In this document: positions 1-64,000 of the stretch, piece by piece
Layout: each line of letters begins with the position of its first letter
Numbering within the stretch: the stretch's first letter is position 1
Assembly (NCBI GenBank): GCA_019636755.1
Contig: JAHBWZ010000005.1
Coordinates: 1 to 64,000, forward strand
Direction: 5' to 3'
Origin: Phycisphaeraceae bacterium
GTDB lineage: Bacteria; Planctomycetota; Phycisphaerae; Phycisphaerales; SM1A02
DNA length: 64,000 bases
The notes under the pieces: model-generated
What the model was told of the DNA's origin: nothing
The model's input: the letters and a program-made list of their open reading frames with translations, nothing else
Databases searched by the model: none
Position numbers and translations under genes: made by a program

Positions 1-1
1 A

Positions 2-157
2 CTGGAAGGGACGCACTGGCCGTCGTATTTCGCCACGCCGGGTATACCCATGGAGGAACCGGTGCCCGTCGAAGTGATCCTCGCCCGGCAGGAGGAGGCG
101 GCGCGCCGCCGGGCGATCGAAGCGGCCGAGGACGCCGCCGTGGACCTGGAGCCGTAG
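2..157 (+). CDS. C-terminal end of an unidentified protein (partial)
   Basis: An open frame enters from the left edge and stops at TAG 155-157, giving the last 51 residues of a protein. The visible part begins LEGTHWPSYF, continues through an aromatic/proline stretch, and ends in an Ala/Glu/Arg-rich helix and a Leu-Glu-Pro terminus. Third-position GC is very high, as in the surrounding real genes, which supports coding. No domain can be recognised from this tail and no function is proposed. The next gene is on the opposite strand, so this one ends its transcription unit. Confidence 0.5.
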   Translation: MEGTHWPSYFATPGIPMEEPVPVEVILARQEEAARRRAIEAAEDAAVDLEP

Positions 158-422
158 GAGGCCGTGGCGCGGGTGCCGGATCCTGGCGCGGTGCACGGCC
201 GACGGCTGCACGGCAACGCTCCACAGGCCGAAGGTCGCCGCGGTGACGGCCTCGATCGCGCGGCGGTCGACGACATGTCCGTCGGACACGCCCTTCGCGG
301 GACCCGGTGCAGATTCCTCTGGTGGGTTCGCGACGGCTTCGAGATCTTCTGCACGCGCCTGGGACGCGGCGTCGTCCAGGCGCCGGCCGGGGAGTCACAC
401 TGCGGGACCTGAATCAACGGAG

Positions 423-446
423 CGCGCGGTCATCCCGGACCGCGCG
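423..446 (-). terminator. Hairpin after the HAF/dockerin gene
   Basis: Two perfect 9-bp arms (CGCGCGGTC at 423-431 and GACCGCGCG at 438-446) flank a 6-nt loop. The hairpin begins 6 bp beyond the stop codon of the minus-strand gene ending at 453. There is no clear U-run, so it may stabilise the mRNA 3' end rather than terminate strictly. Confidence 0.5.
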
Positions 447-452
447 TCGAGA

Positions 453-1700
453 TCAGGTCCAGTTCGCCAGCAGGATCAGCAGATCGCCGGTGTCCACCGC
501 GCCGTCGTCATTCAGGTCTGCGTCGCATCCGGGGCACGGTCCCCAGTTGGCGAGGAGTGCGATCAGGTCGGCGCTGCTCACCGCGCCGTCACCGTCGAGG
601 TCGCCGGTCACGGTGACAGGGGTGAGCAGGAGGATCCCTGCCTGGCTGGTGGCCGGATTCGTCGCGCTCACCACGATCCGGCGCGCGTTGTTGATCGCGA
701 GCGACGCGAAGGTCATGGGATACCAGTGGCCCGATTCGGCCACGATCAGGTCCTCGATGAGGTATGTGCCGAGTCCCTCGAACCGGACGTAGGACGCCAG
801 CTGGATCTGCATCACCATGTCGCCGAGGTCGTTGATGTCCACGGCGCCGTTGTACGGTCCACAACTGCTGTAGATCTCCCAGCCGGTCTCATCGGTGAAG
901 CGGGCCGCCTGGCGGTCGCAGGACGTGCTCGTGGTCAGGATCACCAGGCCCGCCACCTGCCCCGACTCGTTGATGGCGGCGGCGGTCGAGGCCAGGTAGC
1001 CCGGCCCCGGGATCCCGAGATCCTCGACCTTCATCGTGTCAAGGTCGAGCTTCCTGCTGGTGAAGGAGTGATCCACGAGCACGCGCTGCTCGTTGATGTC
1101 CCACGGGTCGAAGACGCCGGTGAACGAGAGGTCCTGGACGCCGCCGGGTGCCGTGAACAGCACCGGGGAGCGGTAGTTGCTGTCGGCGGAAAACCCGATG
1201 ATGTCGCCGAGGTTGTTGATCGCCGTGGCGTTGCTTCGCACGTGTCCGGGCAGGGTTCCCAGGACCTGGATCGTGTAGCCGCCGGCGCCGTCGGGAAACC
1301 AGGCCGCGGCCTTGCCGTTGAACTCTGGCGAAATGCCGGGCCCGACGGCGCCCACGATCACGCCAAGGTCGTTGATGTCCGTTGCCCAGCTGCTCGAGTA
1401 TCCAGGCGGCAGGGGCAGGAGCACCGCCATCGCCCCGGCGCGCGAGACCCATGCCCGCATCGGGGAGAGTCGCGAGCCCACCACATCGCCGCCCCCGTTC
1501 ATCGCCGCGGCGGAAATGTCGGTGCTGATGAGTTGCGCCGTGTACCGGGGCGGCGACGCCTGAGCGGCTGCGGCAATACCTGTCAGCGCCAGCAGCGCCG
1601 CGGCGCCGTGGGAGCGCGCCCTGCGGGAGCGTCTGGTCGGGGTGCCGGTGCGCGTCGCTGAAGTCGTGGGTCGTGCGGACCGTCGGATCATCGATGTCAT
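453..1700 (-). CDS. Secreted HAF-repeat protein with C-terminal dockerin-like module
   Basis: This 415-residue protein starts at ATG 1700 behind a good GGAGGAG Shine-Dalgarno; the frame stays open upstream, but only this start gives a signal peptide. An Arg-rich N-terminus is followed by a hydrophobic core ending near A-Q-A at about residue 48. The middle has repeated blocks of the HAF type (D-I-N-D-L-G-x-I-V-G, A-I-N-N-L-G-D-I-I-G, A-I-N-E-S-G-Q-V-A-G), a family of extracellular repeats. The last about 55 residues hold two dockerin-like calcium loops (D-L-D-G-D-G and D-L-N-D-D-G), each followed by a helix with L-L-A-N-W. Known planctomycete proteins use this ending as a presumed surface anchor. 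Ligand and partner are unknown. Confidence 0.85.
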   Translation of the reverse strand: MTSMIRRSARPTTSATRTGTPTRRSRRARSHGAAALLALTGIAAAAQASPPRYTAQLISTDISAAAMNGGGDVVGSRLSPMRAWVSRAGAMAVLLPLPPGYSSSWATDINDLGVIVGAVGPGISPEFNGKAAAWFPDGAGGYTIQVLGTLPGHVRSNATAINNLGDIIGFSADSNYRSPVLFTAPGGVQDLSFTGVFDPWDINEQRVLVDHSFTSRKLDLDTMKVEDLGIPGPGYLASTAAAINESGQVAGLVILTTSTSCDRQAARFTDETGWEIYSSCGPYNGAVDINDLGDMVMQIQLASYVRFEGLGTYLIEDLIVAESGHWYPMTFASLAINNARRIVVSATNPATSQAGILLLTPVTVTGDLDGDGAVSSADLIALLANWGPCPGCDADLNDDGAVDTGDLLILLANWT

Positions 1701-1959
1701 GGGTCTCTCCTCCGGCGCGACGTGTACGTCGCGCCGGCTGCAGCCAGGAGTATAGGACACGAGGGTCCAGTTTTCCGGGACCGTCGGTCGGCCTCGCGGG
1801 GTTCTGACACCGCCCCCGGGGGATCTCGTGCATCGCGTTCCGCCCGCGCGGGCGCGCCGCCGTGGCCCGGCCGGACGCCGTTTCGCCCGTTCCCGGCCAC
1901 ATCCAGCGATGGATCGCGGTCTGCGACCCGGCGAGCAGATCCGGCCCGGTACCCCGCCG

Positions 1960-2715
1960 TCAGCGGCCGCGCGGTGTGCCCGCGCGGAATGGCCAGCCAT
2001 GCAGCGACCGTGCACAGTCCGCCCGCGCGAAGAGCGCTCTGGACGCCGCCTCCGCGCGCACCACGCACGCGCCGTACAGCAGGAACCCCGCCACCATGAG
2101 CGCCGCGGCGGCGGGGGTGTGCCAGTCGCGCCGTCCCCCAAGGAGCTGGTCGAAGGCCACCCAGTCCCAGAGGACGTGCAGCACCACGGCGGCGCCGAGC
2201 GACAGGACGGCCGCCGGCAGCGCCCGGGCACCGCGCACGCGCACGAACCCCAGGCCCGCGGTGGCGATCCCGCCGAGGACGAGATGACCGGCGAGGCGCA
2301 CGTACTCGGTCCCCGGCAGGAGCATGCCGGACACCGCGTCGCCGCGCACGAACGAGATCGACTCCTCGACCGCCATGCCGAGGCCGGCGATCGAGCCGTA
2401 CACGATCCCGTCCATCGGGTCGTTGAAGTGGCGAGGGACGAGGACCGCGATCACGCAGACCAGCATGAAGCGCGCCGATTCCTCCTGGACGCCGGCGACG
2501 ATCGCGATGAGCCACGCCGGCCAGGGCGGCTGCGGGTGGAGGAAGCGCAGCGTCGCGGACTCGACGGGGCCGAGCAGCGCCATCGCGCCGAACGCGACCG
2601 CGGCGGTCAGCAGCAGCATCCACCACGGCTCGCGCTCGTGCAGGTCGTACCGGAGCACCAGCAGCGCCGCGCCGAGCGCGCAGGCGAGCAGCGTGATCAG
2701 CAGGAGCGGCGGCAT
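1960..2715 (-). CDS. PrsW-family intramembrane metalloprotease
   Basis: The 251-residue product is a polytopic membrane protein with about seven hydrophobic segments. It carries the glutamate/histidine signature of the PrsW (M82) family: V-Q-E-E-S-A-R-F near residue 80, M-A-V-E-E-S-I-S-F near 115, and two histidine segments, H-L-V-L-G-G and H-V-L-W-D-W. PrsW enzymes cleave membrane-embedded anti-sigma factors or related substrates. No sigma or anti-sigma gene is adjacent, so the substrate is unknown. It follows the M42 peptidase gene by 39 bp on the same strand and may be co-transcribed with it. No strong ribosome-binding site is visible before the chosen ATG. Confidence 0.8.
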   Translation of the reverse strand: MPPLLLITLLACALGAALLVLRYDLHEREPWWMLLLTAAVAFGAMALLGPVESATLRFLHPQPPWPAWLIAIVAGVQEESARFMLVCVIAVLVPRHFNDPMDGIVYGSIAGLGMAVEESISFVRGDAVSGMLLPGTEYVRLAGHLVLGGIATAGLGFVRVRGARALPAAVLSLGAAVVLHVLWDWVAFDQLLGGRRDWHTPAAAALMVAGFLLYGACVVRAEAASRALFARADCARSLHGWPFRAGTPRGR

Positions 2716-2754
2716 CGCGCGACGGGGGCCGGCGGCATGGGCATGATCCGGCGC

Positions 2755-3870
2755 TCAGGCCACCCGCGGCAGCCACGCCGCCAGCAGGGCGATCGCCGCC
2801 TCCACGTCCGTCCGATCCACCATCTCCGTCACCGTGTGGATGTAGCGCGTGCCGACGACCACCGCCGCACAGCGCGCGCCGGCGCCCGCGCGCTGGATGG
2901 CGGCCCCGTCCTGCCCGCCGCGCGGCAGGATGCAGCGCTGGACGGGAATCGCGTGGCTCTCCGCCAGGTCGACGAGTTCGCGGCTCAGCGCCGCATCCGC
3001 GATCATCGAGCCGTCCTGCAGCATGATGCCGACGCCGTCGCCCTGCTTCGTGACGCGCATCGTGTCGGGTACGCCCGGGGTATCGACGGCGAGCGTCGTA
3101 TCGAGCCCGATCCCGATGTCCGCCTCCACCTGGTTCGCAGCGGTGATCGCCCCGCGCAGACCGACCTCTTCCTGCACGGTGAAGGCCACCACGATCTCCG
3201 CGGCATGATCCGGTCCGATGCCCGGCTTCCGGCTCTTCGATTTCTTCCCGCCCGATGCGCCCGCGGCACCGCTGACGCCCGCGATCGCACGCAGGGCCTC
3301 GATCGCGATGAAGCACGCGAGTCGATTGTCGAGCGCCTTCGAGACGATCCGGTTCGGCAGTTCCAGGAACGGCTCGTCGAGCACCACCGGGTCACCGATG
3401 CGCACATCGCGCTGGATCGTCGTGAGATCCATGCCGAGATCGATGAAGAATTCCTCGATCTCGGGGACCTTCTTGCGATCCTCGGCGGACGCGATGTGCA
3501 CCGGCTTGCCGCCGGGGTTCATGACGCCCGGGTAGTCGCCGTTCGCGGTCAGCACGGTCACGCGCCGCGCGAAGAGATTGCGCGTGTCGAACCCCCCGGC
3601 GGGATTGATCCAGAGGAATCCCTTCTCATCGATGTGCCGGACGTAGAAGCCGATCTCGTCCATGTGCGCCGCGATGAGGACGCGCACCGGCTTCTGTCCG
3701 CGCTTCGGGGCGATCGTCGGTCGGCGCGTGCAGATCAGCGAGCCCAGCGCGTCGGTGCGGATCTCGTCGAAGAGGTCGGCGACGACCTCCTCGATCACCG
3801 CGCGGACGCGTTCCTCGCGTCCGGGAATGCCGGGCGTTTCGCAGAGTCGCCTGAGGAGCGGGGTATCCAT
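2755..3870 (-). CDS. M42-family aminopeptidase
   Basis: The 371-residue protein matches the M42 family (glutamyl aminopeptidase / tetrahedral aminopeptidase) in length and motif order. A-A-H-M-D-E-I-G near residue 72 supplies the first metal-binding His and Asp, A-L-D-N-R the bridging Asp, V-Q-E-E-V-G the catalytic and metal-binding Glu pair, and G-T-R-Y-I-H-T near the end the last metal His. These cobalt- or zinc-dependent cytosolic enzymes trim peptides. An insertion rich in Gly/Lys/Ser (G-G-K-K-S-K-S-R) sits just after the A-L-D-N-R block and is unusual. The start is the ATG giving M-D-T-P-L-L, typical of the family; the open frame upstream has no family similarity. Confidence 0.9.
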   Translation of the reverse strand: MDTPLLRRLCETPGIPGREERVRAVIEEVVADLFDEIRTDALGSLICTRRPTIAPKRGQKPVRVLIAAHMDEIGFYVRHIDEKGFLWINPAGGFDTRNLFARRVTVLTANGDYPGVMNPGGKPVHIASAEDRKKVPEIEEFFIDLGMDLTTIQRDVRIGDPVVLDEPFLELPNRIVSKALDNRLACFIAIEALRAIAGVSGAAGASGGKKSKSRKPGIGPDHAAEIVVAFTVQEEVGLRGAITAANQVEADIGIGLDTTLAVDTPGVPDTMRVTKQGDGVGIMLQDGSMIADAALSRELVDLAESHAIPVQRCILPRGGQDGAAIQRAGAGARCAAVVVGTRYIHTVTEMVDRTDVEAAIALLAAWLPRVA

Positions 3871-4116
3871 GGTCGGGGGTTCCGAAGCGTTCGTCTGACG
3901 GGCGTCGTGGAGGTGGGAATCCGGCGCGATTGCGATCCGGCGCAGGACCGGCCATGCTACGGGATACGGGCGCCGTCCGGGGGGCGGCGTCCGATCTTCC
4001 GGGATCGATGCGCCGTGCTCCCGGTGCGCCGGCGCGGCTACCGTGGTCCCCGCCCTCCGCACGGCCCGGCCGAGCGGGCGTACCGCGGATCACGGGCACC
4101 CGACCAGACGCACACC

Positions 4117-5445
4117 ATGACGTCAGCATCCATCATCGAGTCGCCGCTCATCGACCGCCACGACGCGTGGTGCGCACGTCGTGCCGAGGCGCTGCGCGCC
4201 GCGATCGGATCCTCCGCCGACTTCGACACGGTCCCGCCCGCGATGCAGTACCTGCCGTTCGGCGCGGGCGAGGCAGGGGCGGTCACGTGCGAGATTCCCG
4301 CCGCCTACGGCGAGGTGGCGCTGGAGTACGGCGCCCTGCGGCGGGCCGCGGGCGTGATCGATCAGCCGCAGCGGACCGTGCTCCGCGTGACCGGCGCCGA
4401 TCGCCTGGACCTGCTCGATCGACTCCTGACCCAGTCCATCCGGACGTTGACGCCGGGGTCGCTGACGCAGGCATTCCTGGTCGAGCGGACGGGGCGCATC
4501 GTCTCGGACCTGCTGATCGTCGAACTCGGCGAGGACACGTGGATCGACCTGCTGCGCGCCGACGTCGAACCGGTGACGGCGGCCCTGGACCGCTTCATCT
4601 TCGCCGAGGATGTCCGCGTCGAGGACCGCAGCGCCGACGTGCATCGCATCGCGCTGCACGGGCGGTACGCCGATCGGGCGCTCGCGTCGCTGACCGGCGG
4701 CGCGGCCGCGGTCCCGGACGACCGTCATGCCGCGCGGATCGTCGTGGCCGGCACCGAGGTGATCCTGTTCCGCAACGACAGCATCGGCGAGCCCTCCTTC
4801 GAATGCATCGTGACGCGCGACCGCGCCGGCGCGGTCTGGGATGCGCTGCTCGCGGCGCCGATCCCGGTGCGCGACCGCGTCCGGTGTCCGCGTCCGGTCG
4901 GGTGGTTCGCGTGGAACGTCGCGCGGGTCGAGGCGGGCACGCCGCTCTTCCGCGTGGACTTCGGCCCGACGAACGTGCCGCACGAAACCGGCGTGGTTCC
5001 GAGCCGCGTCTCCTTCCGCAAGGGCTGCTACCCAGGCCAGGAGATCGTCGCCCGGATGGAGTCGCGCGGAAAGTCGGCGCGCCTGCTCACGGGCGTCCTG
5101 TTCGACGGCGGCGCCGCGCCGCTCGCCGGTGCGCACGTGAACGCGGTCAGCGCGGACACGGCCGGCGGGCGCGGTGAGGATGCCGGGACGCTGGCATCGC
5201 CCATCGGCGTGATCACGAGCGCGGTGCCCGCGCCGGCCCGCGGCCTGGCGCCGATCGGGTTCGCGATGGTGCAGTCGGCGCACGCGGCGCCGGGGTCGCG
5301 GGTCGTCGTCCACGCGGAGGGTGAACCGATCACCGGGACGCTGGTGCCGGTCGGGCCGCTGGCCGCCGTCGGAGCGGACCTCCCCGGCGCCCCGTCCCTC
5401 GACGACCTTCCGGATGCCGCGGCGGGCGGGGGGACGGCGCCGTGA
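4117..5445 (+). CDS. YgfZ/GcvT-like folate-binding protein
   Basis: A 442-residue cytosolic protein of the aminomethyltransferase fold. The N-terminal part has the family stretch ending in L-D-L-L-D-R-L-L-T-Q-S. The decisive motif is K-G-C-Y-P-G-Q-E near residue 305, the signature of YgfZ proteins, which bind tetrahydrofolate and support maintenance of certain Fe-S enzymes. True glycine-cleavage T proteins lack this Cys motif. No gcvH or gcvP lies nearby, which also argues against glycine cleavage. The N-terminus is longer than E. coli YgfZ by about 60 residues. The frame is open far upstream without similarity; ATG 4117 is the plausible start. It overlaps the next gene by 4 bp (GTGA). Confidence 0.85.
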   Translation: MTSASIIESPLIDRHDAWCARRAEALRAAIGSSADFDTVPPAMQYLPFGAGEAGAVTCEIPAAYGEVALEYGALRRAAGVIDQPQRTVLRVTGADRLDLLDRLLTQSIRTLTPGSLTQAFLVERTGRIVSDLLIVELGEDTWIDLLRADVEPVTAALDRFIFAEDVRVEDRSADVHRIALHGRYADRALASLTGGAAAVPDDRHAARIVVAGTEVILFRNDSIGEPSFECIVTRDRAGAVWDALLAAPIPVRDRVRCPRPVGWFAWNVARVEAGTPLFRVDFGPTNVPHETGVVPSRVSFRKGCYPGQEIVARMESRGKSARLLTGVLFDGGAAPLAGAHVNAVSADTAGGRGEDAGTLASPIGVITSAVPAPARGLAPIGFAMVQSAHAAPGSRVVVHAEGEPITGTLVPVGPLAAVGADLPGAPSLDDLPDAAAGGGTAP

Positions 5446-5651
5446 GTGCACCGCCGCCGGCGCCGTCGAGCGACCTCTTTGCCGTGACGCCGACCGAGGT
5501 CTTCTTCCTCGTCATCGGCGGCGTGCTCACGCTGATCGTGCTCGCGATCTTCGGCGCCATCATCGTGATGGTCCGGCGCGAGGACCGCGCCGGCCGATCC
5601 GCGCGCCGCGCGCCGGCGGGCGAGGGGACATCGTCCGGATCACGGGGCTGA
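5442..5651 (+). CDS. Small single-pass membrane protein, unknown function
   Basis: The 69-residue product begins at a GTG that overlaps the stop of the preceding ygfZ-like gene (GTGA), so translation is probably coupled. A Pro/Ala-rich N-terminus precedes one strong transmembrane segment (about residues 19-43, F-F-L-V-I-G-G-V-L-T through I-V-M-V), followed by an Arg-rich cytoplasmic tail (positive-inside). No known family was recognised. The coupling and composition make it a real small gene rather than a chance frame. Confidence 0.55.
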   Translation: MSAPPPAPSSDLFAVTPTEVFFLVIGGVLTLIVLAIFGAIIVMVRREDRAGRSARRAPAGEGTSSGSRG

Positions 5652-5716
5652 GCCGGCGGGGCGGGCGGCCGCGCGCGAAGGCGACGAGCACGCCGGCCGG
5701 GCGCCGGCCGGGCAGA

Positions 5717-6619
5717 TCATGCGGCGCTGCTCCTGCGGTCGCGGGTCGCCGCCTCCGGCAGGGCGTCCCCGGGGCGCAGGTCCGCGGCCAGGTCCGTGCC
5801 GGCCGCGTCGAGCGTCCAGGCGCGGGCAGGGTGCGCCGCCATCGTCCAGCCGGCGGCGCGGCGCACCAGTCGGACGAAGTGCAGCTCGGTGTCGTCCAGG
5901 ACCGCGGCGAACGGCCGGCCGGGAAAGCCGAAGGCGCCGGTGTTGATGATCCACCGTCCGCCGACCTGCGCGCAGTGCGGTCGATGGGTGTGTCCCACGA
6001 TGACGAACCGCGCCTGCGGTGCGAAGCGGTCGGCGAAGGCGTCGGCCAGGCGCGGATTGCGATGCCACGCGGCCAGGACGTGCAGCGCAAGCCACGGTCG
6101 GCGGAGAAGCGCCAGCAGCGGCCTGCCTCCCTCCGCCCCGGGTGCATGATCCTCGGACGCGCTCCACTCCGCGTACGCCGCGTGCTGGCTGATGGCGAGT
6201 CGTGTCTCCAGGTCGCCGCGCTCCGCGGGTGTGAGCCGCGCCAGCGCGGCATCGTGCGTGCGGCGCATGCGCGGCGCCGCCGGGCTCCACGGCGCGATCG
6301 CGGGATGAAAGGCATCGCCGTGGGTGACCAGCACCTGCCCGTCGCGCAGCAGCAGGAAGCGGTGGTCGGAGAGGAACGGATCGTGATTGCCCGAGAGCAG
6401 GCGGAGTTCGATGTTCCGCGCATAGCAGAGATCGAAGAGGGCCAGCGTCTCGCGCGCGGCCGCCGCGCGATGGCGCGGGTGGTGAACCTCCGCGAGATCG
6501 CCGTTGATGACCAGCGTGGCGGCGCGATCGAGCAGCGGCGCGAGATCGGCGGCCGTGCCCGCGGAGCCGCGACGGGCGCCCAGGTGGAGGTCGGAGAGGA
6601 TGACGATGGGCAGGCGCAC
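5717..6619 (-). CDS. Calcineurin-like metallophosphoesterase
   Basis: About 300 residues with the complete two-metal phosphoesterase motif series: S-D-L-H-L-G at the N-terminus, N-G-D-L-A-E, G-N-H-D, a T-H-G-D block and G-H-T-H. This order resembles UDP-2,3-diacylglucosamine hydrolase (LpxH/LpxI-type) and related phosphoesterases; the substrate is not certain. The frame is open to 6853, but the stretch upstream crosses a perfect 15-bp hairpin at 6747-6780, so the start must be downstream of it. GTG 6619, giving M-R-L-P-I-V-I-L-S-D-L-H, fits the family and has GGGAG about 12 bp upstream. The gene stands alone between convergent and terminated neighbours. Confidence 0.8.
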   Translation of the reverse strand: MRLPIVILSDLHLGARRGSAGTAADLAPLLDRAATLVINGDLAEVHHPRHRAAAARETLALFDLCYARNIELRLLSGNHDPFLSDHRFLLLRDGQVLVTHGDAFHPAIAPWSPAAPRMRRTHDAALARLTPAERGDLETRLAISQHAAYAEWSASEDHAPGAEGGRPLLALLRRPWLALHVLAAWHRNPRLADAFADRFAPQARFVIVGHTHRPHCAQVGGRWIINTGAFGFPGRPFAAVLDDTELHFVRLVRRAAGWTMAAHPARAWTLDAAGTDLAADLRPGDALPEAATRDRRSSAA

Positions 6620-6746
6620 CGGCGGCAGGTACTCCCGGGGCGCGCGTCGCGCCGGAAGTGCATCGACCGCTCCGGCGGCCGCCTGAACCGTCGGCGAGGC
6701 GAATGCGCGGTCGACCGGGGAATAGCCAGCCCGGGCGTGACCCTTA

Positions 6747-6780
6747 CCGCCGCGCGGGGGAGGTGTCCCCCGCGCGGCGG
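6747..6780 (-). terminator. Strong perfect hairpin, probable terminator
   Basis: A 15-bp perfect inverted repeat (CCGCCGCGCGGGGGA, loop GGTG, then the complement) lies 27 bp past the stop of the minus-strand gene ending at 6807. It separates that gene from the metallophosphoesterase. No U-run follows, but the stem is extremely stable. Confidence 0.65.
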
Positions 6781-6806
6781 CACTGAGGAGGGGATTGGCG
6801 CCCGGG

Positions 6807-7289
6807 TTACCCGGGCGCCGAGGGTCGTCGACGGCGCCGGCGACGGGCGGCACCCAGGCCGGCCAGCAGGAGCACGAGTCCCGGCGGCGCGGGAACGGCG
6901 CCCATCCGGACGGGTGCCGTCGGCGCCCCGGGAAGCGCGACCCCGCCCATGAGCGCGTCGAGCACGACCGGGCCGCCCATGCCGGCCAGCTGCGGGTCGG
7001 ACGCGATGGGTGGCGGGGGCTCGATGTCGCGCCCGGGCCCGATGCCGGGCGGCGGCAGGATGACCGGCGCCTGTCCGGGCGGGGGCGCCTCCTCGTCCTG
7101 GTTCGTGTGGGCCGTCCGTGCCGCCCAGTCGATGCGGTCCTGGTTGGTGTGGAAGTCGCGCACGAGCGCGGGCAGGTGCCCGGGGGTGCGCGGCGGGTCC
7201 GCCGCGATCGCGCTGCCGACGGGCGCGACGGCCGCCGGCAGGATCGCGAGGCAGAACGCCCGCGCGCTGACGATGGATCGGATCTTCAT
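6807..7289 (-). CDS. Exported protein with C-terminal sorting/anchor signal
   Basis: The 160-residue protein has a signal peptide (M-K-I-R-S-I-V, hydrophobic core, cleavage near S-A-I-A-A at about residue 29) and a proline-rich body with two H-T-N-Q-D repeats near residues 47 and 61. Its last about 30 residues run V-P-A-P-P-G, then a hydrophobic helix (L-V-L-L-L-A-G-L-G), then seven arginines. That tripartite end is the layout of PEP-CTERM-type sorting signals, which are processed by exosortase-like enzymes. The consensus is V-P-E-P, so this is a variant. No exosortase gene is in the window. A Shine-Dalgarno GGAG lies upstream of the ATG. Function is unknown. Confidence 0.7.
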   Translation of the reverse strand: MKIRSIVSARAFCLAILPAAVAPVGSAIAADPPRTPGHLPALVRDFHTNQDRIDWAARTAHTNQDEEAPPPGQAPVILPPPGIGPGRDIEPPPPIASDPQLAGMGGPVVLDALMGGVALPGAPTAPVRMGAVPAPPGLVLLLAGLGAARRRRRRRPSAPG

Positions 7290-7320
7290 GGCAACGCTCC
7301 TGGGGTGAACCCTCCCTTGC

Positions 7321-8568
7321 TCAACTCTCGGCCACCAGCCGTGCCGAGCGCAGGATGTGCCAGCCGGTCTCGCGGAATGCAGGAAAACGGGCCATCGTGC
7401 CGGTGATGACGCGGATGTCCTCCTTGTCGACGGTGTGCGGGATCTGGAAACCCGTGCACCCGACTGCGCGCTCCCAGCGCGTGTGCTCCATCGTGAAGAC
7501 GCGCTCGCGGATCGTCCACGAGTCGAGCGCTTCCGCGATCTCGTCGGCCTTGTTCGTGAAGATCGCCATCAGGTGCTGCAGTTCCTGTTCGTCATTGATC
7601 GAGCGCAGGATGACGTTGCACGCGAAGATGCACCACCATCCCCAGCTCTCCAGCCAGTCGCCGGGTCGCGCCTCCGCGATGTCCGCGTCGAGTCCGCGCC
7701 GGAACGCCTCGACGGCAGCCCCGGGCGTGCGAAGGCCCAGCGTGACATCGACCTCGATGCGGCCCCCGCGGCACGTGTTGGCGATGCCGGCGAACGAGGC
7801 GTCGCCTGTCTCCCGCTCGATGTCCAGGTAGAGCTGCTCCGCGAGCGAGAGATCCTGCTGCGCCAGGCGGGCGAAGTGAACGGCGCGGTCGTGCTCGTTG
7901 CCCAGGAGGCGTCGATGCGCGTGGCCGCGGACGTAGTGGGCGAACGCCTGCGAACGGCGGTCCCGCGGTGATTCCGGCGGGTTGTGCCGGTACCACTCGA
8001 TGAGATCACCGGCGATGGACTTCGCCTCGACGAGCGACCAGAGCGTGTAGTACGCGTTGGCGAGATTCGACTGGAGCATGCGCCGGAGTTCACCGCCCAC
8101 GCCCGGTTCCTGGAGGCCCCGCTGGACGGCGCGCAGACTGTTCTGGAAACGCCCCATGCCGTCCCAGCCGCCCGCCTCCCGGTTGCAGGCGCGGGCACGC
8201 TCGTCCGGCGTCTGCGCGATCCCGTAGGCGGTCTCCGCCAGCTTCGTCATCAGCATGTACTGGCCGCTGCGGTGCGCATCCCGCGCCTGCTGGTCCAGTC
8301 CGGCGAAGTCGTGCGAACGCTGCTCCGCGGTTTCCTCGGCCGCTTCCTCGCGTGACCAGAAGAAGCCGACCACGTCCTCCACGCTCCAGTCGAGCACGGC
8401 CGCCAGGTCGACGACCAGGTCGAGCTTCGGAATGCCGCTTCCCGGGATGAGCTTGGTCGGATCCCGCCCGAGGGCGCGGGCAAGTTCGCGCCGGCTCCAG
8501 CCCCGGTAGTTCTGCGCGAGTTCCAGCAGGTGCGCAAGGCGCCGCCGTCGGCGTTCGACTGGTGTCAT
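7321..8568 (-). CDS. HTH transcriptional regulator with TPR-like sensory region
   Basis: The 415-residue cytosolic protein starts at ATG 8568 behind AAGGAGAAGG. Residues about 10-60 (L-L-E-L-A-Q through V-V-G-F-F, including S-R-R-E-L-A-R-A-L-G-R) resemble an XRE-type helix-turn-helix. The rest is helical with TPR-like periodicity (alternating A/Y/L pairs such as L-A-N-A-Y-Y-T-L-W), as in regulators that sense peptides or partner proteins. A perfect 11-bp inverted repeat lies 28-62 bp upstream of the start, suggesting autoregulation. It ends just before the start of the surface-anchored gene on the same strand (32-bp gap), so the two may be co-transcribed. Confidence 0.75.
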   Translation of the reverse strand: MTPVERRRRRLAHLLELAQNYRGWSRRELARALGRDPTKLIPGSGIPKLDLVVDLAAVLDWSVEDVVGFFWSREEAAEETAEQRSHDFAGLDQQARDAHRSGQYMLMTKLAETAYGIAQTPDERARACNREAGGWDGMGRFQNSLRAVQRGLQEPGVGGELRRMLQSNLANAYYTLWSLVEAKSIAGDLIEWYRHNPPESPRDRRSQAFAHYVRGHAHRRLLGNEHDRAVHFARLAQQDLSLAEQLYLDIERETGDASFAGIANTCRGGRIEVDVTLGLRTPGAAVEAFRRGLDADIAEARPGDWLESWGWWCIFACNVILRSINDEQELQHLMAIFTNKADEIAEALDSWTIRERVFTMEHTRWERAVGCTGFQIPHTVDKEDIRVITGTMARFPAFRETGWHILRSARLVAES

Positions 8569-8595
8569 GTCCTTCTCCTTCCGAACGGTTCTCCT

Positions 8596-8630
8596 CACGT
8601 CATGCACGCGACGGATGCATGCATGACGTG
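8596..8630. promoter_or_regulatory. 11-bp inverted repeat, candidate operator
   Basis: CACGTCATGCA (8596-8606) and its exact complement TGCATGACGTG (8620-8630) are separated by 13 bp. Half-site centres are 24 bp apart, a little over two helical turns, as expected for a dimer or tetramer binding one face. It lies just upstream of the HTH regulator gene start at 8568. Confidence 0.55.
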
Positions 8631-9142
8631 CCTTCGGGGCCGTTCGCGTCGACTCGCCGCCCCTCGGATCTCGAGCGGCGCGCGTCCCGGGTCCCCTCCG
8701 CCGCCCCGAACGCGGGCGACGCGAGTCAACGTAAGCGGCTGTTATCGGAACGCAAGTCACGCCTCACACTTTTTCTGAATGCATTTGCGTCGCGATCCGC
8801 GGCGGTGCGGCCTTTCCGCCGCGCGAACCGGCGTCCCGCGCCTCGGCCCGTCCTGCCCTGCCTGCGCAGGGTCCGCGCCGGCCGGGCCTCGGCGAGCCGC
8901 CGGATGGCCCTGCGCGCCCCCGGGACGCGGGTTCCGCGCGCCGGACCGCCGGGGCCGGCGGACGGCCGGGGGATCCCGCGAGGTGCGGCGTTCCCGCCGC
9001 GGGTCGGGTCCCGGCGTGGGAGATCGCGCCGGGAGGTGTGTGTGATCCGTGCTGCGGAGGCAGGCCGGCGTGCCGGGCGACCCGGTGCCAGCGCCCTGTC
9101 ACCAGGGACCGCGCCATCGCCGTGGCGACGCCGCCGCGGCGG
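8631..9142. other. Divergent intergenic region, no gene seen
   Basis: This GC-rich stretch separates the minus-strand regulator from plus-strand recA. Around 8720-8770 base composition drops locally (GTTATC, AACGCAAGTC, TTTTTC), which could hold the regulator's promoter reading leftward: TTGCGT, 16 bp, TACGTT on the minus strand. No coding frame with plausible codon use was found. Confidence 0.4.
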
Positions 9143-9171
9143 TTGACACGATGATCGGGTTCTGTCATCCT
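9143..9171 (+). promoter_or_regulatory. Sigma70-like promoter of recA with overlapping palindrome
   Basis: TTGACA at 9143-9148 is a perfect -35 box, followed after 17 bp by CATCCT (9166-9171) as a weak -10. A short inverted repeat TGTCA-TCC-TGACA (9163-9175) overlaps the -10, a position where a repressor such as LexA would block transcription. It does not match the well-known LexA boxes, so the regulator is unassigned. Confidence 0.55.
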
Positions 9172-9244
9172 GACAAACACCGAACAGATCGGGGCCGGCG
9201 CGGTTCGGCCCCCAGGTCGGAACACGCCCAGGGACGCCGGTAGC

Positions 9245-10543
9245 ATGAGCACCCTCACGAACGGACTCGCGAAGGACCACACCAGAAGCGCCTCGGCCGC
9301 GATGAACGGCCGAGGCAGGGAGCAGACAGCCATGACTCAGGCGACGGGACAGTCGGGAGCCGCGATCGGCCGCGCCTCCGGCAGCGCAGGTGGAAGGGCG
9401 GGCACCGACCTGGATGACCGCGGTCGGCTGCAGGCGCTGGAGCGGGCGCTGGGACAGATCGAGAAGTCCTTCGGGAAGGGCTCGATCATGCGCCTCGATT
9501 CCACGGCGGAGATGGCGATCAACGGGATCTCGACCGGGGCGCTCAGCCTGGACCTGGCGCTCGGCGGGCGCGGCGTGCCGCGCGGTCGCGTGGTGGAGAT
9601 GTTCGGGCCGGAGTCCTCCGGCAAGACCACGCTCGCGCTGAGCGTGATCGCCGAGGCGCAGCGCGCGGGCGGCGTGGCGGCGTTCATCGACGCGGAACAC
9701 GCGCTGGACCCGACGTGGGCGAAGCGCATCGGGGTGGATGTCGATGAACTGCTGGTCTCGCAGCCGGACACGGGCGAGCAGGCGCTGGAGATCTGCGAGT
9801 TGCTCGTGCGCTCCAACGCGGTCGACGTCATCGTCGTGGACTCCGTCGCGGCGCTCATTCCGCGGGCCGAGATCGAGGGTGAGATGGGAGACTCGCACGT
9901 CGGTCTGCAGGCGCGGCTCATGTCCCAGGCGCTGCGGAAGCTCACGGGCGCCATCTCGAAGAGCGACTGCGTGGTGATCTTCATCAACCAGCTCCGGGAG
10001 AAGATCGGGGTCATGTTCGGCAGTCCGGAGACGACGCCGGGCGGGCGTGCGCTGAAGTTCTACGCCTCGGTACGGATCGACATCCGGCGCATCGGCTCGA
10101 TCAAGGAAGGGGAGCGGGCGACCGGCAACCGGACGCGCGCCCGGGTGGTCAAGAACAAGATCGCGCCGCCGTTCCGCGAGGCGGAGTTCGACATCATGTT
10201 CGACGAGGGCATCAGCCGGACCGGAGACCTGGTCGACCTGGCGGTGGAGGACACTGTCATCCAGAAGAGCGGTGCGTGGTTCTCCTACGGCGACATCCGG
10301 ATCGGGCAGGGGCGTGAGAACGCGAAGCAGTTCCTGCGCGACAACCCGGACCTCTTCCAGGAGATCCTGCGCACGGTCAGGGTGAAGCGTGGCGTGCTCA
10401 AGCCGGACGCGGTGAAGACCGCGCTGACCGACACCGCGAAGGCCGCGATGGAAGTCAAGCCGGACAGCGCGAGTACGGCGAAGCCGTCGGCGGCCGCTGC
10501 CGGCGGGGCGGCGCGCGGCGCGGCGAAGTCGAAGGGCGAGTAA
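9245..10543 (+). CDS. recA: Recombinase A
   Basis: A full-length RecA of up to 432 residues. Walker A G-P-E-S-S-G-K-T is at about 121-128, the MAW stretch and I-D-A-E-H-A-L-D-P follow, and Walker B is [10 protein letters not shown] near 198. The conserved L1/L2 DNA-binding region includes [10 protein letters not shown] and [10 protein letters not shown]. RecA binds single-stranded DNA, drives strand exchange and triggers LexA autocleavage. The N-terminus is about 55 residues longer than usual; ATGs at 9302 and 9332 are alternatives, and the latter has AGGGAG about 11 bp upstream. The C-terminus is Ala/Lys-rich instead of acidic. It is monocistronic. Confidence 0.95.
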
Positions 10544-10593
10544 GGCTCGCCCCGCCGCGGCCGTCGGCGGCGGGTTGGACGGCGCCGTCGCCT

Positions 10594-10747
10594 GGCCATG
10601 ATGCGGCCATGATGAGGCCAGGATGCGGCCAGGATGCGGCCAGGATGCGGCCAGGATGCGGCCAGGATGCGCGGACGGTGCGACGGCGGTGTGAGGACGG
10701 TGCGACGGCGCCGCGAAGACAGCGCGACGACGGCGCGAGGACGGTGG
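10594..10747. repeat. 11-bp tandem repeat array
   Basis: Seven head-to-tail copies of GGCCAGGATGC occur at 10594-10670. Five (10616-10670) are identical and the first two read GGCCATGATGC/A. Seven more degenerate 11-nt units ending in GGTGC or GGCGC continue to 10747. The period is one DNA helical turn. The array lies between recA and the S4-domain gene and does not encode a plausible protein. Confidence 0.85.
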
Positions 10748-11097
10748 GGGCCTGCATGCCTGTCGCCGGCCGGCGCAGCGACACCGCCGACGACCGGGCC
10801 ACGGCGCACGGACCCTGGAATGACGGCCGTCGGCGTCGCGCGCTCCGCGGCGACCATCGCCGGGGTGTGGTTCCGGCGCGGCGCTGCACCGCCGAAGCGG
10901 ACGCGCGCGTCGTGCCGAGGCCGCCGGCCCTCCCGGGCCGCCGGCCCCCGGGCCCCGGCCGACGGTCCCCGCGCGCCGGGACATGGGCCACGCCCCCCGG
11001 GCCCCGGCCGCCGGACAGACAGGAGGAGGTCTGTCTGCGGTCGGGGCGTCGCCCATCCGGCGGCGTGCGGGCGGGAGGCGGTGGTACGCTGCGCCGC
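10748..11097. other. Low-complexity GC-rich spacer, no gene seen
   Basis: This segment is dominated by GGGCCC/CCGG runs (notably 10920-11010). It has a 7-bp inverted repeat, GACAGAC at 11014-11020 with GTCTGTC at 11029-11035, shortly before the S4-domain gene. A GGGAGG motif at 11072-11077 may belong to that gene's leader. No gene is supported. Confidence 0.4.
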
Positions 11098-11316
11098 GTG
11101 CGAAGCATCACCCTCGATCAACTGCTCAAGCATCGCAACGTCGTCGACTCCGGCGGCGAGGCGAAGATGCTCATCCAGGCGGGCCACGTCCGTGTGAACG
11201 GCGAGATCGAAACGCGCCGCGGCCGGAAACTCGCGACAGGTGACCGCGTCGAGATGGAAGGCATCGAGGGCGTCATCGTGGTGACGGCGGAGGAGGCCCG
11301 GCCGCACGCCGGTTGA
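11098..11316 (+). CDS. S4-domain RNA-binding protein (YaaA/YbcJ type)
   Basis: A 72-residue cytosolic protein consisting almost entirely of an S4 RNA-binding fold: I-T-L-D-Q-L-L-K, then G-G-E-A-K-M-L-I-Q-A-G-H-V-R-V-N-G near residues 21-37, then R-R-G-R-K-L-A-T-G-D-R-V. The G-x-A-K-x-x-I-x-x-G-x-V-x-V-N-G core is diagnostic for the small stand-alone family (YbcJ, YlmH-like or YaaA) thought to act in ribosome or RNA-related processes. The start is a GTG; the longer frame upstream runs through low-complexity DNA and is rejected. Its RNA target is unknown. Confidence 0.85.
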   Translation: MRSITLDQLLKHRNVVDSGGEAKMLIQAGHVRVNGEIETRRGRKLATGDRVEMEGIEGVIVVTAEEARPHAG

Positions 11317-11432
11317 ACGTCCCGGAGGCGTTGAGCAAGGAACGGCGGAGTTCAGAGGGCTCGACCGATCTGTCCGTGTGCTCGGTCGAGCAGTCGGTGC
11401 TCGATACTCGCGCTGGAGCCGAACCAGTTCGC

Positions 11433-11459
11433 CACGAAGATCACGAGGGTCACGAAGGG
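11433..11459. repeat. Three 9-bp CACGAAGNN repeats
   Basis: Three adjacent units read CACGAAGAT, CACGAGGGT and CACGAAGGG. Short CACGAAG-type tandem tracts recur in intergenic DNA of planctomycetes and some other bacteria and are often miscalled as small ORFs. Confidence 0.6.
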
Positions 11460-11748
11460 GTGCGGGGCCTGGATCGTGTCGTCGGTCGTGACGCGGTCGC
11501 TCCTCTCTCATCGAAGCGTCCTGAACGCGCACGCCAACGGGGCTGTCGCCGCTGCAACCCCCGTGCGCGCAGGAGGGTGGTGGTGGTCAGGCGGCGCGCG
11601 AGTGGTGGTGTCCGCGCGCCTGCGGTCGCGCCGCGGATGTCGGTCTCGGGAAGCACGTCTGGCATGCACGGCGCGTCCCGGAGCGCCCGGTCGCGAGCGT
11701 GCGCGTCCCCCGGGGGTACACCTTCGGCGTGACGCAGAAGGCCGGCAT

Positions 11749-11809
11749 CCGGGGGTCGCGTTCGCTGCGCTCGCCTCACCCCCGGCTGGTGACGGTCCGG
11801 CCTTCGGCC
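11749..11809. repeat. REP-like palindromic element
   Basis: CCGGGGGT (11749-11756) pairs with ACCCCCGG (11778-11785) around a 21-nt loop rich in GCG/CGC. A second small hairpin, GGCC-TTC-GGCC (11799-11809), follows. A paired hairpin of this kind with a CCCCCGGC core resembles dispersed REP-like elements known from planctomycete intergenic DNA. Confidence 0.45.
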
Positions 11810-12334
11810 TGGCATGCGGCTCCCGTGCCTGATCGGGTCGTCGCGCCTCACGCGCTCCGTGCGAGGCGTGTCGGCGTGGATCCGCAGGCTGACTGCTGTC
11901 GAGTCCGAGGTGCGTGGCGGGCCGCCCGACGCAGGCGTGCCGCTCGATCGCTGACGGCCGCCTCACCGCCAGACCCGATCCGAACCCCGACCGGGGCCGC
12001 GGCGAGGATGCGGATGGCCGCACGGATACGACGCCGTGACAATCCGGGGCGGATTGCTCCTTTCGTCCGTGCGCCGCCAGGGCCACCATTGCAGATGCCG
12101 CCATGGCGCACACGAACTCGGCCAGCGTCATCCGGGGCGGCAGCGACAGACGCCGGTGGTGTCTGCCCCGGGCGTCGGACCAGGGTCATGCGATCGACCC
12201 CGCGTCCGCCCGGCGTGACCGGCCCGTCGAATGCCACGGCGCGGGCTCCGTGCCAGTGCTGTGTTCAGCGTTCCTGCCCCGCGATCACGCGTGCCGCCGG
12301 CAGCGCGGCTCGCACGCCCCGAAAGGAGTCGACC

Positions 12335-13228
12335 ATGCGTCTCGTTCCACGTTCGCTCTCGATCGTCGCTGCGGCCGCACTGCTCGGCACGGCCGCCGCG
12401 GGTTCCGATCCGTTCGCGTATGACGGCTTCAACTACGGTCCCGGACCGAACCTGCAACTCGCCAACGGCGGCTTCGGCTGGTCCGGCGCGTGGTTCAGTC
12501 TGAACATCCTGCCGACGGGCGTGGCCGACCAGGGGCTCGACTGGCCGGGGCTGCAGACCTCCGGGCACTCGGCGTTCACGGCAGGGTACCCGTCCAGCGA
12601 CTTCACGCAGTACTCGCGCGGTCTCAGCGCGTACGGCGCCCTGGAGGCGATCTACATCTCGGTCCTGGTCCGACCGAACATCGGATACGGCGATGTCGGT
12701 GGGCTTGCCTTCGGCACCTGGACCAACGGGATGGTGATGGGCGCGCGGCCGACGGGGGTCTACGGACTGATGACGCCGCCTGGCACGCTCACCAGTGACT
12801 CGGGCGTCCCGGTCGTTCAGGGCCAGGTCACGCTGCTCGTCGCGCGCGTCACGAAGAACGCAGGTGCGACCGTGACCTGGTCGCTCTTCGTGAATCCCGC
12901 GATCGGCGCGCCGATGCCGGCGCAGGAGGCTGCGACCCTCACCGTGCCGGGCACGGCGCTGCCACAGGCGGTCATGATCTACAACGACGGCGGGTTCTCG
13001 ACGGATGAGATCCGCGTCGGGGCGTCGTGGGACGCGGTGCTTCCCGGCGCTGCCGTTCCGGGCGACCTCGACGGCGACGGCTCGGTCAACTTCGCCGATC
13101 TCCTCGTGCTGCTCGCCGCCTGGGGCGCCTGTGAGCCGCCATGCCCGCCGGTCTGCCAGGCGGACATCGACGGGGACTGCCAGGTCGACATGTCCGACCT
13201 GCTCCTGCTGCTTGCATTCTGGGGCTGA
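12335..13228 (+). CDS. Secreted dockerin-like protein
   Basis: The 297-residue protein starts at ATG 12335 with GAAAGGAGTCGACC upstream. It has a signal peptide ending about residue 22 (G-T-A-A-A-G-S). The body is beta-rich with many Gly/Asn/Tyr residues (F-A-Y-D-G-F-N-Y-G) and resembles LamG-type jelly-roll domains that open with Y-D-G-F-x-Y; this fold is inferred. The C-terminal about 60 residues carry two dockerin loops (D-L-D-G-D-G-S-V-N-F and D-I-D-G-D-C-Q-V-D-M), each with an L-L-x-L-L-A-x-W helix and two Cys-containing linkers. A gap of 48 bp separates it from the next dockerin gene, so the pair may be co-transcribed. Confidence 0.85.
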   Translation: MRLVPRSLSIVAAAALLGTAAAGSDPFAYDGFNYGPGPNLQLANGGFGWSGAWFSLNILPTGVADQGLDWPGLQTSGHSAFTAGYPSSDFTQYSRGLSAYGALEAIYISVLVRPNIGYGDVGGLAFGTWTNGMVMGARPTGVYGLMTPPGTLTSDSGVPVVQGQVTLLVARVTKNAGATVTWSLFVNPAIGAPMPAQEAATLTVPGTALPQAVMIYNDGGFSTDEIRVGASWDAVLPGAAVPGDLDGDGSVNFADLLVLLAAWGACEPPCPPVCQADIDGDCQVDMSDLLLLLAFWG

Positions 13229-13276
13229 TATCGGCGGTGACCGCCCCCACGAACGGACCGCCCGGAAGGCATACCC

Positions 13277-15769
13277 ATGTTCACAGCCCGCCGCCTCTTC
13301 CTCGCCCCCGCGCATCGCGCGCTCCTCGGCGCTGCACTCCTCGCACCCTCCCTGGCCGGCGCCGCCGACTGGCAGCCCGGTGCGCCGCTCCCCGCGCCGG
13401 AGCCGAGACTCTTCGCCGTCGGTCTCACTCACGGCGGCACGCTCTTCGCGATCGGGGGCAGCCCGTTCACCTTGCCTGCGGGCGGCGACGCGATCGTGCA
13501 CTATCTGCCCGCCGGCGCGCCGGACTGGCACACCGGCGCGTCCGTCGAAGGGCCGGTCGTGCGCCAGGGCGCGGGGATCGATGCGCTCGGCCGCATCGTG
13601 GTCTTCGGTGGTGTGGACGGCACGGATCCGGAAGGCGACACCGGGCAGGTCTACGTCTACGACATCGTCGAGGGCCAGTGGCAGGGGCTTGCCGACCGCA
13701 CGAGCGATGCACCCGATGACTACTTCGCATGGGCGACGGACGACGAGCACCGGATCTACAGCATCGGCGGCGGTCGCGGCGCGCTCGCGTCCGCGGCGGC
13801 GCCGAACTCGGCGCACGTGGAGCGGTACCTCGCGGGACGCGACACATGGGAGGTGATTGCGCCGATGCCGCATGCGGTCGCGGACGGGGCGGCCGTCCAC
13901 GACGGCAACGGCCGGATCCTGGTCTTCGGCGGGTTCGACGCCGCCGCCACCATGCGCCGGGCGACCGTCCTCTCGTACGACATCGCCAGCGATGTCTGGT
14001 CGACCGGCGCGGTGCCGGACATGCCGATGGGGCTCACCGGCCATCGCGCGGTCCTCGGTGCGGACCACCGTGTCTACATCATGGGCGGCGTGCGCGGCCC
14101 GGTCGACGCGGGCGTGACCGAGTCGGGCGTCCTGGTCCTCGATCTCGATTCGAACACGTGGTCCACGGGTCCTGCCATGGCGTCGCCGCGCAGTCACTTC
14201 GCGGCGATGCTGAGCGACGATCACTTCATCGTCTGCGTCGGCGGCAGCAACGACAGCGGCGGCACCGCCTCGGTCGAGATCCTCTACACACCGCCCTGCC
14301 CGGTCTTCACGGGACACCCCGTCTCGCGCGCCGCCTGGGTCGGGCACCATCTTTCGCTGAGCGCCTCGGTCTCGGGCGGCACGCCGCTCTCGTTTCAATG
14401 GACGCATGACGGTGTCGCCCTCGTCGATGGCGCACAGTCGGTGGGGGCCGTCTCCGGAGCGCAGTCGACCGAACTGCACATCGCACGGCCGACGGCCGCC
14501 GCCTCCGGTGACTATGTCCTCATCGCCACGAATCCCTGCGGCGCGGTGGCAAGCACCGTCGCCGTCGTCACGATGGCCCCGCCGACGACGGTCCCCGCCA
14601 CCTGGCAGGTCGTCAACCTCCACCCCGCCGGTGCACTCGGTTCCACGGCACACGGCGTCTCCGCCACCGGGGAAGGCGGGCAGGTGCTGGTGCCGGATGC
14701 GACATACGGCCAGCTCTCCCATCCGGTCGTGTGGAGCGGCCGCGCGGACAGCATGATCGATCGCACGCCGGCGGGCTCCGCCGGTGGATCGATCGCGGCC
14801 ACGGCCGGCGATGTGCAGGTCGGCTGGTGGTGGTGGCCGTACCAGTGCCAGGTCGGCGGCCAGTGGTACACCTGCTACAGCCAGCAGGCATGCATGTGGC
14901 TTGATGGCGTGGCATTCAATCTTCAGTACAGCGGCTGGGAGTACTCCGCGGCCGCCGATACCGACGGCGTGCAGATCGTCGGGACGATCACGACGGACGA
15001 TGCCTCCGGCAACGTGTACTCCCGAGCGGTGCTCAGGCCGTCGCTCGAGGCATTCTGGCAGGTGCTGCATCCACCATCGGGCGCCGCCAGCAGCGGTGCA
15101 ACGGCGCTCGACGCGGGCCGGCAGTACGGCTGGATCCACACGCCATACCCGGGACCCGTGCCGCACGCGGCGATGTGGTCCGGGAGTGCGGCGAGCTTCG
15201 TCGATCTGCATCCGCCCGGCATGAGTCGAAGTGCCATCGCCGGCGGCGGTGACGGACAGCAGGTCGGAACGGCGCACGCCGGTGATGCGGGACACGCCGG
15301 GCTCTGGAGCGACTCGGCCGCATCCTTCACCGATCTGAATCCGGTCGGCGCGACCTCCAGCCAGGCCTCCGACTGCGCGGGCGGCCTCCAGGTCGGCAGC
15401 GCGTTCGGCCACGCCGCGCTCTGGCGCGGGTCCGCAGAGTCGTACATCGATCTTCACACGGCGCTCGGCGCCGGGTATTCCGGTTCGGCGGCGCGCGGCA
15501 TCCATGTGAGCGATGCCGGCGTCGTCCGCATCGTCGGCTCGGCGTACAACACGGTGACCCAGCGCACGGAAGCGATCCTCTGGATCGGCGGCGGACGTCG
15601 AGCGGACCTCAGCGGCGACGGTGCGGTCGACTTCAACGATCTCCTGCTGCTGCTTGCTGCCTGGGGCGACTGCCCGGATCCCTGCCCGCCCGCCTGTCCC
15701 GCCGACCTGGACGACGACTGCGAGGTCAGCATGCCCGACCTGCTGCGCCTCCTGGCGGAGTGGGGATAA
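13277..15769 (+). CDS. Large secreted kelch / Ig-like / dockerin protein
   Basis: The 830-residue product has a signal peptide (about residues 1-30, ending S-L-A-G-A-A). About 30-340 hold kelch-type repeats with G-G doublets and spaced Y/W pairs (I-V-V-F-G-G-V-D-G, I-L-V-F-G-G-F-D, V-Y-I-M-G-G-V-R-G), expected to form a beta-propeller. About 345-430 is an Ig-like domain (F-Q-W-T-H-D-G-V-A-L, S-G-D-Y-V-L-I-A-T-N). About 440-760 contain repeats with H-A-A-L-W or A-M-W-S-G-S-A-A-S-F-x-D-L. The last about 55 residues are a double dockerin module (D-L-S-G-D-G, D-L-D-D-D-C). It is presumably surface-displayed; its ligand is unknown. Confidence 0.85.
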   Translation: MFTARRLFLAPAHRALLGAALLAPSLAGAADWQPGAPLPAPEPRLFAVGLTHGGTLFAIGGSPFTLPAGGDAIVHYLPAGAPDWHTGASVEGPVVRQGAGIDALGRIVVFGGVDGTDPEGDTGQVYVYDIVEGQWQGLADRTSDAPDDYFAWATDDEHRIYSIGGGRGALASAAAPNSAHVERYLAGRDTWEVIAPMPHAVADGAAVHDGNGRILVFGGFDAAATMRRATVLSYDIASDVWSTGAVPDMPMGLTGHRAVLGADHRVYIMGGVRGPVDAGVTESGVLVLDLDSNTWSTGPAMASPRSHFAAMLSDDHFIVCVGGSNDSGGTASVEILYTPPCPVFTGHPVSRAAWVGHHLSLSASVSGGTPLSFQWTHDGVALVDGAQSVGAVSGAQSTELHIARPTAAASGDYVLIATNPCGAVASTVAVVTMAPPTTVPATWQVVNLHPAGALGSTAHGVSATGEGGQVLVPDATYGQLSHPVVWSGRADSMIDRTPAGSAGGSIAATAGDVQVGWWWWPYQCQVGGQWYTCYSQQACMWLDGVAFNLQYSGWEYSAAADTDGVQIVGTITTDDASGNVYSRAVLRPSLEAFWQVLHPPSGAASSGATALDAGRQYGWIHTPYPGPVPHAAMWSGSAASFVDLHPPGMSRSAIAGGGDGQQVGTAHAGDAGHAGLWSDSAASFTDLNPVGATSSQASDCAGGLQVGSAFGHAALWRGSAESYIDLHTALGAGYSGSAARGIHVSDAGVVRIVGSAYNTVTQRTEAILWIGGGRRADLSGDGAVDFNDLLLLLAAWGDCPDPCPPACPADLDDDCEVSMPDLLRLLAEWG

Positions 15770-15837
15770 GAGAAGCATCAGGGCAGGGGCGAACACATCG
15801 CCGAAGAACCTGCGCTTCGACTCGTCGGTTCGCGTGC

Positions 15838-15860
15838 GCAGGGGGGCTGCGCCCCCCCGC
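15838..15860 (+). terminator. G/C hairpin after the kelch/dockerin gene
   Basis: GGGGGGC (15841-15847), loop TGC, GCCCCCC (15851-15857), with two further outer pairs, lies about 70 bp after the stop at 15769. No T-run follows. The rest of 15770-16086 contains no gene. Confidence 0.45.
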
Positions 15861-16086
15861 ACCCCCCCTCGCGTGGCAGGGCGTCGTGAACGGCTCGACC
15901 TCGCGCCTGGCGCGTGCGAGGCTGGGCGCCGGGCGCCTGCGCCGCGACGTTCGACATGCAGGCGCGCCCTTGACATGCAGTTTCCGCGAGGTCGGGTCGA
16001 CCCTTGATCCCGAGCGCCTGGTCACGCTGTCTCTGCTCGCGCGCACCGGCGCCTGCACCGGGTTGCCGTCGAACGCCCGCCGGAGC

Positions 16087-16950
16087 ATGGACGAGGGCTC
16101 GATATATTCTCTCCTCGTGTGCCCGGCAGATGACACGATTCAGCCCGGCGTTGCATGTGCGCGCTGCCGGTACGACCTGGGTGGACTGGCCCTGCGCAGC
16201 GCATGCCCGGAGTGCGGGGCACGCGCCTGGCCCTCGATCCGGCTGCAGCGCCGCGCGGATCACGCGGACCTGCGGCGCTCGGCATCCGGATACCAGGCGC
16301 TCGGCCTGCTCCTGGTGCTGCGGCCCGCCGCGTGGATGTGCGCCGCCGTGGTGATCGTGCTCATCGAGGAGGGCATGCCGGGCGCCGGCGTGGCTGACGC
16401 GATCGTCCTTGGCATCGGTGGGCTGGGTGCCGCGATGCTGCTGGTGGGTGCGTGGGCTGCGTGGGAGATCCGGCCCCTGCCCGGGAGCGCCCGCGACCGG
16501 CACGCCGTTGGCGTGATCCGGCTCGGCGCGGTGACGTGTCCCTGGGTCGTCATGCCCGTCGTGGTGGCGGTGATCGCCGGCGCGGATGCGGAGGCCTGGG
16601 CGGTGATCGCGGGAGTCGCCGTCCTGGCCGGGACCGAGGCGGTATGGCAGTCCAGCCTCGGCATCAGCGCTCGACGGATCGCCGTGCACGCCGGCGCCCG
16701 GCCGCCGGCGCGGCGGGTCCGCGCCGGCATGGTCGCGGTCCAGGCCGGACTGGTCGCGTCCTTCGCCGCGGTCCTGCTGGCGACGGGGGCGCAGGCGGAT
16801 GTCATCCCGGTGCTCCTGCTGATGTTCGGACTTGCATGCGTGGGATGGTGGGCCGGGTCCATCGCGCTCGGCACGGGCCTGATGTCGATCGGCGCGCGGC
16901 TCCGCGCGGTGGTTCCGTGGCATGGCAGCGCGCTCCGTGGCGCCCGGTGA
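16087..16950 (+). CDS. Zinc-ribbon multi-pass membrane protein, unknown function
   Basis: A 287-residue product. Near residues 24-50 it has a two-pair zinc ribbon, C-A-R-C-R-Y-D-L-G-G-L followed by C-P-E-C-G, a layout frequent in uncharacterised membrane proteins of Phycisphaerae-like planctomycetes. About six to seven hydrophobic segments follow, starting with L-G-L-L-L-V-L-R-P-A-A-W. No enzymatic motif is visible. ATG 16087 is taken as start, but a GTG at 16117 preceded by a TATATT sequence is an alternative and would still include the ribbon. A role in membrane-linked sensing is only a guess. Confidence 0.65.
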   Translation: MDEGSIYSLLVCPADDTIQPGVACARCRYDLGGLALRSACPECGARAWPSIRLQRRADHADLRRSASGYQALGLLLVLRPAAWMCAAVVIVLIEEGMPGAGVADAIVLGIGGLGAAMLLVGAWAAWEIRPLPGSARDRHAVGVIRLGAVTCPWVVMPVVVAVIAGADAEAWAVIAGVAVLAGTEAVWQSSLGISARRIAVHAGARPPARRVRAGMVAVQAGLVASFAAVLLATGAQADVIPVLLLMFGLACVGWWAGSIALGTGLMSIGARLRAVVPWHGSALRGAR

Positions 16951-17143
16951 CCGCGTCGCGAACCTCGTCCCGACCTTCGTCCCGACCCACGCGTCGCTTC
17001 GCCGCGCGGCCCACCGGATACCAATCCGACCGGGTCGTCGTGGCCTCGTCCGTCCTTCCGGCCACCGGCGCCTGCTGGCACGCGTCCTTCGCGCCCGGTA
17101 TCATGACCGCCTTCGCTGGCGGCCCTCCCGGGCCGGCGGCCGC

Positions 17144-17228
17144 GCGGGTGTGGCGGAATTGGCAGACGCGCTAGATTCAGGTTCTAGTGGGGGTTAACCC
17201 CGTGGAGGTTCGAGTCCTCTCACCCGCA
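17144..17228 (+). tRNA. tRNA-Leu (anticodon CAG)
   Basis: This 85-nt class II tRNA has acceptor stem GCGGGTG (17144-17150) pairing with CACCCGC (17221-17227) and discriminator A at 17228. The anticodon arm is CTAGA / TTCAGGT / TCTAG with anticodon CAG at 17178-17180. A long variable arm (GTGGGGGTTAACCCCGT) and a T-arm with GGTTCGAGTCC follow. The long variable arm and discriminator A are the leucine identity features. The 3' CCA is not encoded. Confidence 0.95.
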
Positions 17229-17267
17229 TGACACCACGGCGTCGGTTGCTTCGCCACCGCTCGCCGT

Positions 17268-17302
17268 CGACAACGCCCCGGCCTGAGGCCGGGGCGTTGT
17301 CG
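17268..17302 (+). terminator. Terminator of tRNA-Leu
   Basis: A perfect 16-bp stem (CGACAACGCCCCGGCC with its complement) and a 3-nt loop TGA lie 40 bp after the tRNA. TTGG follows. It is the most stable hairpin in this part of the window. Confidence 0.7.
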
Positions 17303-17466
17303 TTGGCCGGGGCCGGGGGACCCGCAGCATCGCTCCGCGCTGCTCGCGGCGGGCGGGCGATCCGGCGGATGCCTCCCCGGCGCGGGGGTCGGAACCGCCG
17401 GGCGGACGGGGTGCGCCGCGCATCGGGGCGCCGGTCGCCGGCAGGGACCGCCGCGGCGCGCCGGAC

Positions 17467-18135
17467 TCACGTCCGCGCCATCACGAACTCCTCGCGGGAT
17501 GCATCCAGATGATGCATGCGGAAGCCGCGTGCTTCGAAGCGCCCGATCCATGCGTCGACCGGCATGAGCGTCAGGTGCAGGTCCGTGCGCGCCGCCCACC
17601 GCCACCACCGGTTCCGGTCACGCCGGGGATTGACTTTGAGCGCGAGGTACTGCGCGGAGACGCGGCTCAACTCGTCGACCGCGCGGTCGGCGTCCTCCGG
17701 GCGCATGTGCTCGAGGCAGTCGGTCGACAGGACGAGGTCGAAGGCCCGGTCCGAGAAGGGCAGGTCCGTTGCCGAGCCGAGGCGGACGTCACGACCGAGT
17801 CGTCGCGCGCGCAGCACCGCGGTCTCCGAGACATCGACGCCGCAGGCGCGGACGCCGCGCGCCGAGAAGTACTCGACCGACCAGCCCAGCGCTGCACCGA
17901 CGTCCAGCATGCTCGCGACCTTCAGGTGGGTCGAGACATACCGGCAGAGCGCCTTGGCGTGCGAGTAGTCCGCTCGCCTGTGGTACCCCAGCCGGTACAG
18001 GCGCTCATAGACGGTGCTGTAGAACGACCAGTCGGACGCGGCGCCCCTTCCAGGCGCGGCAGGGGGCGTGGTGGCCGGGACTTCGATCAGCGACGCAGGC
18101 CTGAGCGAGGCGCCGGTCTGTGTGGGCGTGGACAT
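17467..18135 (-). CDS. Class I SAM-dependent methyltransferase
   Basis: The 222-residue cytosolic protein has a Rossmann methyltransferase core. Motif I is L-D-V-G-A-A-L-G-W-S near residue 77, the acidic end of beta-2 is G-V-D-V-S-E, motif II/III is D-L-P-F-S-D-R-A-F-D-L-V-L-S-T-D, and L-E-H-M-R-P-E-D follows. The layout matches Methyltransf_11-like enzymes acting on small molecules or lipids; the substrate cannot be told. A Pro/Thr-rich N-terminal extension of about 35 residues precedes the helix Y-S-T-V-Y-E-R-L-Y. It is convergent with the tRNA-Leu unit. Confidence 0.8.
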   Translation of the reverse strand: MSTPTQTGASLRPASLIEVPATTPPAAPGRGAASDWSFYSTVYERLYRLGYHRRADYSHAKALCRYVSTHLKVASMLDVGAALGWSVEYFSARGVRACGVDVSETAVLRARRLGRDVRLGSATDLPFSDRAFDLVLSTDCLEHMRPEDADRAVDELSRVSAQYLALKVNPRRDRNRWWRWAARTDLHLTLMPVDAWIGRFEARGFRMHHLDASREEFVMART

Positions 18136-18237
18136 GGGGCGGTTCCTGCGAGGGGGGCGCGACGGCCCGGGACGCGACGATCGACCTCCGCACGCGGTGG
18201 CGCGGCGGAGCTGGCGGGATCCGTCGATCGGGCGCTG

Positions 18238-18669
18238 CTACAGGCGCAGCACGTGCGGCAGGATGTCGGGCGGGCCCGGGTGGGGCGCATGGTCCCGCAC
18301 CGGCCGTGGGGCAGGCGGACACGCGGGCCCGGGGAGGGCGGCGGCTGCCGCGGTGGCGAACGGTGGCGGCGGCGCGGTGACGCGGGCGCCGCGCTTCTCG
18401 GCGAAGCCGGCGGTCACCGGCCGGTGGACCGCACCATCGGGGTCACCGATCTCGGACCGGTCGCACGGTGAGAGGCCCGGCGCCCAGGCATCATCGTCGG
18501 TGTCCGCGTGATCGCCGCAGATCAGCGTCACTTCCACCTGGCCCGCGCACGGCGGCGCTTCGCGGCTGTGGCAGGTCACGATGCCGCCGGCCTGGATCAG
18601 GAGCGACAGCGCCTGCGCGAGCAGCGCGAGCGCGATGGCCGCGATCCTGGAAGGTCGGCGGGGCCGCAT
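18238..18669 (-). CDS. Small exported Cys-containing protein, unknown
   Basis: This 143-residue protein has an N-terminal signal or anchor (about residues 8-30, hydrophobic I-A-L-A-L-L-A-Q-A-L-S-L-L). Spaced Cys and acidic/His residues follow (T-C-H-S-R-E, P-P-C-A-G-Q, I-C-G-D-H-A-D-T-D-D-D) and the C-terminus is Pro/Ala-rich. The general plan of a short signal, C/H patch and proline-rich tail recurs in the gene at 59631. No family was recognised. A metal-binding role is a guess from Cys/His content. It is divergent from the MFS gene. Confidence 0.45.
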   Translation of the reverse strand: MRPRRPSRIAAIALALLAQALSLLIQAGGIVTCHSREAPPCAGQVEVTLICGDHADTDDDAWAPGLSPCDRSEIGDPDGAVHRPVTAGFAEKRGARVTAPPPPFATAAAAALPGPACPPAPRPVRDHAPHPGPPDILPHVLRL

Positions 18670-18691
18670 GCGGGCGGATGATACCGCCCGC
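18670..18691. promoter_or_regulatory. 8-bp inverted repeat in divergent promoter region
   Basis: GCGGGCGG (18670-18677), spacer ATGATA, CCGCCCGC (18684-18691) directly abuts the start codon of the minus-strand gene (18667-18669). In its mRNA the hairpin would sit on the ribosome-binding site. As DNA it lies about 52 bp before the MFS start codon and could be an operator. Confidence 0.4.
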
Positions 18692-18743
18692 TCGATGGTG
18701 ATCCTTCCCCGGGCCGCGGCACGGGCGTCATAATCCCGCCCGC

Positions 18744-19991
18744 GTGTCGCCGCGAACGTTCCTGATCCGCCGGGGGTACCTCTCGCTCCTCGCCGTCCAG
18801 TTCCTGGGGGCGGCGAACGACAACGTGCTCAAGCAGGTGCTGACGTTCATGGTCGCCACCGGCCTCTGGGCGGGCGCGCTGGGCGACGGCGGGCAGGCGA
18901 TCGTCGGGGCGTGCCTCGCCGTGCCGTTCATTCTCTTCTCTGCATTCGCGGGGCAGTTCGCCGACCGCCATGCGAAGAGTCGCGTGATTCTCATCGTGAA
19001 GCTCGTGGAGATCCCGATCGTGCTCGTGGCAGGCATCGGGCTGCTCCTGGGCGACCTGCGCCTCGCGATCTTCGGCTTCCTGCTGCTGGCGACCCAGAGT
19101 GCCTTCTTCGGCCCGGCAAAGTACGGCGTCGTTCCGGAACTGGTGGCCGAGGGCGAACTGCCGCGTGCCAACGGCGTCCTCAACATGATGACGAACATCG
19201 CCGTCATCGCCGGCAGCGTGGTCGCCGGTCCGATCAGCGACGCGTACTTCCCCGGCGACGGAACGCCGCCGATCCGGTGGATTCCGCTCGTGGTGATGCT
19301 GGCGGTCGCGGTGTGCGGTGTCCTGGGCGCCATGGCCATGCCGAGGCTCGCGGCGCAGACGCCCGGCCTTCTGTTCGACCGGCGGTTCATGGCCAGCTAT
19401 GCCTCCGGGCTGCGCGACATGTCGCGCGGTCCTCTGCTGGCGGTGGCGGTCGCATGGGCGATGTTCTCGCTTCTCGGCTCCATTGCGCTGCTCGCGCTGC
19501 CGGAGTACCAGCAGATCCTGCAGGTTCCCTTCCGGATGATCAGCCTGCTGCTCGGCATCATGGGCGTGGCGGTTGGCCTGGGCAGCGTGCTCTGCGGACT
19601 GTTCTCCGGCCACCGGATCCGCCCGCTGTTCGTGATCCCGGGGGGCATCGGCATGGCCGTCACCTTCGTCCTGCTGGCGATCGTCCCGCCGACGTTCATC
19701 AGCGTCGGCGTGCTGATCTTCCTGACGGGGATCAGCGCGGGCTTCTACATCGTGCCGCTCCAGTCCCTCCTCCAGGCGCTCTCCCCGGGTGATGAGCGGG
19801 GGCGATTCCTCGGCATGGCGAACGGCCTCTCCTTCGCGTTCATCCTGGCGGCCTCGGCGATCTTCTACGTCTGCCGGCAGTTCCTCGGCATGTCGGCGAC
19901 CGACGTCTTCCTGGTCTGCGCCGCACTCATCATCGTGACCACCGGGTATGCCGCGTGGCGGATCGTGCCGAGGGTCGGACGGCCCGGCTGA
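18744..19991 (+). CDS. MFS transporter, LplT-like
   Basis: The 415-residue inner-membrane protein has twelve hydrophobic segments in two halves and starts at GTG 18744. The opening F-L-G-A-A-N-D-N-V-L-K-Q and the F-F-G-P-A-K-Y-G-V-V-P-E-L segment near residue 118 are characteristic of LplT-type carriers, which flip lysophospholipids inward for re-acylation. In many bacteria this domain is fused or linked to an acyltransferase/acyl-ACP synthetase (Aas), but no such gene lies here. Substrate assignment is therefore tentative. It stands alone, 130 bp before the cysteine desulfurase. Confidence 0.8.
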   Translation: MSPRTFLIRRGYLSLLAVQFLGAANDNVLKQVLTFMVATGLWAGALGDGGQAIVGACLAVPFILFSAFAGQFADRHAKSRVILIVKLVEIPIVLVAGIGLLLGDLRLAIFGFLLLATQSAFFGPAKYGVVPELVAEGELPRANGVLNMMTNIAVIAGSVVAGPISDAYFPGDGTPPIRWIPLVVMLAVAVCGVLGAMAMPRLAAQTPGLLFDRRFMASYASGLRDMSRGPLLAVAVAWAMFSLLGSIALLALPEYQQILQVPFRMISLLLGIMGVAVGLGSVLCGLFSGHRIRPLFVIPGGIGMAVTFVLLAIVPPTFISVGVLIFLTGISAGFYIVPLQSLLQALSPGDERGRFLGMANGLSFAFILAASAIFYVCRQFLGMSATDVFLVCAALIIVTTGYAAWRIVPRVGRPG

Positions 19992-20121
19992 CGCGCCCGG
20001 CGCCGGTCCGGACCAGTGCGGGGTCGACGATCGCCGCGGCGGTCGCCACAATGACGGGTCCATCGGCGACGGTCCGCGACCTGCCACCGGCCGACCGGGC
20101 CGGATCACCACGGCGACATCC

Positions 20122-21276
20122 ATGATCTACCTCGACAACAACGCGACCACGAAGCCGCACCCGGAGGTCATCGCCGCGGTCACGCAGGCCCTCACCGAGT
20201 GCTGGCACAATCCAAGCAGCGTGCATCGACCGGGCCAGGTCGCGCGACAGCACGTCGAGCGTGCCCGCGAGGAGGTGGCGACGTTCCTGAACTGCCGGCC
20301 GCGCGAGATCATCTTCATGTCCGGCGGGACCGAGGCCGACAACCACGCCATCCACGGCTCGCTCGCCGCGCAGCCGGATCGACGCGTGCTGGTCACGGAC
20401 CGACTGGAACACAGCGCCATCCGCGAGACCGCGATGCGGCTGGAGCAGGCGGGGACCGAGGTGATCTGGCTCGAGTCGGACCGCGACGGCGTCATCCGCG
20501 TCGACCACGTGCAGACCGTGGTCTCATCGCGCGCGGAGGAGATCGCGCTGGTGTCGGTGATGTGGGCGAACAACGAGACCGGCGCGATCCAGCCGATGCC
20601 GGAGATCGCCGCGATCTGCCGCGAGCACGGCGTCCGCCTGCACTCCGACGGCGTGCAGGCCGTGGGCAAGATCCCCGTGGACCTTGCCCGGGTTCCCGTC
20701 GACCTGCTCTCCTTCGCCGCGCACAAGTTCTACGGCCCCAAGGGCATCGGCGGGCTCTTCGTGCGCCGCGGCTGCGCGCTGGGCAGGTACCTGACCGGGG
20801 GACCGCACGAGCGCGAACTCCGCGCCGGAACGGAGAATGTGCCCGGAATCGTCGGGCTCGGCACGGCGTGCCGGCTGGCGCGAGAGTGGCTGGACAGCGA
20901 TGGTCCGGCGCGGATCGGGGCGCTGCGCGACCGGTTCGAGCGCGGGATCCTGGCACGCGTTCCCGGTGCGGTCATCAACTCGGCGGGCGCGCGGCGCATG
21001 GAGAACACCTCCAACATCGCGTTCCCGAGGCTCGCCTCGGAGGCGCTGCTGCTGCTGCTCTCCGAGCGCGGTCTCTGCGCCGCCGCGGGCGCGGCGTGTT
21101 CGACCGGGTCGCTGGAGCCGAGTCCCGTGCTGCTGGCGATGGGCGTCGATCACGCGCTCGCCGGCGGGTCGATCCGCTTCTCGCTCTCCCGCGACACGAC
21201 AGCGCCGGAGATCGACGCGGCGATCGAGATCGTGGCCGGCGTGGTGGAACGGCTGCGCTCGACCATCACCGTGTGA
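20122..21276 (+). CDS. Cysteine desulfurase (NifS/IscS family)
   Basis: A 384-residue PLP enzyme. It begins M-I-Y-L-D-N-N-A-T-T-K, the family signature. H-S-A-I-R-E and N-N-E-T-G-A-I-Q bind substrate and cofactor. The PLP lysine is in A-A-H-K-F-Y-G-P-K-G-I-G-G near residue 204, and the catalytic loop is A-A-C-S-T-G-S-L-E-P-S near 330. It mobilises sulfur from L-cysteine for Fe-S clusters and thio-cofactors. The C-S-T-G-S loop placement fits the NifS/IscS group. No iscU, sufE or tRNA-thiolase gene is adjacent, so the sulfur acceptor is unknown. Confidence 0.9.
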   Translation: MIYLDNNATTKPHPEVIAAVTQALTECWHNPSSVHRPGQVARQHVERAREEVATFLNCRPREIIFMSGGTEADNHAIHGSLAAQPDRRVLVTDRLEHSAIRETAMRLEQAGTEVIWLESDRDGVIRVDHVQTVVSSRAEEIALVSVMWANNETGAIQPMPEIAAICREHGVRLHSDGVQAVGKIPVDLARVPVDLLSFAAHKFYGPKGIGGLFVRRGCALGRYLTGGPHERELRAGTENVPGIVGLGTACRLAREWLDSDGPARIGALRDRFERGILARVPGAVINSAGARRMENTSNIAFPRLASEALLLLLSERGLCAAAGAACSTGSLEPSPVLLAMGVDHALAGGSIRFSLSRDTTAPEIDAAIEIVAGVVERLRSTITV

Positions 21277-21321
21277 CGGCGGCGCGCCGCCGCCCGGACC
21301 GCGTGCACTCCCGCGACGGCC

Positions 21322-22128
21322 GTGAACATGACTCGACCAGCCTCCTCGTCCCGACGGTCGATCGTGCCCCACGGGACGGACCTTCCGCCGCCGCGGCCGG
21401 GCGACCGGTACGTGCCGGTTCCGATCGTGGGCGTCGTGATCTCGGACGACGACCTGCGCGATCGCGTGCACCGCGTGTTCCACGTGCCGATGCTGGTCCT
21501 CGCGCTGCTGATCCTGCCGCTGCTGGCCCTGGAACTCTGGGCGCGGCCGGAGGGCTGGTGGGGCCGCGCGCTGGACATCGGGTTCGCGCTCATCTGGATC
21601 GCGTTCCTGGTGGAGTTCATCGTGAAGATCGCGATCGCGGAGAGCCGGGTGGAGTATGTCCGGCGGAACTGGCTGGACGTGATCATCATCCTGGTGCCCG
21701 TCCTCCGGCCTCTGCGCGCGAAGGCGGCGGTGGTCCGCAGCGCGAAGGTCTTCACGGTGCGCGGCGTCGGCACGAAGGGTGTGCGCTACGCCGCCGGGTT
21801 CCTCCTGGGCCTGGAGGCGACCACGCGCCTCCGGCGCCGCCTCGGGATGGCGGATGAGCACGATCGCCCGCCGGAGAAGATGACGCGGGACGCGCTCATG
21901 GACGAGGTCCGCCGCCTGCGCCGTGTCCGCCGGTCGTGGGAGTCGTGGTACGAGGACCGACGGACATGGGCGGAAGCCCGCGGTCTGCCGGTCGCGCCGC
22001 CGCCGGAACCACCGGCCGACCACGAAGGCGCCGCCGGGGAGGCCGACCCGCGGCACGACGACGGCGGCTCACTACACTCCACGCCCCGTGCGCCTGACGC
22101 TCGCCCAGCTCGACCCGACGATCGGTGA
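21322..22128 (+). CDS. Ion-channel-like membrane protein without a pore domain
   Basis: The 268-residue protein has three or four hydrophobic segments around residues 55-140. They contain a voltage-sensor-like pattern: F-L-V-E-F-I-V-K near 93, N-W-L-D-V-I-I-I-L-V-P (an S3-like Asp), then an Arg/Lys-spaced stretch R-P-L-R-A-K-A-A-V-V-R-S-A-K. This resembles S2-S4 of the VIC/K+ channel superfamily, but no S5-P-S6 pore or T-V-G-Y-G filter follows. The tail is a coiled-coil-prone Arg/Glu region and an acidic Pro-rich end. It overlaps the NAD synthetase start by 41 bp. Starts at GTG 21322 or ATG 21328 are equivalent. Function is unknown. Confidence 0.65.
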   Translation: MNMTRPASSSRRSIVPHGTDLPPPRPGDRYVPVPIVGVVISDDDLRDRVHRVFHVPMLVLALLILPLLALELWARPEGWWGRALDIGFALIWIAFLVEFIVKIAIAESRVEYVRRNWLDVIIILVPVLRPLRAKAAVVRSAKVFTVRGVGTKGVRYAAGFLLGLEATTRLRRRLGMADEHDRPPEKMTRDALMDEVRRLRRVRRSWESWYEDRRTWAEARGLPVAPPPEPPADHEGAAGEADPRHDDGGSLHSTPRAPDARPARPDDR

Positions 22129-23824
22129 CATCCCCGGAAACCTGGAGCGCGCCCGGCGCGCCATCCGGGCCGCGCGCCGCGGTCAGCCCGGGGGCGGCGG
22201 GGCATCGTCACTCATCGTCCTGCCGGAACTGGTCATCTGCGGGTATCCACCGCGGGACCTGCTGCTCCGCGACGGCTTCGTCGCGGCGTGCGAGCGGGCG
22301 ATCCAGGACCTGGCGCGCGAGGCCATCGCCATCACCGCGATCGTCGGAACGCCCTGGCGCGCCGAGGGACCGCGCGGCGTGCGGAATGCCGCCGCCGTCC
22401 TGCGCGATGGTGCGATCGTCGCCCGGCACGACAAGATCCTGCTGCCCGGGTATGACGTCTTCGACGAGGATCGCTACTTCGATCCCGGCAGCGCGGCCAC
22501 CGTGGTCGACGTGGACGGTACGCGCGTGGCCATCGCCATCTGCGAGGATCTCTGGCGCGGCGCGGACGCCGGGTATGCGTCGCGCTACCCGTGGGATCCC
22601 GTCGATGCCTGGGCGGAGGCGCGCCGGACCTCCGGGTGCGACCTCCTGGTCGCGCTGAGCGCCTCGCCGTTCGTGCGCGGCAAGGACGAGCGGCACATGG
22701 CGCTGCTGCGCTCGATCTCGGCGCGCCTGGGGATCCCGGTGGCGCAGGTCAACCAGGTCGGCGCGAACGACGACCTGGTCTTCGACGGACGCTCTGCGAT
22801 CGTGCGTCCCGCCGGCGGAATCGCGCGCCTGCCCGCGTTCGTCGAGGCCGCGGTGACCGTGTCTCCCATGGACGGCGGGACCGTCCCGGCGGGGGATCCC
22901 GGCGGCGCGGACGCATGGTCGTCGATGTCGCATCCCGCCGACGACGCGGATGCGGAGACGTTCGCCGCTCTCACCTGCGCCATCCGCGGATACGTCCGGA
23001 AGACCGGTCACGAACGCGTGCTCATCGGGCTCTCGGGCGGGATCGACTCGGCCGTGACCGCGGCGCTCGCGACGGCCGCGCTCGGCGCCGGGGCCGTGCA
23101 GGGTGTCCTCATGCCCTCGCGACACTCCTCGCCGGGTTCGATCGACGACGCGCTCGACCTGGTGCGCCGGCTCGGGCTTCCGCCACCGCTCCGCATCCCG
23201 ATCGAGCCGGGGCACGCGGCGCTGGGCGGCATGATCGCGGCGGCGATGCCCGGCGCCGGCGCCGGCATCACGGATGAGAACATCCAGTCGCGGCTGCGCG
23301 GCCTGGTGCTCATGGGCCTCTCCAACGGGACCGGGGCGCTCGTGCTCTCCACGGGGAACAAGTCCGAACTCGCCGTCGGTTACGCGACGCTCTACGGCGA
23401 CATGTGCGGCGCGATCGCGCCGCTGGGCGACCTGGTCAAGACGCGCGTCTACGCGCTGGCGCGCTGGATGAACGCGTCCTTCGATCGCGCGGGGTTCTCC
23501 GCGCCGCCCATTCCCGAGGCGTCGATCACGAAGCCGCCCTCCGCGGAACTCCGGCCCGATCAGTGCGACCAGGACACGCTGCCGGCCTACGACGTGCTGG
23601 ATGACATCGTGGAGCGGCTCATCGACGCCGACGCGGCGCCGCGGGAGATCGAGGACGCGCTCGTCGCGAGCGGGCGCCTGCCCGCCGCGGAGGTCCGGCG
23701 GATCATCCGGGCCATCGATCGTGCGGAGTACAAGCGGTTCCAGGCGGCGGTGATTCCGAAACTCACGCCGCGCGCCTTCGGGCGCGGGCGGCCGTGGCCG
23801 ATCGTCGCCGGGGCCGGCGCCTGA
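22088..23824 (+). CDS. nadE: Glutamine-dependent NAD+ synthetase
   Basis: A 578-residue two-domain enzyme converting deamido-NAD to NAD using glutamine and ATP. The N-terminal nitrilase-fold glutaminase (about 1-270) shows the catalytic triad segments L-P-E-L-V-I-C-G-Y, H-D-K-I-L-L-P-G-Y and A-I-C-E-D-L-W. The C-terminal synthetase has the PP-loop S-G-G-I-D-S-A near 315, S-T-G-N-K-S-E-L-A-V-G-Y-A-T and K-P-P-S-A-E-L-R-P-D-Q. GTG 22088 gives M-R-L-T-L-A-Q-L-D-P-T-I-G-D, the typical family N-terminus. The start lies inside the end of the preceding gene. Confidence 0.93.
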   Translation: MRLTLAQLDPTIGDIPGNLERARRAIRAARRGQPGGGGASSLIVLPELVICGYPPRDLLLRDGFVAACERAIQDLAREAIAITAIVGTPWRAEGPRGVRNAAAVLRDGAIVARHDKILLPGYDVFDEDRYFDPGSAATVVDVDGTRVAIAICEDLWRGADAGYASRYPWDPVDAWAEARRTSGCDLLVALSASPFVRGKDERHMALLRSISARLGIPVAQVNQVGANDDLVFDGRSAIVRPAGGIARLPAFVEAAVTVSPMDGGTVPAGDPGGADAWSSMSHPADDADAETFAALTCAIRGYVRKTGHERVLIGLSGGIDSAVTAALATAALGAGAVQGVLMPSRHSSPGSIDDALDLVRRLGLPPPLRIPIEPGHAALGGMIAAAMPGAGAGITDENIQSRLRGLVLMGLSNGTGALVLSTGNKSELAVGYATLYGDMCGAIAPLGDLVKTRVYALARWMNASFDRAGFSAPPIPEASITKPPSAELRPDQCDQDTLPAYDVLDDIVERLIDADAAPREIEDALVASGRLPAAEVRRIIRAIDRAEYKRFQAAVIPKLTPRAFGRGRPWPIVAGAGA

Positions 23825-23856
23825 GTCGGCGCCTCCGGCCGGATACCATCGCCCGC

Positions 23857-25725
23857 ATGTCCATCCGCATCCTGCCGCCGCTCCTCGTCAACCAGATCGC
23901 CGCCGGCGAGGTCGTCGAACGGCCGGCGAGCGTCGTGAAGGAGCTGGTGGAGAACGCGGTGGACGCAGGCGCGACCGCCATCGACATCGAGATCGAGGAA
24001 GGCGGACGGGAACTCATCCGCGTGACGGACGACGGCAGCGGGATCGCCGCCGACGAACTTGTCCTGGCGCTCACCGCGCACGCGACGAGCAAGATCGCCC
24101 GGTCGGAGGACCTGGAGGGCATCGCGACGATGGGCTTCCGCGGCGAGGCACTGGCGTCGATCGCGTCGGTGAGCCGCGTGACGCTCTCCTCACGTCCGCG
24201 CGGCGCGGAGGCGGGCGCCACGCTGGACACGGAGGGCGACCAGTCCGGAACACCGCGCCCGGCCGGCATGGGACCGGGCACGCGGGTCGTGGTGCGGAAC
24301 CTCTTCTTCAACACGCCGGCGCGCCGGCGCTTCCTGCGGTCGCCGCAGGCGGAGGGAACGCGCGTCGCCGAGACGGTCCGCGCACTCGCACTCGCGCATC
24401 CCGGGATCGGGTTCCGCTTCCTCGTCGACGGTCGCGAGCGCCTGTCGGTGACCGCGAGCGCCTCGCTCCGGGAGCGCGTGCGCGCGGTGCTGGGACAGGA
24501 CACCGATGCCGGGCTTCTCGATGTCGAGGCGGCCGACGGTGACCTGCGGCTGCGCGGCATGATCGGTACGCCGGACCTGGCGCGGGCGACGGCGCGGGCG
24601 CTCCACGTCGTCCTCAACGGACGCCCGATCGTCGATCGCGTGCTCCAGCACGCGCTCCGGGAGGGCTATCGCGGGCTCATCGAGCCCGCGCAGTGGCCGC
24701 TGGCGGTCGTCTGGCTGGAGATGGATCCCCGTCAGGTGGACGTCAACGTGCATCCGGCCAAGTCCGAGGTCCGGTTCCATGATCCGCAGCGCGTGCATGC
24801 GCTCGTGCGCCGCGGCGTGCGCAGCGCGCTCGGGGCCGAGGACCTGGTCCCGCGGCTCGACCTCACGCGCAGCACCGCGCCTGCGGGCGGCGGTCGAATG
24901 GCGACCGGCGCCCCGTACCGACCGGCGCCGCCCATGCCGGCGTCGCGGGCGGGCGGACGGGGGCCCGGGGCCGGACCCGCGCCCACGCCGCGCGAGCGCG
25001 CCACGGGGCCGTCGGGCTTCGACTACCAGGCCGCACGGCACGCCATGCGCGCGGCGGCGCCGAGCGACCTCGCGTTCACGACCGGCGCGTCGGCCGGACC
25101 GGATCCGGGGCGCGACGTGGCAGGAGACGCGTGGGCCGCGCCGACGGCGGCGCCGTCCGCGGCGATCCAGGTCCACCGGATGTTCATCGTGACCGAGGAC
25201 GCGGAGGGACTGCTCGTCATCGATCAGCACGCGCTGCATGAGCGCGTGATGTTCGAACAGTTGCGGGCGCGGATCCTCGCGGGAACGCTGGAGTCGCAGC
25301 CGTTCCTGGTCCCGGAGGCGATCGAGGCCGGCGCGGGCGAGATGGAGGCGCTGGAGTCCCTGCAGCCGCTGCTGCGCCGGATCGGCATCGAGGCGGCGCC
25401 CGTCGGTCCGAGATCGGTGGCGGTGTCCGCCTTCCCCTCGCTGCTCGTGGAGCGCGGCGTGAGCGCCGCGCCGTTCATGCAGTCGCTGCTCGCGCGCGCG
25501 GCGGAGGCGCCCATCGGCGACTCGGAGGAGGCACTCTTCGAGGTGCTGGACATGATGGCGTGCAAGGCCGCGGTCAAGGCGGGCGACCGGCTGACGCCGG
25601 CGGAGATCTCGTCGCTGCTCGCGCAGCGGGAATCGGTGGAGCGCTCCAGCCGCTGCCCCCACGGGCGCCCGACGACGCTCCGGCTGACGATCCGCGACCT
25701 CGAGCGCCAGTTCGGGCGACGGTAG
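23857..25725 (+). CDS. mutL: DNA mismatch repair endonuclease MutL
   Basis: A 622-residue protein. The GHKL ATPase half has E-L-V-E-N-A-V-D-A-G-A near residue 28, D-D-G-S-G-I, A-T-S-K-I and G-F-R-G-E-A-L, and ends near 335. A Pro/Gly/Ala linker (about 345-430) leads to the dimerisation domain. That domain has the metal-dependent nuclease motif D-Q-H-A-L-H-E-R-x-x-F-E at about 456, A-C-K-A-A-V-K-A near 568 and C-P-H-G-R-P-T near 599. Presence of the nuclease motif fits species lacking MutH. It follows nadE by 32 bp and converges on the secretion operon. Confidence 0.95.
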   Translation: MSIRILPPLLVNQIAAGEVVERPASVVKELVENAVDAGATAIDIEIEEGGRELIRVTDDGSGIAADELVLALTAHATSKIARSEDLEGIATMGFRGEALASIASVSRVTLSSRPRGAEAGATLDTEGDQSGTPRPAGMGPGTRVVVRNLFFNTPARRRFLRSPQAEGTRVAETVRALALAHPGIGFRFLVDGRERLSVTASASLRERVRAVLGQDTDAGLLDVEAADGDLRLRGMIGTPDLARATARALHVVLNGRPIVDRVLQHALREGYRGLIEPAQWPLAVVWLEMDPRQVDVNVHPAKSEVRFHDPQRVHALVRRGVRSALGAEDLVPRLDLTRSTAPAGGGRMATGAPYRPAPPMPASRAGGRGPGAGPAPTPRERATGPSGFDYQAARHAMRAAAPSDLAFTTGASAGPDPGRDVAGDAWAAPTAAPSAAIQVHRMFIVTEDAEGLLVIDQHALHERVMFEQLRARILAGTLESQPFLVPEAIEAGAGEMEALESLQPLLRRIGIEAAPVGPRSVAVSAFPSLLVERGVSAAPFMQSLLARAAEAPIGDSEEALFEVLDMMACKAAVKAGDRLTPAEISSLLAQRESVERSSRCPHGRPTTLRLTIRDLERQFGRR

Positions 25726-25761
25726 CCGTGCCGCCGGCAGTGGTGCGCGCGGACCGTTCGA

Positions 25762-26274
25762 TCAGCGGGCCGACAGGCCGCGCGTGCGGACGGCGCCGGT
25801 GAGTTCATCCACGAAGGAGACTTCGCGCCGACCGGCGTCGATGTCCGTGATGATCCACCGGGTCCCGGAGACGCGCTCGCCGACCCGGCACCGCCGACCC
25901 TCGATGATGGCGGTGGCGCCGCCGGCGCCGCCCATGATGCCGGTGATCCGTCCCGGCGTGCCCGCTTCGGTCGGCGGAGGCGGGACGTCGTGCACGACGT
26001 CGTCGCCGTCCGTCCCGGGGCGCGGGGGATCGAAGAAGGGGTTGCGCGTGACGCCGGACCCGGCCAGGGCGCGGGCGCGGGCGACGGCGGCATCGGGCAG
26101 CGGCGCGAGGACCGCCGGCGGCTCCGGGACCGCCGGCATGCCGGTCGCGGGATGGGCCATCGACGAGCGCGGCCCGTCGGCGCCGCTCATCCAGGCGATG
26201 ACCTGCACCACGACGATCGGAAGCAGGATGGTTCCCGCACGGGTCCCGGCGCGGCGCAGGTCAGGACGTGGCAT
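25762..26274 (-). CDS. PilP/GspC-like periplasmic protein
   Basis: This 170-residue protein is the last gene of the secretion/pilus operon. It has one N-terminal membrane segment (T-I-L-L-P-I-V-V-V-Q-V-I-A-W), a long Pro/Ala linker, and a small C-terminal beta domain of about 60 residues (R-I-T-G-I-M-G-G, A-I-I-E-G-R-R-C-R-V-G-E-R-V, W-I-I-T-D-I-D). The C-terminal block resembles the homology region shared by GspC and PilP, which links the inner-membrane platform to the secretin. Sequence similarity is weak and the assignment rests partly on position. Its ATG overlaps the end of the preceding gene by 14 bp. Confidence 0.6.
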   Translation of the reverse strand: MPRPDLRRAGTRAGTILLPIVVVQVIAWMSGADGPRSSMAHPATGMPAVPEPPAVLAPLPDAAVARARALAGSGVTRNPFFDPPRPGTDGDDVVHDVPPPPTEAGTPGRITGIMGGAGGATAIIEGRRCRVGERVSGTRWIITDIDAGRREVSFVDELTGAVRTRGLSAR

Positions 26275-26854
26275 CGGTGATCCTCGCAAGTGCATCCGGA
26301 CGTTCGTAGGTGTGCAGCTCAAGCGTGATGTGCGCCCGCACGGAGGCGCCGTGGTCATGGCGGTTGGGCGTGATCACGATGGCGACCGGTCGCAGGAAGG
26401 CATCGAGCGACTGGAGTCCGTCGAAGAACGTCGCCATCGCCTGCGGTGTGCCGTCCACCTGCATCTGCGCGGTCCGCACACGGGCCGCCGGTTCGGCCGG
26501 GGACTCCGAAGATGCCTTCGGCGCGGTGCTGTGGACGCTCCCGGGATGCGCGCTGATGACCTGGACGCCGGCCGCGCGCGCGGCGTCGCGCAGCGTCGTG
26601 TACAGGAGGCCCGTGTCGTCCGCGAGGCGCCCCGTGCGGTCCAGCGCCTGCAGGCGCGATCGGATCGCCTCGGCCCGGGCGGAGAACTGCTCGAGCGCGC
26701 GGAGGTCGACGCGCGCCGAGGCCGCGCCGGTCTCGGCAAGCGCACGTTCGGCGCCCGCGGCACGCCGCGCCACCGGCTCGACGACGAGCATCCAGCCGCC
26801 CGCCGCGAGCGCGAGCACGATGATGAGATGGGCGATCAGTTCACGGGGCGGCAT
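26261..26854 (-). CDS. PilO/GspM-like inner-membrane protein
   Basis: A 197-residue bitopic protein. The N-terminal transmembrane helix (L-I-I-V-L-A-L-A-A-G-G-W) is followed by a coiled-coil-like Ala/Arg/Glu region (about 30-85) and a C-terminal ferredoxin-like domain (V-Q-V-I-S-A-H-P ... T-P-Q-A-M-A-T-F-F-D-G-L-Q). This is the plan of PilO and GspM, which dimerise with PilN/GspL to form the inner-membrane alignment complex. It overlaps the preceding PilM/N gene by 14 bp. Confidence 0.7.
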   Translation of the reverse strand: MPPRELIAHLIIVLALAAGGWMLVVEPVARRAAGAERALAETGAASARVDLRALEQFSARAEAIRSRLQALDRTGRLADDTGLLYTTLRDAARAAGVQVISAHPGSVHSTAPKASSESPAEPAARVRTAQMQVDGTPQAMATFFDGLQSLDAFLRPVAIVITPNRHDHGASVRAHITLELHTYERPDALARITDATS

Positions 26855-28676
26855 GGACGATCCTCGCCTCCTGGTCAGATGCGGCCGTACGGTCGGCGCG
26901 GTCCCCGGTGCCGGGGCGCACCCCGGTCCCGCGCCGCGCCGGCATCAGCGAGAACGTGATCTCGAAGCGCTCGGCCGGGTGTCCGGCATGCCGCGTGGCA
27001 TGAACGCCGCCCAGCGCGACGTCCGCGAGAAGCGGACTCTCCGACAGCGAGCGGACGTACTGCGCCAGGCCGTGGGCGCCGGCGGCGCCGTCGTCGGACG
27101 CATCCACGATGACGCCGGTGATCAGGCCGTGGAGGCGATTGTCGCGCGGTGCATGGTCGGTCCCCGTGCCCGGAGCGGACGGGCGCGCCGCCGGGCCCGC
27201 CGCGCCCTCGCGGCGCAGAGAGAGCGACTGGAGCACGACCTGCGGCGGCGTCAGCGCGGCGAGTTCGGCGATGGCGCTGCCCGGGTCCGGCTGCGCGCCG
27301 TGGTCGGCCTCGACCTGTGCTTCAAGCCGCTGCATCGCCTGGTGCGCTGCGAGCATGACCGCGCGTGCTTCGCTCATCGAGCGGGCGAGTTCGCCCTGGA
27401 TCTGCGCGCTGTGAAGGTCGCGCTCGACGCGCTGCAGCCGCGCGTTCTGCCGCAGGCCGTCGAAGGCGATGAACGCGAGCGCGACCGCCGCGCCGGCCCA
27501 GAGCCGGGCGCGGGTCTGACGGGATCGCCGCGCCCGGGCCAGCGGGTGCGGCAGCAGCCCGTGTCCGTCGAACCGGCGCCGCGCGGCCGCGATCAGCGCG
27601 ACCGGGCCGTCGGAGGCCAGCGGGTCGTACGGATCGCGCTGCTCCCGGCGCGGCGCGGCCTCGGTCGGCACGTCCAGTTCGCCGGCGATCAGCGACGCGA
27701 GCCCGGGCAGGGCGCCGCCGGCGCCGTCCAGGCGGATGCGGATCCCGGGCCGCAGCGACGCCGGCACGCCGAACCGCAGCGACTGCCGGAGTTCGACCAT
27801 GAGGCGCTGAAGCGAGGGCTGGAGCAGCGGGGCGATATCCCGGCCGGTCAGCCCGTCTTCTCCGATGACAGCCTCGCGATGCGGGATGCCGTGGGTCAGC
27901 AGCAGGCGGTGCGCCGCGCCGGCGTCCAGCGTGATCTCGGTGGACGCCAGGGCGGCCGGCCGGAAGGGTCGCTGGAGCGCGGCGAGAAGCGCGTCGAGCC
28001 CGATCGGGATGCGGCGTACGAAGAGGATCGAACGGTCGGCCACGATCGTGACGAACGTCGTCGCGAGTCCCACGTGGACATGGGCGGTGGGTGTCGTGCT
28101 GTCATGGCGTGCCTGCTCCGCGAGGTGCGCGGCCAGCAGTCCGTCCAGCGGCGCGGCCCACTCGAAGCGGAGCCCGGCATCGGTGACGAGTTCCGCGATC
28201 GCCTGGACGATGTCCGTACGTTCACCCAGCGCCAGGACGAGCGATCGCGTGGCGTCCGCGTCGCGCCGGCGCGCGATGACCGACGTGCTCGTCACCGCCT
28301 CGCCGGCCGGAAACGCGAGTGACTCCAGCAGGGTGAGGCGGGCGCCTTCGACCGCGTCCGACGCACGCGCCACCGGGATTTCCGTGAAGTCGACCCCCTG
28401 CAGCGGACTGCGGGTCACCACGCGGGCGCGCAGGCCGGTGGCGCCCAGCGCCCGGACGGCCTGCGTCAGGTCGGCCAGCCCCGACCGCACACCGTCGATC
28501 CATGCCGCGGCCTCGGGGGGCAGGCGCAGGGCGAGCGGCTCCGCGGCGATGATGCGGTCCCCGTCGGCGAGCGCAAGCAGCGAGCGCTCCGCGGCGAGGT
28601 GCAGAATGGCATGTCGGCGTGACACGGCGGTACTCGTTTCTCCCGTCACGGGTGCACGGGCCCACTCAGGGGGCAT
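26841..28676 (-). CDS. Fused PilM-PilN (GspL-like) assembly protein
   Basis: About 611 residues. The N-terminal about 400 look like an actin-fold PilM/GspL cytoplasmic domain (L-A-L-G-E-R-T-D, H-V-H-V-G-L-A-T-T-F-V-T-I-V-A, R-R-I-P-I-G-L-D, E-L-R-Q-S-L-R-F-G). Around 430 a transmembrane helix follows (A-A-V-A-L-A-F-I-A-F-D-G-L), then a coiled coil and a PilN-like periplasmic domain. Joining PilM and PilN in one chain is the GspL arrangement of type II secretion. ATG 28676 has GAGGAG 10 bp upstream and overlaps the previous stop by 11 bp; GTG 28625 is the alternative start. Confidence 0.75.
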   Translation of the reverse strand: MPPEWARAPVTGETSTAVSRRHAILHLAAERSLLALADGDRIIAAEPLALRLPPEAAAWIDGVRSGLADLTQAVRALGATGLRARVVTRSPLQGVDFTEIPVARASDAVEGARLTLLESLAFPAGEAVTSTSVIARRRDADATRSLVLALGERTDIVQAIAELVTDAGLRFEWAAPLDGLLAAHLAEQARHDSTTPTAHVHVGLATTFVTIVADRSILFVRRIPIGLDALLAALQRPFRPAALASTEITLDAGAAHRLLLTHGIPHREAVIGEDGLTGRDIAPLLQPSLQRLMVELRQSLRFGVPASLRPGIRIRLDGAGGALPGLASLIAGELDVPTEAAPRREQRDPYDPLASDGPVALIAAARRRFDGHGLLPHPLARARRSRQTRARLWAGAAVALAFIAFDGLRQNARLQRVERDLHSAQIQGELARSMSEARAVMLAAHQAMQRLEAQVEADHGAQPDPGSAIAELAALTPPQVVLQSLSLRREGAAGPAARPSAPGTGTDHAPRDNRLHGLITGVIVDASDDGAAGAHGLAQYVRSLSESPLLADVALGGVHATRHAGHPAERFEITFSLMPARRGTGVRPGTGDRADRTAASDQEARIVHAAP

Positions 28677-30435
28677 TCCCCGGGAACTCCTCGACTTCAT
28701 CGGGCGGACGTTCACCCCACGTGAGGAGCGAACAGCCGGCGCCTCCGCCGGCGCCGGCACCGTCGAGCAGAATCGCGGTCGGCAGCGCGGTGACGGTGGC
28801 CCGCTGCTCCATCGTCATCCGACGTCCGAGAAGCACGCCGGTGAACTCGAAGCTGTTGCTCTGCGGCGCCGGGCGCATCTCGATGTCGCCGTATGGAATC
28901 GCCAGGTGGGCGCGCATCTGCGCGTTGCCCTGCAGCGCGGCGACCGCCTCCGGCGCGGCCAGGAGCATCCGGACGCGTGACGGATCGGCCGATCCGGACG
29001 CGTTGATCGCGGACTGGCCGGCCATCGTGAGGTCGCCGTCGATGAAGAGCCGCAGCGAGGCGCCCGGCGCGAGCGCGATCTGCGCCCGGTTCTGCAGGAC
29101 GAGGTCGCCGGTGATGTGTCCGGTCACGTCACCCTCGATCATGACGACGGCGTTGTTCCGCAGCGTCCACGACGCGAGGCGGAAGTCGCTCGCGTAGACG
29201 AAGGTCCCGTTGCCGTGGGTCACGGCGCCGCCGGACGCCGGCAGGCCGGCCGGCAGCGCGATCCGTGCATGGACGAAGGGGATCCTCGCGCTGCCCCGGT
29301 CACCGGAGATGCTGCCCTGCGCGCCGACGGCGATGGCGGTGCGCGGATCCGCGCCCGGGCCCGCCAGGACATCGCCCTGCACGGTCGCCCGCGCGATCGA
29401 GACCACGCCCGCATCCGTCGCATTCACCAGGAGGCGCGGGGTGGTGCCCGAGGCGCCGCGGATCCAGCACTGGACCGGGTTAACGCCGGCCATCGTGAAG
29501 CGCTCGCTGAGCGCCAGGTGCGGTGGTGGTTCGGGCTGGTGCCGATCCTCGTGCGCCAGGTGCGACGACGGGATCACCGTCCACGATCCGTGACCCGGTC
29601 CGCGCCACTCGAGCAGGAGGCCGTGGCTCCCGGTCGCCTCGAAGAAGCGCAGGTCGAGTTCATGCCAGCCGTCATCGAGGTGGAGTGCACCGGTCCGCGA
29701 GCGCATGGCGTGCCGGTCGTCGTTGCTGACCACGTGGGTGTCGTTGATCCAGAGCCCCGATCCGTCGTCGCTGGTCGTCCGGAACTCCCAGGTGCCGGAT
29801 CGATCCACGCGCACGCGCCCGGTGAACCGGGCACCGTAGTTGCTGGCGGGGCCGCCGATCCAGAACGGTGCCGACGTGTCGGATACCGCCGGCCAGCGGA
29901 TCTCGGGCACGATCGACCACGCGTCCGGGGTCGCGTTCCAGGGCACATGGTCGAGTCGGGTCGGGACCGCGCCCCGGACGATGTAGTAGCGCGCGACGAG
30001 CCCGGGCCAGCCTGTGCCGTCGCCCGCGTCGGCGCGGCCGGGCACGGCGAGTGCGCGGATACGGCGCCGGGACGTGCCTGCCGTCGCGACGGACGAGAGC
30101 ACGATGCCGTCCAGGGTCTCGGACCGGGCGACGGCGCCGGTCGGGCCCTGGAGAAGACGCGCGTCGATCGAGGCGACGGAGCCGATGGCACCGTCGCCGT
30201 CTGCATCCTCGCCGAGGGCGAGTTCCCGCAGCGCGAGGGCGAGCCCGGACTCCGCGAGGTAGAGCGCACGCGTCGCCTCGACCTCGCGGCGCAGCGAGTC
30301 ACCGCGGCGCCCCGCGCTGATCGTGGTGCCGGCGACGACGACCGCGAGCAGCACCATGACCAGCACCATGACGATGGCCACGGCGCCGGGGCGCCGGCGG
30401 TCGCGTGGACAGGTACGCAGGCGCCGCGCGTGCAT
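28666..30435 (-). CDS. GspK/PilX-like minor pseudopilin with PA14 domain
   Basis: A 589-residue protein. Near residues 17-60 the sequence R-P-G-A-V-A-I-V-M-V-L-V-M-V-L-L-A-V-V-V-A-G followed by A-L-Y-L-A-E-S-G matches the hydrophobic helix of GspK/PilX minor pilins. About 145-290 is a PA14-type beta-barrel (F-T-G-R-V-R-V-D-R-S-G-T-W-E-F, S-D-D-G-S-G-L-W-I-N-D, W-H-E-L-D-L-R-F-F-E). The rest is a repetitive beta-rich region like bacterial surface polymer-forming domains. PA14 often binds carbohydrate. Placing it on the predicted pseudopilus tip is unusual. It overlaps the preceding stop by one base (TGATG). Confidence 0.75.
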   Translation of the reverse strand: MHARRLRTCPRDRRRPGAVAIVMVLVMVLLAVVVAGTTISAGRRGDSLRREVEATRALYLAESGLALALRELALGEDADGDGAIGSVASIDARLLQGPTGAVARSETLDGIVLSSVATAGTSRRRIRALAVPGRADAGDGTGWPGLVARYYIVRGAVPTRLDHVPWNATPDAWSIVPEIRWPAVSDTSAPFWIGGPASNYGARFTGRVRVDRSGTWEFRTTSDDGSGLWINDTHVVSNDDRHAMRSRTGALHLDDGWHELDLRFFEATGSHGLLLEWRGPGHGSWTVIPSSHLAHEDRHQPEPPPHLALSERFTMAGVNPVQCWIRGASGTTPRLLVNATDAGVVSIARATVQGDVLAGPGADPRTAIAVGAQGSISGDRGSARIPFVHARIALPAGLPASGGAVTHGNGTFVYASDFRLASWTLRNNAVVMIEGDVTGHITGDLVLQNRAQIALAPGASLRLFIDGDLTMAGQSAINASGSADPSRVRMLLAAPEAVAALQGNAQMRAHLAIPYGDIEMRPAPQSNSFEFTGVLLGRRMTMEQRATVTALPTAILLDGAGAGGGAGCSLLTWGERPPDEVEEFPGNAP

Positions 30436-30965
30436 CAGCCCGGCCCTCCCCCGGATACACGGAAGGCGATGCGCGTCCGCAGCGGGAAGCGCACGCCGCC
30501 CCGGGCCAGCACGAGCGAGAGTTCGATCCGGCGGATCTGCGCGCATCCGGACTCGTCCAGCGGCAGCGCCAGCGCGGTCCCGTCCGAGGCGAAGGCACGG
30601 ACAGCGAAGGACTCCACCGACCGTGCGAGCGTGTGCGGGACGCCGGCGTCGACCAGGTGCAGACGGTCACCGCGGTGCAGGGCTTCGCGACCGTCGCTCC
30701 AGGTGATGTGCGTGGACGTGACCCGCGCGAGCGCGGGCCCGCCGGCGGGTGCCGCTTCGGTCTCGCGCAGGTCGACGACCAGTCGATCCATCGCGAGCGA
30801 CGCGGTCTGTTCAAGATCGGCCGTCAGGGACGCGGCGATGGCGCTGTCGATCGCGGGCGTCATGACCGAAGCCGCCAGCGACCCGGCGGTCGCCAGGATG
30901 ACGATGGCGGCGATCGCCTCGACGAGCGTGAAGGCGCGCCGGACCGGCGGGTGTCTGCGGTTCAT
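30435..30965 (-). CDS. Minor pseudopilin (GspJ-like)
   Basis: A 176-residue prepilin. After a short Arg-rich leader the type IV N-terminus is R-A-F-T-L-V-E-A-I-A-A-I-V-I-L-A-T-A-G, with Phe+1 and Glu+5 as required for prepilin peptidase processing and assembly. The globular part contains D-R-L-V-V-D-L-R-E-T-E and an arginine-rich beta region. Position between GspI-like and GspK-like genes supports the GspJ slot. Start and stop overlap neighbours (ATGA and TGATG), so translation is coupled. Confidence 0.75.
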   Translation of the reverse strand: MNRRHPPVRRAFTLVEAIAAIVILATAGSLAASVMTPAIDSAIAASLTADLEQTASLAMDRLVVDLRETEAAPAGGPALARVTSTHITWSDGREALHRGDRLHLVDAGVPHTLARSVESFAVRAFASDGTALALPLDESGCAQIRRIELSLVLARGGVRFPLRTRIAFRVSGGGPG

Positions 30966-31399
30966 GGCGCCGCCTCCGTGAGAACGGTCGAGAGCACCAG
31001 CCGTCGGGCGGCCCCGGCGCGCCCGGACCAGGCGACCTGCACGGTCGCGATGAGGCAGTCGTCGCCGGGGGTCGTGAGGTCGGGTGCCACCGACCGGAGG
31101 CGGACCTGGCGCGAGAATCCCGTGAATCCCTCGATGGCCGGCTCGTCCGGATAGCGCGCTTCCGTGATGTCGTCGAAGTCGAGATCCGGGCGCAGCCGGT
31201 CGGCGACGATGTCTTCCAGCCGCTCGATGGCGAGGAAGCGCGCGGTCGATGCCAGCGTCGGGTCGATCCGCGCCACCGACGCTTCGCGAAGCGACCAGAG
31301 CAGCGGCGGGATCGCCGTCGCAAGGATGACGAGCGCCGCGATGGTCTCGACCAGCGTAAGAGCACGGCGTGCCGGTGTACGGTGCGATCGCGTGCGCAT
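30962..31399 (-). CDS. Minor pseudopilin (GspI-like)
   Basis: A 145-residue prepilin with processing motif R-R-A-L-T-L-V-E-T-I-A-A-L-V-I-L-A-T-A-I. Leu replaces the usual Phe at +1, and Glu+5 is kept. A-R-F-L-A-I-E-R-L-E-D-I-V-A-D-R-L follows the helix, similar to the A-x-x-x-A-x-x-x-x-E region of GspI. Its position between H- and J-like genes supports the assignment. Confidence 0.7.
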   Translation of the reverse strand: MRTRSHRTPARRALTLVETIAALVILATAIPPLLWSLREASVARIDPTLASTARFLAIERLEDIVADRLRPDLDFDDITEARYPDEPAIEGFTGFSRQVRLRSVAPDLTTPGDDCLIATVQVAWSGRAGAARRLVLSTVLTEAAP

Positions 31400-31403
31400 G
31401 CGC

Positions 31404-31916
31404 TCACTCCTCCAGAGACGCCAGTCCCGTGACCGGCTCGAGACCGACGCGATGACCGGCGGTCAGCGTGATCCGTGCGACCTGGTCGAGTCCGCGTCCG
31501 GTCCGGTCGATCGTCCGGCCGCGCCAGTCGAACCCGATCCGGACGGGATCTCCGGACACGGGACCGTCGAAGTCCGTGACGCGGATGCCGGGGAAGCCGT
31601 CCGCCCCGAGCACGGTGCCGAGTGACCGGCCGGTCAGCCCGTCGACCGCCGGCGCCTCCGATCCGTCCGGCTGCACGGCGAGGACGGTCCAGCCGTCCAT
31701 GGCACGACGGAGTTCCAGCCAGTGCGTGCGACCCTCGGCCACGGCCAGCCGCCGCGCATCGGCGCAGTCAGCGAGCAGTCGCCGCGCCGCCGCCGCCGCG
31801 CGCAGGTCCTCGGTGCGGGCGACGGCGGGGATGGCGGCCAGGGCCAGGAGGGCCGTGACCGCCATCACCGCGATGAGTTCGATGAGCGTGAAGGCCGATC
31901 GTGCGTGGGTTCGCAT
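31404..31916 (-). CDS. Minor pseudopilin (GspH-like)
   Basis: A 170-residue prepilin with S-A-F-T-L-I-E-L-I-A-V-M-A-V-T-A-L-L-A-L-A-A-I-P. L-L-A-D-C-A-D-A-R-R-L-A-V-A-E-G-R-T and a G-T-V-L-G-A-D-G-F-P-G-I-R beta region follow, consistent with GspH/FimT-type pseudopilins. It is separated by 4 bp from the next gene and 6 bp from the previous one. Confidence 0.75.
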   Translation of the reverse strand: MRTHARSAFTLIELIAVMAVTALLALAAIPAVARTEDLRAAAAARRLLADCADARRLAVAEGRTHWLELRRAMDGWTVLAVQPDGSEAPAVDGLTGRSLGTVLGADGFPGIRVTDFDGPVSGDPVRIGFDWRGRTIDRTGRGLDQVARITLTAGHRVGLEPVTGLASLEE

Positions 31917-31922
31917 GCGCCG

Positions 31923-32357
31923 TTACCACGTGTTCTCGCCGGCCGTGCTGCTGTTCGCCCAGAAACGTCCCGTGGCCGGGTCGTAGCACCAGCCTTCGTT
32001 TCCGGAGACGGGCGGCGCGTCGGCATTCCAGACGGCCTGCCGGATGGCCGAAGCCTCGGCGCCGGTCCGGTACGGATTCGCGGGAACGGGCTCCTGCATG
32101 ACGGTGCCGAGTTCGCGGATCTGGGCGAGCGTCGGGTAGGCCGCCGTGCCGCCGATGGCCGCGTTGGCGTAGAAGTTGGCGACACCGGCGCGCACCGCGC
32201 CGAGCGTGCCCTTGACGGCCGATTCGCGCGCCGAACTGGTGTAGTCGAAGTACTTGGGGACGGCGACGCCGGCGAGGATGCCGAGCACGACGATGATGGC
32301 GATGAGTTCGATGAGCGTGAAGGCCCTTCGGACGGTGGTGCGGTGCGACGTGGACAT
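31923..32357 (-). CDS. Major pseudopilin (GspG/PilE-like)
   Basis: A 144-residue prepilin. The leader M-S-T-S-H-R-T-T-V-R-R precedes A-F-T-L-I-E-L-I-A-I-I-V-V-L-G-I-L-A-G-V-A-V-P-K-Y-F, an almost ideal type IV helix. The C-terminal part (W-N-A-D-A-P-P-V-S, E-G-W-C-Y-D-P-A-T-G-R-F-W-A-N-S) matches the short beta region of planctomycete GspG-like subunits. GGAGCG lies 8 bp upstream of the ATG. It is first of the pseudopilin series, as expected for the major subunit. Confidence 0.8.
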   Translation of the reverse strand: MSTSHRTTVRRAFTLIELIAIIVVLGILAGVAVPKYFDYTSSARESAVKGTLGAVRAGVANFYANAAIGGTAAYPTLAQIRELGTVMQEPVPANPYRTGAEASAIRQAVWNADAPPVSGNEGWCYDPATGRFWANSSTAGENTW

Positions 32358-32398
32358 GGAAGTGCGCTCCAGGTGTGGATCCGACGGACGCCGCGCGG

Positions 32399-33592
32399 TC
32401 ACCCGACCACGGCGGACATGTTCCACATGGGAAGGAAGATGGACAGTGCGATGAAGAGCACGGCGCCGGCGAGCGCCGCGATCAGAAGCGGCTCGAGGAC
32501 GGTCGAAGTGGACTTCGCCAGGTGCGCCAGGTCGCGATCGTGCTGCCGGGCGACGACCTCGCACATCGTCGCGAGTTCACGGGTCTCCTCGCCGCTCCCC
32601 AGCATCCGGCGGCTGAACGCCGGCAGGTAGCTGCAGGCGGCCAGCGCGTCCGAGGGCCTGGCGCCCAGCGAGATCCGTTCCCGGGCGTGTTCGATCTGGG
32701 CGCGGAGCAGCGGACGCCCCGACGCCCGTCCGGCCATGGCGAGCGATGCCGGCAGCGTCTGGCCGCTTCGCAGGCAGATGCCCAGGAGGTGCGAGAACCG
32801 CGAGACCGCGCTCGCACGGAGCAGGTCCCGGACGAAGGGAATGCGGTGCAGCAGGGCGTCTGCCTGCTCCCGCGCGGCGGGGCGGCGGAGAACGGCGCGC
32901 ACGGTCATGGCCAGCGCGGCCATGGCGAGAAGGATGAACGGCCAGCCGCTGAGCAGGAGGTCCGCGGCACCGAGCACGATCCGGGTCGGCACCGGGAGGT
33001 CGACGCCGCGGTGCCGGAAGATCCCGGCGAACCTGGGTACGACCACCATCAGCAGGAAGACGACGGCCAGCACCAGCGACGCGAGCACGCATGCCGGATA
33101 CGTCAGCGCGCCGCGGAGCGTCCGGCCGGTCTCCTGCTGCCGCTCCAGCATGTCGGCGAGTCGCCGCAGGACATCCGGGAGGCTGGCGCTTGCCTCCGCG
33201 GCGCGGATCGTCTCCACGTAGGCGTCACCGAAGAGCGCACGGTGCGATTCGAGTGCCTGGGTGATCGTCTGACCGGAGGCGACCGTCGATGAGATGTCCG
33301 TGATGACGGATCGGAGCGTCTCGTTGGACTCCTGCTCGGCGATCGCAGAGAGTCCATCGACGATCGGCATCCGCGCCTCGGAGAGCACGGCGAACTGGTG
33401 CGTGAAGTGGGAGAGGTCGCGCACCGTGACCCGGCGCCGGCGACCGCGTCGCGCCGGGCCGAGCGAGACCGGCCGCAGTCCCTGTGCCTGCAGGCGCCGG
33501 AAGGCTTCGCTGCGATCCAGGGCGGTCAGCGTCCCCGAGGCGGCGAGCCCGCGGGCATCGAGCGCGCGGTATCGGAACGTGACGGCGCTCAT
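32399..33592 (-). CDS. Type II secretion/type IV pilus platform protein (GspF/PilC)
   Basis: A 397-residue polytopic inner-membrane protein with two T2SSF domains. The N-terminal region reads F-R-Y-R-A-L-D-A-R-G-L-A-A-S-G-T-L, a family signature. Each repeat has F-x-x-Q-F-A-V-L-S-E-A or F-S-H-L-L-G-I-C-L-R-S-G-Q-T-L-P-type helices, and there are three strong transmembrane segments. It anchors the ATPase and pseudopilus base. It overlaps the upstream ATPase gene by 4 bp (ATGA). Confidence 0.85.
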   Translation of the reverse strand: MSAVTFRYRALDARGLAASGTLTALDRSEAFRRLQAQGLRPVSLGPARRGRRRRVTVRDLSHFTHQFAVLSEARMPIVDGLSAIAEQESNETLRSVITDISSTVASGQTITQALESHRALFGDAYVETIRAAEASASLPDVLRRLADMLERQQETGRTLRGALTYPACVLASLVLAVVFLLMVVVPRFAGIFRHRGVDLPVPTRIVLGAADLLLSGWPFILLAMAALAMTVRAVLRRPAAREQADALLHRIPFVRDLLRASAVSRFSHLLGICLRSGQTLPASLAMAGRASGRPLLRAQIEHARERISLGARPSDALAACSYLPAFSRRMLGSGEETRELATMCEVVARQHDRDLAHLAKSTSTVLEPLLIAALAGAVLFIALSIFLPMWNMSAVVG

Positions 33593-35286
33593 GCCACCAT
33601 CCTCCGCGGCGGCGTGCCGCCGTCGGACTCCGACACGGCGTCCACCATGACCACGCGCGAGATCTCCTCCAGCGAGGTCTGTCGAAGCCTCGCCTTGTCA
33701 AGGCCGTCGCGCCACATCGGTCGCATGCCGTCGGCAACCGCCTGCTGCCGGATCCGATCGGTGCCGGCGCGGGCATCGATGAGCGCCCGCAGCGGGTCCG
33801 TGCAGGTCAGGAGTTCGTAGACGCCCAGGCGTCCGCGATACCCCGTCTGCCCGCAGCGCCCGCATCCCGTCCCGCGGAAGAACCCGGATGCATCGCTGAG
33901 TCCGAACCGGTGGAGGAGAATCGCGTCGGCCAGGTCACTGTCGATGCAGTGCGGACAGATCCGCCGGACGAGGCGCTGCGCGATCACGCCGAGCAGGCCC
34001 GAGTTGATCAGGAAGGGCGGCAGATCGAGATCGCGCAGGCGCGCGACCGCGCTGGCGGCGTCGTTCGTGTGCAGCGTCGAGAGGACCAGGTGCCCCGTCA
34101 GCGCCGCCTGGAGCGCGATGCCGCCGGTCTCGGCGTCACGGATCTCGCCGACGAGGACGACGTCGGGATCCTGGCGCAGGATGGATCGCAGGGCGCTGGC
34201 GAACGTGAGTCCGATCTCGTGATGGACCTGGACCTGCCGGACCATCGGGAGCCGGATCTCCACCGGATCCTCGATGGTCATGATGTTCCGGTCGGGCGTG
34301 TTGAGTTTCGACACCGCCGTGTAGAGCGTGGTCGTCTTGCCGGATCCGGTCGGTCCGGTGGCCAGCAGCATGCCCCACGGTCGACTGATGAGCTGCTCCG
34401 TCTCCGTCGCGAGCGCCGGCGGCATGCCGAGTTCGCGGAAGTCCTGTGCCGTCTGGGCGCCGTTCAGGAGGCGCATGACGACGTTCTCGCCGCAGACCGT
34501 CGGGATCGTCGAGAGTCGGACGTCCACCGTGCGGTCGCCGTGCCGGAGCCGGAACTTGCCGTCCTGCGGCCGTCGGGTCTGGGTGAGATCCAGGTGCGCC
34601 ATCACCTTGAGACGCTGCACGATGGCGGCGTGCATGGACAGCGGCGGTCCCTGCTGGACCTGGAGGACGCCGTCGATCCGGTAGCGGACGTGCATCTCGT
34701 GCTCGTCCGGATTGAGGTGCACGTCACTGGCGCGCCGATCGATCGCGTCGATGAGCAGGTGCGACACCGCGGCAACGGCGGGCGAGGACGGCCCGTCGAC
34801 TTCCAGGTCGTAGGACTGGTCCCGGCGATCGGCGGCGCTTCCCGGCGCCTGGTGCAGGCTGTAGGCGCGGGCGATGAGCGCACCGAGCAGTTCGCGCTCA
34901 GCGAGGACCGGATCGACCTCGCAGCGCGCGGTCTGCCGGACCTGGTCCGCCGCCTCCAGGTTCAGCGGGTCATCCATGGCGACGGTCAGGACGCCGTCGA
35001 GATGGAAGAGCGGGAACAGCCGGTACCGGTCGGCGAGGGCGCGCGGAATGAGCGACGCATTGGCGACGCACGGCTCGAAGTCCGACAGGTCCACGAAGGG
35101 GACCTCGCACATCGCGGCCTTCACGAGTGCGATCGTCCGCCCCGGCACGGCGTCGGTGGCGCGCAGCGCATCGGTCAGGTCACAGCCGTGCTCGACGGCA
35201 TGCCGTTCCGCGGCGACGACGGCGTCGTGGGTGGCGACGCCCTCGTCGAGCAGGGCGCGCTTCAGGAAGAGATCGTGGTCACGCAT
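33589..35286 (-). CDS. Secretion/pilus assembly ATPase (GspE/PilB)
   Basis: A 565-residue hexameric ATPase. The N-terminal N1E/MshEN-type domain (about 1-150) has P-F-V-D-L-S and R-Y-R-L-F-P-L-F. The ATPase part has Walker A G-P-T-G-S-G-K-T-T near residue 325, the Asp box, I-R-D-A-E-T-G-G (Walker B/C region) and the His box L-S-T-L-H-T-N-D-A. A zinc-binding tetracysteine motif follows (C-P-H-C ... C-G-R-C). It powers pseudopilus extension. ATG 35286 overlaps the PilZ stop by 8 bp. Confidence 0.9.
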   Translation of the reverse strand: MRDHDLFLKRALLDEGVATHDAVVAAERHAVEHGCDLTDALRATDAVPGRTIALVKAAMCEVPFVDLSDFEPCVANASLIPRALADRYRLFPLFHLDGVLTVAMDDPLNLEAADQVRQTARCEVDPVLAERELLGALIARAYSLHQAPGSAADRRDQSYDLEVDGPSSPAVAAVSHLLIDAIDRRASDVHLNPDEHEMHVRYRIDGVLQVQQGPPLSMHAAIVQRLKVMAHLDLTQTRRPQDGKFRLRHGDRTVDVRLSTIPTVCGENVVMRLLNGAQTAQDFRELGMPPALATETEQLISRPWGMLLATGPTGSGKTTTLYTAVSKLNTPDRNIMTIEDPVEIRLPMVRQVQVHHEIGLTFASALRSILRQDPDVVLVGEIRDAETGGIALQAALTGHLVLSTLHTNDAASAVARLRDLDLPPFLINSGLLGVIAQRLVRRICPHCIDSDLADAILLHRFGLSDASGFFRGTGCGRCGQTGYRGRLGVYELLTCTDPLRALIDARAGTDRIRQQAVADGMRPMWRDGLDKARLRQTSLEEISRVVMVDAVSESDGGTPPRRMVA

Positions 35287-35725
35287 CCGGTTCCGCTCCC
35301 GGTACGAGCGAGGTCCCCAGCGCGGCGGCGAGGCGCTCCAGGGTGGCATCGAGGGTGTGCGTCGCGTCGATGAACTCGACGCCGACGGCGAAGAGCGGCT
35401 CGCGGGTCCGCAGGATGGTCCGTCGCACGCGGATGGCGTGTTCCAGCAGGATCGCGGCGGGCGGCAGCGCGCGGCTGTCGAGCACGGTCCCCGGCCTGAT
35501 GATGCGGAGGATGCCGGTCAGGCCGCGAGGCAGGAAATGGCGCGACTCCAGGCCGATACCGCCTCCAGAGAGATCCGTGGCCGTGCAGCGCAGGACGTGC
35601 CGCTGCGGCGCCATGGCGATGGTCGTGAATCGGACCTGCGAGCGATGCTCGGGCGAGATGATGATCTCCGCCGGCGCGTCGATCACGGTCCGTGCGAATC
35701 GTCGTGTCTTGAGCGCGGTGGACAT
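35279..35725 (-). CDS. PilZ-domain protein
   Basis: A 148-residue cytosolic protein. A PilZ core is seen in T-D-L-S-G-G-G-I-G-L-E-S near residue 52, the D/N-x-S-x-x-G motif that binds c-di-GMP. The N-terminal arginine motif is only partly present (R-R-F-A-R near residue 8), so c-di-GMP binding is probable but not certain. As first gene of the secretion operon it could couple second-messenger level to the adjacent ATPase. Confidence 0.7.
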   Translation of the reverse strand: MSTALKTRRFARTVIDAPAEIIISPEHRSQVRFTTIAMAPQRHVLRCTATDLSGGGIGLESRHFLPRGLTGILRIIRPGTVLDSRALPPAAILLEHAIRVRRTILRTREPLFAVGVEFIDATHTLDATLERLAAALGTSLVPGAEPDA

Positions 35726-35992
35726 CGCGTGACGGCTCCCGCGCCGTCTCCGGGTTCCGGCGCCCGGCGTGACGTGGCCGGTCGCGGGGTGGAGACGGCG
35801 ATCCCGGACGCGGTGGGATCGGCCCGCATGGCGGCGCGGTCAAGCGCCTCCGCGGACACGGGTGGCCGGCGAGGCCGGTTGTGCGGCCGCGACCGTCCGG
35901 GAACCGGGGCGCCGCGGGGCGCCGGTCCGGGAACCCGGCGACGGTCCGGTCGAGCGCGGTGACGTGTCGTGGCGCCCGCGCGCCGGCGCGGC

Positions 35993-36310
35993 TCAGCCGC
36001 CGCTGACGGGCGGAAGCAGATCGACCGTCGCGCCGTCGGGCAGCGCGGCGGATGCCGTGATGAAGCGGTCATCCCGCGCGAATGCGGTCACCTCGCGCCA
36101 CGGCGCCAGGGCCGGGAGCATGTCGATGGCGCGCGCGAGCGCGCGCGCCGGTGTCGCGGGGCCCGGCGCCACATCGACGGTCACCGTGATGCGGTCGCGG
36201 CCGGCGAGATCGCGCAGGACCGCGAAGGGACGCAGGTGGATCGTGACGGGCGCCACGGACGTGCATCCGCCCGCGCGGACATGGTCGGACTGGGGCATGT
36301 CGTCGTGCAT
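35993..36310 (-). CDS. MoaD/ThiS-like sulfur carrier
   Basis: A 105-residue protein ending in P-P-V-S-G-G, the C-terminal Gly-Gly that is adenylated and thiocarboxylated in MoaD. Strands V-T-I-H-L-R-P-F-A-V-L-R-D-L-A-G and A-A-L-P-D-G-A-T-V-D-L-L fit the ubiquitin-like fold. The N-terminus is about 20 residues longer than typical MoaD. It lies 13 bp after moeA on the same strand, supporting a role in molybdopterin synthesis. No moaE or moaA is seen. Confidence 0.8.
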   Translation of the reverse strand: MHDDMPQSDHVRAGGCTSVAPVTIHLRPFAVLRDLAGRDRITVTVDVAPGPATPARALARAIDMLPALAPWREVTAFARDDRFITASAALPDGATVDLLPPVSGG

Positions 36311-36323
36311 GGACGCGATCGGG

Positions 36324-37712
36324 TCAGGTCACCGGGTGAACGCCCCCTCCGGGGCCAGGGTCCCGGGGGCCAGGGCCCCGGGCGGCCAGGGCCCCGGGCG
36401 GCCAGGGAAGGAATCGGACGGGATCGCCCTCGCGCCACCGTGCGGCAGGGACTTCGACCGCGCCGTCGGTGCCGACCAGGTGCAGCAGGTCGCCGGAGTG
36501 ATTCCACGGCACCAGGTGCAGTCGGCCGCCGGCGTCGAATCGTGCCGGCCGGACGGCGCGCCGCACTGCGGGCCCGTCGGCGCCGTCGGCGCCCGGCATG
36601 ACCCGCGCGGGTTGCGCCGCATCGTCGGACGCTGGGTCGCCATCGTCCGGTGCCGCGAGCACGCATGTCCGCCACGGCACCCTCGGCGCAGCGCCGCACA
36701 GTGCCTGGATGACCGGGACGAGAAACAGCGTGGCCGCCATGAGCGCGGAGACCGGATTGCCCGGCGCCGCGATGACCGGGATGCCGTCGGCGGTGATCCC
36801 CAGCATCGTCGGACCGCCGGGCCGGATCGCGATCCTCCGGCCGATGGTGCGGATCTCCGCGGCGACGAACGCGGCGGGAAAGTGGTCCCGATCACCCGCG
36901 CTGATCCCGCCGATCGTGACGAGGACGTCGGTGTCCGCGAGCGCCGCCTGCACCGAGGATCGCGCGGCATCCAGGTCATCGTGCACATGCGACTGCGCGG
37001 TGACATGGGCGCCGGCGCCGCCGGCGATCGATGCGAGCATCCGCCGATTGGTCTCGCGGATCTCGTGCAGGCGCGGCGACGCGTCCGGGGGGACGATCTC
37101 ATCCCCGGAGGAGAGCAGGGTGACGCGCGGCCGCGCGGCGACATCGAGCGTCGTCGCCCCGACGGCCGCCGCGGCCGCGAGTTCGACCGGTCCCATGGTG
37201 ACGCCGGCGGCCAGCACGATGTCGCCGCGCCGGGCGTCGCTCCCCGCGCGGTGAACGGCGTGCCACCGGGCGCCGGCGCCGGACGGAACGCCGGCCTGCA
37301 GCGTGACGGGATCGCCGCGATCGGTCCGTTCATGCGGAATGACGCAGTCGATCGCCGTCGGCAGCGCGGCGCCCGTGGCGATCCGGATGCATCCGCCCGG
37401 CGGCGGCGCGGGTGGCGCGGGTACGCCCGCCGGGCACGTCCCGTGCACGGGCAGGACGGCGCCCGGGCGCGCATCGACGGCCCGAAGCGCATACCCATCC
37501 ATCCGCGCGCGATCGACCGGCGGCTGGTCGCGATCCGCGCGGACGGGATGCACCAGGACGCGTCCATGCGCCTCGTCCAGGGCGACGCGCTCCACACGCG
37601 GGTGCCGACCGGCGGCCGCGATCGCCGCCAGCAGGCGCGACAGCGCCGCCTCCGGCGTCATCGGTTCGACTGTCGGGGCGGCGCAGCCGGATGGGGCGCT
37701 GTGCGGATGCAT
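36324..37712 (-). CDS. moeA: Molybdopterin molybdenumtransferase MoeA
   Basis: A 462-residue enzyme that inserts molybdate into adenylated molybdopterin. R-A-R-M-D-G-Y-A near residue 85 and S-S-G-D-E-I-V near 210 are family motifs. R-E-T-N-R-R-M, the loop T-I-G-G-I-S-A-G-D-R-D-H-F, and P-G-N-P-V-S-A-L complete the set. Other genes in this window do not obviously need Mo, since ACIII subunit B has lost it in characterised systems. Its 3' end runs through a short GC-rich repeat and appears extended by about 20 low-complexity residues. Confidence 0.88.
   Translation of the reverse strand: MHPHSAPSGCAAPTVEPMTPEAALSRLLAAIAAAGRHPRVERVALDEAHGRVLVHPVRADRDQPPVDRARMDGYALRAVDARPGAVLPVHGTCPAGVPAPPAPPPGGCIRIATGAALPTAIDCVIPHERTDRGDPVTLQAGVPSGAGARWHAVHRAGSDARRGDIVLAAGVTMGPVELAAAAAVGATTLDVAARPRVTLLSSGDEIVPPDASPRLHEIRETNRRMLASIAGGAGAHVTAQSHVHDDLDAARSSVQAALADTDVLVTIGGISAGDRDHFPAAFVAAEIRTIGRRIAIRPGGPTMLGITADGIPVIAAPGNPVSALMAATLFLVPVIQALCGAAPRVPWRTCVLAAPDDGDPASDDAAQPARVMPGADGADGPAVRRAVRPARFDAGGRLHLVPWNHSGDLLHLVGTDGAVEVPAARWREGDPVRFLPWPPGALAARGPGPRDPGPGGGVHPVT
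36349..36407. repeat. Short GC-rich tandem repeat in the moeA 3' end
   Basis: About four copies of a 14-16 bp unit near CCGGGCGGCCAGGGCC encode a P-G-A-L-A-A-R-G-P-G-type tail. It suggests replication slippage at the gene's end. Confidence 0.55.
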
Positions 37713-37870
37713 GCGGCGCGATGGTACCCCTCCGGCGGCGGTCCTGCGACCGCGCCCGCCGTGACCGCACGTGGAGTCTCGATGATCGGGATCGGTACGG
37801 CTACTGCATCGGCACCGGGGCCCGGCGCACCCGGTCGCGATCACGACTCCGGTGGCGACGCGCGCCGGAC

Positions 37871-38632
37871 TCAGCGCGGGTCGTACAGGCGATCGTCGTC
37901 GGAGAGGAATCCGTTGGCGGGATGGTTCATGAACTGCATGAGCAGTGCCGGGGACGCATGGACGCCCTCGCGCGGCTGATCGACGGTGGAGACGTGTCCA
38001 TCCAGCCACGCCACCGGCGTGCAGCCGCCGATATGCCGGAATGCCTGGCCGCCGCTGTAGATGGTGGCGAGCGCCAGCCCCTCGCGATTCTCCGGCGCGC
38101 GCATGTACCGGTTGGCGTCACCGCGGCGCCCGCCGCAGCCGAAGAGCGCGGTGGTCACCGGGCGCCGCGCGTGCGCAGGACGGATGCCGGGACGGACCGC
38201 GTCCCAGCCGGTGTGCGGGAACGTCGCCTCGCCGCCGATGTACGAGGTGTTGTAGTTGTACCCGGTGAACGGTTCCGCGCCGTCGTCCGTCGGACCGGGC
38301 CACGCCGGATCCTGCAGCACATCGTGCGGATCGCCGGCGAGCGACCAGAGATGACCGGGCCGCGGCTCCATGCCGGGCGCGAGAATCCAGTCCCAGCCGA
38401 TGGTGGTGAAGACGCCCGGATTCGCGAAGCGCAGGGCGCACGGCCACGCGTCCCACAGCGCGCTGTACTGCTGCGCGGCGAGCGCCATCTGCCGGAGGTT
38501 CGACTGGCTCCGGGCCAGCCTTCCCGCGCCCTTCGCATGGAAGAGCGCAGGAAGGAGCAGGCCCGTCAGCAGGGCCATGATGCCGGTGACGACCAGCAGT
38601 TCCGGCAGCGTGAAACCGCGTCGGTGGTGCAT
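37871..38632 (-). CDS. Stand-alone pseudopilin downstream of the B12-riboswitch dockerin gene
   Basis: A 253-residue prepilin with M-H-H-R-R-G-F-T-L-P-E-L-L-V-V-T-G-I-M-A-L-L, so cleavage after Gly and Glu+5 are intact. It has the S-N-L-R-Q-M-A-L-A-A-Q-Q-Y block and a C-terminal V-A-W-L-D-G-H-V motif like planctomycete prepilin families with a conserved H/DG element. It begins 3 bp after the stop of the dockerin gene 38635-39597, so the two form one unit governed by the riboswitch at 39765-39985. It is not part of the secretion operon. Confidence 0.8.
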   Translation of the reverse strand: MHHRRGFTLPELLVVTGIMALLTGLLLPALFHAKGAGRLARSQSNLRQMALAAQQYSALWDAWPCALRFANPGVFTTIGWDWILAPGMEPRPGHLWSLAGDPHDVLQDPAWPGPTDDGAEPFTGYNYNTSYIGGEATFPHTGWDAVRPGIRPAHARRPVTTALFGCGGRRGDANRYMRAPENREGLALATIYSGGQAFRHIGGCTPVAWLDGHVSTVDQPREGVHASPALLMQFMNHPANGFLSDDDRLYDPR

Positions 38633-38634
38633 CG

Positions 38635-39597
38635 TCAGCTCCAGGATGCGACGATCAGCAGCAGATCGGCGAAGTCGACGACGCCGTTGCCGTCCAGGTC
38701 CGCCGGACACGCCCGGCCGTCGCAGGGACCGAAGGCGGAGAGGAGCAGGAGCATGTCGTCGAAGTCGACGATGCCGTCGCCGTTGAGATCTCCGGTCAGC
38801 GGCACACGGACCCGCTGCACGGCGTCGACCGCGATCGGCTCGACCGCATCCGGTGCGTTCGAGACGCGGATGTACCGCGCCGACGTCACGCCGGCGGCCG
38901 CGAGATCGATGCCGGTTCCGCCCCCCGAGAGACCGTAGAGATCCAGGAGCGCGCGCCACCCGGTGCCGGCGAGATCGCCCGGCGCGACGGCGGGATCGAC
39001 GGGGCGGCGGAAGTCGGACAGGATGGTGCCCCGTTCCGTGTCGTAGGCGCCCGCATCCAGGTACCCGAGCGTCGGGAGACCCGATGCTGCCGTGACGCCG
39101 GGAACGCCGTGCCAGGTGACGAGGTCATCGCTGACCTCGATCGTGCCGCCGCTGCTGCTGAAGAAGCCGCCGACGATCGCCGCGGGGTAGGCCGCGTCGA
39201 TGAAGAACCCGTTGCTGAAGACGATGACGTCGATGCCGAAGGGATGATCGGGGTCGTCGGTGAGCGGCGGGTCGAACTCCAGCGTGATCGATCCCGACGC
39301 GCCGATCGAGACGATCTCGTGCGTCATCCACGGTGGATTGAACGGCGAGACGACGCCGGGGAAAATGCCGGTGCCGGTGAAGCGCGTCGGTTCACCGAGC
39401 GCCGCCGCGGGGTCGGTGTAGCCGGGCACCGCGCCGGTGCCGGCGTCGTAGGACGCTACGGCGACGGGACAGCAGCCGCCATCCGGTGTCGCGAGGGCGC
39501 GCGGCGCCGCGGGGAGCGCCGTGAGAACGGCGGCGAGTGTGAGCGCGGCGGGCGCGCCGCCCGCAGCGCGCACGGACAGTGGACGCGATGGACGCAT
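38635..39597 (-). CDS. Secreted dockerin protein under cobalamin riboswitch control
   Basis: A 320-residue exported protein. The signal peptide ends about residue 38 (A-L-A-T-P). The body (about 40-260) is beta-rich, with Y-D-A-G-T-G-A-V-P-G-Y-T-D-P-A-A-A-L-G-E-P, G-S-I-T-L-E-F-D-P-P-L and I-D-V-I-V-F-S-N-G-F. The last 55 residues carry two dockerin loops (D-L-N-G-D-G, D-L-D-G-N-G). An upstream B12 riboswitch suggests a role in capture or handling of corrinoids at the surface, though no binding motif is seen. The chosen ATG follows AAGGGATCGATCCTC; the open frame upstream runs into the riboswitch. Confidence 0.8.
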   Translation of the reverse strand: MRPSRPLSVRAAGGAPAALTLAAVLTALPAAPRALATPDGGCCPVAVASYDAGTGAVPGYTDPAAALGEPTRFTGTGIFPGVVSPFNPPWMTHEIVSIGASGSITLEFDPPLTDDPDHPFGIDVIVFSNGFFIDAAYPAAIVGGFFSSSGGTIEVSDDLVTWHGVPGVTAASGLPTLGYLDAGAYDTERGTILSDFRRPVDPAVAPGDLAGTGWRALLDLYGLSGGGTGIDLAAAGVTSARYIRVSNAPDAVEPIAVDAVQRVRVPLTGDLNGDGIVDFDDMLLLLSAFGPCDGRACPADLDGNGVVDFADLLLIVASWS

Positions 39598-39637
39598 GAG
39601 GATCGATCCCTTCGATTCGTTCCGAGTCGCGCGGAAC

Positions 39638-39665
39638 GGCTCCCTTCCGACCGATGGAAGGAGCC
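39638..39665 (-). promoter_or_regulatory. Candidate riboswitch expression-platform hairpin
   Basis: On the minus strand GGCTCCTTCC pairs with GGAAGGGAGCC across a 7-nt loop, with one bulged base. It lies between the riboswitch and the gene start at 39597. Lacking a U-run, it may act on translation rather than termination. Confidence 0.4.
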
Positions 39666-39764
39666 CGTCGCGACAGGGTGCGAACGCAGGAACCGGTCTG
39701 CCGGGAGCGGTGCAGACGGAACGCAGTCGCGCATTCGCCCGGGTGTCGCGAGGGCGTACGCAGT

Positions 39765-39985
39765 GACTGCGGCCGGTCTTCCGGCTTGGGAGCGCACACC
39801 CGACCGCCTTCCCGTCGATGGCAGGTCCTCCGATGCGGAGGCGTTGCCTGCACGTGCGACAGTGGCATCCGGCCGGATGCCGGCCCGCTGGACTCTGCCA
39901 CGGCAGAGTCACCGGACCTGCTCCTTCACGGCGGCGCGTCCGCGGTGGTCTTTCACCACCTTCCCGCCGGGCCCGGTGATCGTGC
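39765..39985 (-). promoter_or_regulatory. Cobalamin (AdoCbl) riboswitch
   Basis: Read on the minus strand, the elements appear in the known order. GGGAA is at 39965-39961, followed by a GGTGGTGAAAGACCACC hairpin and GACGCGCCGCC, then ATGCCACTGT near 39870-39860. GGGAAGGCGG is near 39812-39803. The B12 box AAGCCGGAAGACCGGCC is at 39787-39771, against the usual AAGYCRGRAGACCDGCC. This is the layout of btuB-type cobalamin riboswitches. It faces the dockerin/pseudopilin pair. The exact outer stem ends are approximate. Confidence 0.85.
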
Positions 39986-40246
39986 TGGACGATCGCCTGA
40001 CCCGGCCGCCCACCCGACCGTCGCCTGTCGAGCAGGCGGCGGCGGCGTGGACGGACACCGCAGTCGCGGAGCAGCGTACACGAACCTCACCGCGCCGTGC
40101 AACGCGGGCAGTCGAGCACGCGCTTGTGCACGCAGCCCGGCAGGTCCGCGGCACCTCCGCCGGCGGGAGGACGCGGGTGGGCGGATGTCCGGATCCCGGG
40201 CCATCGGACCGACGGTGCGCGCAGGCTCACCGTCCACCCGGGCCGT

Positions 40247-42892
40247 TCACTCGGCGCCCGCCGCCTGCGTGCGCGCCGCCGTCCGGGCGGGCCGCCCGTT
40301 CGTGAACGTGAAGGTGCCGCCGTCGTACCCGACGTGGACCGTCCCGCCCGGGCTGAACTCGCCGGCCAGGAGGCGCGTCGCCAGCGGGTTCTCCACGCGC
40401 TGCTGGATCACGCGCTTCAGCGGCCGCGCGCCGAACTGCGGATCCCAGCCGAGTTCCGCGATCGCCTCGATCGCGCGGGGCGTGACCTCCAGCGCCATCT
40501 GCCGCTCCGCGAGCCGGCGCCGGAGCAGGTCGAGCTGGATCTCCACGATCCGGCCGATCTCGTTCTTCGTCAGCTGGTGGAAGACGATCGTTTCATCGAT
40601 CCGGTTGAGCAGTTCCGGGCGGAGCGAGCGCTTGAGGAGATCGCGCAGGTGCGCCTCGATCTCGATGTCGATCGCGCCGCGCTGCGTCATCTGCAGGATC
40701 TCCTGCGCGCCGATGTTGCTGGTCATGACGACGATCGTGTTCCGGAAGTCCACCGTGCGGCCGTGACCGTCGGTCAGGCGTCCGTCGTCGAGCACCTGGA
40801 GCAGGATGTTCGTCACGTCCGGGTGCGCCTTCTCCATCTCGTCGAAGAGGATCACGGCGTACGGACGGCGCCGGATGGCCTCGGTGAGACGGCCGCCCTC
40901 CTCGTAGCCGACGTACCCGGGGGGCGCGCCGATGAGCCGGGCCACCGCGTGCTGCTCCATGTACTCGCTCATGTCGATCCGGACCATCGCGTCTTCGGCG
41001 TCGAAGAGTTCCTGTGCCAGCGCCTTGCACAGTTCGGTCTTGCCGACGCCGGTCGGACCCACGAACAGGAAGGATCCGATGGGGCGGTTCCGATCGCCCA
41101 GGCCCGCGCGGCTGCGCCGGACGGCATCGGAGACCGCGCGGACGGCATCCGCCTGGCCGACGACGCGCTTCTCCAGCGCCGCTTCCAGTCGCAGCAGCTT
41201 CTCCCGCTCGCTCTCCACCAGCCGGGAGACGGGGATGCCCGTCCAGCTGCCGACGACCTCCGCGATGAGTTCGGGATCCACTTCCTCGCGGACCAGCGAG
41301 TCCCCGGTCTTCTGCCGCGCCTCCAGCGCCTTTGCGGCGGCGCGCAGCCGCTGGTCCAGGTCGCGGAGTTCGCCGTACTGGATGCGGGACGCGGTCTCGT
41401 AGTCGCCGTGCCGCGTGGCACGCTCCAGTTCACGCTGCTTGAGATCCATCTCCTCCTTGACGGCCCTGATCTCGTCCAGTTCCTTCTTCTCGATCTCCCA
41501 GCGGGCGGTCAGCCGTCCGTTCTCCTCGGCGAGCCCGGCCAGTTCCGCCTCGACGGCGGCGAGGCGCCGCTTCGACTCCGGATCGGTCTCGATGCGCAGC
41601 GCTTCTCGCTCGATCTCCATCTGCGTGATCCGGCGCCGGACCTCGTCCAGTCCGGCGGGCAGCGAGTCATTCTCGATGCGGAGGCGGGAGGCGGCCTCGT
41701 CGATGAGGTCGATCGCCTTGTCGGGGAGGAATCGATCGCTGATGTAGCGATGGCTCAGCGACGCGGCGGCCAGGATGGCCGCGTCCTGGATGCGCACGCC
41801 GTGGTGCGCCTCGTACCGCGGCTTGAGTCCGCGCAGGATGGCGACCGTCTCCTCCGGGCCCGGCTCACCGACGTAGACGGGCTGGAACCGCCGCTCGAAG
41901 GCGGCGTCCTTCTCGATGTGCCTGCGGTATTCGTCCAGCGTGGTCGCGCCGATGCAGCGCAGTTCGCCGCGCGCGAGCGCCGGCTTGAGGAGGTTGCCCG
42001 CGGACACCGCACCCTCGGCGGCACCGGCGCCGACGATCGTGTGCAGTTCGTCGACGAAGAGGATGATCTTCCCTTCGCTGGAGATCACCTCGCGCAGGAC
42101 CGCCTTGAGACGCTCTTCGAACTCACCGCGGTACTTCGCGCCGGCCAGCAGGGCGCCGACATCCAGCGCCACGATGCGCGAGGACTTCATCGCTTCAGGG
42201 CAGTCGCCATTGACGATCCGCTGCGCCAGGCCCTCCGCGATCGCCGTCTTGCCGACGCCGGGCTCACCGATCAGGACGGGGTTGTTCTTGCTGCGGCGCG
42301 AGAGCACCTGCATGCACCGGCGGACCTCCTCGTCGCGGCCGATGACCGGGTCCAGTTTCCCCGCCTCGGCGCGCTCGTTGAGATCGATGCCGTACTTCCG
42401 CAGCGCCTCGAAGGTGGACTCCGCGTCGGGATCACTGATGTTCGTCACGCCGGACGCGGCGCGGATGGCCCGGATGGCGTCCAGCAGGCGCGATGCTGTG
42501 GCGCCGGCCGCCTCGAGAACCTGCCGTGCGCCGCTTCCCGTCCCGGCGAGCGCCAGGAGCAGGTGCTCGCAGGACGTGTACGTGTCGCCCAGCGTCTTCG
42601 CCTGCTTCTCCGCGTCCTCGATCACCTTCTGGAGCGCGGAGGAGAGATGCGCGCCGGCCGGCTGACCGGAGACGCGCGGCAGTCGGTTCATCTCTGCGCC
42701 GGTGAGTTCCTGCACGCGATCCGCGCGGATGCCGGCGCGTCCGAGAATGGCGCTCGCCGGACCCCTGGCATCTTCGAGGAGTCCGGCGAGCAGGTGGAGG
42801 GGATCGATCGCGCCGTGTCCGCCCTGGGCGGCGAGCGACTGCGCGCTCTGCAGGGCGGACTGGGCGAGGGTCGTGAAGCGGTCCGGGCGCAT
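40247..42892 (-). CDS. clpB: ATP-dependent disaggregase ClpB
   Basis: An 881-residue Hsp100 protein. The Clp-N domain covers about 1-145. NBD1 has Walker A G-E-P-G-V-G-K-T at about 209-216 and [12 protein letters not shown] Glu/Arg-rich coiled-coil middle domain (about 410-530) is what separates ClpB from ClpA/C. NBD2 has G-P-T-G-V-G-K-T-E near 610 and [10 protein letters not shown]. With DnaK it rescues aggregated proteins. The ATG 42892 start gives the usual Clp-N beginning; the longer frame is rejected. No CIRCE box was found upstream. It is divergent from the DUF1573 gene. Confidence 0.95.
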
Positions 42893-43103
42893 GAGATCGG
42901 GTCCTTGATGGGGCGCGTGGAATGGGCGGATCGAGTCCGACGCGATGCAACCGGCGTGCCCGTGCGGTGGACGGCGTGCGGCACGACCGTGGGGGGGATG
43001 CCCGGCCGGCCGTGCCACTTTGGCAGTGCCGTGGCGCGCACCGGCCCGCCGGGCAGGCGGGCGAACGGCGTGACCGGCGTGGTCGTACGATGGCGGTACC
43101 GTC

Positions 43104-43967
43104 ATGCCGGCACGTCCGCCCAGGTTTCTCGGCATCGCTCTCCTCGTCCTGATCGTCGCCGCCGCCGGCGTCGGCTGGTGGTGGCTGACGGTCGGGCGGT
43201 GGCCGCTGGGCGGCGGGCGGTTCCATGACTTCGGCCAGGTCGAAGTGGCCGGTTCGACGACGTCGCGATCGCACACCTTCGTGCTGCGCAATCGGCGGTC
43301 GACGCCGATCACCGTGGTCGGGGCGCGAGCCTCGTGCGGCTGCACATCGGCGGTGATCGAGCGCACCGTGCTCCAGCCGGGCGATCGGCTGGAGGTGCCC
43401 GTCACGCTTCATCTCGACCGACCGGGCGAACGGACCTCCTCGATCCAGATCCTCATGGAGGAAGAGACGGAGCCGTTCTTCCTCAACATCCGCGGGGTCG
43501 CGCGCCGGTCGGAGTCGCTCGAGATCCTGGAGCCGGAGGTCCGGCTGGTCGCGGGCGAACCGCATACGACCATGGTGCTCGCCCGCCTCCAGGACAGCGA
43601 CGATCCACCACCGGCGCTTCTGCTCACGCCGCCACCCGGGGTCACGGCGGAGTTCACCGGCTGGACGCTCTCGGCGCCGCGGCAGGGGCTTCGCGCGACG
43701 GCGGCGCTGTGGAAGGGGACCATCGTCATCCGCACGGAGGCGGAGGATCTGCCGGAGTCCGGCTGCATGCTGGGTGTCGGACTCCCGGGTCGGCCGCGCC
43801 ACCAGATCCGCCTGCGCACGCCGCCGGTCCTTCCGCGCGAGACCTGGTCCGAGGATGGATGGATGCCGCCGGAGTCCGGTCCCGATCCGGTGCGGGATCC
43901 GGCGCATGATCCGGCGCCGGATACGCCACCGGGAAGCCCGCCGGCAGCCGATCCGGGCGATCGTTGA
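43104..43967 (+). CDS. Membrane-anchored DUF1573 protein
   Basis: A 287-residue protein with an N-terminal transmembrane or signal segment ([20 protein letters not shown]). A DUF1573/ASH-like domain follows with F-H-D-F-G-Q-V near residue 40 and the hallmark A-S-C-G-C-T-S-A near 76. These domains are common on planctomycete periplasmic or surface proteins; their role is unknown. The C-terminus is a low-complexity D-P/A-P repeat. The last 242 bp overlap, antisense, the end of the BtuF-like gene. Confidence 0.75.
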
Positions 43968-44847
43968 TCCAGGCGACCAGCCACTCGAACGCGTCGACGA
44001 GGCGCGGTCCCGGCCGGCTGAAGTGCTGACGGCCGTCGACCAGCGCCACGCCGCCGGGCCTCGCCGCGGGGAGTTCGCCGAACCATGGCCGGCGGGCCAG
44101 CGCTGCGAACGCGTCATGCGTGCCGTCCAGATCCACGCCGCACGGCGCGATGATCAGTCGATCCGGTCGGGCGGCGATGAGTTCCTCCGGCGTGATGCAG
44201 CGTGAGGGTCCGCCCGGCACGCCCAGCGGATCGCGGGCGCCGGCGGCGGCGATCATGCCGGGCGTCCAGTGTCCGCCGACGAAGAGGGGATCCGTCCACT
44301 CCAGCATGACGACGCGCGGGCCGTCGATGTAGGGATTGACGAAGTCGATCGCCTCCCAGTACCGCGCGCGAAGCGCGACCATCGCGCGCTCGGCATCCCG
44401 CTCCCGTCCGACCGCTTGACCCACGCGCAGCAGGTCGTCGAAGACGTCCTCCAGGCGGCGCGGATCGAGCGGGAGGATCCCGGGCGGCGGATCGAGTCGC
44501 CGGGCCATCGCCTGCACGGCGGGCAGGTCGATCGAGCAGACGCGGCAGAGATCCTGGGTCAGGATGACATCGGGCCTCAGTCGGACCAGGTGTGTTTCGT
44601 CCACGTCGTACAGCGCGCCGGAGCTGTCCGGGTGCGCCTGCAGGAGCGCGCGGACCGAGGCGTCGATCTCCGCGGGCGTGGCGCCGGTCGTCCGGGCGCG
44701 GGTCAGGACGGGCCGGTCGTCGATCCCCGGTGGGAAGTCGCACTCGTGCGAGCGCCCGACGAGGAGGTCGATCGCCGGAATCGCACCGAGCAGTTCGGTC
44801 GCGGAGGGGAGCAGCGAGACGACGCGCGGACCCGTGGCAGGCGTCAT
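43726..44847 (-). CDS. BtuF-like cobalamin/heme-type substrate-binding protein
   Basis: A 373-residue member of the cobalamin-binding ABC substrate protein family. It starts R-V-V-S-L-L-P-S-A-T-E-L-L, then G-R-S-H-E-C-D-F-P, then L-R-P-D-V-I-L-T-Q-D-L-C and I-I-A-P-C-G. It lacks a signal peptide, as do many planctomycete homologues, so it may be cytosolic or exported otherwise. No permease or ATPase gene is adjacent. Family similarity ends near residue 300; the remaining about 75 residues are P-A-P-D-repeat and are read antisense to the DUF1573 gene. It overlaps tatD by 4 bp (ATGA) and is probably co-transcribed. Confidence 0.75.
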   Translation of the reverse strand: MTPATGPRVVSLLPSATELLGAIPAIDLLVGRSHECDFPPGIDDRPVLTRARTTGATPAEIDASVRALLQAHPDSSGALYDVDETHLVRLRPDVILTQDLCRVCSIDLPAVQAMARRLDPPPGILPLDPRRLEDVFDDLLRVGQAVGRERDAERAMVALRARYWEAIDFVNPYIDGPRVVMLEWTDPLFVGGHWTPGMIAAAGARDPLGVPGGPSRCITPEELIAARPDRLIIAPCGVDLDGTHDAFAALARRPWFGELPAARPGGVALVDGRQHFSRPGPRLVDAFEWLVAWINDRPDRLPAGFPVAYPAPDHAPDPAPDRDRTPAASIHPRTRSRAEGPAACAGGSGGAADPGVRHPACSRTPADPPPPCG

Positions 44848-45674
44848 GGGCGCGGCGTTCCGGCGGCGGCCGGCAGCCCGAAGAACCGCACCGCGTTCCG
44901 GTCGGTGGCCGCCTCGAACGCCGGAAGCTCCATGCCCCGGGCCGCGGCGATGAAGCGGGCGGTGTGCACGACGCGCGCCGGCTCATTCGGCCAGTGGCCG
45001 CGATCCGGCTCCGGGGTCAGGTACGGCGCGTCCGTCTCCACCATGAGGCGTTCCAGCGGGATGCGCCGCGCGGCCTCCGCGGCGTCCCGTCCGGAACGGT
45101 ACGTGACCACCCCGGTGAAGGAGATCATCGCGCCGAACGCGATGATCCGGTCCGCCTCGTCGGGCGTCCCGGTGAAGCAGTGGAAGACGAACCTGGATGG
45201 ATCGATGTCGATCGACTCGAACCGCGCGAGGAGTTCCGTGATCCGGTTCCGCGAGTGCACGATGACCGGCTTCCGGACGCCCTCGGCGGCGGCGGCCACG
45301 ATGAGCTGGAGGTGCGCCTCCAGCACCCGCGCCTGCGTGTCCTGCGGCGGCTCCGGGTAGTGGCCGTCGAGCCCCAGTTCGCCGAATGCCACGCACCGCG
45401 GATGGCGCGCCACGCGAAGGATGGTCGCCCAGTCGACCGGCTCGGCGCTGTGCAGCGGGTGCACGCCGGCGGAGCACCAGACCTCCGGACGGCGCTCGGC
45501 GATCGCGAGGCATGCCTCGGCATCGTCTGAACCGACCGCGACGGTGATGACCCGGTCGACCCCGGCGGCCACCGCCGCGTCGATGACGCGATCGGCATCC
45601 GCCCGGAGCGGACCGTTCGTGAGATGGCAGTGCGTGTCGATCAGTGGTCGGACTCCTTCCGGCGGGCAGAGCAT
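44844..45674 (-). CDS. TatD-family metal-dependent hydrolase
   Basis: A 276-residue TIM-barrel hydrolase. D-T-H-C-H-L-T-N near residue 13 supplies the first metal ligands, G-E-L-G-L-D-G the Glu, I-V-H-S-R-N and F-H-C-F-T-G the His residues, and V-E-T-D-A-P-Y-L the catalytic Asp. TatD enzymes have 3'-5' exonuclease or deacylase activities in DNA or D-Tyr-tRNA quality control. The usual family H-x-H motif is present as H-C-H. It overlaps the following BtuF-like gene by 4 bp. Confidence 0.88.
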   Translation of the reverse strand: MLCPPEGVRPLIDTHCHLTNGPLRADADRVIDAAVAAGVDRVITVAVGSDDAEACLAIAERRPEVWCSAGVHPLHSAEPVDWATILRVARHPRCVAFGELGLDGHYPEPPQDTQARVLEAHLQLIVAAAAEGVRKPVIVHSRNRITELLARFESIDIDPSRFVFHCFTGTPDEADRIIAFGAMISFTGVVTYRSGRDAAEAARRIPLERLMVETDAPYLTPEPDRGHWPNEPARVVHTARFIAAARGMELPAFEAATDRNAVRFFGLPAAAGTPRP

Positions 45675-45845
45675 CGCCGCAGGAAGATGCTACCGCGACG
45701 GTGTCGCGCGACCGCGCGGATGGCGCAGCGCCCGGGGCCCCGGGCCACGCACATGCCGCGTCCGCGGAGCGCGTGAGTCGTTGCGACGGAGTCTCAGGGT
45801 GATGCGGACCGGCCGGGACCGCGCCGTCGCCGACGCGCGGTGTGC

Positions 45846-45873
45846 TTGCTGCGCATCCGCCCGCCTGTATCAT
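45846..45873 (+). promoter_or_regulatory. Sigma70-like promoter of the ACIII/caa3 operon
   Basis: TTGCTG (45846-45851), 16-bp spacer and TATCAT (45868-45873; five of six to TATAAT) lie about 190 bp upstream of actA. It is the only good promoter-like motif before the operon. The remaining 45675-46060 holds no gene. Confidence 0.5.
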
Positions 45874-46060
45874 CCGCGTCTCTGACCGGAAGGGGTGTCG
45901 CGACACGCTCGCCAGCGACCTCAGCGCGAGGTCCCGGGCGATCGGGCTCCCCGCTCCGCGTCCGAGCCGGCGTACCCGGGCACGAACGCCGCGCGCCGGA
46001 TCTCACCGCCTCGGATGGCGGCTGCCGCGGCCGGCGGCAGGCGAGCAGGATTCTCCCCTC

Positions 46061-46726
46061 ATGCCTCGGTACCACTACGTCTTTCCGAAGTGGAGCAACC
46101 TGCTGCTGCCGACGGTGCTCCTCGTCGGCGCGGTCGCGCCGCTCTACGTCGCGCTGATGGTGGCGTACGGGTTCAGCCCGAAGACCACCGACGTCGGATA
46201 CCAGCCCGTTCAGCCGGTTCCGTTCAGCCACGCGCTGCACGTCGGGCAGCTCGGCATGCACTGCTATTACTGCCACAACACGGTGGAGCATTCCGGCTTC
46301 GCGGCGGTGCCGCCCACCGAGACGTGCATGAACTGCCACGTGGGCATCCACCGCGCCAGCCCGAAACTCGCGCCGCTCTGGGAGAGCTACGAGACCGGCA
46401 ACCCGATCCAGTGGCGGAAGGTGCACGACCTACCCGACTACGCGTACTTCAATCACGCCGCGCACATCCAGCGCGGCGTGTCCTGCGTCTCGTGCCACGG
46501 CCGGGTCGATCGGATGGAGGTCGTGTACCAGCATGCCCCGCTGAGCATGGGATGGTGCCTGGAGTGCCACCGGAATCCGGAGCCGCACCTGCGTGATCCG
46601 GCGCTTGTCACGGATCTCGCGTGGGAGTTCAGCGGAACGCGCGCGGAGCGGGAGGCGCGGCAGCGCTTCTGGCGTGACCTTCATCAGATCAACCCCTCCG
46701 AGGACTGCTCGACATGCCATCGCTGA
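46061..46726 (+). CDS. actA: ACIII subunit A, pentaheme cytochrome c
   Basis: A 221-residue protein with one N-terminal membrane anchor (L-L-L-P-T-V-L-L-V-G-A-V-A-P-L-Y-V) and five C-x-x-C-H heme sites: C-Y-Y-C-H, C-M-N-C-H, C-V-S-C-H, C-L-E-C-H and C-S-T-C-H. This is the ActA subunit of alternative complex III, a quinol oxidase unrelated to cytochrome bc1. It passes electrons through the periplasmic hemes. It is first of a run of overlapping genes and overlaps actB by 13 bp. Confidence 0.93.
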   Translation: MPRYHYVFPKWSNLLLPTVLLVGAVAPLYVALMVAYGFSPKTTDVGYQPVQPVPFSHALHVGQLGMHCYYCHNTVEHSGFAAVPPTETCMNCHVGIHRASPKLAPLWESYETGNPIQWRKVHDLPDYAYFNHAAHIQRGVSCVSCHGRVDRMEVVYQHAPLSMGWCLECHRNPEPHLRDPALVTDLAWEFSGTRAEREARQRFWRDLHQINPSEDCSTCHR

Positions 46727-49700
46727 CGGAGGATGCCGCGCACGGCCAGTCGTGGTGGCGCAGCCTTGACCACCTTGCCGAGACCGCGGAGTTCCGCGAG
46801 TTCATGCACCGCGAATTTCCCTCCGGCGCCAGCGAAATGCTGGACGGGGCGGATCGCCGGACATTCCTGAAGATCATGGGCGCCTCGATGGCGCTCGCCG
46901 GCCTGGGTCTCGGCGGCTGCCGGCGCTGGCCGGAACAGCACATCGTTCCGTTCGCCGGACGTCCGGAAGGGTGGGTGCCGGGACAGGCGATGCACTACGC
47001 GTCGATCATGACGCTCGGCGGTATCGCCCAGCCGCTGCTGGTGACGACGCGCGACGGCCGCCCGGTCAAGATCGAGGGCAACCCGGATCACCCCGCGTCG
47101 CGCGGCGCGACGACCGTCTTCGCGCAGGCGAGCGTGCTGGACCTCTACGACCTCGATCGCAGCCGCTCGGTCCGCAGGGATGGAGAGGCCGCGTCGTGGG
47201 AGACGTTCGCCGCGTGGGCGGAGGGGCACTTCGCCGGCGTGCGGGCGCAGCGCGGGGCGGGCCTGGCGGTCCTTGCCGAAGCGGATGACTCGCCGACGAT
47301 GCGCCGGCTCCGTGCCCGGTTCGCCGCGGAGCTTCCACAGGCGATGTGGCGGGTCTGGGAGCCGGTGAATCGCGACAACGCGAACGCCGGATCGCAGGCC
47401 GCGTTCGGGCGGCCGCTGCGCGGGCATCTCCGCCTGGACCGCGCGAAGGTCATCGTCGCGCTGGACGCGGACATCCTCGGAGCGCCGTTCGACACGGTTC
47501 GGCAGGTCCGCGGCTTCGCCGACGGGCGCCGACTGACGGACGGACCGAAGTCCCGGATGAGCCGGCTCTACGCCGTGGAGGCGGATCTCTCCCTGACCGG
47601 GGCCAACGCGGACGAGCGGCTCGCGCTCCGCGCGGCGGATGTCCCGCTGGTCGCGGCCTATCTCGCCGGCCGCGTGACCGGCAACGACGCCATGGTGCAG
47701 CAGGCGCTGCAGGCGGCCGATGCGGCGCGGGTGCTGTCCGAGGCGACCACGCGATGGCTCGACCGCGCGGCGGAGGATCTCCGGGCGACCGGCGCTGAGG
47801 CGCTGGTCGTTGCCGGTGACCGGCAGGGCGCCGACGTGCATGTGCTCGCGCATGCCATGAACGGCGCCCTCCGCAGCATCGGCACCACGATCGTCTTCAC
47901 GCCGGAGACCGATGCCGATCCGCGCATGCAGGCGATCCGCGACATCGCGGGCGAGATCATCCGCGGTTCGATCCGGACCCTCGTGATCCTGGGCGGCAAC
48001 CCGGTGTTCACGGCGCCGGCGGACCTGGCCTTCGGCGACCTGCTCCGGCGCATCGAGCACAGCGTGCACCTGTCCGACTACGCGGATGAGACCTCCGCCG
48101 TCGCGAGGTGGCACGTCAACCGGTCGCACGCACTGGAGTCGTGGGGCGACGGTCGCGCGTGGGACGGGACCTACTCGCTTCAGCAGCCGATGATCGAACC
48201 GCTCTTCGCCGGTCGATCGACGATCGAGATCGTCTCGATGCTCCTCGGCGACGCGAAGGACGGTCACACGCTCGTCGAGGAGACCTTCGAGGCGGCGCAC
48301 GGCGCCGGGCGGAGCGATCCGCTCTGGCAGCGCGTCCTGCACGACGGACTCCGGACCGGCTCGGCCGATCCGCTGGTCACGCCGGATCCCGTCACGGGCG
48401 CGGCGGCCGCGGCGCTCGGCCGCATCGTTGCGTCCCGGGCGTCCGCGACGGGGCAGGGCGGCGGATACGAACTCGTCTTCGCGCCGCACCCCGCGCTGCA
48501 TGACGGCCGCTTCGCGAACAACGGCTGGCTGCAGGAACTGCCGGATCCGCTCACGCGACTCACCTGGGACACGGCGGCGATCATGTCGCCCGCCGACGCG
48601 CGGGAACTCGGCGTGCGCGAGGGGGACACGATCAGCATCCGCGTCGGTGATCGATCGATCGAAGCACCGGTCACGCGACTTCCCGGCGTGGCGCGGGGCA
48701 CGGTCGTGCTGCCGCTGGGCGGCGGTCGCCGGTTCGAGGGGCGCATCTGTGCAGGCGCGGGCTTCGATGCCTACGCAATGCGCACGACGACGGCGCCGGA
48801 CGTCGTGACCGGCGCGCAGGTCTCCAGGGGATCCGCGGCCTGGCCGCTGGCGATCACGCAGGATCACCACACCATCGATGTGGAGACGATCGGCGGCCGC
48901 CTCGGTGTTCAGCAGCGCCTCGGCTCGCTCTTCCGCGAGGCGGACTGGAACGAGTACGCCGACCACCCCGACTTCGCACAGCACCGCACGCACGTCGTGC
49001 ACCGGCTCTCCCTCTGGGATGACAGCGGACTGCTCGACGGGGCGCAGTACGCCTGGGCGATGTCGATCGACCTCAACGCGTGCATCGGATGCGGCGCGTG
49101 CGTCGTCGCCTGCCAGGCGGAGAACAACATCCCCATCGTCGGCAAGGACCAGGTGCGGCGCAACCGCGAGATGCACTGGCTCCGGATCGACCGGTACTTC
49201 CGGTTCGCTCCGCAGGGCGATGCCCACGACGGCCGGTTCGACCCCGACCGGATGGTCGGCGTGGCGATGCAGCCGGTGATGTGCATGCACTGCGAGAACG
49301 CGCCGTGCGAGCAGGTCTGCCCGGTGGCGGCAACCGTGCATGACCATGACGGGCTCAACGTCATGGTCTACAACCGCTGCATCGGCACGCGGTACTGCTC
49401 GAACAACTGCCCGTACAAGGTGCGCCGGTTCAACTACTTCGACTACCACCGGCGCGAGCCGGTCCGGGAGCAGCAGGGGCTGCTCCAGGTCCAGCCGGAC
49501 TATTACACGCGCCGGCAGGCGACCCCGGACGAACTGCGCCGCCTGCAGTTCAACCCGGAGGTCACCGTCCGGGTCCGCGGCGTGATGGAGAAGTGCACGT
49601 ACTGCACGCAGCGGATCGCGGAAGCGCGCATCGCGGCGAAGAACGCGTTCGTACAGATGCCGGAAGCGGAGAAGTCCGCCCGGAACCGCGCCGGGGAGCG

Positions 49701-50007
49701 CGTCATGATCCCGGACGGCACGGTCACCCCCGCGTGTGCCCAGGCTTGCCCGGCGAACGCGCTCGTCTTCGGCGATCTCAAGGACCCGGCCAGCCGGGTC
49801 TCCAGGCTGCAGGCGGACCAGCGCTCGTACGAGATGCTGGAGGAGATTCACGTCAAGGCGAGGACCAGGTACCTCGCGAAGGTGCGCAACCCGGCCGGCG
49901 GCGGCAGCCACGGCCACGGCCACGATCAGCATGGAAGCGCGGAGCCGGCGGGTTCCGGCGGTGAGCGGCTGACGCACGGCGCCGGGGAGGCGAAGGGCAA
50001 CTCATGA
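46714..50007 (+). CDS. actB: ACIII subunit B, Fe-S/molybdopterin-fold protein
   Basis: A 1097-residue protein. A twin-arginine signal, [12 protein letters not shown] near residue 49, fits export of a folded Fe-S protein. The large N-terminal part has the MopB-type oxidoreductase fold ([22 protein letters not shown]), which in known ACIII carries no Mo. The C-terminal ferredoxin-like part has Cys clusters [15 protein letters not shown] ... C-P, C-S-N-N-C-P and C-T-Y-C ... C-A-Q-A-C-P for several 4Fe-4S/3Fe-4S centres. It overlaps actC by 4 bp. Confidence 0.93.
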
Positions 50008-51440
50008 CGACGCTCCCGATGAACCGGCCGCTCGCGCCGGCGGACAACACGTTCGAGGATCCGGAGCGGCGCGCCCCGCTGGTGCTCGGGCACACCACGT
50101 TCGGCACCGTCACGAAGGAGATCTGCCAGGTCAACGAGGCGCCGCGCCCGCCGATGGCGTGGTGGATCGCCCTCGGCATCTCCGCGGCGCTCGCGGGCGT
50201 CTTCACCGGGCTGATCGGCTATCTGTTCGCGACGGGCGTGGGCGTCTGGGGCAACCAGAACCCCGTCATGTGGGGCTTCCCGATCGTCAACTTCGTCTTC
50301 TGGGTCGGCATCGGCCACGCCGGGACGCTGATCTCGGCGATCCTCTTCCTGTTCCGGCAGAAGTGGCGCACGGCGATCAACCGCTTCGCCGAGGCGATGA
50401 CCATCTTCGCGGTCATCTGTGCCGGCACGTTCCCCGGCATTCACGTCGGTCGCGTCTGGCTGGCCTACTGGCTGTTCCCGATCCCCAACCAGATGGAGAT
50501 GTGGCCGCAGTTCCGCAGCCCGCTCCTGTGGGACGTGTTCGCCGTCGGGACGTACTTCACGGTGTCGCTGGTCTTCTGGTACATCGGGATGATTCCCGAC
50601 CTGGCCACGCTGCGGGATCGCGCCGGCAACCGCATCAAGGCGATCGCCTACGGGTTCTTCTCGCTGGGCTGGCGCGGCAGCATGCGGCACTGGCACCGCT
50701 ACGAGCGGGCGTACCTGCTGCTGGCGGCGCTCGCGACGCCGCTGGTGCTCTCCGTGCACTCGGTCGTGTCGTTCGACTTCGCGGTGTCGCAGCTTCCCGG
50801 CTGGCACACGACGATCTTCCCGCCCTACTTCGTCGCCGGTGCGATCTTCGGCGGATTCGCGATGGTGGTCACCCTCGCGGTCCCGGCGCGGCAGTTGTGG
50901 GGCCTGAAGAACTTCATCACGATGCGGCACCTGGAGAACATGAACAAGATCATCCTCCTGACCGGGTCGATGGTCGGGTATGCCTATGCGATGGAGTTCT
51001 TCATCGCGTGGTACTCCGGTGCGATGTACGAGCAGTTCGCCTTCATCAACCGGGCATTCGGCCAGCACGCGTGGGCGTACTGGATCATGATCGGCTGCAA
51101 CGTGGCGGCGCCCCAGCTCTTCTGGTTCAAGCGGTTCCGGACCAGCATCCCGGTCATGTTCTTCGTGGTGAACTGCGTGAACGTGGGCATGTGGTTCGAA
51201 CGGTTCGTGATCGTGCTCTCGCTCGAGATGGACTTCCTGCCCAGTTCGTGGGCGTACTTCAGCCCGACGTGGGTCGACATCTGGATGCTGATCGGATCCT
51301 TCGGGCTCTTCATGACCCTGTTCCTCCTCTTCATCCGATTCCTTCCGGTCATCGCCATCGCCGAGGTCAAGGCCGTCATGCCCGCCGCCGATCCGCACGC
51401 GGGGCACGGACACGGCGCCGATGGAGGACACGGGCACTGA
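50004..51440 (+). CDS. actC: ACIII subunit C, NrfD-type quinol-binding membrane protein
   Basis: A 478-residue protein with about ten hydrophobic segments. [19 protein letters not shown] near residue 97 carries the conserved NrfD/PsrC-type His and the A-G-T-L motif. It binds quinol at the periplasmic side of the membrane. The C-terminus is His-rich (H-A-G-H-G-H). It starts at ATGA overlapping actB. Confidence 0.9.
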
Positions 51441-51456
51441 CGCCCGGAAGACACCG

Positions 51457-52077
51457 ATGAGCAGCACACTCACCTCCACTGAACTCCGGACATCCGGCGC
51501 GACCGCCGGGACCCCGGCCGCGCTCTGGGGTCTCATGGCCGAGTTCGACTCGCCCGCCGCGATCATGGAGGCGGCGAAGCAGACGCACGGCGACGGCTAC
51601 CGCTGGTTCGACTGCCACGTGCCGTTTCCGGTGCACGGCCTCGATCGCGCCATGGGCATCAGGCCCACGATCCTCCCGATCCTCGTCTTCCTGGGCGGAC
51701 TGACGGGCTTCGGGGCGGGCATCGTGCTGCAGTGGTTCACGAACGCGTCGGCGTTCGACTTCTGGGCACTCGTCGGTGTCCGCGGCTATCCGTTCCTGAT
51801 CAGCGGCAAGCCCGCGATCAGCGGCCCTGCGTGGATCCCGGTGATCTTCGAACTCACGATCCTCCTCTCCGCGCTCGGCGCGGCCGGCTGGATGCTCCTG
51901 CTCAACGGGCTTCCGCGGCTCTATCACCCCACGCTGCGCCATCCGAAGTTCGCGCGGGCGACGGACGATCGTTTCTTCCTGGTGATCGAGGCACGCGATC
52001 CGCGATTCACGCGGGCGAAGACCGAGGCCTTCATGCGATCACTCTCGCCGCTGTCCATCGAGACGCTGGAGGACTGA
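51457..52077 (+). CDS. actD: ACIII subunit D (DUF3341 membrane protein)
   Basis: A 206-residue protein with two transmembrane helices and the DUF3341 features W-G-L-M-A-E-F-D-S-P-A-A-I-M-E-A-A, D-C-H-V-P-F-P-V-H-G-L and F-L-V-I-E-A-R-D-P-R-F. ActD is an accessory subunit next to ActC. ATG 51457 has GGAAG six bases upstream; an in-frame ATG at 51421 inside actC is the alternative. Confidence 0.88.
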   Translation: MSSTLTSTELRTSGATAGTPAALWGLMAEFDSPAAIMEAAKQTHGDGYRWFDCHVPFPVHGLDRAMGIRPTILPILVFLGGLTGFGAGIVLQWFTNASAFDFWALVGVRGYPFLISGKPAISGPAWIPVIFELTILLSALGAAGWMLLLNGLPRLYHPTLRHPKFARATDDRFFLVIEARDPRFTRAKTEAFMRSLSPLSIETLED

Positions 52078-52081
52078 CCCC

Positions 52082-52801
52082 ATGATCTCCGCCGTCCCGA
52101 AGCCGCTGATCTACCTCGCCATCACCGCCGTGTTCCTGGCGTTCGTTCCGCCCGCGCTGATCGCGCGTGTGCGGGCCATGAACTCCGATGCCCGGCGCAT
52201 CCACCTGGTCCAGGACATGGACAACCAGGCATCGATCCGCGCCCAGGCGCCGAATCCGCTGTTCCGCGACGGCCGCGGCGCGCGGCCACCGGTCGGGGGC
52301 ACCGTCGCCCGCGGCGGCCTGCGGACGGATGACCACCTGCACATCGGATTCGTCGACGGCCGGTGGGTGGACACCTTCCCGCCGTCGATCGAGGTGGATC
52401 GCGCCCTCGTGGAGCGGGGGCGGGAGCGGTACGACATCTACTGCGCGATCTGTCACGGGTACGCAGGCTACGGCGACGGCATGGTGCACCGCCGGGCGAT
52501 GGAACTGGTGAACAATCCCGCCATCGGCAACGAGACCCAGTGGGTCCAGCCGCGCAGCCTGCACGATCCAGCCGTCCGGTCGCAGTCGCCGGGCGAGATC
52601 TTCAACACGATCACGAACGGCCGGAACACGATGGCGGGGTACCAGGCGCAGGTCCCGGTGCGTGACCGGTGGGCGATCGTTGCCTACGTCCGAGCGCTGC
52701 AGCGGAGCCAGAACGCGCGCCAGGCCGACCTCGGCGGCACGCGGCCGGAGTCCCTCGATCTCTTCAATCTCCGCCAGTCGGATCAGGAGCCACAGCAGTG
52801 A
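52082..52801 (+). CDS. actE: ACIII subunit E, monoheme cytochrome c
   Basis: A 239-residue protein with an N-terminal membrane anchor (L-I-Y-L-A-I-T-A-V-F-L-A-F-V) and one heme site C-A-I-C-H near residue 121, followed by G-Y-A-G-Y-G-D-G-M-V. M-A-G-Y near residue 185 may supply the axial Met. This is the ActE electron exit towards the oxidase. It overlaps actF by 4 bp (GTGA). Confidence 0.9.
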   Translation: MISAVPKPLIYLAITAVFLAFVPPALIARVRAMNSDARRIHLVQDMDNQASIRAQAPNPLFRDGRGARPPVGGTVARGGLRTDDHLHIGFVDGRWVDTFPPSIEVDRALVERGRERYDIYCAICHGYAGYGDGMVHRRAMELVNNPAIGNETQWVQPRSLHDPAVRSQSPGEIFNTITNGRNTMAGYQAQVPVRDRWAIVAYVRALQRSQNARQADLGGTRPESLDLFNLRQSDQEPQQ

Positions 52802-54108
52802 GCGCGGCGCATCGGCATGCGGTCGATTCCAACTCGCCGTCCGTCCGCCTCGGACCGATCGCGCAGCAGGTGGCGAAGGCGGCCTTCGCCGTCGCCGGGA
52901 TCGCGCTGGCGATCAGCGTGATCATCGCGGTCGCCGGTCTCTTCGGCACGACCGCGAAGGGGGCGTTCAAGTCGTGGATGGTGGCGTTCCTCTACGTGCT
53001 CTCCATCTGCCTCGGTGCGCTCTTCTTCACGATGATCCAGCATGCGGTGCGTGCCGGCTGGAGCGTCACCGTCCGCCGGATCGCAGAGAGCATCGCGGCC
53101 AACCTCCTCTGGCTCTGGGTCCTCTTCCTCCCCGTCTTCATCCTGGTGCTGATCGATCGCGGCGGCGTCCTCTTTCCGTGGCTGAAGCCGGAGTACATGG
53201 CGACCGATGCGATCATCCAGCACAAGATGGCCTACCTGAACAAGGGCTTCTTCCTGCTGCGCGCCGTGTTCTTCTTCGCGGTCTGGGCCGGGTTCGCCTG
53301 GTTCTTCTGGTCCAGCAGCGTCCGGCAGGACGAGTCGGGCGACGTCGCGCTGACGCACCGGATGCAGCGCCTTGCTCCGCTCGGTCTGCTTGCATTCGCA
53401 CTGACGCTGACCTTCGCGGCGTTCGACTGGGCGATGTCGCTGGAACCCCACTGGTTCAGCACGATCTTCGGCGTCTACTTCTTCGCGGTCTCGTGCTGCG
53501 GTTTCGGCGCCTCGATGTGCATCGCGCTGTGGTTCCTGGGACGTCGCGGCAAACTCCTCAACGAGGTCACCTCGGAGCACATGCAGGACGTCGGCAAGTT
53601 CCTGTTCGGCTTCGGGATCGTCTTCCACGCGTACATCGGGTTCAGCCAGTTCATGCTGATCTGGTACGCGAACATCCCGGAAGAGACCGGCTGGTATCTC
53701 GCGCGAACGCTCGGGCCGTGGAAGCCGTTCATGTGGGCGCTGCTCATCTGCCACTTCGCGGTCCCGTTCCTCCTGCTGATCTCCCGCCACGCGAAGCGGA
53801 ACCGGACCTTCATCGCGGCGGTGGCCGTCTTCCTGCTGGTCGTGCAGTTCCTCGACATCTACCTGCTGGTGATGCCGGCGATCAGCGGCGCGGACCTCGC
53901 ATCGGCGGTGTCCTATCCCGCGCTCGCGGCCCGCGCCGCGTCGGGTGACCTGGACCTGGGCTTCCACCCGGGGCTGATCGACCTGACCTGCGTCCTCGGG
54001 GCGCTGTCGCTCCTGGTCGGTCTGACCGCCCGCCGGCTGGGGCAGGTGCCGCTCGTTCCTGTTCGCGATCCCCGGCTTCCGGAGGCGCTTGCGTTCGAGA
54101 ACATGTGA
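52798..54108 (+). CDS. actF: ACIII subunit F (second NrfD-like membrane protein)
   Basis: A 436-residue polytopic protein with ten hydrophobic segments, starting at GTG 52798 in a GTGA overlap with actE. F-D-W-A-M-S-L-E-P-H-W-F-S-T near residue 210 is the ActF signature and F-H-A-Y-I-G-F-S-Q-F-M-L-I-W-Y follows. It is a paralogue of ActC but probably lacks a quinol site. Confidence 0.9.
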   Translation: MSAAHRHAVDSNSPSVRLGPIAQQVAKAAFAVAGIALAISVIIAVAGLFGTTAKGAFKSWMVAFLYVLSICLGALFFTMIQHAVRAGWSVTVRRIAESIAANLLWLWVLFLPVFILVLIDRGGVLFPWLKPEYMATDAIIQHKMAYLNKGFFLLRAVFFFAVWAGFAWFFWSSSVRQDESGDVALTHRMQRLAPLGLLAFALTLTFAAFDWAMSLEPHWFSTIFGVYFFAVSCCGFGASMCIALWFLGRRGKLLNEVTSEHMQDVGKFLFGFGIVFHAYIGFSQFMLIWYANIPEETGWYLARTLGPWKPFMWALLICHFAVPFLLLISRHAKRNRTFIAAVAVFLLVVQFLDIYLLVMPAISGADLASAVSYPALAARAASGDLDLGFHPGLIDLTCVLGALSLLVGLTARRLGQVPLVPVRDPRLPEALAFENM

Positions 54109-54192
54109 CCCGGTTCGTGAAATCTGGAACGAACCCGCGGTCACCTCTACGATTGCCGGCCCGGCCGGCCTCCACCGAGTCCGCCACCTGCC

Positions 54193-54537
54193 ATGTCCGA
54201 CCACTCCGAACACAATCCCTCCGACCATGAAGACCCGCTCGCCGGTCCGACGTGGACCGTCGGGATCGCCGGCATCCTGCTGCTCGCCGCGCTCGTGCTC
54301 GGCGGGACAGCGCTCACATACCAGGTGCGCGGGCGGGAGCAGGCGCGGGTGCAGGTGGCCCCCGCGGTGGCCGCCGTCGAGGCACTGCGAGCCGAGCAGC
54401 GGGGGCGGCTGGCCGGACCCGCGCGCCGGGAACTCCGCGACGACTCGGAGTCGGGCGAACCTGCCCTGGTGATTCCGATCGACGCGGCCATCGACCTCGT
54501 GGTGCGCGACGCCGCGGGCCAGCGCCCCGGACGGTGA
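54193..54537 (+). CDS. Small single-pass membrane protein of the respiratory operon
   Basis: A 114-residue protein with a His-rich N-terminus (S-D-H-S-E-H-N-P-S-D-H), one transmembrane helix (about 24-45) and a soluble tail ending with V-I-P-I-D-A-A-I-D-L-V-V. The I-P-I-D-x-A-x-x-L-V segment recurs in short proteins next to sco and cox genes of other bacteria. Its role is not known; its place between actF and sco suggests oxidase assembly or a small subunit. Confidence 0.6.
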   Translation: MSDHSEHNPSDHEDPLAGPTWTVGIAGILLLAALVLGGTALTYQVRGREQARVQVAPAVAAVEALRAEQRGRLAGPARRELRDDSESGEPALVIPIDAAIDLVVRDAAGQRPGR

Positions 54538-54547
54538 GTGCTCCAGA

Positions 54548-55507
54548 GTGCTGACGCCTTCGATGACCAGTTCCGCACGACGATGCCTTCGCCGCCCGGC
54601 CACCGGACGCCTCCGGTCGGTCGCCGCATCCGCCGCGTGCGCCGCGTGCGCCGCGGCGCTCTCGCTTGCCGGCACCATGCCGGCGAGTGCCCAGTACAGC
54701 CGGCCCGCGATCGGTGAGCATCGCCAGGATCCGGACTGGCTGCCGCCGGAGATGGAGGCGGCGAAGGTCGTCGATCGCACCGGTGACACGGCGGACATCG
54801 ACGCCCGGTTCGTGGATGAGCGGGCCCGCCCGGTCACGCTCCGCGACATCATGGCGTCCGGTCGACCGGTGATCCTGACACTCAACTATTTCCGCTGTCC
54901 GATGCTCTGCGGCGCCACGCTGAACGGCCTGGTCGACGGCCTGGAAGAGGTGGACCTCGCGCCCGGACAGGACTTCGACATCGTCACGGTGAGTTTCGCC
55001 GCCACGGAGGGGCCGGATCTCGCGGCGGCGAAGAAGGAGGCCTACCTGACGCGGTACCGGCACGACGGCGCGGCGGAAGGCTGGCACTTCCTGACCGGGA
55101 CGGAAGAGCAGATCCGGCGCCTGACCGACTCCGTCGGGTTCGGGTTCCACCTCGACCCGAAGTCGGGCGAGTACGCGCACAGCGCCACGATCATCTTCCT
55201 GACGCCGCAGGGGCGGATCTCGAAGTACATGAACGACGTGCTGTTCCAGCCGCGTGATCTCCGCCTGGCCATCGTCGAGGCCTCGCAGGGTCGAGTCGGG
55301 TCGCGCCTGGATCGATTCATGCTGTTCACGTGCTTCACCTACGACCCGCACGCGAATTCCTACACGCTCTCGGCGCTCAAGCTGATGCGATTCGGAGGAT
55401 TCCTGACCGTGCTCGCGCTCTCCTTCGGACTGCTTCTCCTCCGCCTGCGCGGGCCGCGGCGGGAGGATCTTGATCGCACGCTCGGCCACGCAGGGACCGG
55501 CTCATGA
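54548..55507 (+). CDS. Sco/SenC copper chaperone
   Basis: A 319-residue exported thioredoxin-fold protein. It has a signal peptide (to about residue 49), F-R-C-P-M-L-C-G near 117 as the copper-binding C-x-x-x-C, a later H in Y-A-H-S-A-T that completes the site, and a C-terminal transmembrane helix (F-L-T-V-L-A-L-S-F-G-L-L-L-L). It would deliver copper to the CuA site of subunit II encoded next. GTG 54548 or ATG 54563 may be the start; overlap with coxB is 4 bp. Confidence 0.88.
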   Translation: MLTPSMTSSARRCLRRPATGRLRSVAASAACAACAAALSLAGTMPASAQYSRPAIGEHRQDPDWLPPEMEAAKVVDRTGDTADIDARFVDERARPVTLRDIMASGRPVILTLNYFRCPMLCGATLNGLVDGLEEVDLAPGQDFDIVTVSFAATEGPDLAAAKKEAYLTRYRHDGAAEGWHFLTGTEEQIRRLTDSVGFGFHLDPKSGEYAHSATIIFLTPQGRISKYMNDVLFQPRDLRLAIVEASQGRVGSRLDRFMLFTCFTYDPHANSYTLSALKLMRFGGFLTVLALSFGLLLLRLRGPRREDLDRTLGHAGTGS

Positions 55508-56574
55508 CTGCCACGATTCTCGGCTCCACCGCCGCCATGCTCGCGCAGCTTGCCCCGTTCCGTTCCGACGACGCGGCGGGCCGGACGTTCTGGCTTCCGC
55601 CGGGCGTCTCCAGCGAGGCAGCGCAGGTCGACTGGGTCTTCTACCTGATCTACTGGATCTGCCTCTTCTTCTTCGTCCTCGTCGTCGCCCTGATGGTGCT
55701 GTTCGCGTGGAAGTACCGCCGGACGCGCGCCGGGACGTGGGCGCCGGGACCGACCCACAACACGCCGATCGAAGTGACGTGGACGATCATCCCGCTCCTG
55801 CTCGTCATCGTGATCTTCTACGTCGGTCTCAAGGGCTACGTGAATCTCATCGAGGTTCCGGCGAACGCGTACGAGGTCAACGTCGTGGCGCGGAAGTGGA
55901 CCTGGGAGTTCCGCCATCGCAACGGCGCGACTGAGGCGAATGTCCTGAAGGTTCCCCGCGGACAGCCGGTCAGATTGACCATTCAGTCGGACGACGTCCT
56001 TCACTCGGTGTTCATTCCCGCGTTCCGGATCAAGCAGGACGCCGTGCCGAACCGGACGACGTATGCATGGTTCCAGGCGGACCGGGCCGGCACCTACCAG
56101 CTCTTCTGTACGGAGTACTGCGGGACGCAGCACTCGTCGATGACCGCGATGGTCCTCGTGCTGGAGCCGGAGGAGTTCGAGCGGCAGATAGCGGCGGATG
56201 CGGCGTGGATCGACCAGGTGCCGGAGGAGCAGCTCCACATGGCCGGATTCCGTCTCTTCGCCCGCTGCGCCTCCTGTCACTCCCTCGACGGCCGTCGACT
56301 CACCGGTCCTTCCTTCTGGGAGACGCACGACAAGTGGGGCACCTCGCAGACGCTGGAGGCCGGCACCGGAACGGTCAGTCGCGTGGTGGACGAGAACTAC
56401 ATCCGCGACTCGATCCTGATTCCGCAGCAGGACATCGTTCCCACCTATCCGCGCAGCATGCCGTCCTTCCAGGGCCAGTTGAAGGCCAGGGAGCTGGACG
56501 CACTGATCGCATTCATCCGCCGGCTCGACGAGGTCGTCGACCGCTCCGGCAAGCCCGTCTCCGGGGTCAACTGA
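55504..56574 (+). CDS. coxB: caa3 oxidase subunit II with fused cytochrome c
   Basis: A 356-residue subunit with two N-terminal transmembrane helices. The cupredoxin domain has D-D-V-L-H-S-V and [12 protein letters not shown] near residue 202, the complete CuA ligand set. A C-terminal cytochrome c domain carries C-A-S-C-H at about 256, which makes the enzyme a caa3 type. It receives electrons from ACIII. It begins in an ATGA overlap with the sco gene. Confidence 0.93.
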
Positions 56575-56599
56575 CGTCTCCGTTCTGCAGGTCGCCGCC

Positions 56600-58297
56600 A
56601 TGACCACTCTCACACCATCCCGTCCGGCATTCGCCCCGAGCAATTACCTGACGCACTCCCGCGGCGTGCTCTCGTGGGCGATGACGCTCGATCACAAGCG
56701 GATCGGCATCATGTACCTGCTCGGTGTGCTGGGATCGTTCCTGCTGGGCGGCATCTTCGCGCTGCTCGTGCGGACCGAACTCATCTGGCCCGGCCAGACC
56801 ATCATGACCGCCGATCAGTACAACCGTGCCTTCACGCTGCACGGCGCGATCATGGTCTTCCTGGTCATCATCCCGTCGGTCCCCGCCGCGCTGGGCAACT
56901 TCGTCCTGCCGATCATGCTCGGGGCGAAGGACGTGGCGTTTCCCAGGCTGAACCTGGGTTCGTTCTACCTCTGGGTGCTCGGCGCGGTCCTCGCGGTCCT
57001 CGCCATGCTCTCCGGCGGCATCGATACCGGATGGACCTTCTACACGCCGTACTCCATCGAAGCGGACCGGCAGGGCGTGATCTGGGTGGCATCCGCCGTC
57101 TTCATCCTGGGATTCTCGTCGATCTTCACCGGCATCAACTTCATCGTCACGATCCACCGGCTCCGACCGCAGGGCATGACCTGGTTCCGGATGCCGCTCT
57201 TCCTCTGGGCCCTGTATGCGACCGCGGTCATCCAGGTCCTCGCGACGCCCGTGCTCGGCATCACCGTGCTGCTTCTCATGGTGGAGAAGGTCATGGGCAT
57301 CGGGATCTTCGACCCGTCGCTCGGCGGCGACCCGGTCCTCTTCCAGCACTTCTTCTGGTTCTACTCCCATCCGGCGGTCTACATCATGATCCTGCCGGCG
57401 ATGGGCATCGTGTCCGAACTGATCTCGGTGCACAGCCACCGGCACATCTTCGGCTACCGGTTCATCGCGTTCAGTTCGGTCGCCATCGCGATCTTCGGGT
57501 TCCTGGTCTGGGGACATCACATGTTCGCCAGCGGCCAGTCACCGCTGATGAACGCGCTCTTCTCCATGATCACGTTCAGCGTGTCGATCCCGTCGGCGAT
57601 CAAGGTCTTCAACTGGCTCGCCACCATGTACCGCGGGCGGATCAGCCTGAACACGCCGATGCTGTACGGCCTCTCGTTCATCTTCATCTTCACGATCGGC
57701 GGCCTGACCGGCATCCCGCTCGGCACGCTGGCGACGGACATCCACCTCCACGACACCTACTTCGTGGTAGCGCACTTCCATTACGTCATGATGGGAAGCG
57801 CCCTCATCGCGATGATCGGCGGCATGCATCACTGGTGGCCGAAGATGACCGGGCGGATGTACAGCGAGACCGCCGGCCGGATCGGCGCCATCGGCGTCTT
57901 CCTCGGCTTCAACTTCACGTTCTTCCCCCAGTTCATGCTCGGCAGCCTCGGCATGCCGCGCCGGTACTTCGACTACCAGGCCGGGTTCAGCCAGGACCTG
58001 ACGGAACTCTTCCACGTCTATCACTTCCTCTCGACGCTCGGCTCGTACTTCATGGCGCTGGCGTTCTTCTGGACGGCCGGATACCTGCTCCATTCCCTCT
58101 TCCGCGGCGAGCGTGCGCCGGCGAATCCGTGGGGCGGCGCGAGCCTGGAGTGGAAGTGCAGCAGTCCGCCGCCGCACGACAACTTCGCCGAGCAGCCGGC
58201 GGTCGGCGACTGCTATGACTACGACCAGATCGAGTGGGACGAGGCGGCGAAGGGCTACCGCTTCCGAGAGAACTACACGCCCGCCGCGGCACACTGA
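56600..58297 (+). CDS. coxA: caa3 oxidase subunit I (A2 type)
   Basis: A 565-residue subunit with 12 transmembrane helices. Low-spin heme His is in [10 protein letters not shown]. CuB ligands are in F-Y-S-H-P-A-V-Y near residue 255 and G-H-H-M-F-A-S-G-Q near 305, and the heme a3 His is in A-H-F-H-Y-V near 391. The Y-S-H-P-A-V form lacks the D-channel Glu of H-P-E-V and has the Tyr-Ser pair typical of A2-type oxygen reductases as in Rhodothermus. It pumps protons while reducing O2. Confidence 0.93.
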
Positions 58298-58322
58298 TCC
58301 GCGATTTCGGAGCCAACGACCG

Positions 58323-58745
58323 ATGGGCCATCGACCTGCATCTCAGACCGCCGGGCAAGAGGCGGCCGGACACGGAGCGGAAGCGCACGCCCATGGCGGG
58401 CACGGCGCGGTGGGTCACGTTGCACCGCTCCGCGCGCTCATCGGGACCGGCGCAGCGCTGCTCGTCCTCACCTGGCTCACCGTGGCGGTGACCAGGGTGG
58501 ACCTCGGGGAACTCAACATCTTCGTCGCACTGGGCGTGGCGACGGTGAAGGCCGGCCTGGTCATGCTCTTCTTCATGCACCTGCGCTGGGATCGACCCTT
58601 CAACGCGATCGTGTGCATCGGGTCCATCGCGTTCGTGGCGCTCATGATCGCATTCACGATTCTCGACACCGCCGAGTACCAGGACACGATCAATCCCGGT
58701 GATGCAAAGGCGGTCCGGGAGACGATCGAATCGCTCGGCAACTGA
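58323..58745 (+). CDS. caa3 oxidase subunit IV
   Basis: A 140-residue protein with a His-rich N-terminus (G-H-G-A-E-A-H-A-H-G-G-H-G) and three hydrophobic segments, including L-V-M-L-F-F-M-H-L-R-W, the signature of prokaryotic cytochrome oxidase subunit IV (COX4/CtaF-type). The His-rich tract may bind metal. It follows coxA by 25 bp and ends just at the probable start of subunit III. Confidence 0.82.
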   Translation: MGHRPASQTAGQEAAGHGAEAHAHGGHGAVGHVAPLRALIGTGAALLVLTWLTVAVTRVDLGELNIFVALGVATVKAGLVMLFFMHLRWDRPFNAIVCIGSIAFVALMIAFTILDTAEYQDTINPGDAKAVRETIESLGN

Positions 58746-58798
58746 CGCGGGACGCATTCCGGAACGACGCTGAGCGCGAGCATGCCCGTCGCTTCGGC

Positions 58799-59335
58799 AT
58801 GCTGCTGTTCCTCGCGTCGCTCGGGGCGCTCTTCGCGGCCTCGGTGATCGGCTGCGGCTGGATCCGCGTGCAGCTCGAGCAGGAGGGCGCGTGGCCCGAC
58901 GCGCTGCCCGCGCTGCCGCCGGTGCTTTTCCTCACCCTCCCCGTGCTGGTGGTGATCAGCGTCCTGCTGCATCGCGCGGCGACGGCGACGGCGCCGGGCG
59001 TGGTCCGCCGGATGGCGGACCGGGCCCTCGCGGGCGGCGCGGTGTTCGTGGCGATCCAGGCGTTCGCGTGGCGGTCGTGGACGGGGCACATGTCGGCGTC
59101 CTTCGAGATCGCCGAGGGCGCGCGGCTGGCATCGACGGCGTTCGGCCTGCTCAGCGGCCTGCACGCGGCGCACGTGCTGGGCGGACTCGTCGCGCTGCTC
59201 CTGCTGCGGCGCAGCGCGGCGGGCCCGCGCGGGTCCGCGCTGGCGCGATCGGTCGCGGCGTACTGGCACTTCCTGGGCGGGGTCTGGCTGGTCCTGCTGG
59301 TGGCGATGCTTGCGCTTCTGACACCGGCGGTGTGA
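58799..59335 (+). CDS. caa3 oxidase subunit III
   Basis: A membrane protein of 178 residues from this ATG, with five hydrophobic segments and the subunit III signature L-H-A-A-H-V-L-G-G-L and Y-W-H-F-L-G-G-V-W-L-V. Upstream of the ATG the same frame reads D-A-F-R-N-D-A-E-R-E-H-A-R-R-F-G, matching the normal N-terminus of the family. That would require a CTG start at 58742, overlapping the subunit IV stop as CTGA and giving 197 residues. ATG 58799 is reported as the conservative start. Confidence 0.8.
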   Translation: MLLFLASLGALFAASVIGCGWIRVQLEQEGAWPDALPALPPVLFLTLPVLVVISVLLHRAATATAPGVVRRMADRALAGGAVFVAIQAFAWRSWTGHMSASFEIAEGARLASTAFGLLSGLHAAHVLGGLVALLLLRRSAAGPRGSALARSVAAYWHFLGGVWLVLLVAMLALLTPAV

Positions 59336-59389
59336 ATGGCTCAGGCTGAGACACCCTCAGCGTCACCACCCGACAGCACGCCTGCTGCC

Positions 59390-59460
59390 TCACGCGGACC
59401 GGAGACCCGGCAGCATCAGCAGGTCGGCGAAGCCGACAGCGCCGTCACCGTCACGGGGGC
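59390..59460 (-). pseudogene. Orphan dockerin-module remnant
   Basis: On the minus strand the frame reads R-D-G-D-G-A-V-G-F-A-D-L-L-M-L, then diverges to P-G-L-R-S-A and stops. This is one dockerin loop plus half of its helix, ending where the L-L-A-A-W-G block should be. There is no start codon or gene body upstream. Confidence 0.55.
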
Positions 59461-59552
59461 CCTCTGCGACCTGTACGCCGGGCGATCCGGATGGACGCCC
59501 GCATGCGGTGGTGTGCCTTGACGCGCCGGCGGGCGGCCACTATCGTCTCCTC

Positions 59553-59570
59553 CTGAGAATGCGTTCTCAG
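59553..59570. promoter_or_regulatory. Fur-family-like palindrome upstream of the surface-protein cluster
   Basis: CTGAGAA (59553-59559), TGCG, TTCTCAG (59564-59570) is a perfect palindrome. The TGAGAAt core resembles operators of Fur-superfamily metal regulators, usually TGA-N9-TCA; here the spacing is one base longer. It lies 60 bp before the next gene. Confidence 0.45.
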
Positions 59571-59630
59571 CAACGACCAGCCCCGGTCCGGCCACCGGCG
59601 CCACCGTCGCCCGGCGGTGCGGCACGGGGC

Positions 59631-60110
59631 ATGCGCCGCCGGACATCGATGGTCGCCCGTGTGCTCGTGATCGTCGCGATCGCGGCGATGGCCGGTGGCG
59701 CCAGGTGGGTGCACCTTGCGCACGGGCATGGTGGGAGCGCCTGGAACGCGCCAGGGGACGAGCGCACCACCGGAGAGGTCGATGCGCACGGCGGCCAGCG
59801 CGGCAGCGCATCGGGCGCTCGTTGCTGCACCGGTGCGTGCTGCGGTCGCGTGCACGGATCGGTCGGATTGACAGTGCTGCGGACCGATGGCGATGGCGAC
59901 GGCGACGAGCCGGTGCCCCTGGATGAGCACTCGCCGGACGATTGCGGGATCTGCACGCTCCTGGCGTCGCTGGCGTGCGCTGTCCCGGCCGTGCCCGCGG
60001 CGCCGCTGCTGCCGGGCGCGGTCGACATCGCCTGTCCTGTCCCCGCGCAGCGCCGGTTCGTCTCGACCGTGTCCGGCCCGCGAAGGCCGCGGCCGCCGCC
60101 GGTGATCTGA
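59631..60110 (+). CDS. Exported Cys/His-rich small protein
   Basis: A 159-residue protein with a signal peptide (V-A-R-V-L-V-I-V-A-I-A-A-M-A-G-G-A). H-L-A-H-G-H-G-G, C-C-T-G-A-C-C-G-R-V-H and D-D-C-G-I-C-T-L-L-A-S-L-A-C follow. The last resembles the D-x-C-x-x-C-x-x-L segment of short DUF2946-like exported proteins linked to copper; this is a weak match. ATG 59631 (or 59649) is preferred because the longer GTG 59508 frame would contain the palindrome. Confidence 0.55.
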   Translation: MRRRTSMVARVLVIVAIAAMAGGARWVHLAHGHGGSAWNAPGDERTTGEVDAHGGQRGSASGARCCTGACCGRVHGSVGLTVLRTDGDGDGDEPVPLDEHSPDDCGICTLLASLACAVPAVPAAPLLPGAVDIACPVPAQRRFVSTVSGPRRPRPPPVI

Positions 60111-60334
60111 GCCGCATGCGCTGCGTCTGACTCGGCAGCACGGTGCGTGGGGCGTTGCCCGCGCGACGTGCAGCGCCGTCGCCGCCGCGCGATGTCGTTC
60201 GCGCCGTTCACGCGTCGTCCACCCGGATCGCGCGCTGGCCGCGTCCGTCACGTCGCATGGCGTGACGGAGCCGCGACCGGCGGGTTCGCGTCCGTCGTCC
60301 CAATCCCCTCACACCTGCATCGGGAGCCGACGTC

Positions 60335-61108
60335 ATGTCGTCGCATACTCGTGCGTTCACGCTGACGGAACTGATTCTCGTTGTCGCGATCATCGCCGTC
60401 CTGGTCGGGATCGCCGTGCCCGTCGTCGGCCGGGTCCGCCACCTCGGTCGGGTGACGGGCTGTCTCTCCAACCTGCGACAGGTCCAGATGGCCCACATGG
60501 CGTGGGTGGCGGAGAAGCGCGGCCGCTTCGTCGAGGTCGGGCTGGGACACGGCGGCGCCGATGACCTCGCCGCGACGTGGGTGAATGCGCTGCGGCCGTA
60601 TTACGACGATGAGCGCATCCTGCGATCACCGCTCGACCGCTCGTCACACTGGCCGCCGGGCAGTGGCCCGGACAGCGGCGTTCCGATTCCGCCATCGACC
60701 GACCGGTACCGGCGCTCGAGTTACGGCCGCAACAACTTCCTCTCGGCCACTCTCTCGCCGAGCGAGCGACCGGCCGACCGGCTGAGCGCGGTGGTGAATC
60801 CGGCGGCGACGGTCGACTTCCTGATGCTCGCGTTCAGCGGTCCCTACGCGGGCTCCGACCATGTGCACGTGGAGACGTGGGTGGTGCCGGGCGCACCGGA
60901 CGAGTCCCCGGCGCTCGCGTCCGCGCAGGTCGCCATTGCCGCAGTCGGCGGGCCGGAGGCGTCCTGGGAGTCCCGTGCGAACTGGGGGTTCCTGGACGGC
61001 CGCAGCGCGACGCACCGGTTTGCGGAGGTCTTCCGGTCATTCGAGCGCAACCGGATGGACCCGGAAGTGGCGGCGAAGACGGTCGTCATGGACGCGATGA
61101 GTCGGTAG
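60335..61108 (+). CDS. Stand-alone pseudopilin of the metal-box cluster
   Basis: A 257-residue prepilin. The leader M-S-S-H-T-R precedes A-F-T-L-T-E-L-I-L-V-V-A-I-I-A-V-L-V-G-I-A-V-P, with Phe+1 and Glu+5. It continues with L-S-N-L-R-Q-V-Q-M-A-H-M-A-W and a C-terminal W-G-F-L-D-G-R-S-A-T-H-R-F element, the D-G motif of planctomycete prepilin families. GGGAG lies about 9 bp before the ATG. Like the pseudopilin at 37871 it sits beside a dockerin gene, here 61218-62006. Confidence 0.8.
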   Translation: MSSHTRAFTLTELILVVAIIAVLVGIAVPVVGRVRHLGRVTGCLSNLRQVQMAHMAWVAEKRGRFVEVGLGHGGADDLAATWVNALRPYYDDERILRSPLDRSSHWPPGSGPDSGVPIPPSTDRYRRSSYGRNNFLSATLSPSERPADRLSAVVNPAATVDFLMLAFSGPYAGSDHVHVETWVVPGAPDESPALASAQVAIAAVGGPEASWESRANWGFLDGRSATHRFAEVFRSFERNRMDPEVAAKTVVMDAMSR

Positions 61109-61217
61109 TGCATCAGCGTACGTCGCCGGCGTCGCTGACGCCGTCCGTCCGTACACATCGATCGCAGGCGCGAGCACAGGGACGGCTCGCGCCGCTGAAG
61201 CAGCAGAGGAGTCCAGC

Positions 61218-62006
61218 ATGCATCCATTCCGCACCAGGATCGTGGCAACAGCGACGGTGATTGCGTGCATCGTCGTCGGCGCCGCGCACGGTCAGCACGA
61301 TGGAGACATCTTCGTCGATGTCGTCGACGCGCGGATCGTCACCGGTACAGTCGGCCCCGGCGGTGCCGCCCAGGTCCCGTACCGCGTATTCGCCGGTCAG
61401 TTCGGGCCCGCACACTTCGCGTCCGATCCCGGCTTCGACGCGCCGGCGGGGACGTTCCCGGCAGGGACCCGCGTCGGCTTCAACGTGCTTGCCACACTCG
61501 AGCGGTGGAACGGCGACGGCTTCGACCCTGCCTCCGGCGAGACACTCACGATCTCCTTCTTCACCTCCCAGGTGACCACCGCCGATGGCCCTGTTCCCGG
61601 CTTCGACATCGCCGTGCAGGCGAACGGCGGATGGCACCGCCACCTTGGTTTCCTCCTCAATCCACCGCCGGACGAGGGCACGCCATCGCCCGGCGTCTAT
61701 CGCCTGTCGCTCGAGCTCTACTCGACGGCGGCGGCGATCGGCACGTCCGATCCGTTCTGGATCCTGTTCCTGAGCGGAGGCGACACCGCATCGCATGCGG
61801 CGGCGATCGCGTGGATGGAGGGGGTGCTCGCCTGTCCGGCGGATCTGGACGGCGACGGCAACGTCGGATTCACGGATCTCCTGGCGCTGCTTGCGGCGTG
61901 GGGGCCGTGCGCGCCGGGACCGTGCGCGGCGGACCTCGATGGCGATCAGCAGGTCGGGTTCGCGGATCTCCTGGCGCTGCTCTCGGTCTTCGGTCCCTGC
62001 CGCTGA
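61218..62006 (+). CDS. Secreted dockerin protein, homologous body to 62065-62766
   Basis: A 262-residue protein, well started (GAGGAGTCCAGC before ATG), with a signal peptide ending near residue 27 (A-A-H-G-Q). The body has G-D-I-F-V-D-V-V-D-A-R-I-V-T-G-T-V, Y-R-V-F-A-G-Q-F-G, F-A-S-D-P-G-F and L-E-R-W-N-G-D-G-F-D, which line up with the next gene. The end carries two dockerin loops (D-L-D-G-D-G-N-V-G-F, D-L-D-G-D-Q-Q-V-G-F). It is likely co-regulated with the genes on either side. Confidence 0.85.
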   Translation: MHPFRTRIVATATVIACIVVGAAHGQHDGDIFVDVVDARIVTGTVGPGGAAQVPYRVFAGQFGPAHFASDPGFDAPAGTFPAGTRVGFNVLATLERWNGDGFDPASGETLTISFFTSQVTTADGPVPGFDIAVQANGGWHRHLGFLLNPPPDEGTPSPGVYRLSLELYSTAAAIGTSDPFWILFLSGGDTASHAAAIAWMEGVLACPADLDGDGNVGFTDLLALLAAWGPCAPGPCAADLDGDQQVGFADLLALLSVFGPCR

Positions 62007-62064
62007 CGCGGCGCGATCACGGTATCCGGTTGTTCCTGGTCACCTTCACTCCAAGGAGTTCACA

Positions 62065-62766
62065 ATGCTCGCACATGGACGGCACTCCCGCATGCGCAGG
62101 GTTCCTCCGATCGTGCTCACCGTGGTCATGGCCACATCCGTCGTCTCGGCAGACGGCGTTCATGGCGACGTCTGGCTGCGCGTGGCGGGCGATCAGCTTG
62201 TCACGGGACTGGTCGACGAGGACGGCACGCCGGTCGAGTCGGCGTGGCGCGTCTTCGCGGGAGAGTTCGGCGAGGATCCGCGCTTTCCGTTCTTTGCAGA
62301 TCACCCCGGCTTCCGCCTGTTCGGCGGATCAGTCGCGCCCGGTTCGCCGTTCACGATCAACATCGCCGGTCCCGTTGAGCGCTGGACGGGCGCAGGCTTC
62401 GGCGCGACGCCTTCGCTCATGACGATCGCCTACGGACCTGGCAGCGTGACGAGCGGTGGGGGATACGTGTCCGGGTTCCAGTGGCATGCCGACGCACGGG
62501 GAGGGTTTCACGGCCACTTCGACCTGGAGATCCACCAGGACGGCGGCGATCCCGAGGACGGGATCTACCTGCTCCCGCTTTCGATCAGCAGCGACATCGC
62601 GACGGCGACGCCGGTGTTCTGGTTCGTGATGAACCTGGGCGCGGATGAGCGCGACCACGAACGGGCGATCGACTGGGTGATCACGAGGCTGGTGCCGGGG
62701 CCTGGCGCCCTCCCGCTGTGCGTGCTCATGGCGTGCGCGGGCGTCAGAAGCCGCAGGCGACGATGA
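62065..62766 (+). CDS. Secreted protein with variant C-terminal sorting signal
   Basis: A 233-residue protein with a signal peptide ending near residue 28 (S-V-V-S-A-D-G). Its body is related to the preceding dockerin protein (G-D-V-W-L-R-V-A-G-D-Q-L-V-T-G, W-R-V-F-A-G-E-F-G, F-F-A-D-H-P-G-F, V-E-R-W-T-G-A-G-F). Instead of a dockerin it ends V-P-G-P-G-A-L-P, a hydrophobic helix (L-C-V-L-M-A-C-A-G-V) and R-S-R-R-R-R, a PEP-CTERM-like anchor. AAGGAGTTCACA precedes the ATG. Gap to the previous gene is 58 bp. Confidence 0.8.
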   Translation: MLAHGRHSRMRRVPPIVLTVVMATSVVSADGVHGDVWLRVAGDQLVTGLVDEDGTPVESAWRVFAGEFGEDPRFPFFADHPGFRLFGGSVAPGSPFTINIAGPVERWTGAGFGATPSLMTIAYGPGSVTSGGGYVSGFQWHADARGGFHGHFDLEIHQDGGDPEDGIYLLPLSISSDIATATPVFWFVMNLGADERDHERAIDWVITRLVPGPGALPLCVLMACAGVRSRRRR

Positions 62767-62769
62767 CAG

Positions 62770-62797
62770 TTGACGCCGCGGGGGGGGGGGGTAAAGT
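62770..62797 (+). promoter_or_regulatory. Promoter-like site with a 12-G spacer tract
   Basis: TTGACG (62770-62775) and TAAAGT (62792-62797) are separated by 16 bp, of which 12 are an unbroken G run (62780-62791). The site is the only promoter-like motif before the gene at 62961, giving a leader of about 155 nt. Confidence 0.55.
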
Positions 62798-62960
62798 AGC
62801 CGTCGGAGCTGCACGCAGGCCGACGGTGCCCCTCTCTCCCGGGGTGGTCAACCAGGCGGGGCGGATTCATCGCAGCGGATGTGGGAATGCGCGCGCCGAC
62901 CGGGCCCGTGCGTGCACGCCCGGCTGACACGGTGCCCGGGATCAGGAAGGAGTCAGGGTG

Positions 62961-63830
62961 ATGTCGTCCATCGAGAGGAGCGCACGCGCGCGTCTGCGGC
63001 CGTCCCTCGTGGTCGCGCTGCTGATCGTGGTGACAGGCGTCGCCGGGAGCGTCGCAGAGGCCGCGGAGGGCAAGGAACGGCTTCTGCCCGGCACGCCGCT
63101 GCGCCTCATCCTGGAGGCAGCCTTCTCCGAGGGCGGATCGTTGGTCATGGCATCGGAATACGCGGACCGGGCACTTCGACGGATGAGAGGCGAAGCGGTT
63201 GAGCCGATTGACCCGTCGTGGTACGCCTTCGCGGATCCCGAGTGCGCACGGCTCCTGTCCCCGGACTCGGCGCCGTACGAGATCGTGGTCCGCGCGTTCG
63301 AGTCTGGTGGCTGGTCACCGGAAGGGGCCGAGCTGCTGGCGGCGCTGGCGGTGCTGCATGAGCTGGGCGGCTCACTGCCCCCCCCGGCGACAGCAGAACC
63401 TCGCGGCCTGGATGATCTCACGGTCACCGCGTCCGAGGTGTGGGCCGCCGTCGGGGGCGCCAGCGGCGTGCAGACGTGCCTCTTCTTCAGGGTCGCGATC
63501 CGGTACTGCACGCCGACGGGGCAGATGGTGGAGGAATGGCGGTACATCAATCTGCCCTGCTGGTCGCAACGTTGGACGCAGAGTGCCTGCGTCATCGCGT
63601 GTACCTATCCCACGAACTTCCCATGGGCGCGCCTGCGTGGCGGCGCGGCGTGCCCGGAGGTCGATGCCCAGTGCTTCTGGCTGAGCATCAAGGGGAAGCA
63701 GGTGTCCCGGCCGTGCGATACCCCGGGACAGATGTCATGCGATTGCCTGCCGTCGGCCGGCGACTGTCCGGCATGGAACATCCAGTGCTTCGACCTGAAC
63801 GGACCAGACGACCGCCCGTCCTGCAACTGA
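62961..63830 (+). CDS. Secreted cysteine-rich protein, unknown
   Basis: A 289-residue protein with a signal peptide (about residues 1-36, L-V-V-A-L-L-I-V-V-T-G-V-A-G, ending A-E-A-A). The N-terminal half is helical (L-L-P-G-T-P-L-R-L-I-L-E-A). The C-terminal half has at least ten Cys residues, among them Q-T-C-L-F-F, R-Y-C-T-P, L-P-C-W, S-A-C-V-I-A-C, Q-C-F-W, M-S-C-D-C-L-P and I-Q-C-F-D, suggesting disulfides. AAGGAGTCAGGGTG lies before ATG 62961; GTG 62958 is an alternative. No family was recognised. Confidence 0.7.
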   Translation: MSSIERSARARLRPSLVVALLIVVTGVAGSVAEAAEGKERLLPGTPLRLILEAAFSEGGSLVMASEYADRALRRMRGEAVEPIDPSWYAFADPECARLLSPDSAPYEIVVRAFESGGWSPEGAELLAALAVLHELGGSLPPPATAEPRGLDDLTVTASEVWAAVGGASGVQTCLFFRVAIRYCTPTGQMVEEWRYINLPCWSQRWTQSACVIACTYPTNFPWARLRGGAACPEVDAQCFWLSIKGKQVSRPCDTPGQMSCDCLPSAGDCPAWNIQCFDLNGPDDRPSCN

Positions 63831-63861
63831 CCGGCGCGGATGGCTCGCGGTGCACAGTCGA

Positions 63862-63899
63862 ACGCCGGCCGGCATCCCGTGCGGGATGCCGGCCGGCGT
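63862..63899. terminator. Strong hairpin terminator shared with convergent mscL
   Basis: A perfect 17-bp stem (ACGCCGGCCGGCATCCC with complement) and loop GTGC is followed by GGCTTTCTG. It lies between the + gene ending at 63830 and the - gene ending at 63942 and could stop both. Confidence 0.75.
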
Positions 63900-63941
63900 G
63901 GCTTTCTGATCGACAGCGCGGCGGGCGTGCCCGCGCGCCGC

Positions 63942-64000
63942 TCAGCGACCGGCCTTCAGGAGGTCGCGGATCTCGCCCAGGAGTTTCTCCTCGGCGGACG
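63942..64000 (-). CDS. mscL: C-terminal end of MscL-like mechanosensitive channel (partial)
   Basis: The minus-strand frame entering from the right edge reads S-A-E-E-K-L-L-G-E-I-R-D-L-L-K-A-G-R and stops at 63942. E-E-x-L-L-x-E-I-R-D-L-L is the conserved C-terminal helix of large-conductance mechanosensitive channels, which form a cytoplasmic bundle and open under osmotic shock. Only 18 residues plus the stop are visible. Confidence 0.7.
   Translation of the reverse strand, partial: SAEEKLLGEIRDLLKAGR

Follow-up and report, generated by a model that had tools for sequence, protein, structure and literature searches.

A run of twelve G residues fills most of the spacer between the -35 and -10 boxes of a promoter-like site at positions 62770-62797 of the window, the whole stretch of 64,000 nucleotides that was analysed. 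We think it likely that the site is a promoter made phase-variable (or rheostat-like) by slipped-strand mispairing, and that it belongs to a small group of promoters through which secreted Cys-rich proteins are switched. The initial annotation had put the site forward as a candidate phase-variable switch, and as a candidate it is well supported: the layout recurs across the genome, long G runs are enriched in promoter spacers, genes for secreted or Cys-rich proteins lie downstream, and a paralog is found in a locked form. Box anatomy, enrichment, recurrence in the genome and in the class, and the fixed-spacing paralog are read directly from the DNA; slippage at G12, its effect on transcription and an adaptive role are what we infer from them.

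The promoter and the gene downstream

The -35 hexamer TTGACG (62770..62775, forward strand, as are the other parts of the locus given with coordinates) has a 5/6 match to consensus and is followed by a 16-bp spacer (62776..62791) made of CCGC (62776-62779) and the G12 homopolymer (62780..62791), the proposed slippage tract. The -10 hexamer TAAAGT (62792..62797) abuts the tract. Re-reading of the sequence returned exactly the boxes and the mostly-G spacer first described. As in promoters of the porA type, the poly-G lies between boxes recognised by consensus, at a spacing from which single-base changes reach the 16-18 bp optimum. The promoter sits in a 194-nt intergenic gap between a gene end at 62766 and an ATG at 62961, with the first base of TTGACG 4 nt past the upstream stop codon. 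The upstream gene (62065..62766), whose secreted-like product has a PEP-CTERM-like end by eye, is outside the switch. An Rfam scan of 61900-64000 gave nothing near gathering score, so this segment holds no known riboswitch. DNA of the locus is found in relatives only as fragments of 30-55 bp.

The gene that begins 163 nt downstream of the promoter has an ATG start 8 nt after a good Shine-Dalgarno sequence, AGGAAGGAG (62944..62952), and extends over 62961..63830 including the stop (coding 62961-63827). Its 289-aa product carries an N-terminal hydrophobic signal, recognised by a heuristic hydrophobicity rule, and 14 Cys, with a Cys-rich C-terminal half. This agrees with the secreted, Cys-rich protein announced by the initial annotation, and a surface or secreted product behind the promoter is a further trait of the porA type, here judged by the same heuristic rule and the 14 Cys. 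By sequence comparison the protein is an orphan. It has zero Pfam or NCBIfam matches and thus no known family, no relatives among 40 related genomes, and none in GTDB genomes, where the host genome is possibly masked. It shares a signal and Cys-richness with the proteins of the sister loci described below, without clear sequence similarity. A single-sequence AlphaFold model had a mean pLDDT of 37 and was unusable. Right ahead of the Cys-rich half the gene contains a run of eight C (63378-63385), the only C8 in the window where 1.4 are expected by chance; a one-base slip there would delete this half. Downstream of the gene, before a convergent mscL-like gene, an inverted repeat (63862..63899) with perfect 18-bp arms around a 2-nt loop makes a hairpin, a probable terminator.

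The window has a GC content of 71%; a first-order Markov model predicts 0.02 runs of at least 12 G in it, a third-order one 0.001. The claim that no second homopolymer reaches this length holds for G and C: apart from G12, no run of either base exceeds 8 in the window. Among its 398 G runs of four or more, G12 alone has a -35/-10 context. A promoter scan of 58000-64000 found 2 promoter-like sites, one of them the G12 promoter, against 0.3 expected. The G12 promoter is not a product of chance, because only about 0.02 such runs are expected and long G runs are enriched between promoter boxes.

Long G runs and promoter boxes across the genome

The host genome (4.11 Mb, 20 contigs, 99.4% complete) has 38 G runs of nine or more. 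Enrichment was assessed in the fetched genome stretches plus the window, calling boxes where TTGAC lies a few nucleotides before the run and TANNNT 0-4 nt after it, with the G4-8 runs of the same stretches as control. Both boxes flank 4/20 runs of G10 or longer and 0/1168 of the G4-8 runs (Fisher P = 5.9e-8). The three other boxed long runs are all upstream of small secreted Cys-rich genes. Over the genome, the pattern TTGACN{1,9}G6N{0,7}TANNNT has 9 matches and its reversed form 0. A related group of loci (C1:240802, C1:250512, C20:109992 and the end of contig C11) shows TTGCGT ahead of G10-24, then TAC..T where the contig continues; the first three precede genes for secreted-like proteins that are 81-82% identical and have 10 Cys. 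A secreted-like gene, called by a simple hydrophobicity test applied with the same rule to both sets, follows 6/7 poly-G promoters of the genome and 7/31 control promoters (P = 0.0035), and 16/23 poly-G promoters when class loci are added (P = 0.0007). The controls counted are the 31 with a callable gene. About 70 promoter-like sites of the genome have a spacing of 16-18 and no long G run. Since the reversed pattern gives 58 matches, many of these 70 sites could be chance occurrences; one of the positive controls is the locked paralog (C12:271072). The poly-G promoters of this Phycisphaerales genome are a small set, several of them ahead of small secreted Cys-rich proteins.

Some features of the assembly could suggest that G12 is no promoter but a chance or assembly-made run, for example a two-colour poly-G read artefact, with transcription starting elsewhere. 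Long runs of G or C terminate several contigs, and G19-A-C14 at an internal site resembles a false join. The window G12 is, however, internal to a 336-kb contig (contig 16 of the genome) and has unique flanks, and an artefact could not create enrichment between -35 and -10 boxes. Contig-end tracts occur in either polarity (about 5 versus 3), which an artefact of read tails, being one-sided, fails to explain. Tract polarity and box enrichment together rule out the poly-G read artefact, and an origin of the run in chance or assembly is hardly credible. Eight contigs (C1, C3, C6, C10, C11, C12, C17 and C18) have a run of 17-56 G or C at or close to an end (loci L021, L023, L024, L026, L027, L031, L040 and L044). 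These ends reflect breakage at true long tracts; the exact tract lengths there are untrustworthy. The C12 end reads G50-ATG-TATCCT and is perhaps, from its letters, the lower half of another poly-G promoter. The internal site, on contig C20, reads G14-T-C19 (L048, 2002-2035), which is G19-A-C14 on the other strand; it lies within a promoter-like site and is a probable false join.

A locus on contig C12 (L068, C12:231500-249500) holds three tandem poly-G cassettes at reversed positions 2172, 5296 and 7458. Cassettes 1 and 2 have 16-bp spacers, in TTGACA-CTT-G12-T-TAGACT and TTGACA-CTT-G11-AG-TAGACT respectively, and each encodes a secreted-like protein of 152-153 aa with 13 Cys together with a partner of about 480 aa. 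Around the two tracts, 342 bp of DNA share 93% identity; most of this stretch lies upstream, and it stops shortly beyond the tract. In cassette 3, TTGACA-GAC-G8-TAAATT, the spacer is 11 bp and the gene has decayed. Promoters at C15:134635 (G15, spacing 19) and C15:74732 (G8, spacing 13) likewise precede a gene for a small secreted-like protein and a partner gene. A fourth copy of the C12 arrangement lies at C12:271072 (L244, C12:269700-271150), 24 kb from a poly-G sister cassette. It keeps the pair of small gene and partner gene, its small protein is 60% identical to that of cassette 1, and its 16-bp spacer, CCCGCAGGGGTGGCGG, has no homopolymer; judged by its sequence, it looks like a switch that has been locked naturally. 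Pfam searches with the small and partner proteins of the sister cassettes gave only a weak DUF1573 match, on a third gene. A class-wide search with the small-protein family A4 found members in its own genome only, plus two marginal matches containing stops.

Variation in tract length and the proposed switch

Promoters with G9 or longer spacers occur in 29/397 genomes of the class, the reversed pattern having 2 matches in the class sample. Over 154 matches the spacing ranges from 9 to 19 and is most often 14-16, within gaps that the search pattern itself restricts. Lengths that drift about a functional optimum would give such a spread, and the 14-16 peak is suggestive of this. Two genomes of one genus carry homologous loci (L212 and L213) with G11 and G13, at spacings of 14 and 16, between conserved boxes, TTGACACRC and TAAACTATACTCCCG. 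In this pair, which is only an indirect case of the length variation that marks porA-type promoters, tract length drifts and the boxes are retained. No second genome of the window's own genus was found in the samples searched. In a distant Phycisphaerae genome (L205), a G12-spacer promoter precedes two genes, the first encoding 124 aa with 15 Cys and the second again secreted-like; the layout is that of the sister cassettes, with no evident sequence relation. GTDB genomes include at least 114 stretches with a poly-G-spacer promoter in many phyla, the matches listed including Helicobacter, Haemophilus, Treponema, Moraxella and Bifidobacterium, which makes the architecture general rather than special to this lineage.

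Drift of this kind could also go with a true promoter in which the G-rich spacer is functionally inert, slippage moving the tract and selection purging bad spacings with no adaptive switching. Spacers of G7-8 do precede ordinary genes (plsX-like, tRNA-like), and a spacing of 16 bp is kept in three promoters of the genome that differ in spacer composition. The plsX-like gene at C14:341781 follows a G6-8 spacer, and in two relatives (L062, L063) TTGACC..G8..TATACT is conserved just before a tRNA-like gene. G8 spacers therefore seem to occur in housekeeping promoters too, and a G-rich spacer ahead of an ordinary gene means that such a spacer alone is no proof of switching. Against an inert spacer, tracts of ten or more concentrate on secreted orphan genes and not on housekeeping genes, the sister loci show spacings of 11, 13 and 19, and one paralog shows that a non-homopolymeric spacer is viable. 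We regard the inert spacer as unlikely.

According to the phase-variable reading, 62961-63827 would be transcribed from a sigma-70-type promoter with G12 as its spacer, and slipped-strand mispairing at replication would gain or lose single G's. The -35/-10 distance would shift around an optimum of 16-17 bp and alter transcription, leaving a population that mixes cells high, low or off for the secreted Cys-rich protein. By analogy with known promoters, 12 G (16 bp) is probably active, 13 G (17 bp) should be active, and tracts well below or above these lengths would be weak or off. Beside the G6-8 spacers ahead of ordinary genes, three features count against this reading. The -35 box is TTGACG rather than TTGACA, and the predicted 5' leader of about 155 nt compares with about 70-100 nt in the sibling cassettes. 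The genome also encodes MutS and MutL, which lower slippage rates and fit an inert spacer as well; slippage may still occur, at a lower rate than where repair is deficient.

A wider and more tentative proposal, which we consider possible but rather doubtful, is a multi-locus phasome of Phycisphaerae, in which poly-G-spacer promoters would stochastically pick the small secreted Cys-rich proteins of each cell. These proteins would often be encoded beside a larger secreted partner, and cassettes would duplicate, then decay or become locked. The products may serve antagonism, evasion of predators or phages, or surface variation in free-living bacteria.

Comparison with known poly-G promoters

Phase variation by simple repeats has been studied mostly in host-adapted pathogens of animals. 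A literature search found no paper joining "Phycisphaer" with "phase variation". The switch mechanism is already known; as far as this search reaches, its occurrence in this lineage and on this group of secreted Cys-rich genes looks new. If the proposed switch is real, environmental planctomycetes too make use of contingency loci, and orphan secreted Cys-rich genes are flagged as a protein set under diversifying ecological pressure.

Twelve consecutive G can form a quadruplex, and the main effect of the run might come from DNA structure, be it a G-quadruplex or a stiff duplex, or from a site for a regulator, rather than from spacing. A precedent is the poly-G of Treponema pallidum tprL, which works without altering box spacing (PMC7864442). 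The window tract lies exactly between the boxes at a permitted spacing, and the paralog without the tract retains that spacing, which leaves an action through structure or a regulator most improbable. The tprL tract overlaps the -10 region (PMC7864442), whereas the window tract makes up most of the spacer. The likeness to tprE/G/J/L lies in poly-G tracts, variable in length in the tpr genes, ahead of a set of paralogous genes for exported proteins. Closer in position is T. pallidum tp0126, with poly-G between -35 and -10, where transcription is best when the tract sets the spacing to 17, as cited in PMC7864442. Spacing in the window is 16, the product is unrelated, and the case is known from sequence alone.

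A close parallel is porA of Neisseria meningitidis, in which poly-G (9-11 in porA, 12 here) likewise occupies the promoter spacer ahead of the gene for an exported protein. There, shortening of the tract from 11G to 10G cuts surface PorA about twofold (PMC3639595), and expression is graded rather than strictly on or off (PMC3639595). The window promoter, known from its DNA only, differs in belonging to an environmental planctomycete and in its downstream gene, which encodes no porin but an orphan protein, secreted and Cys-rich.
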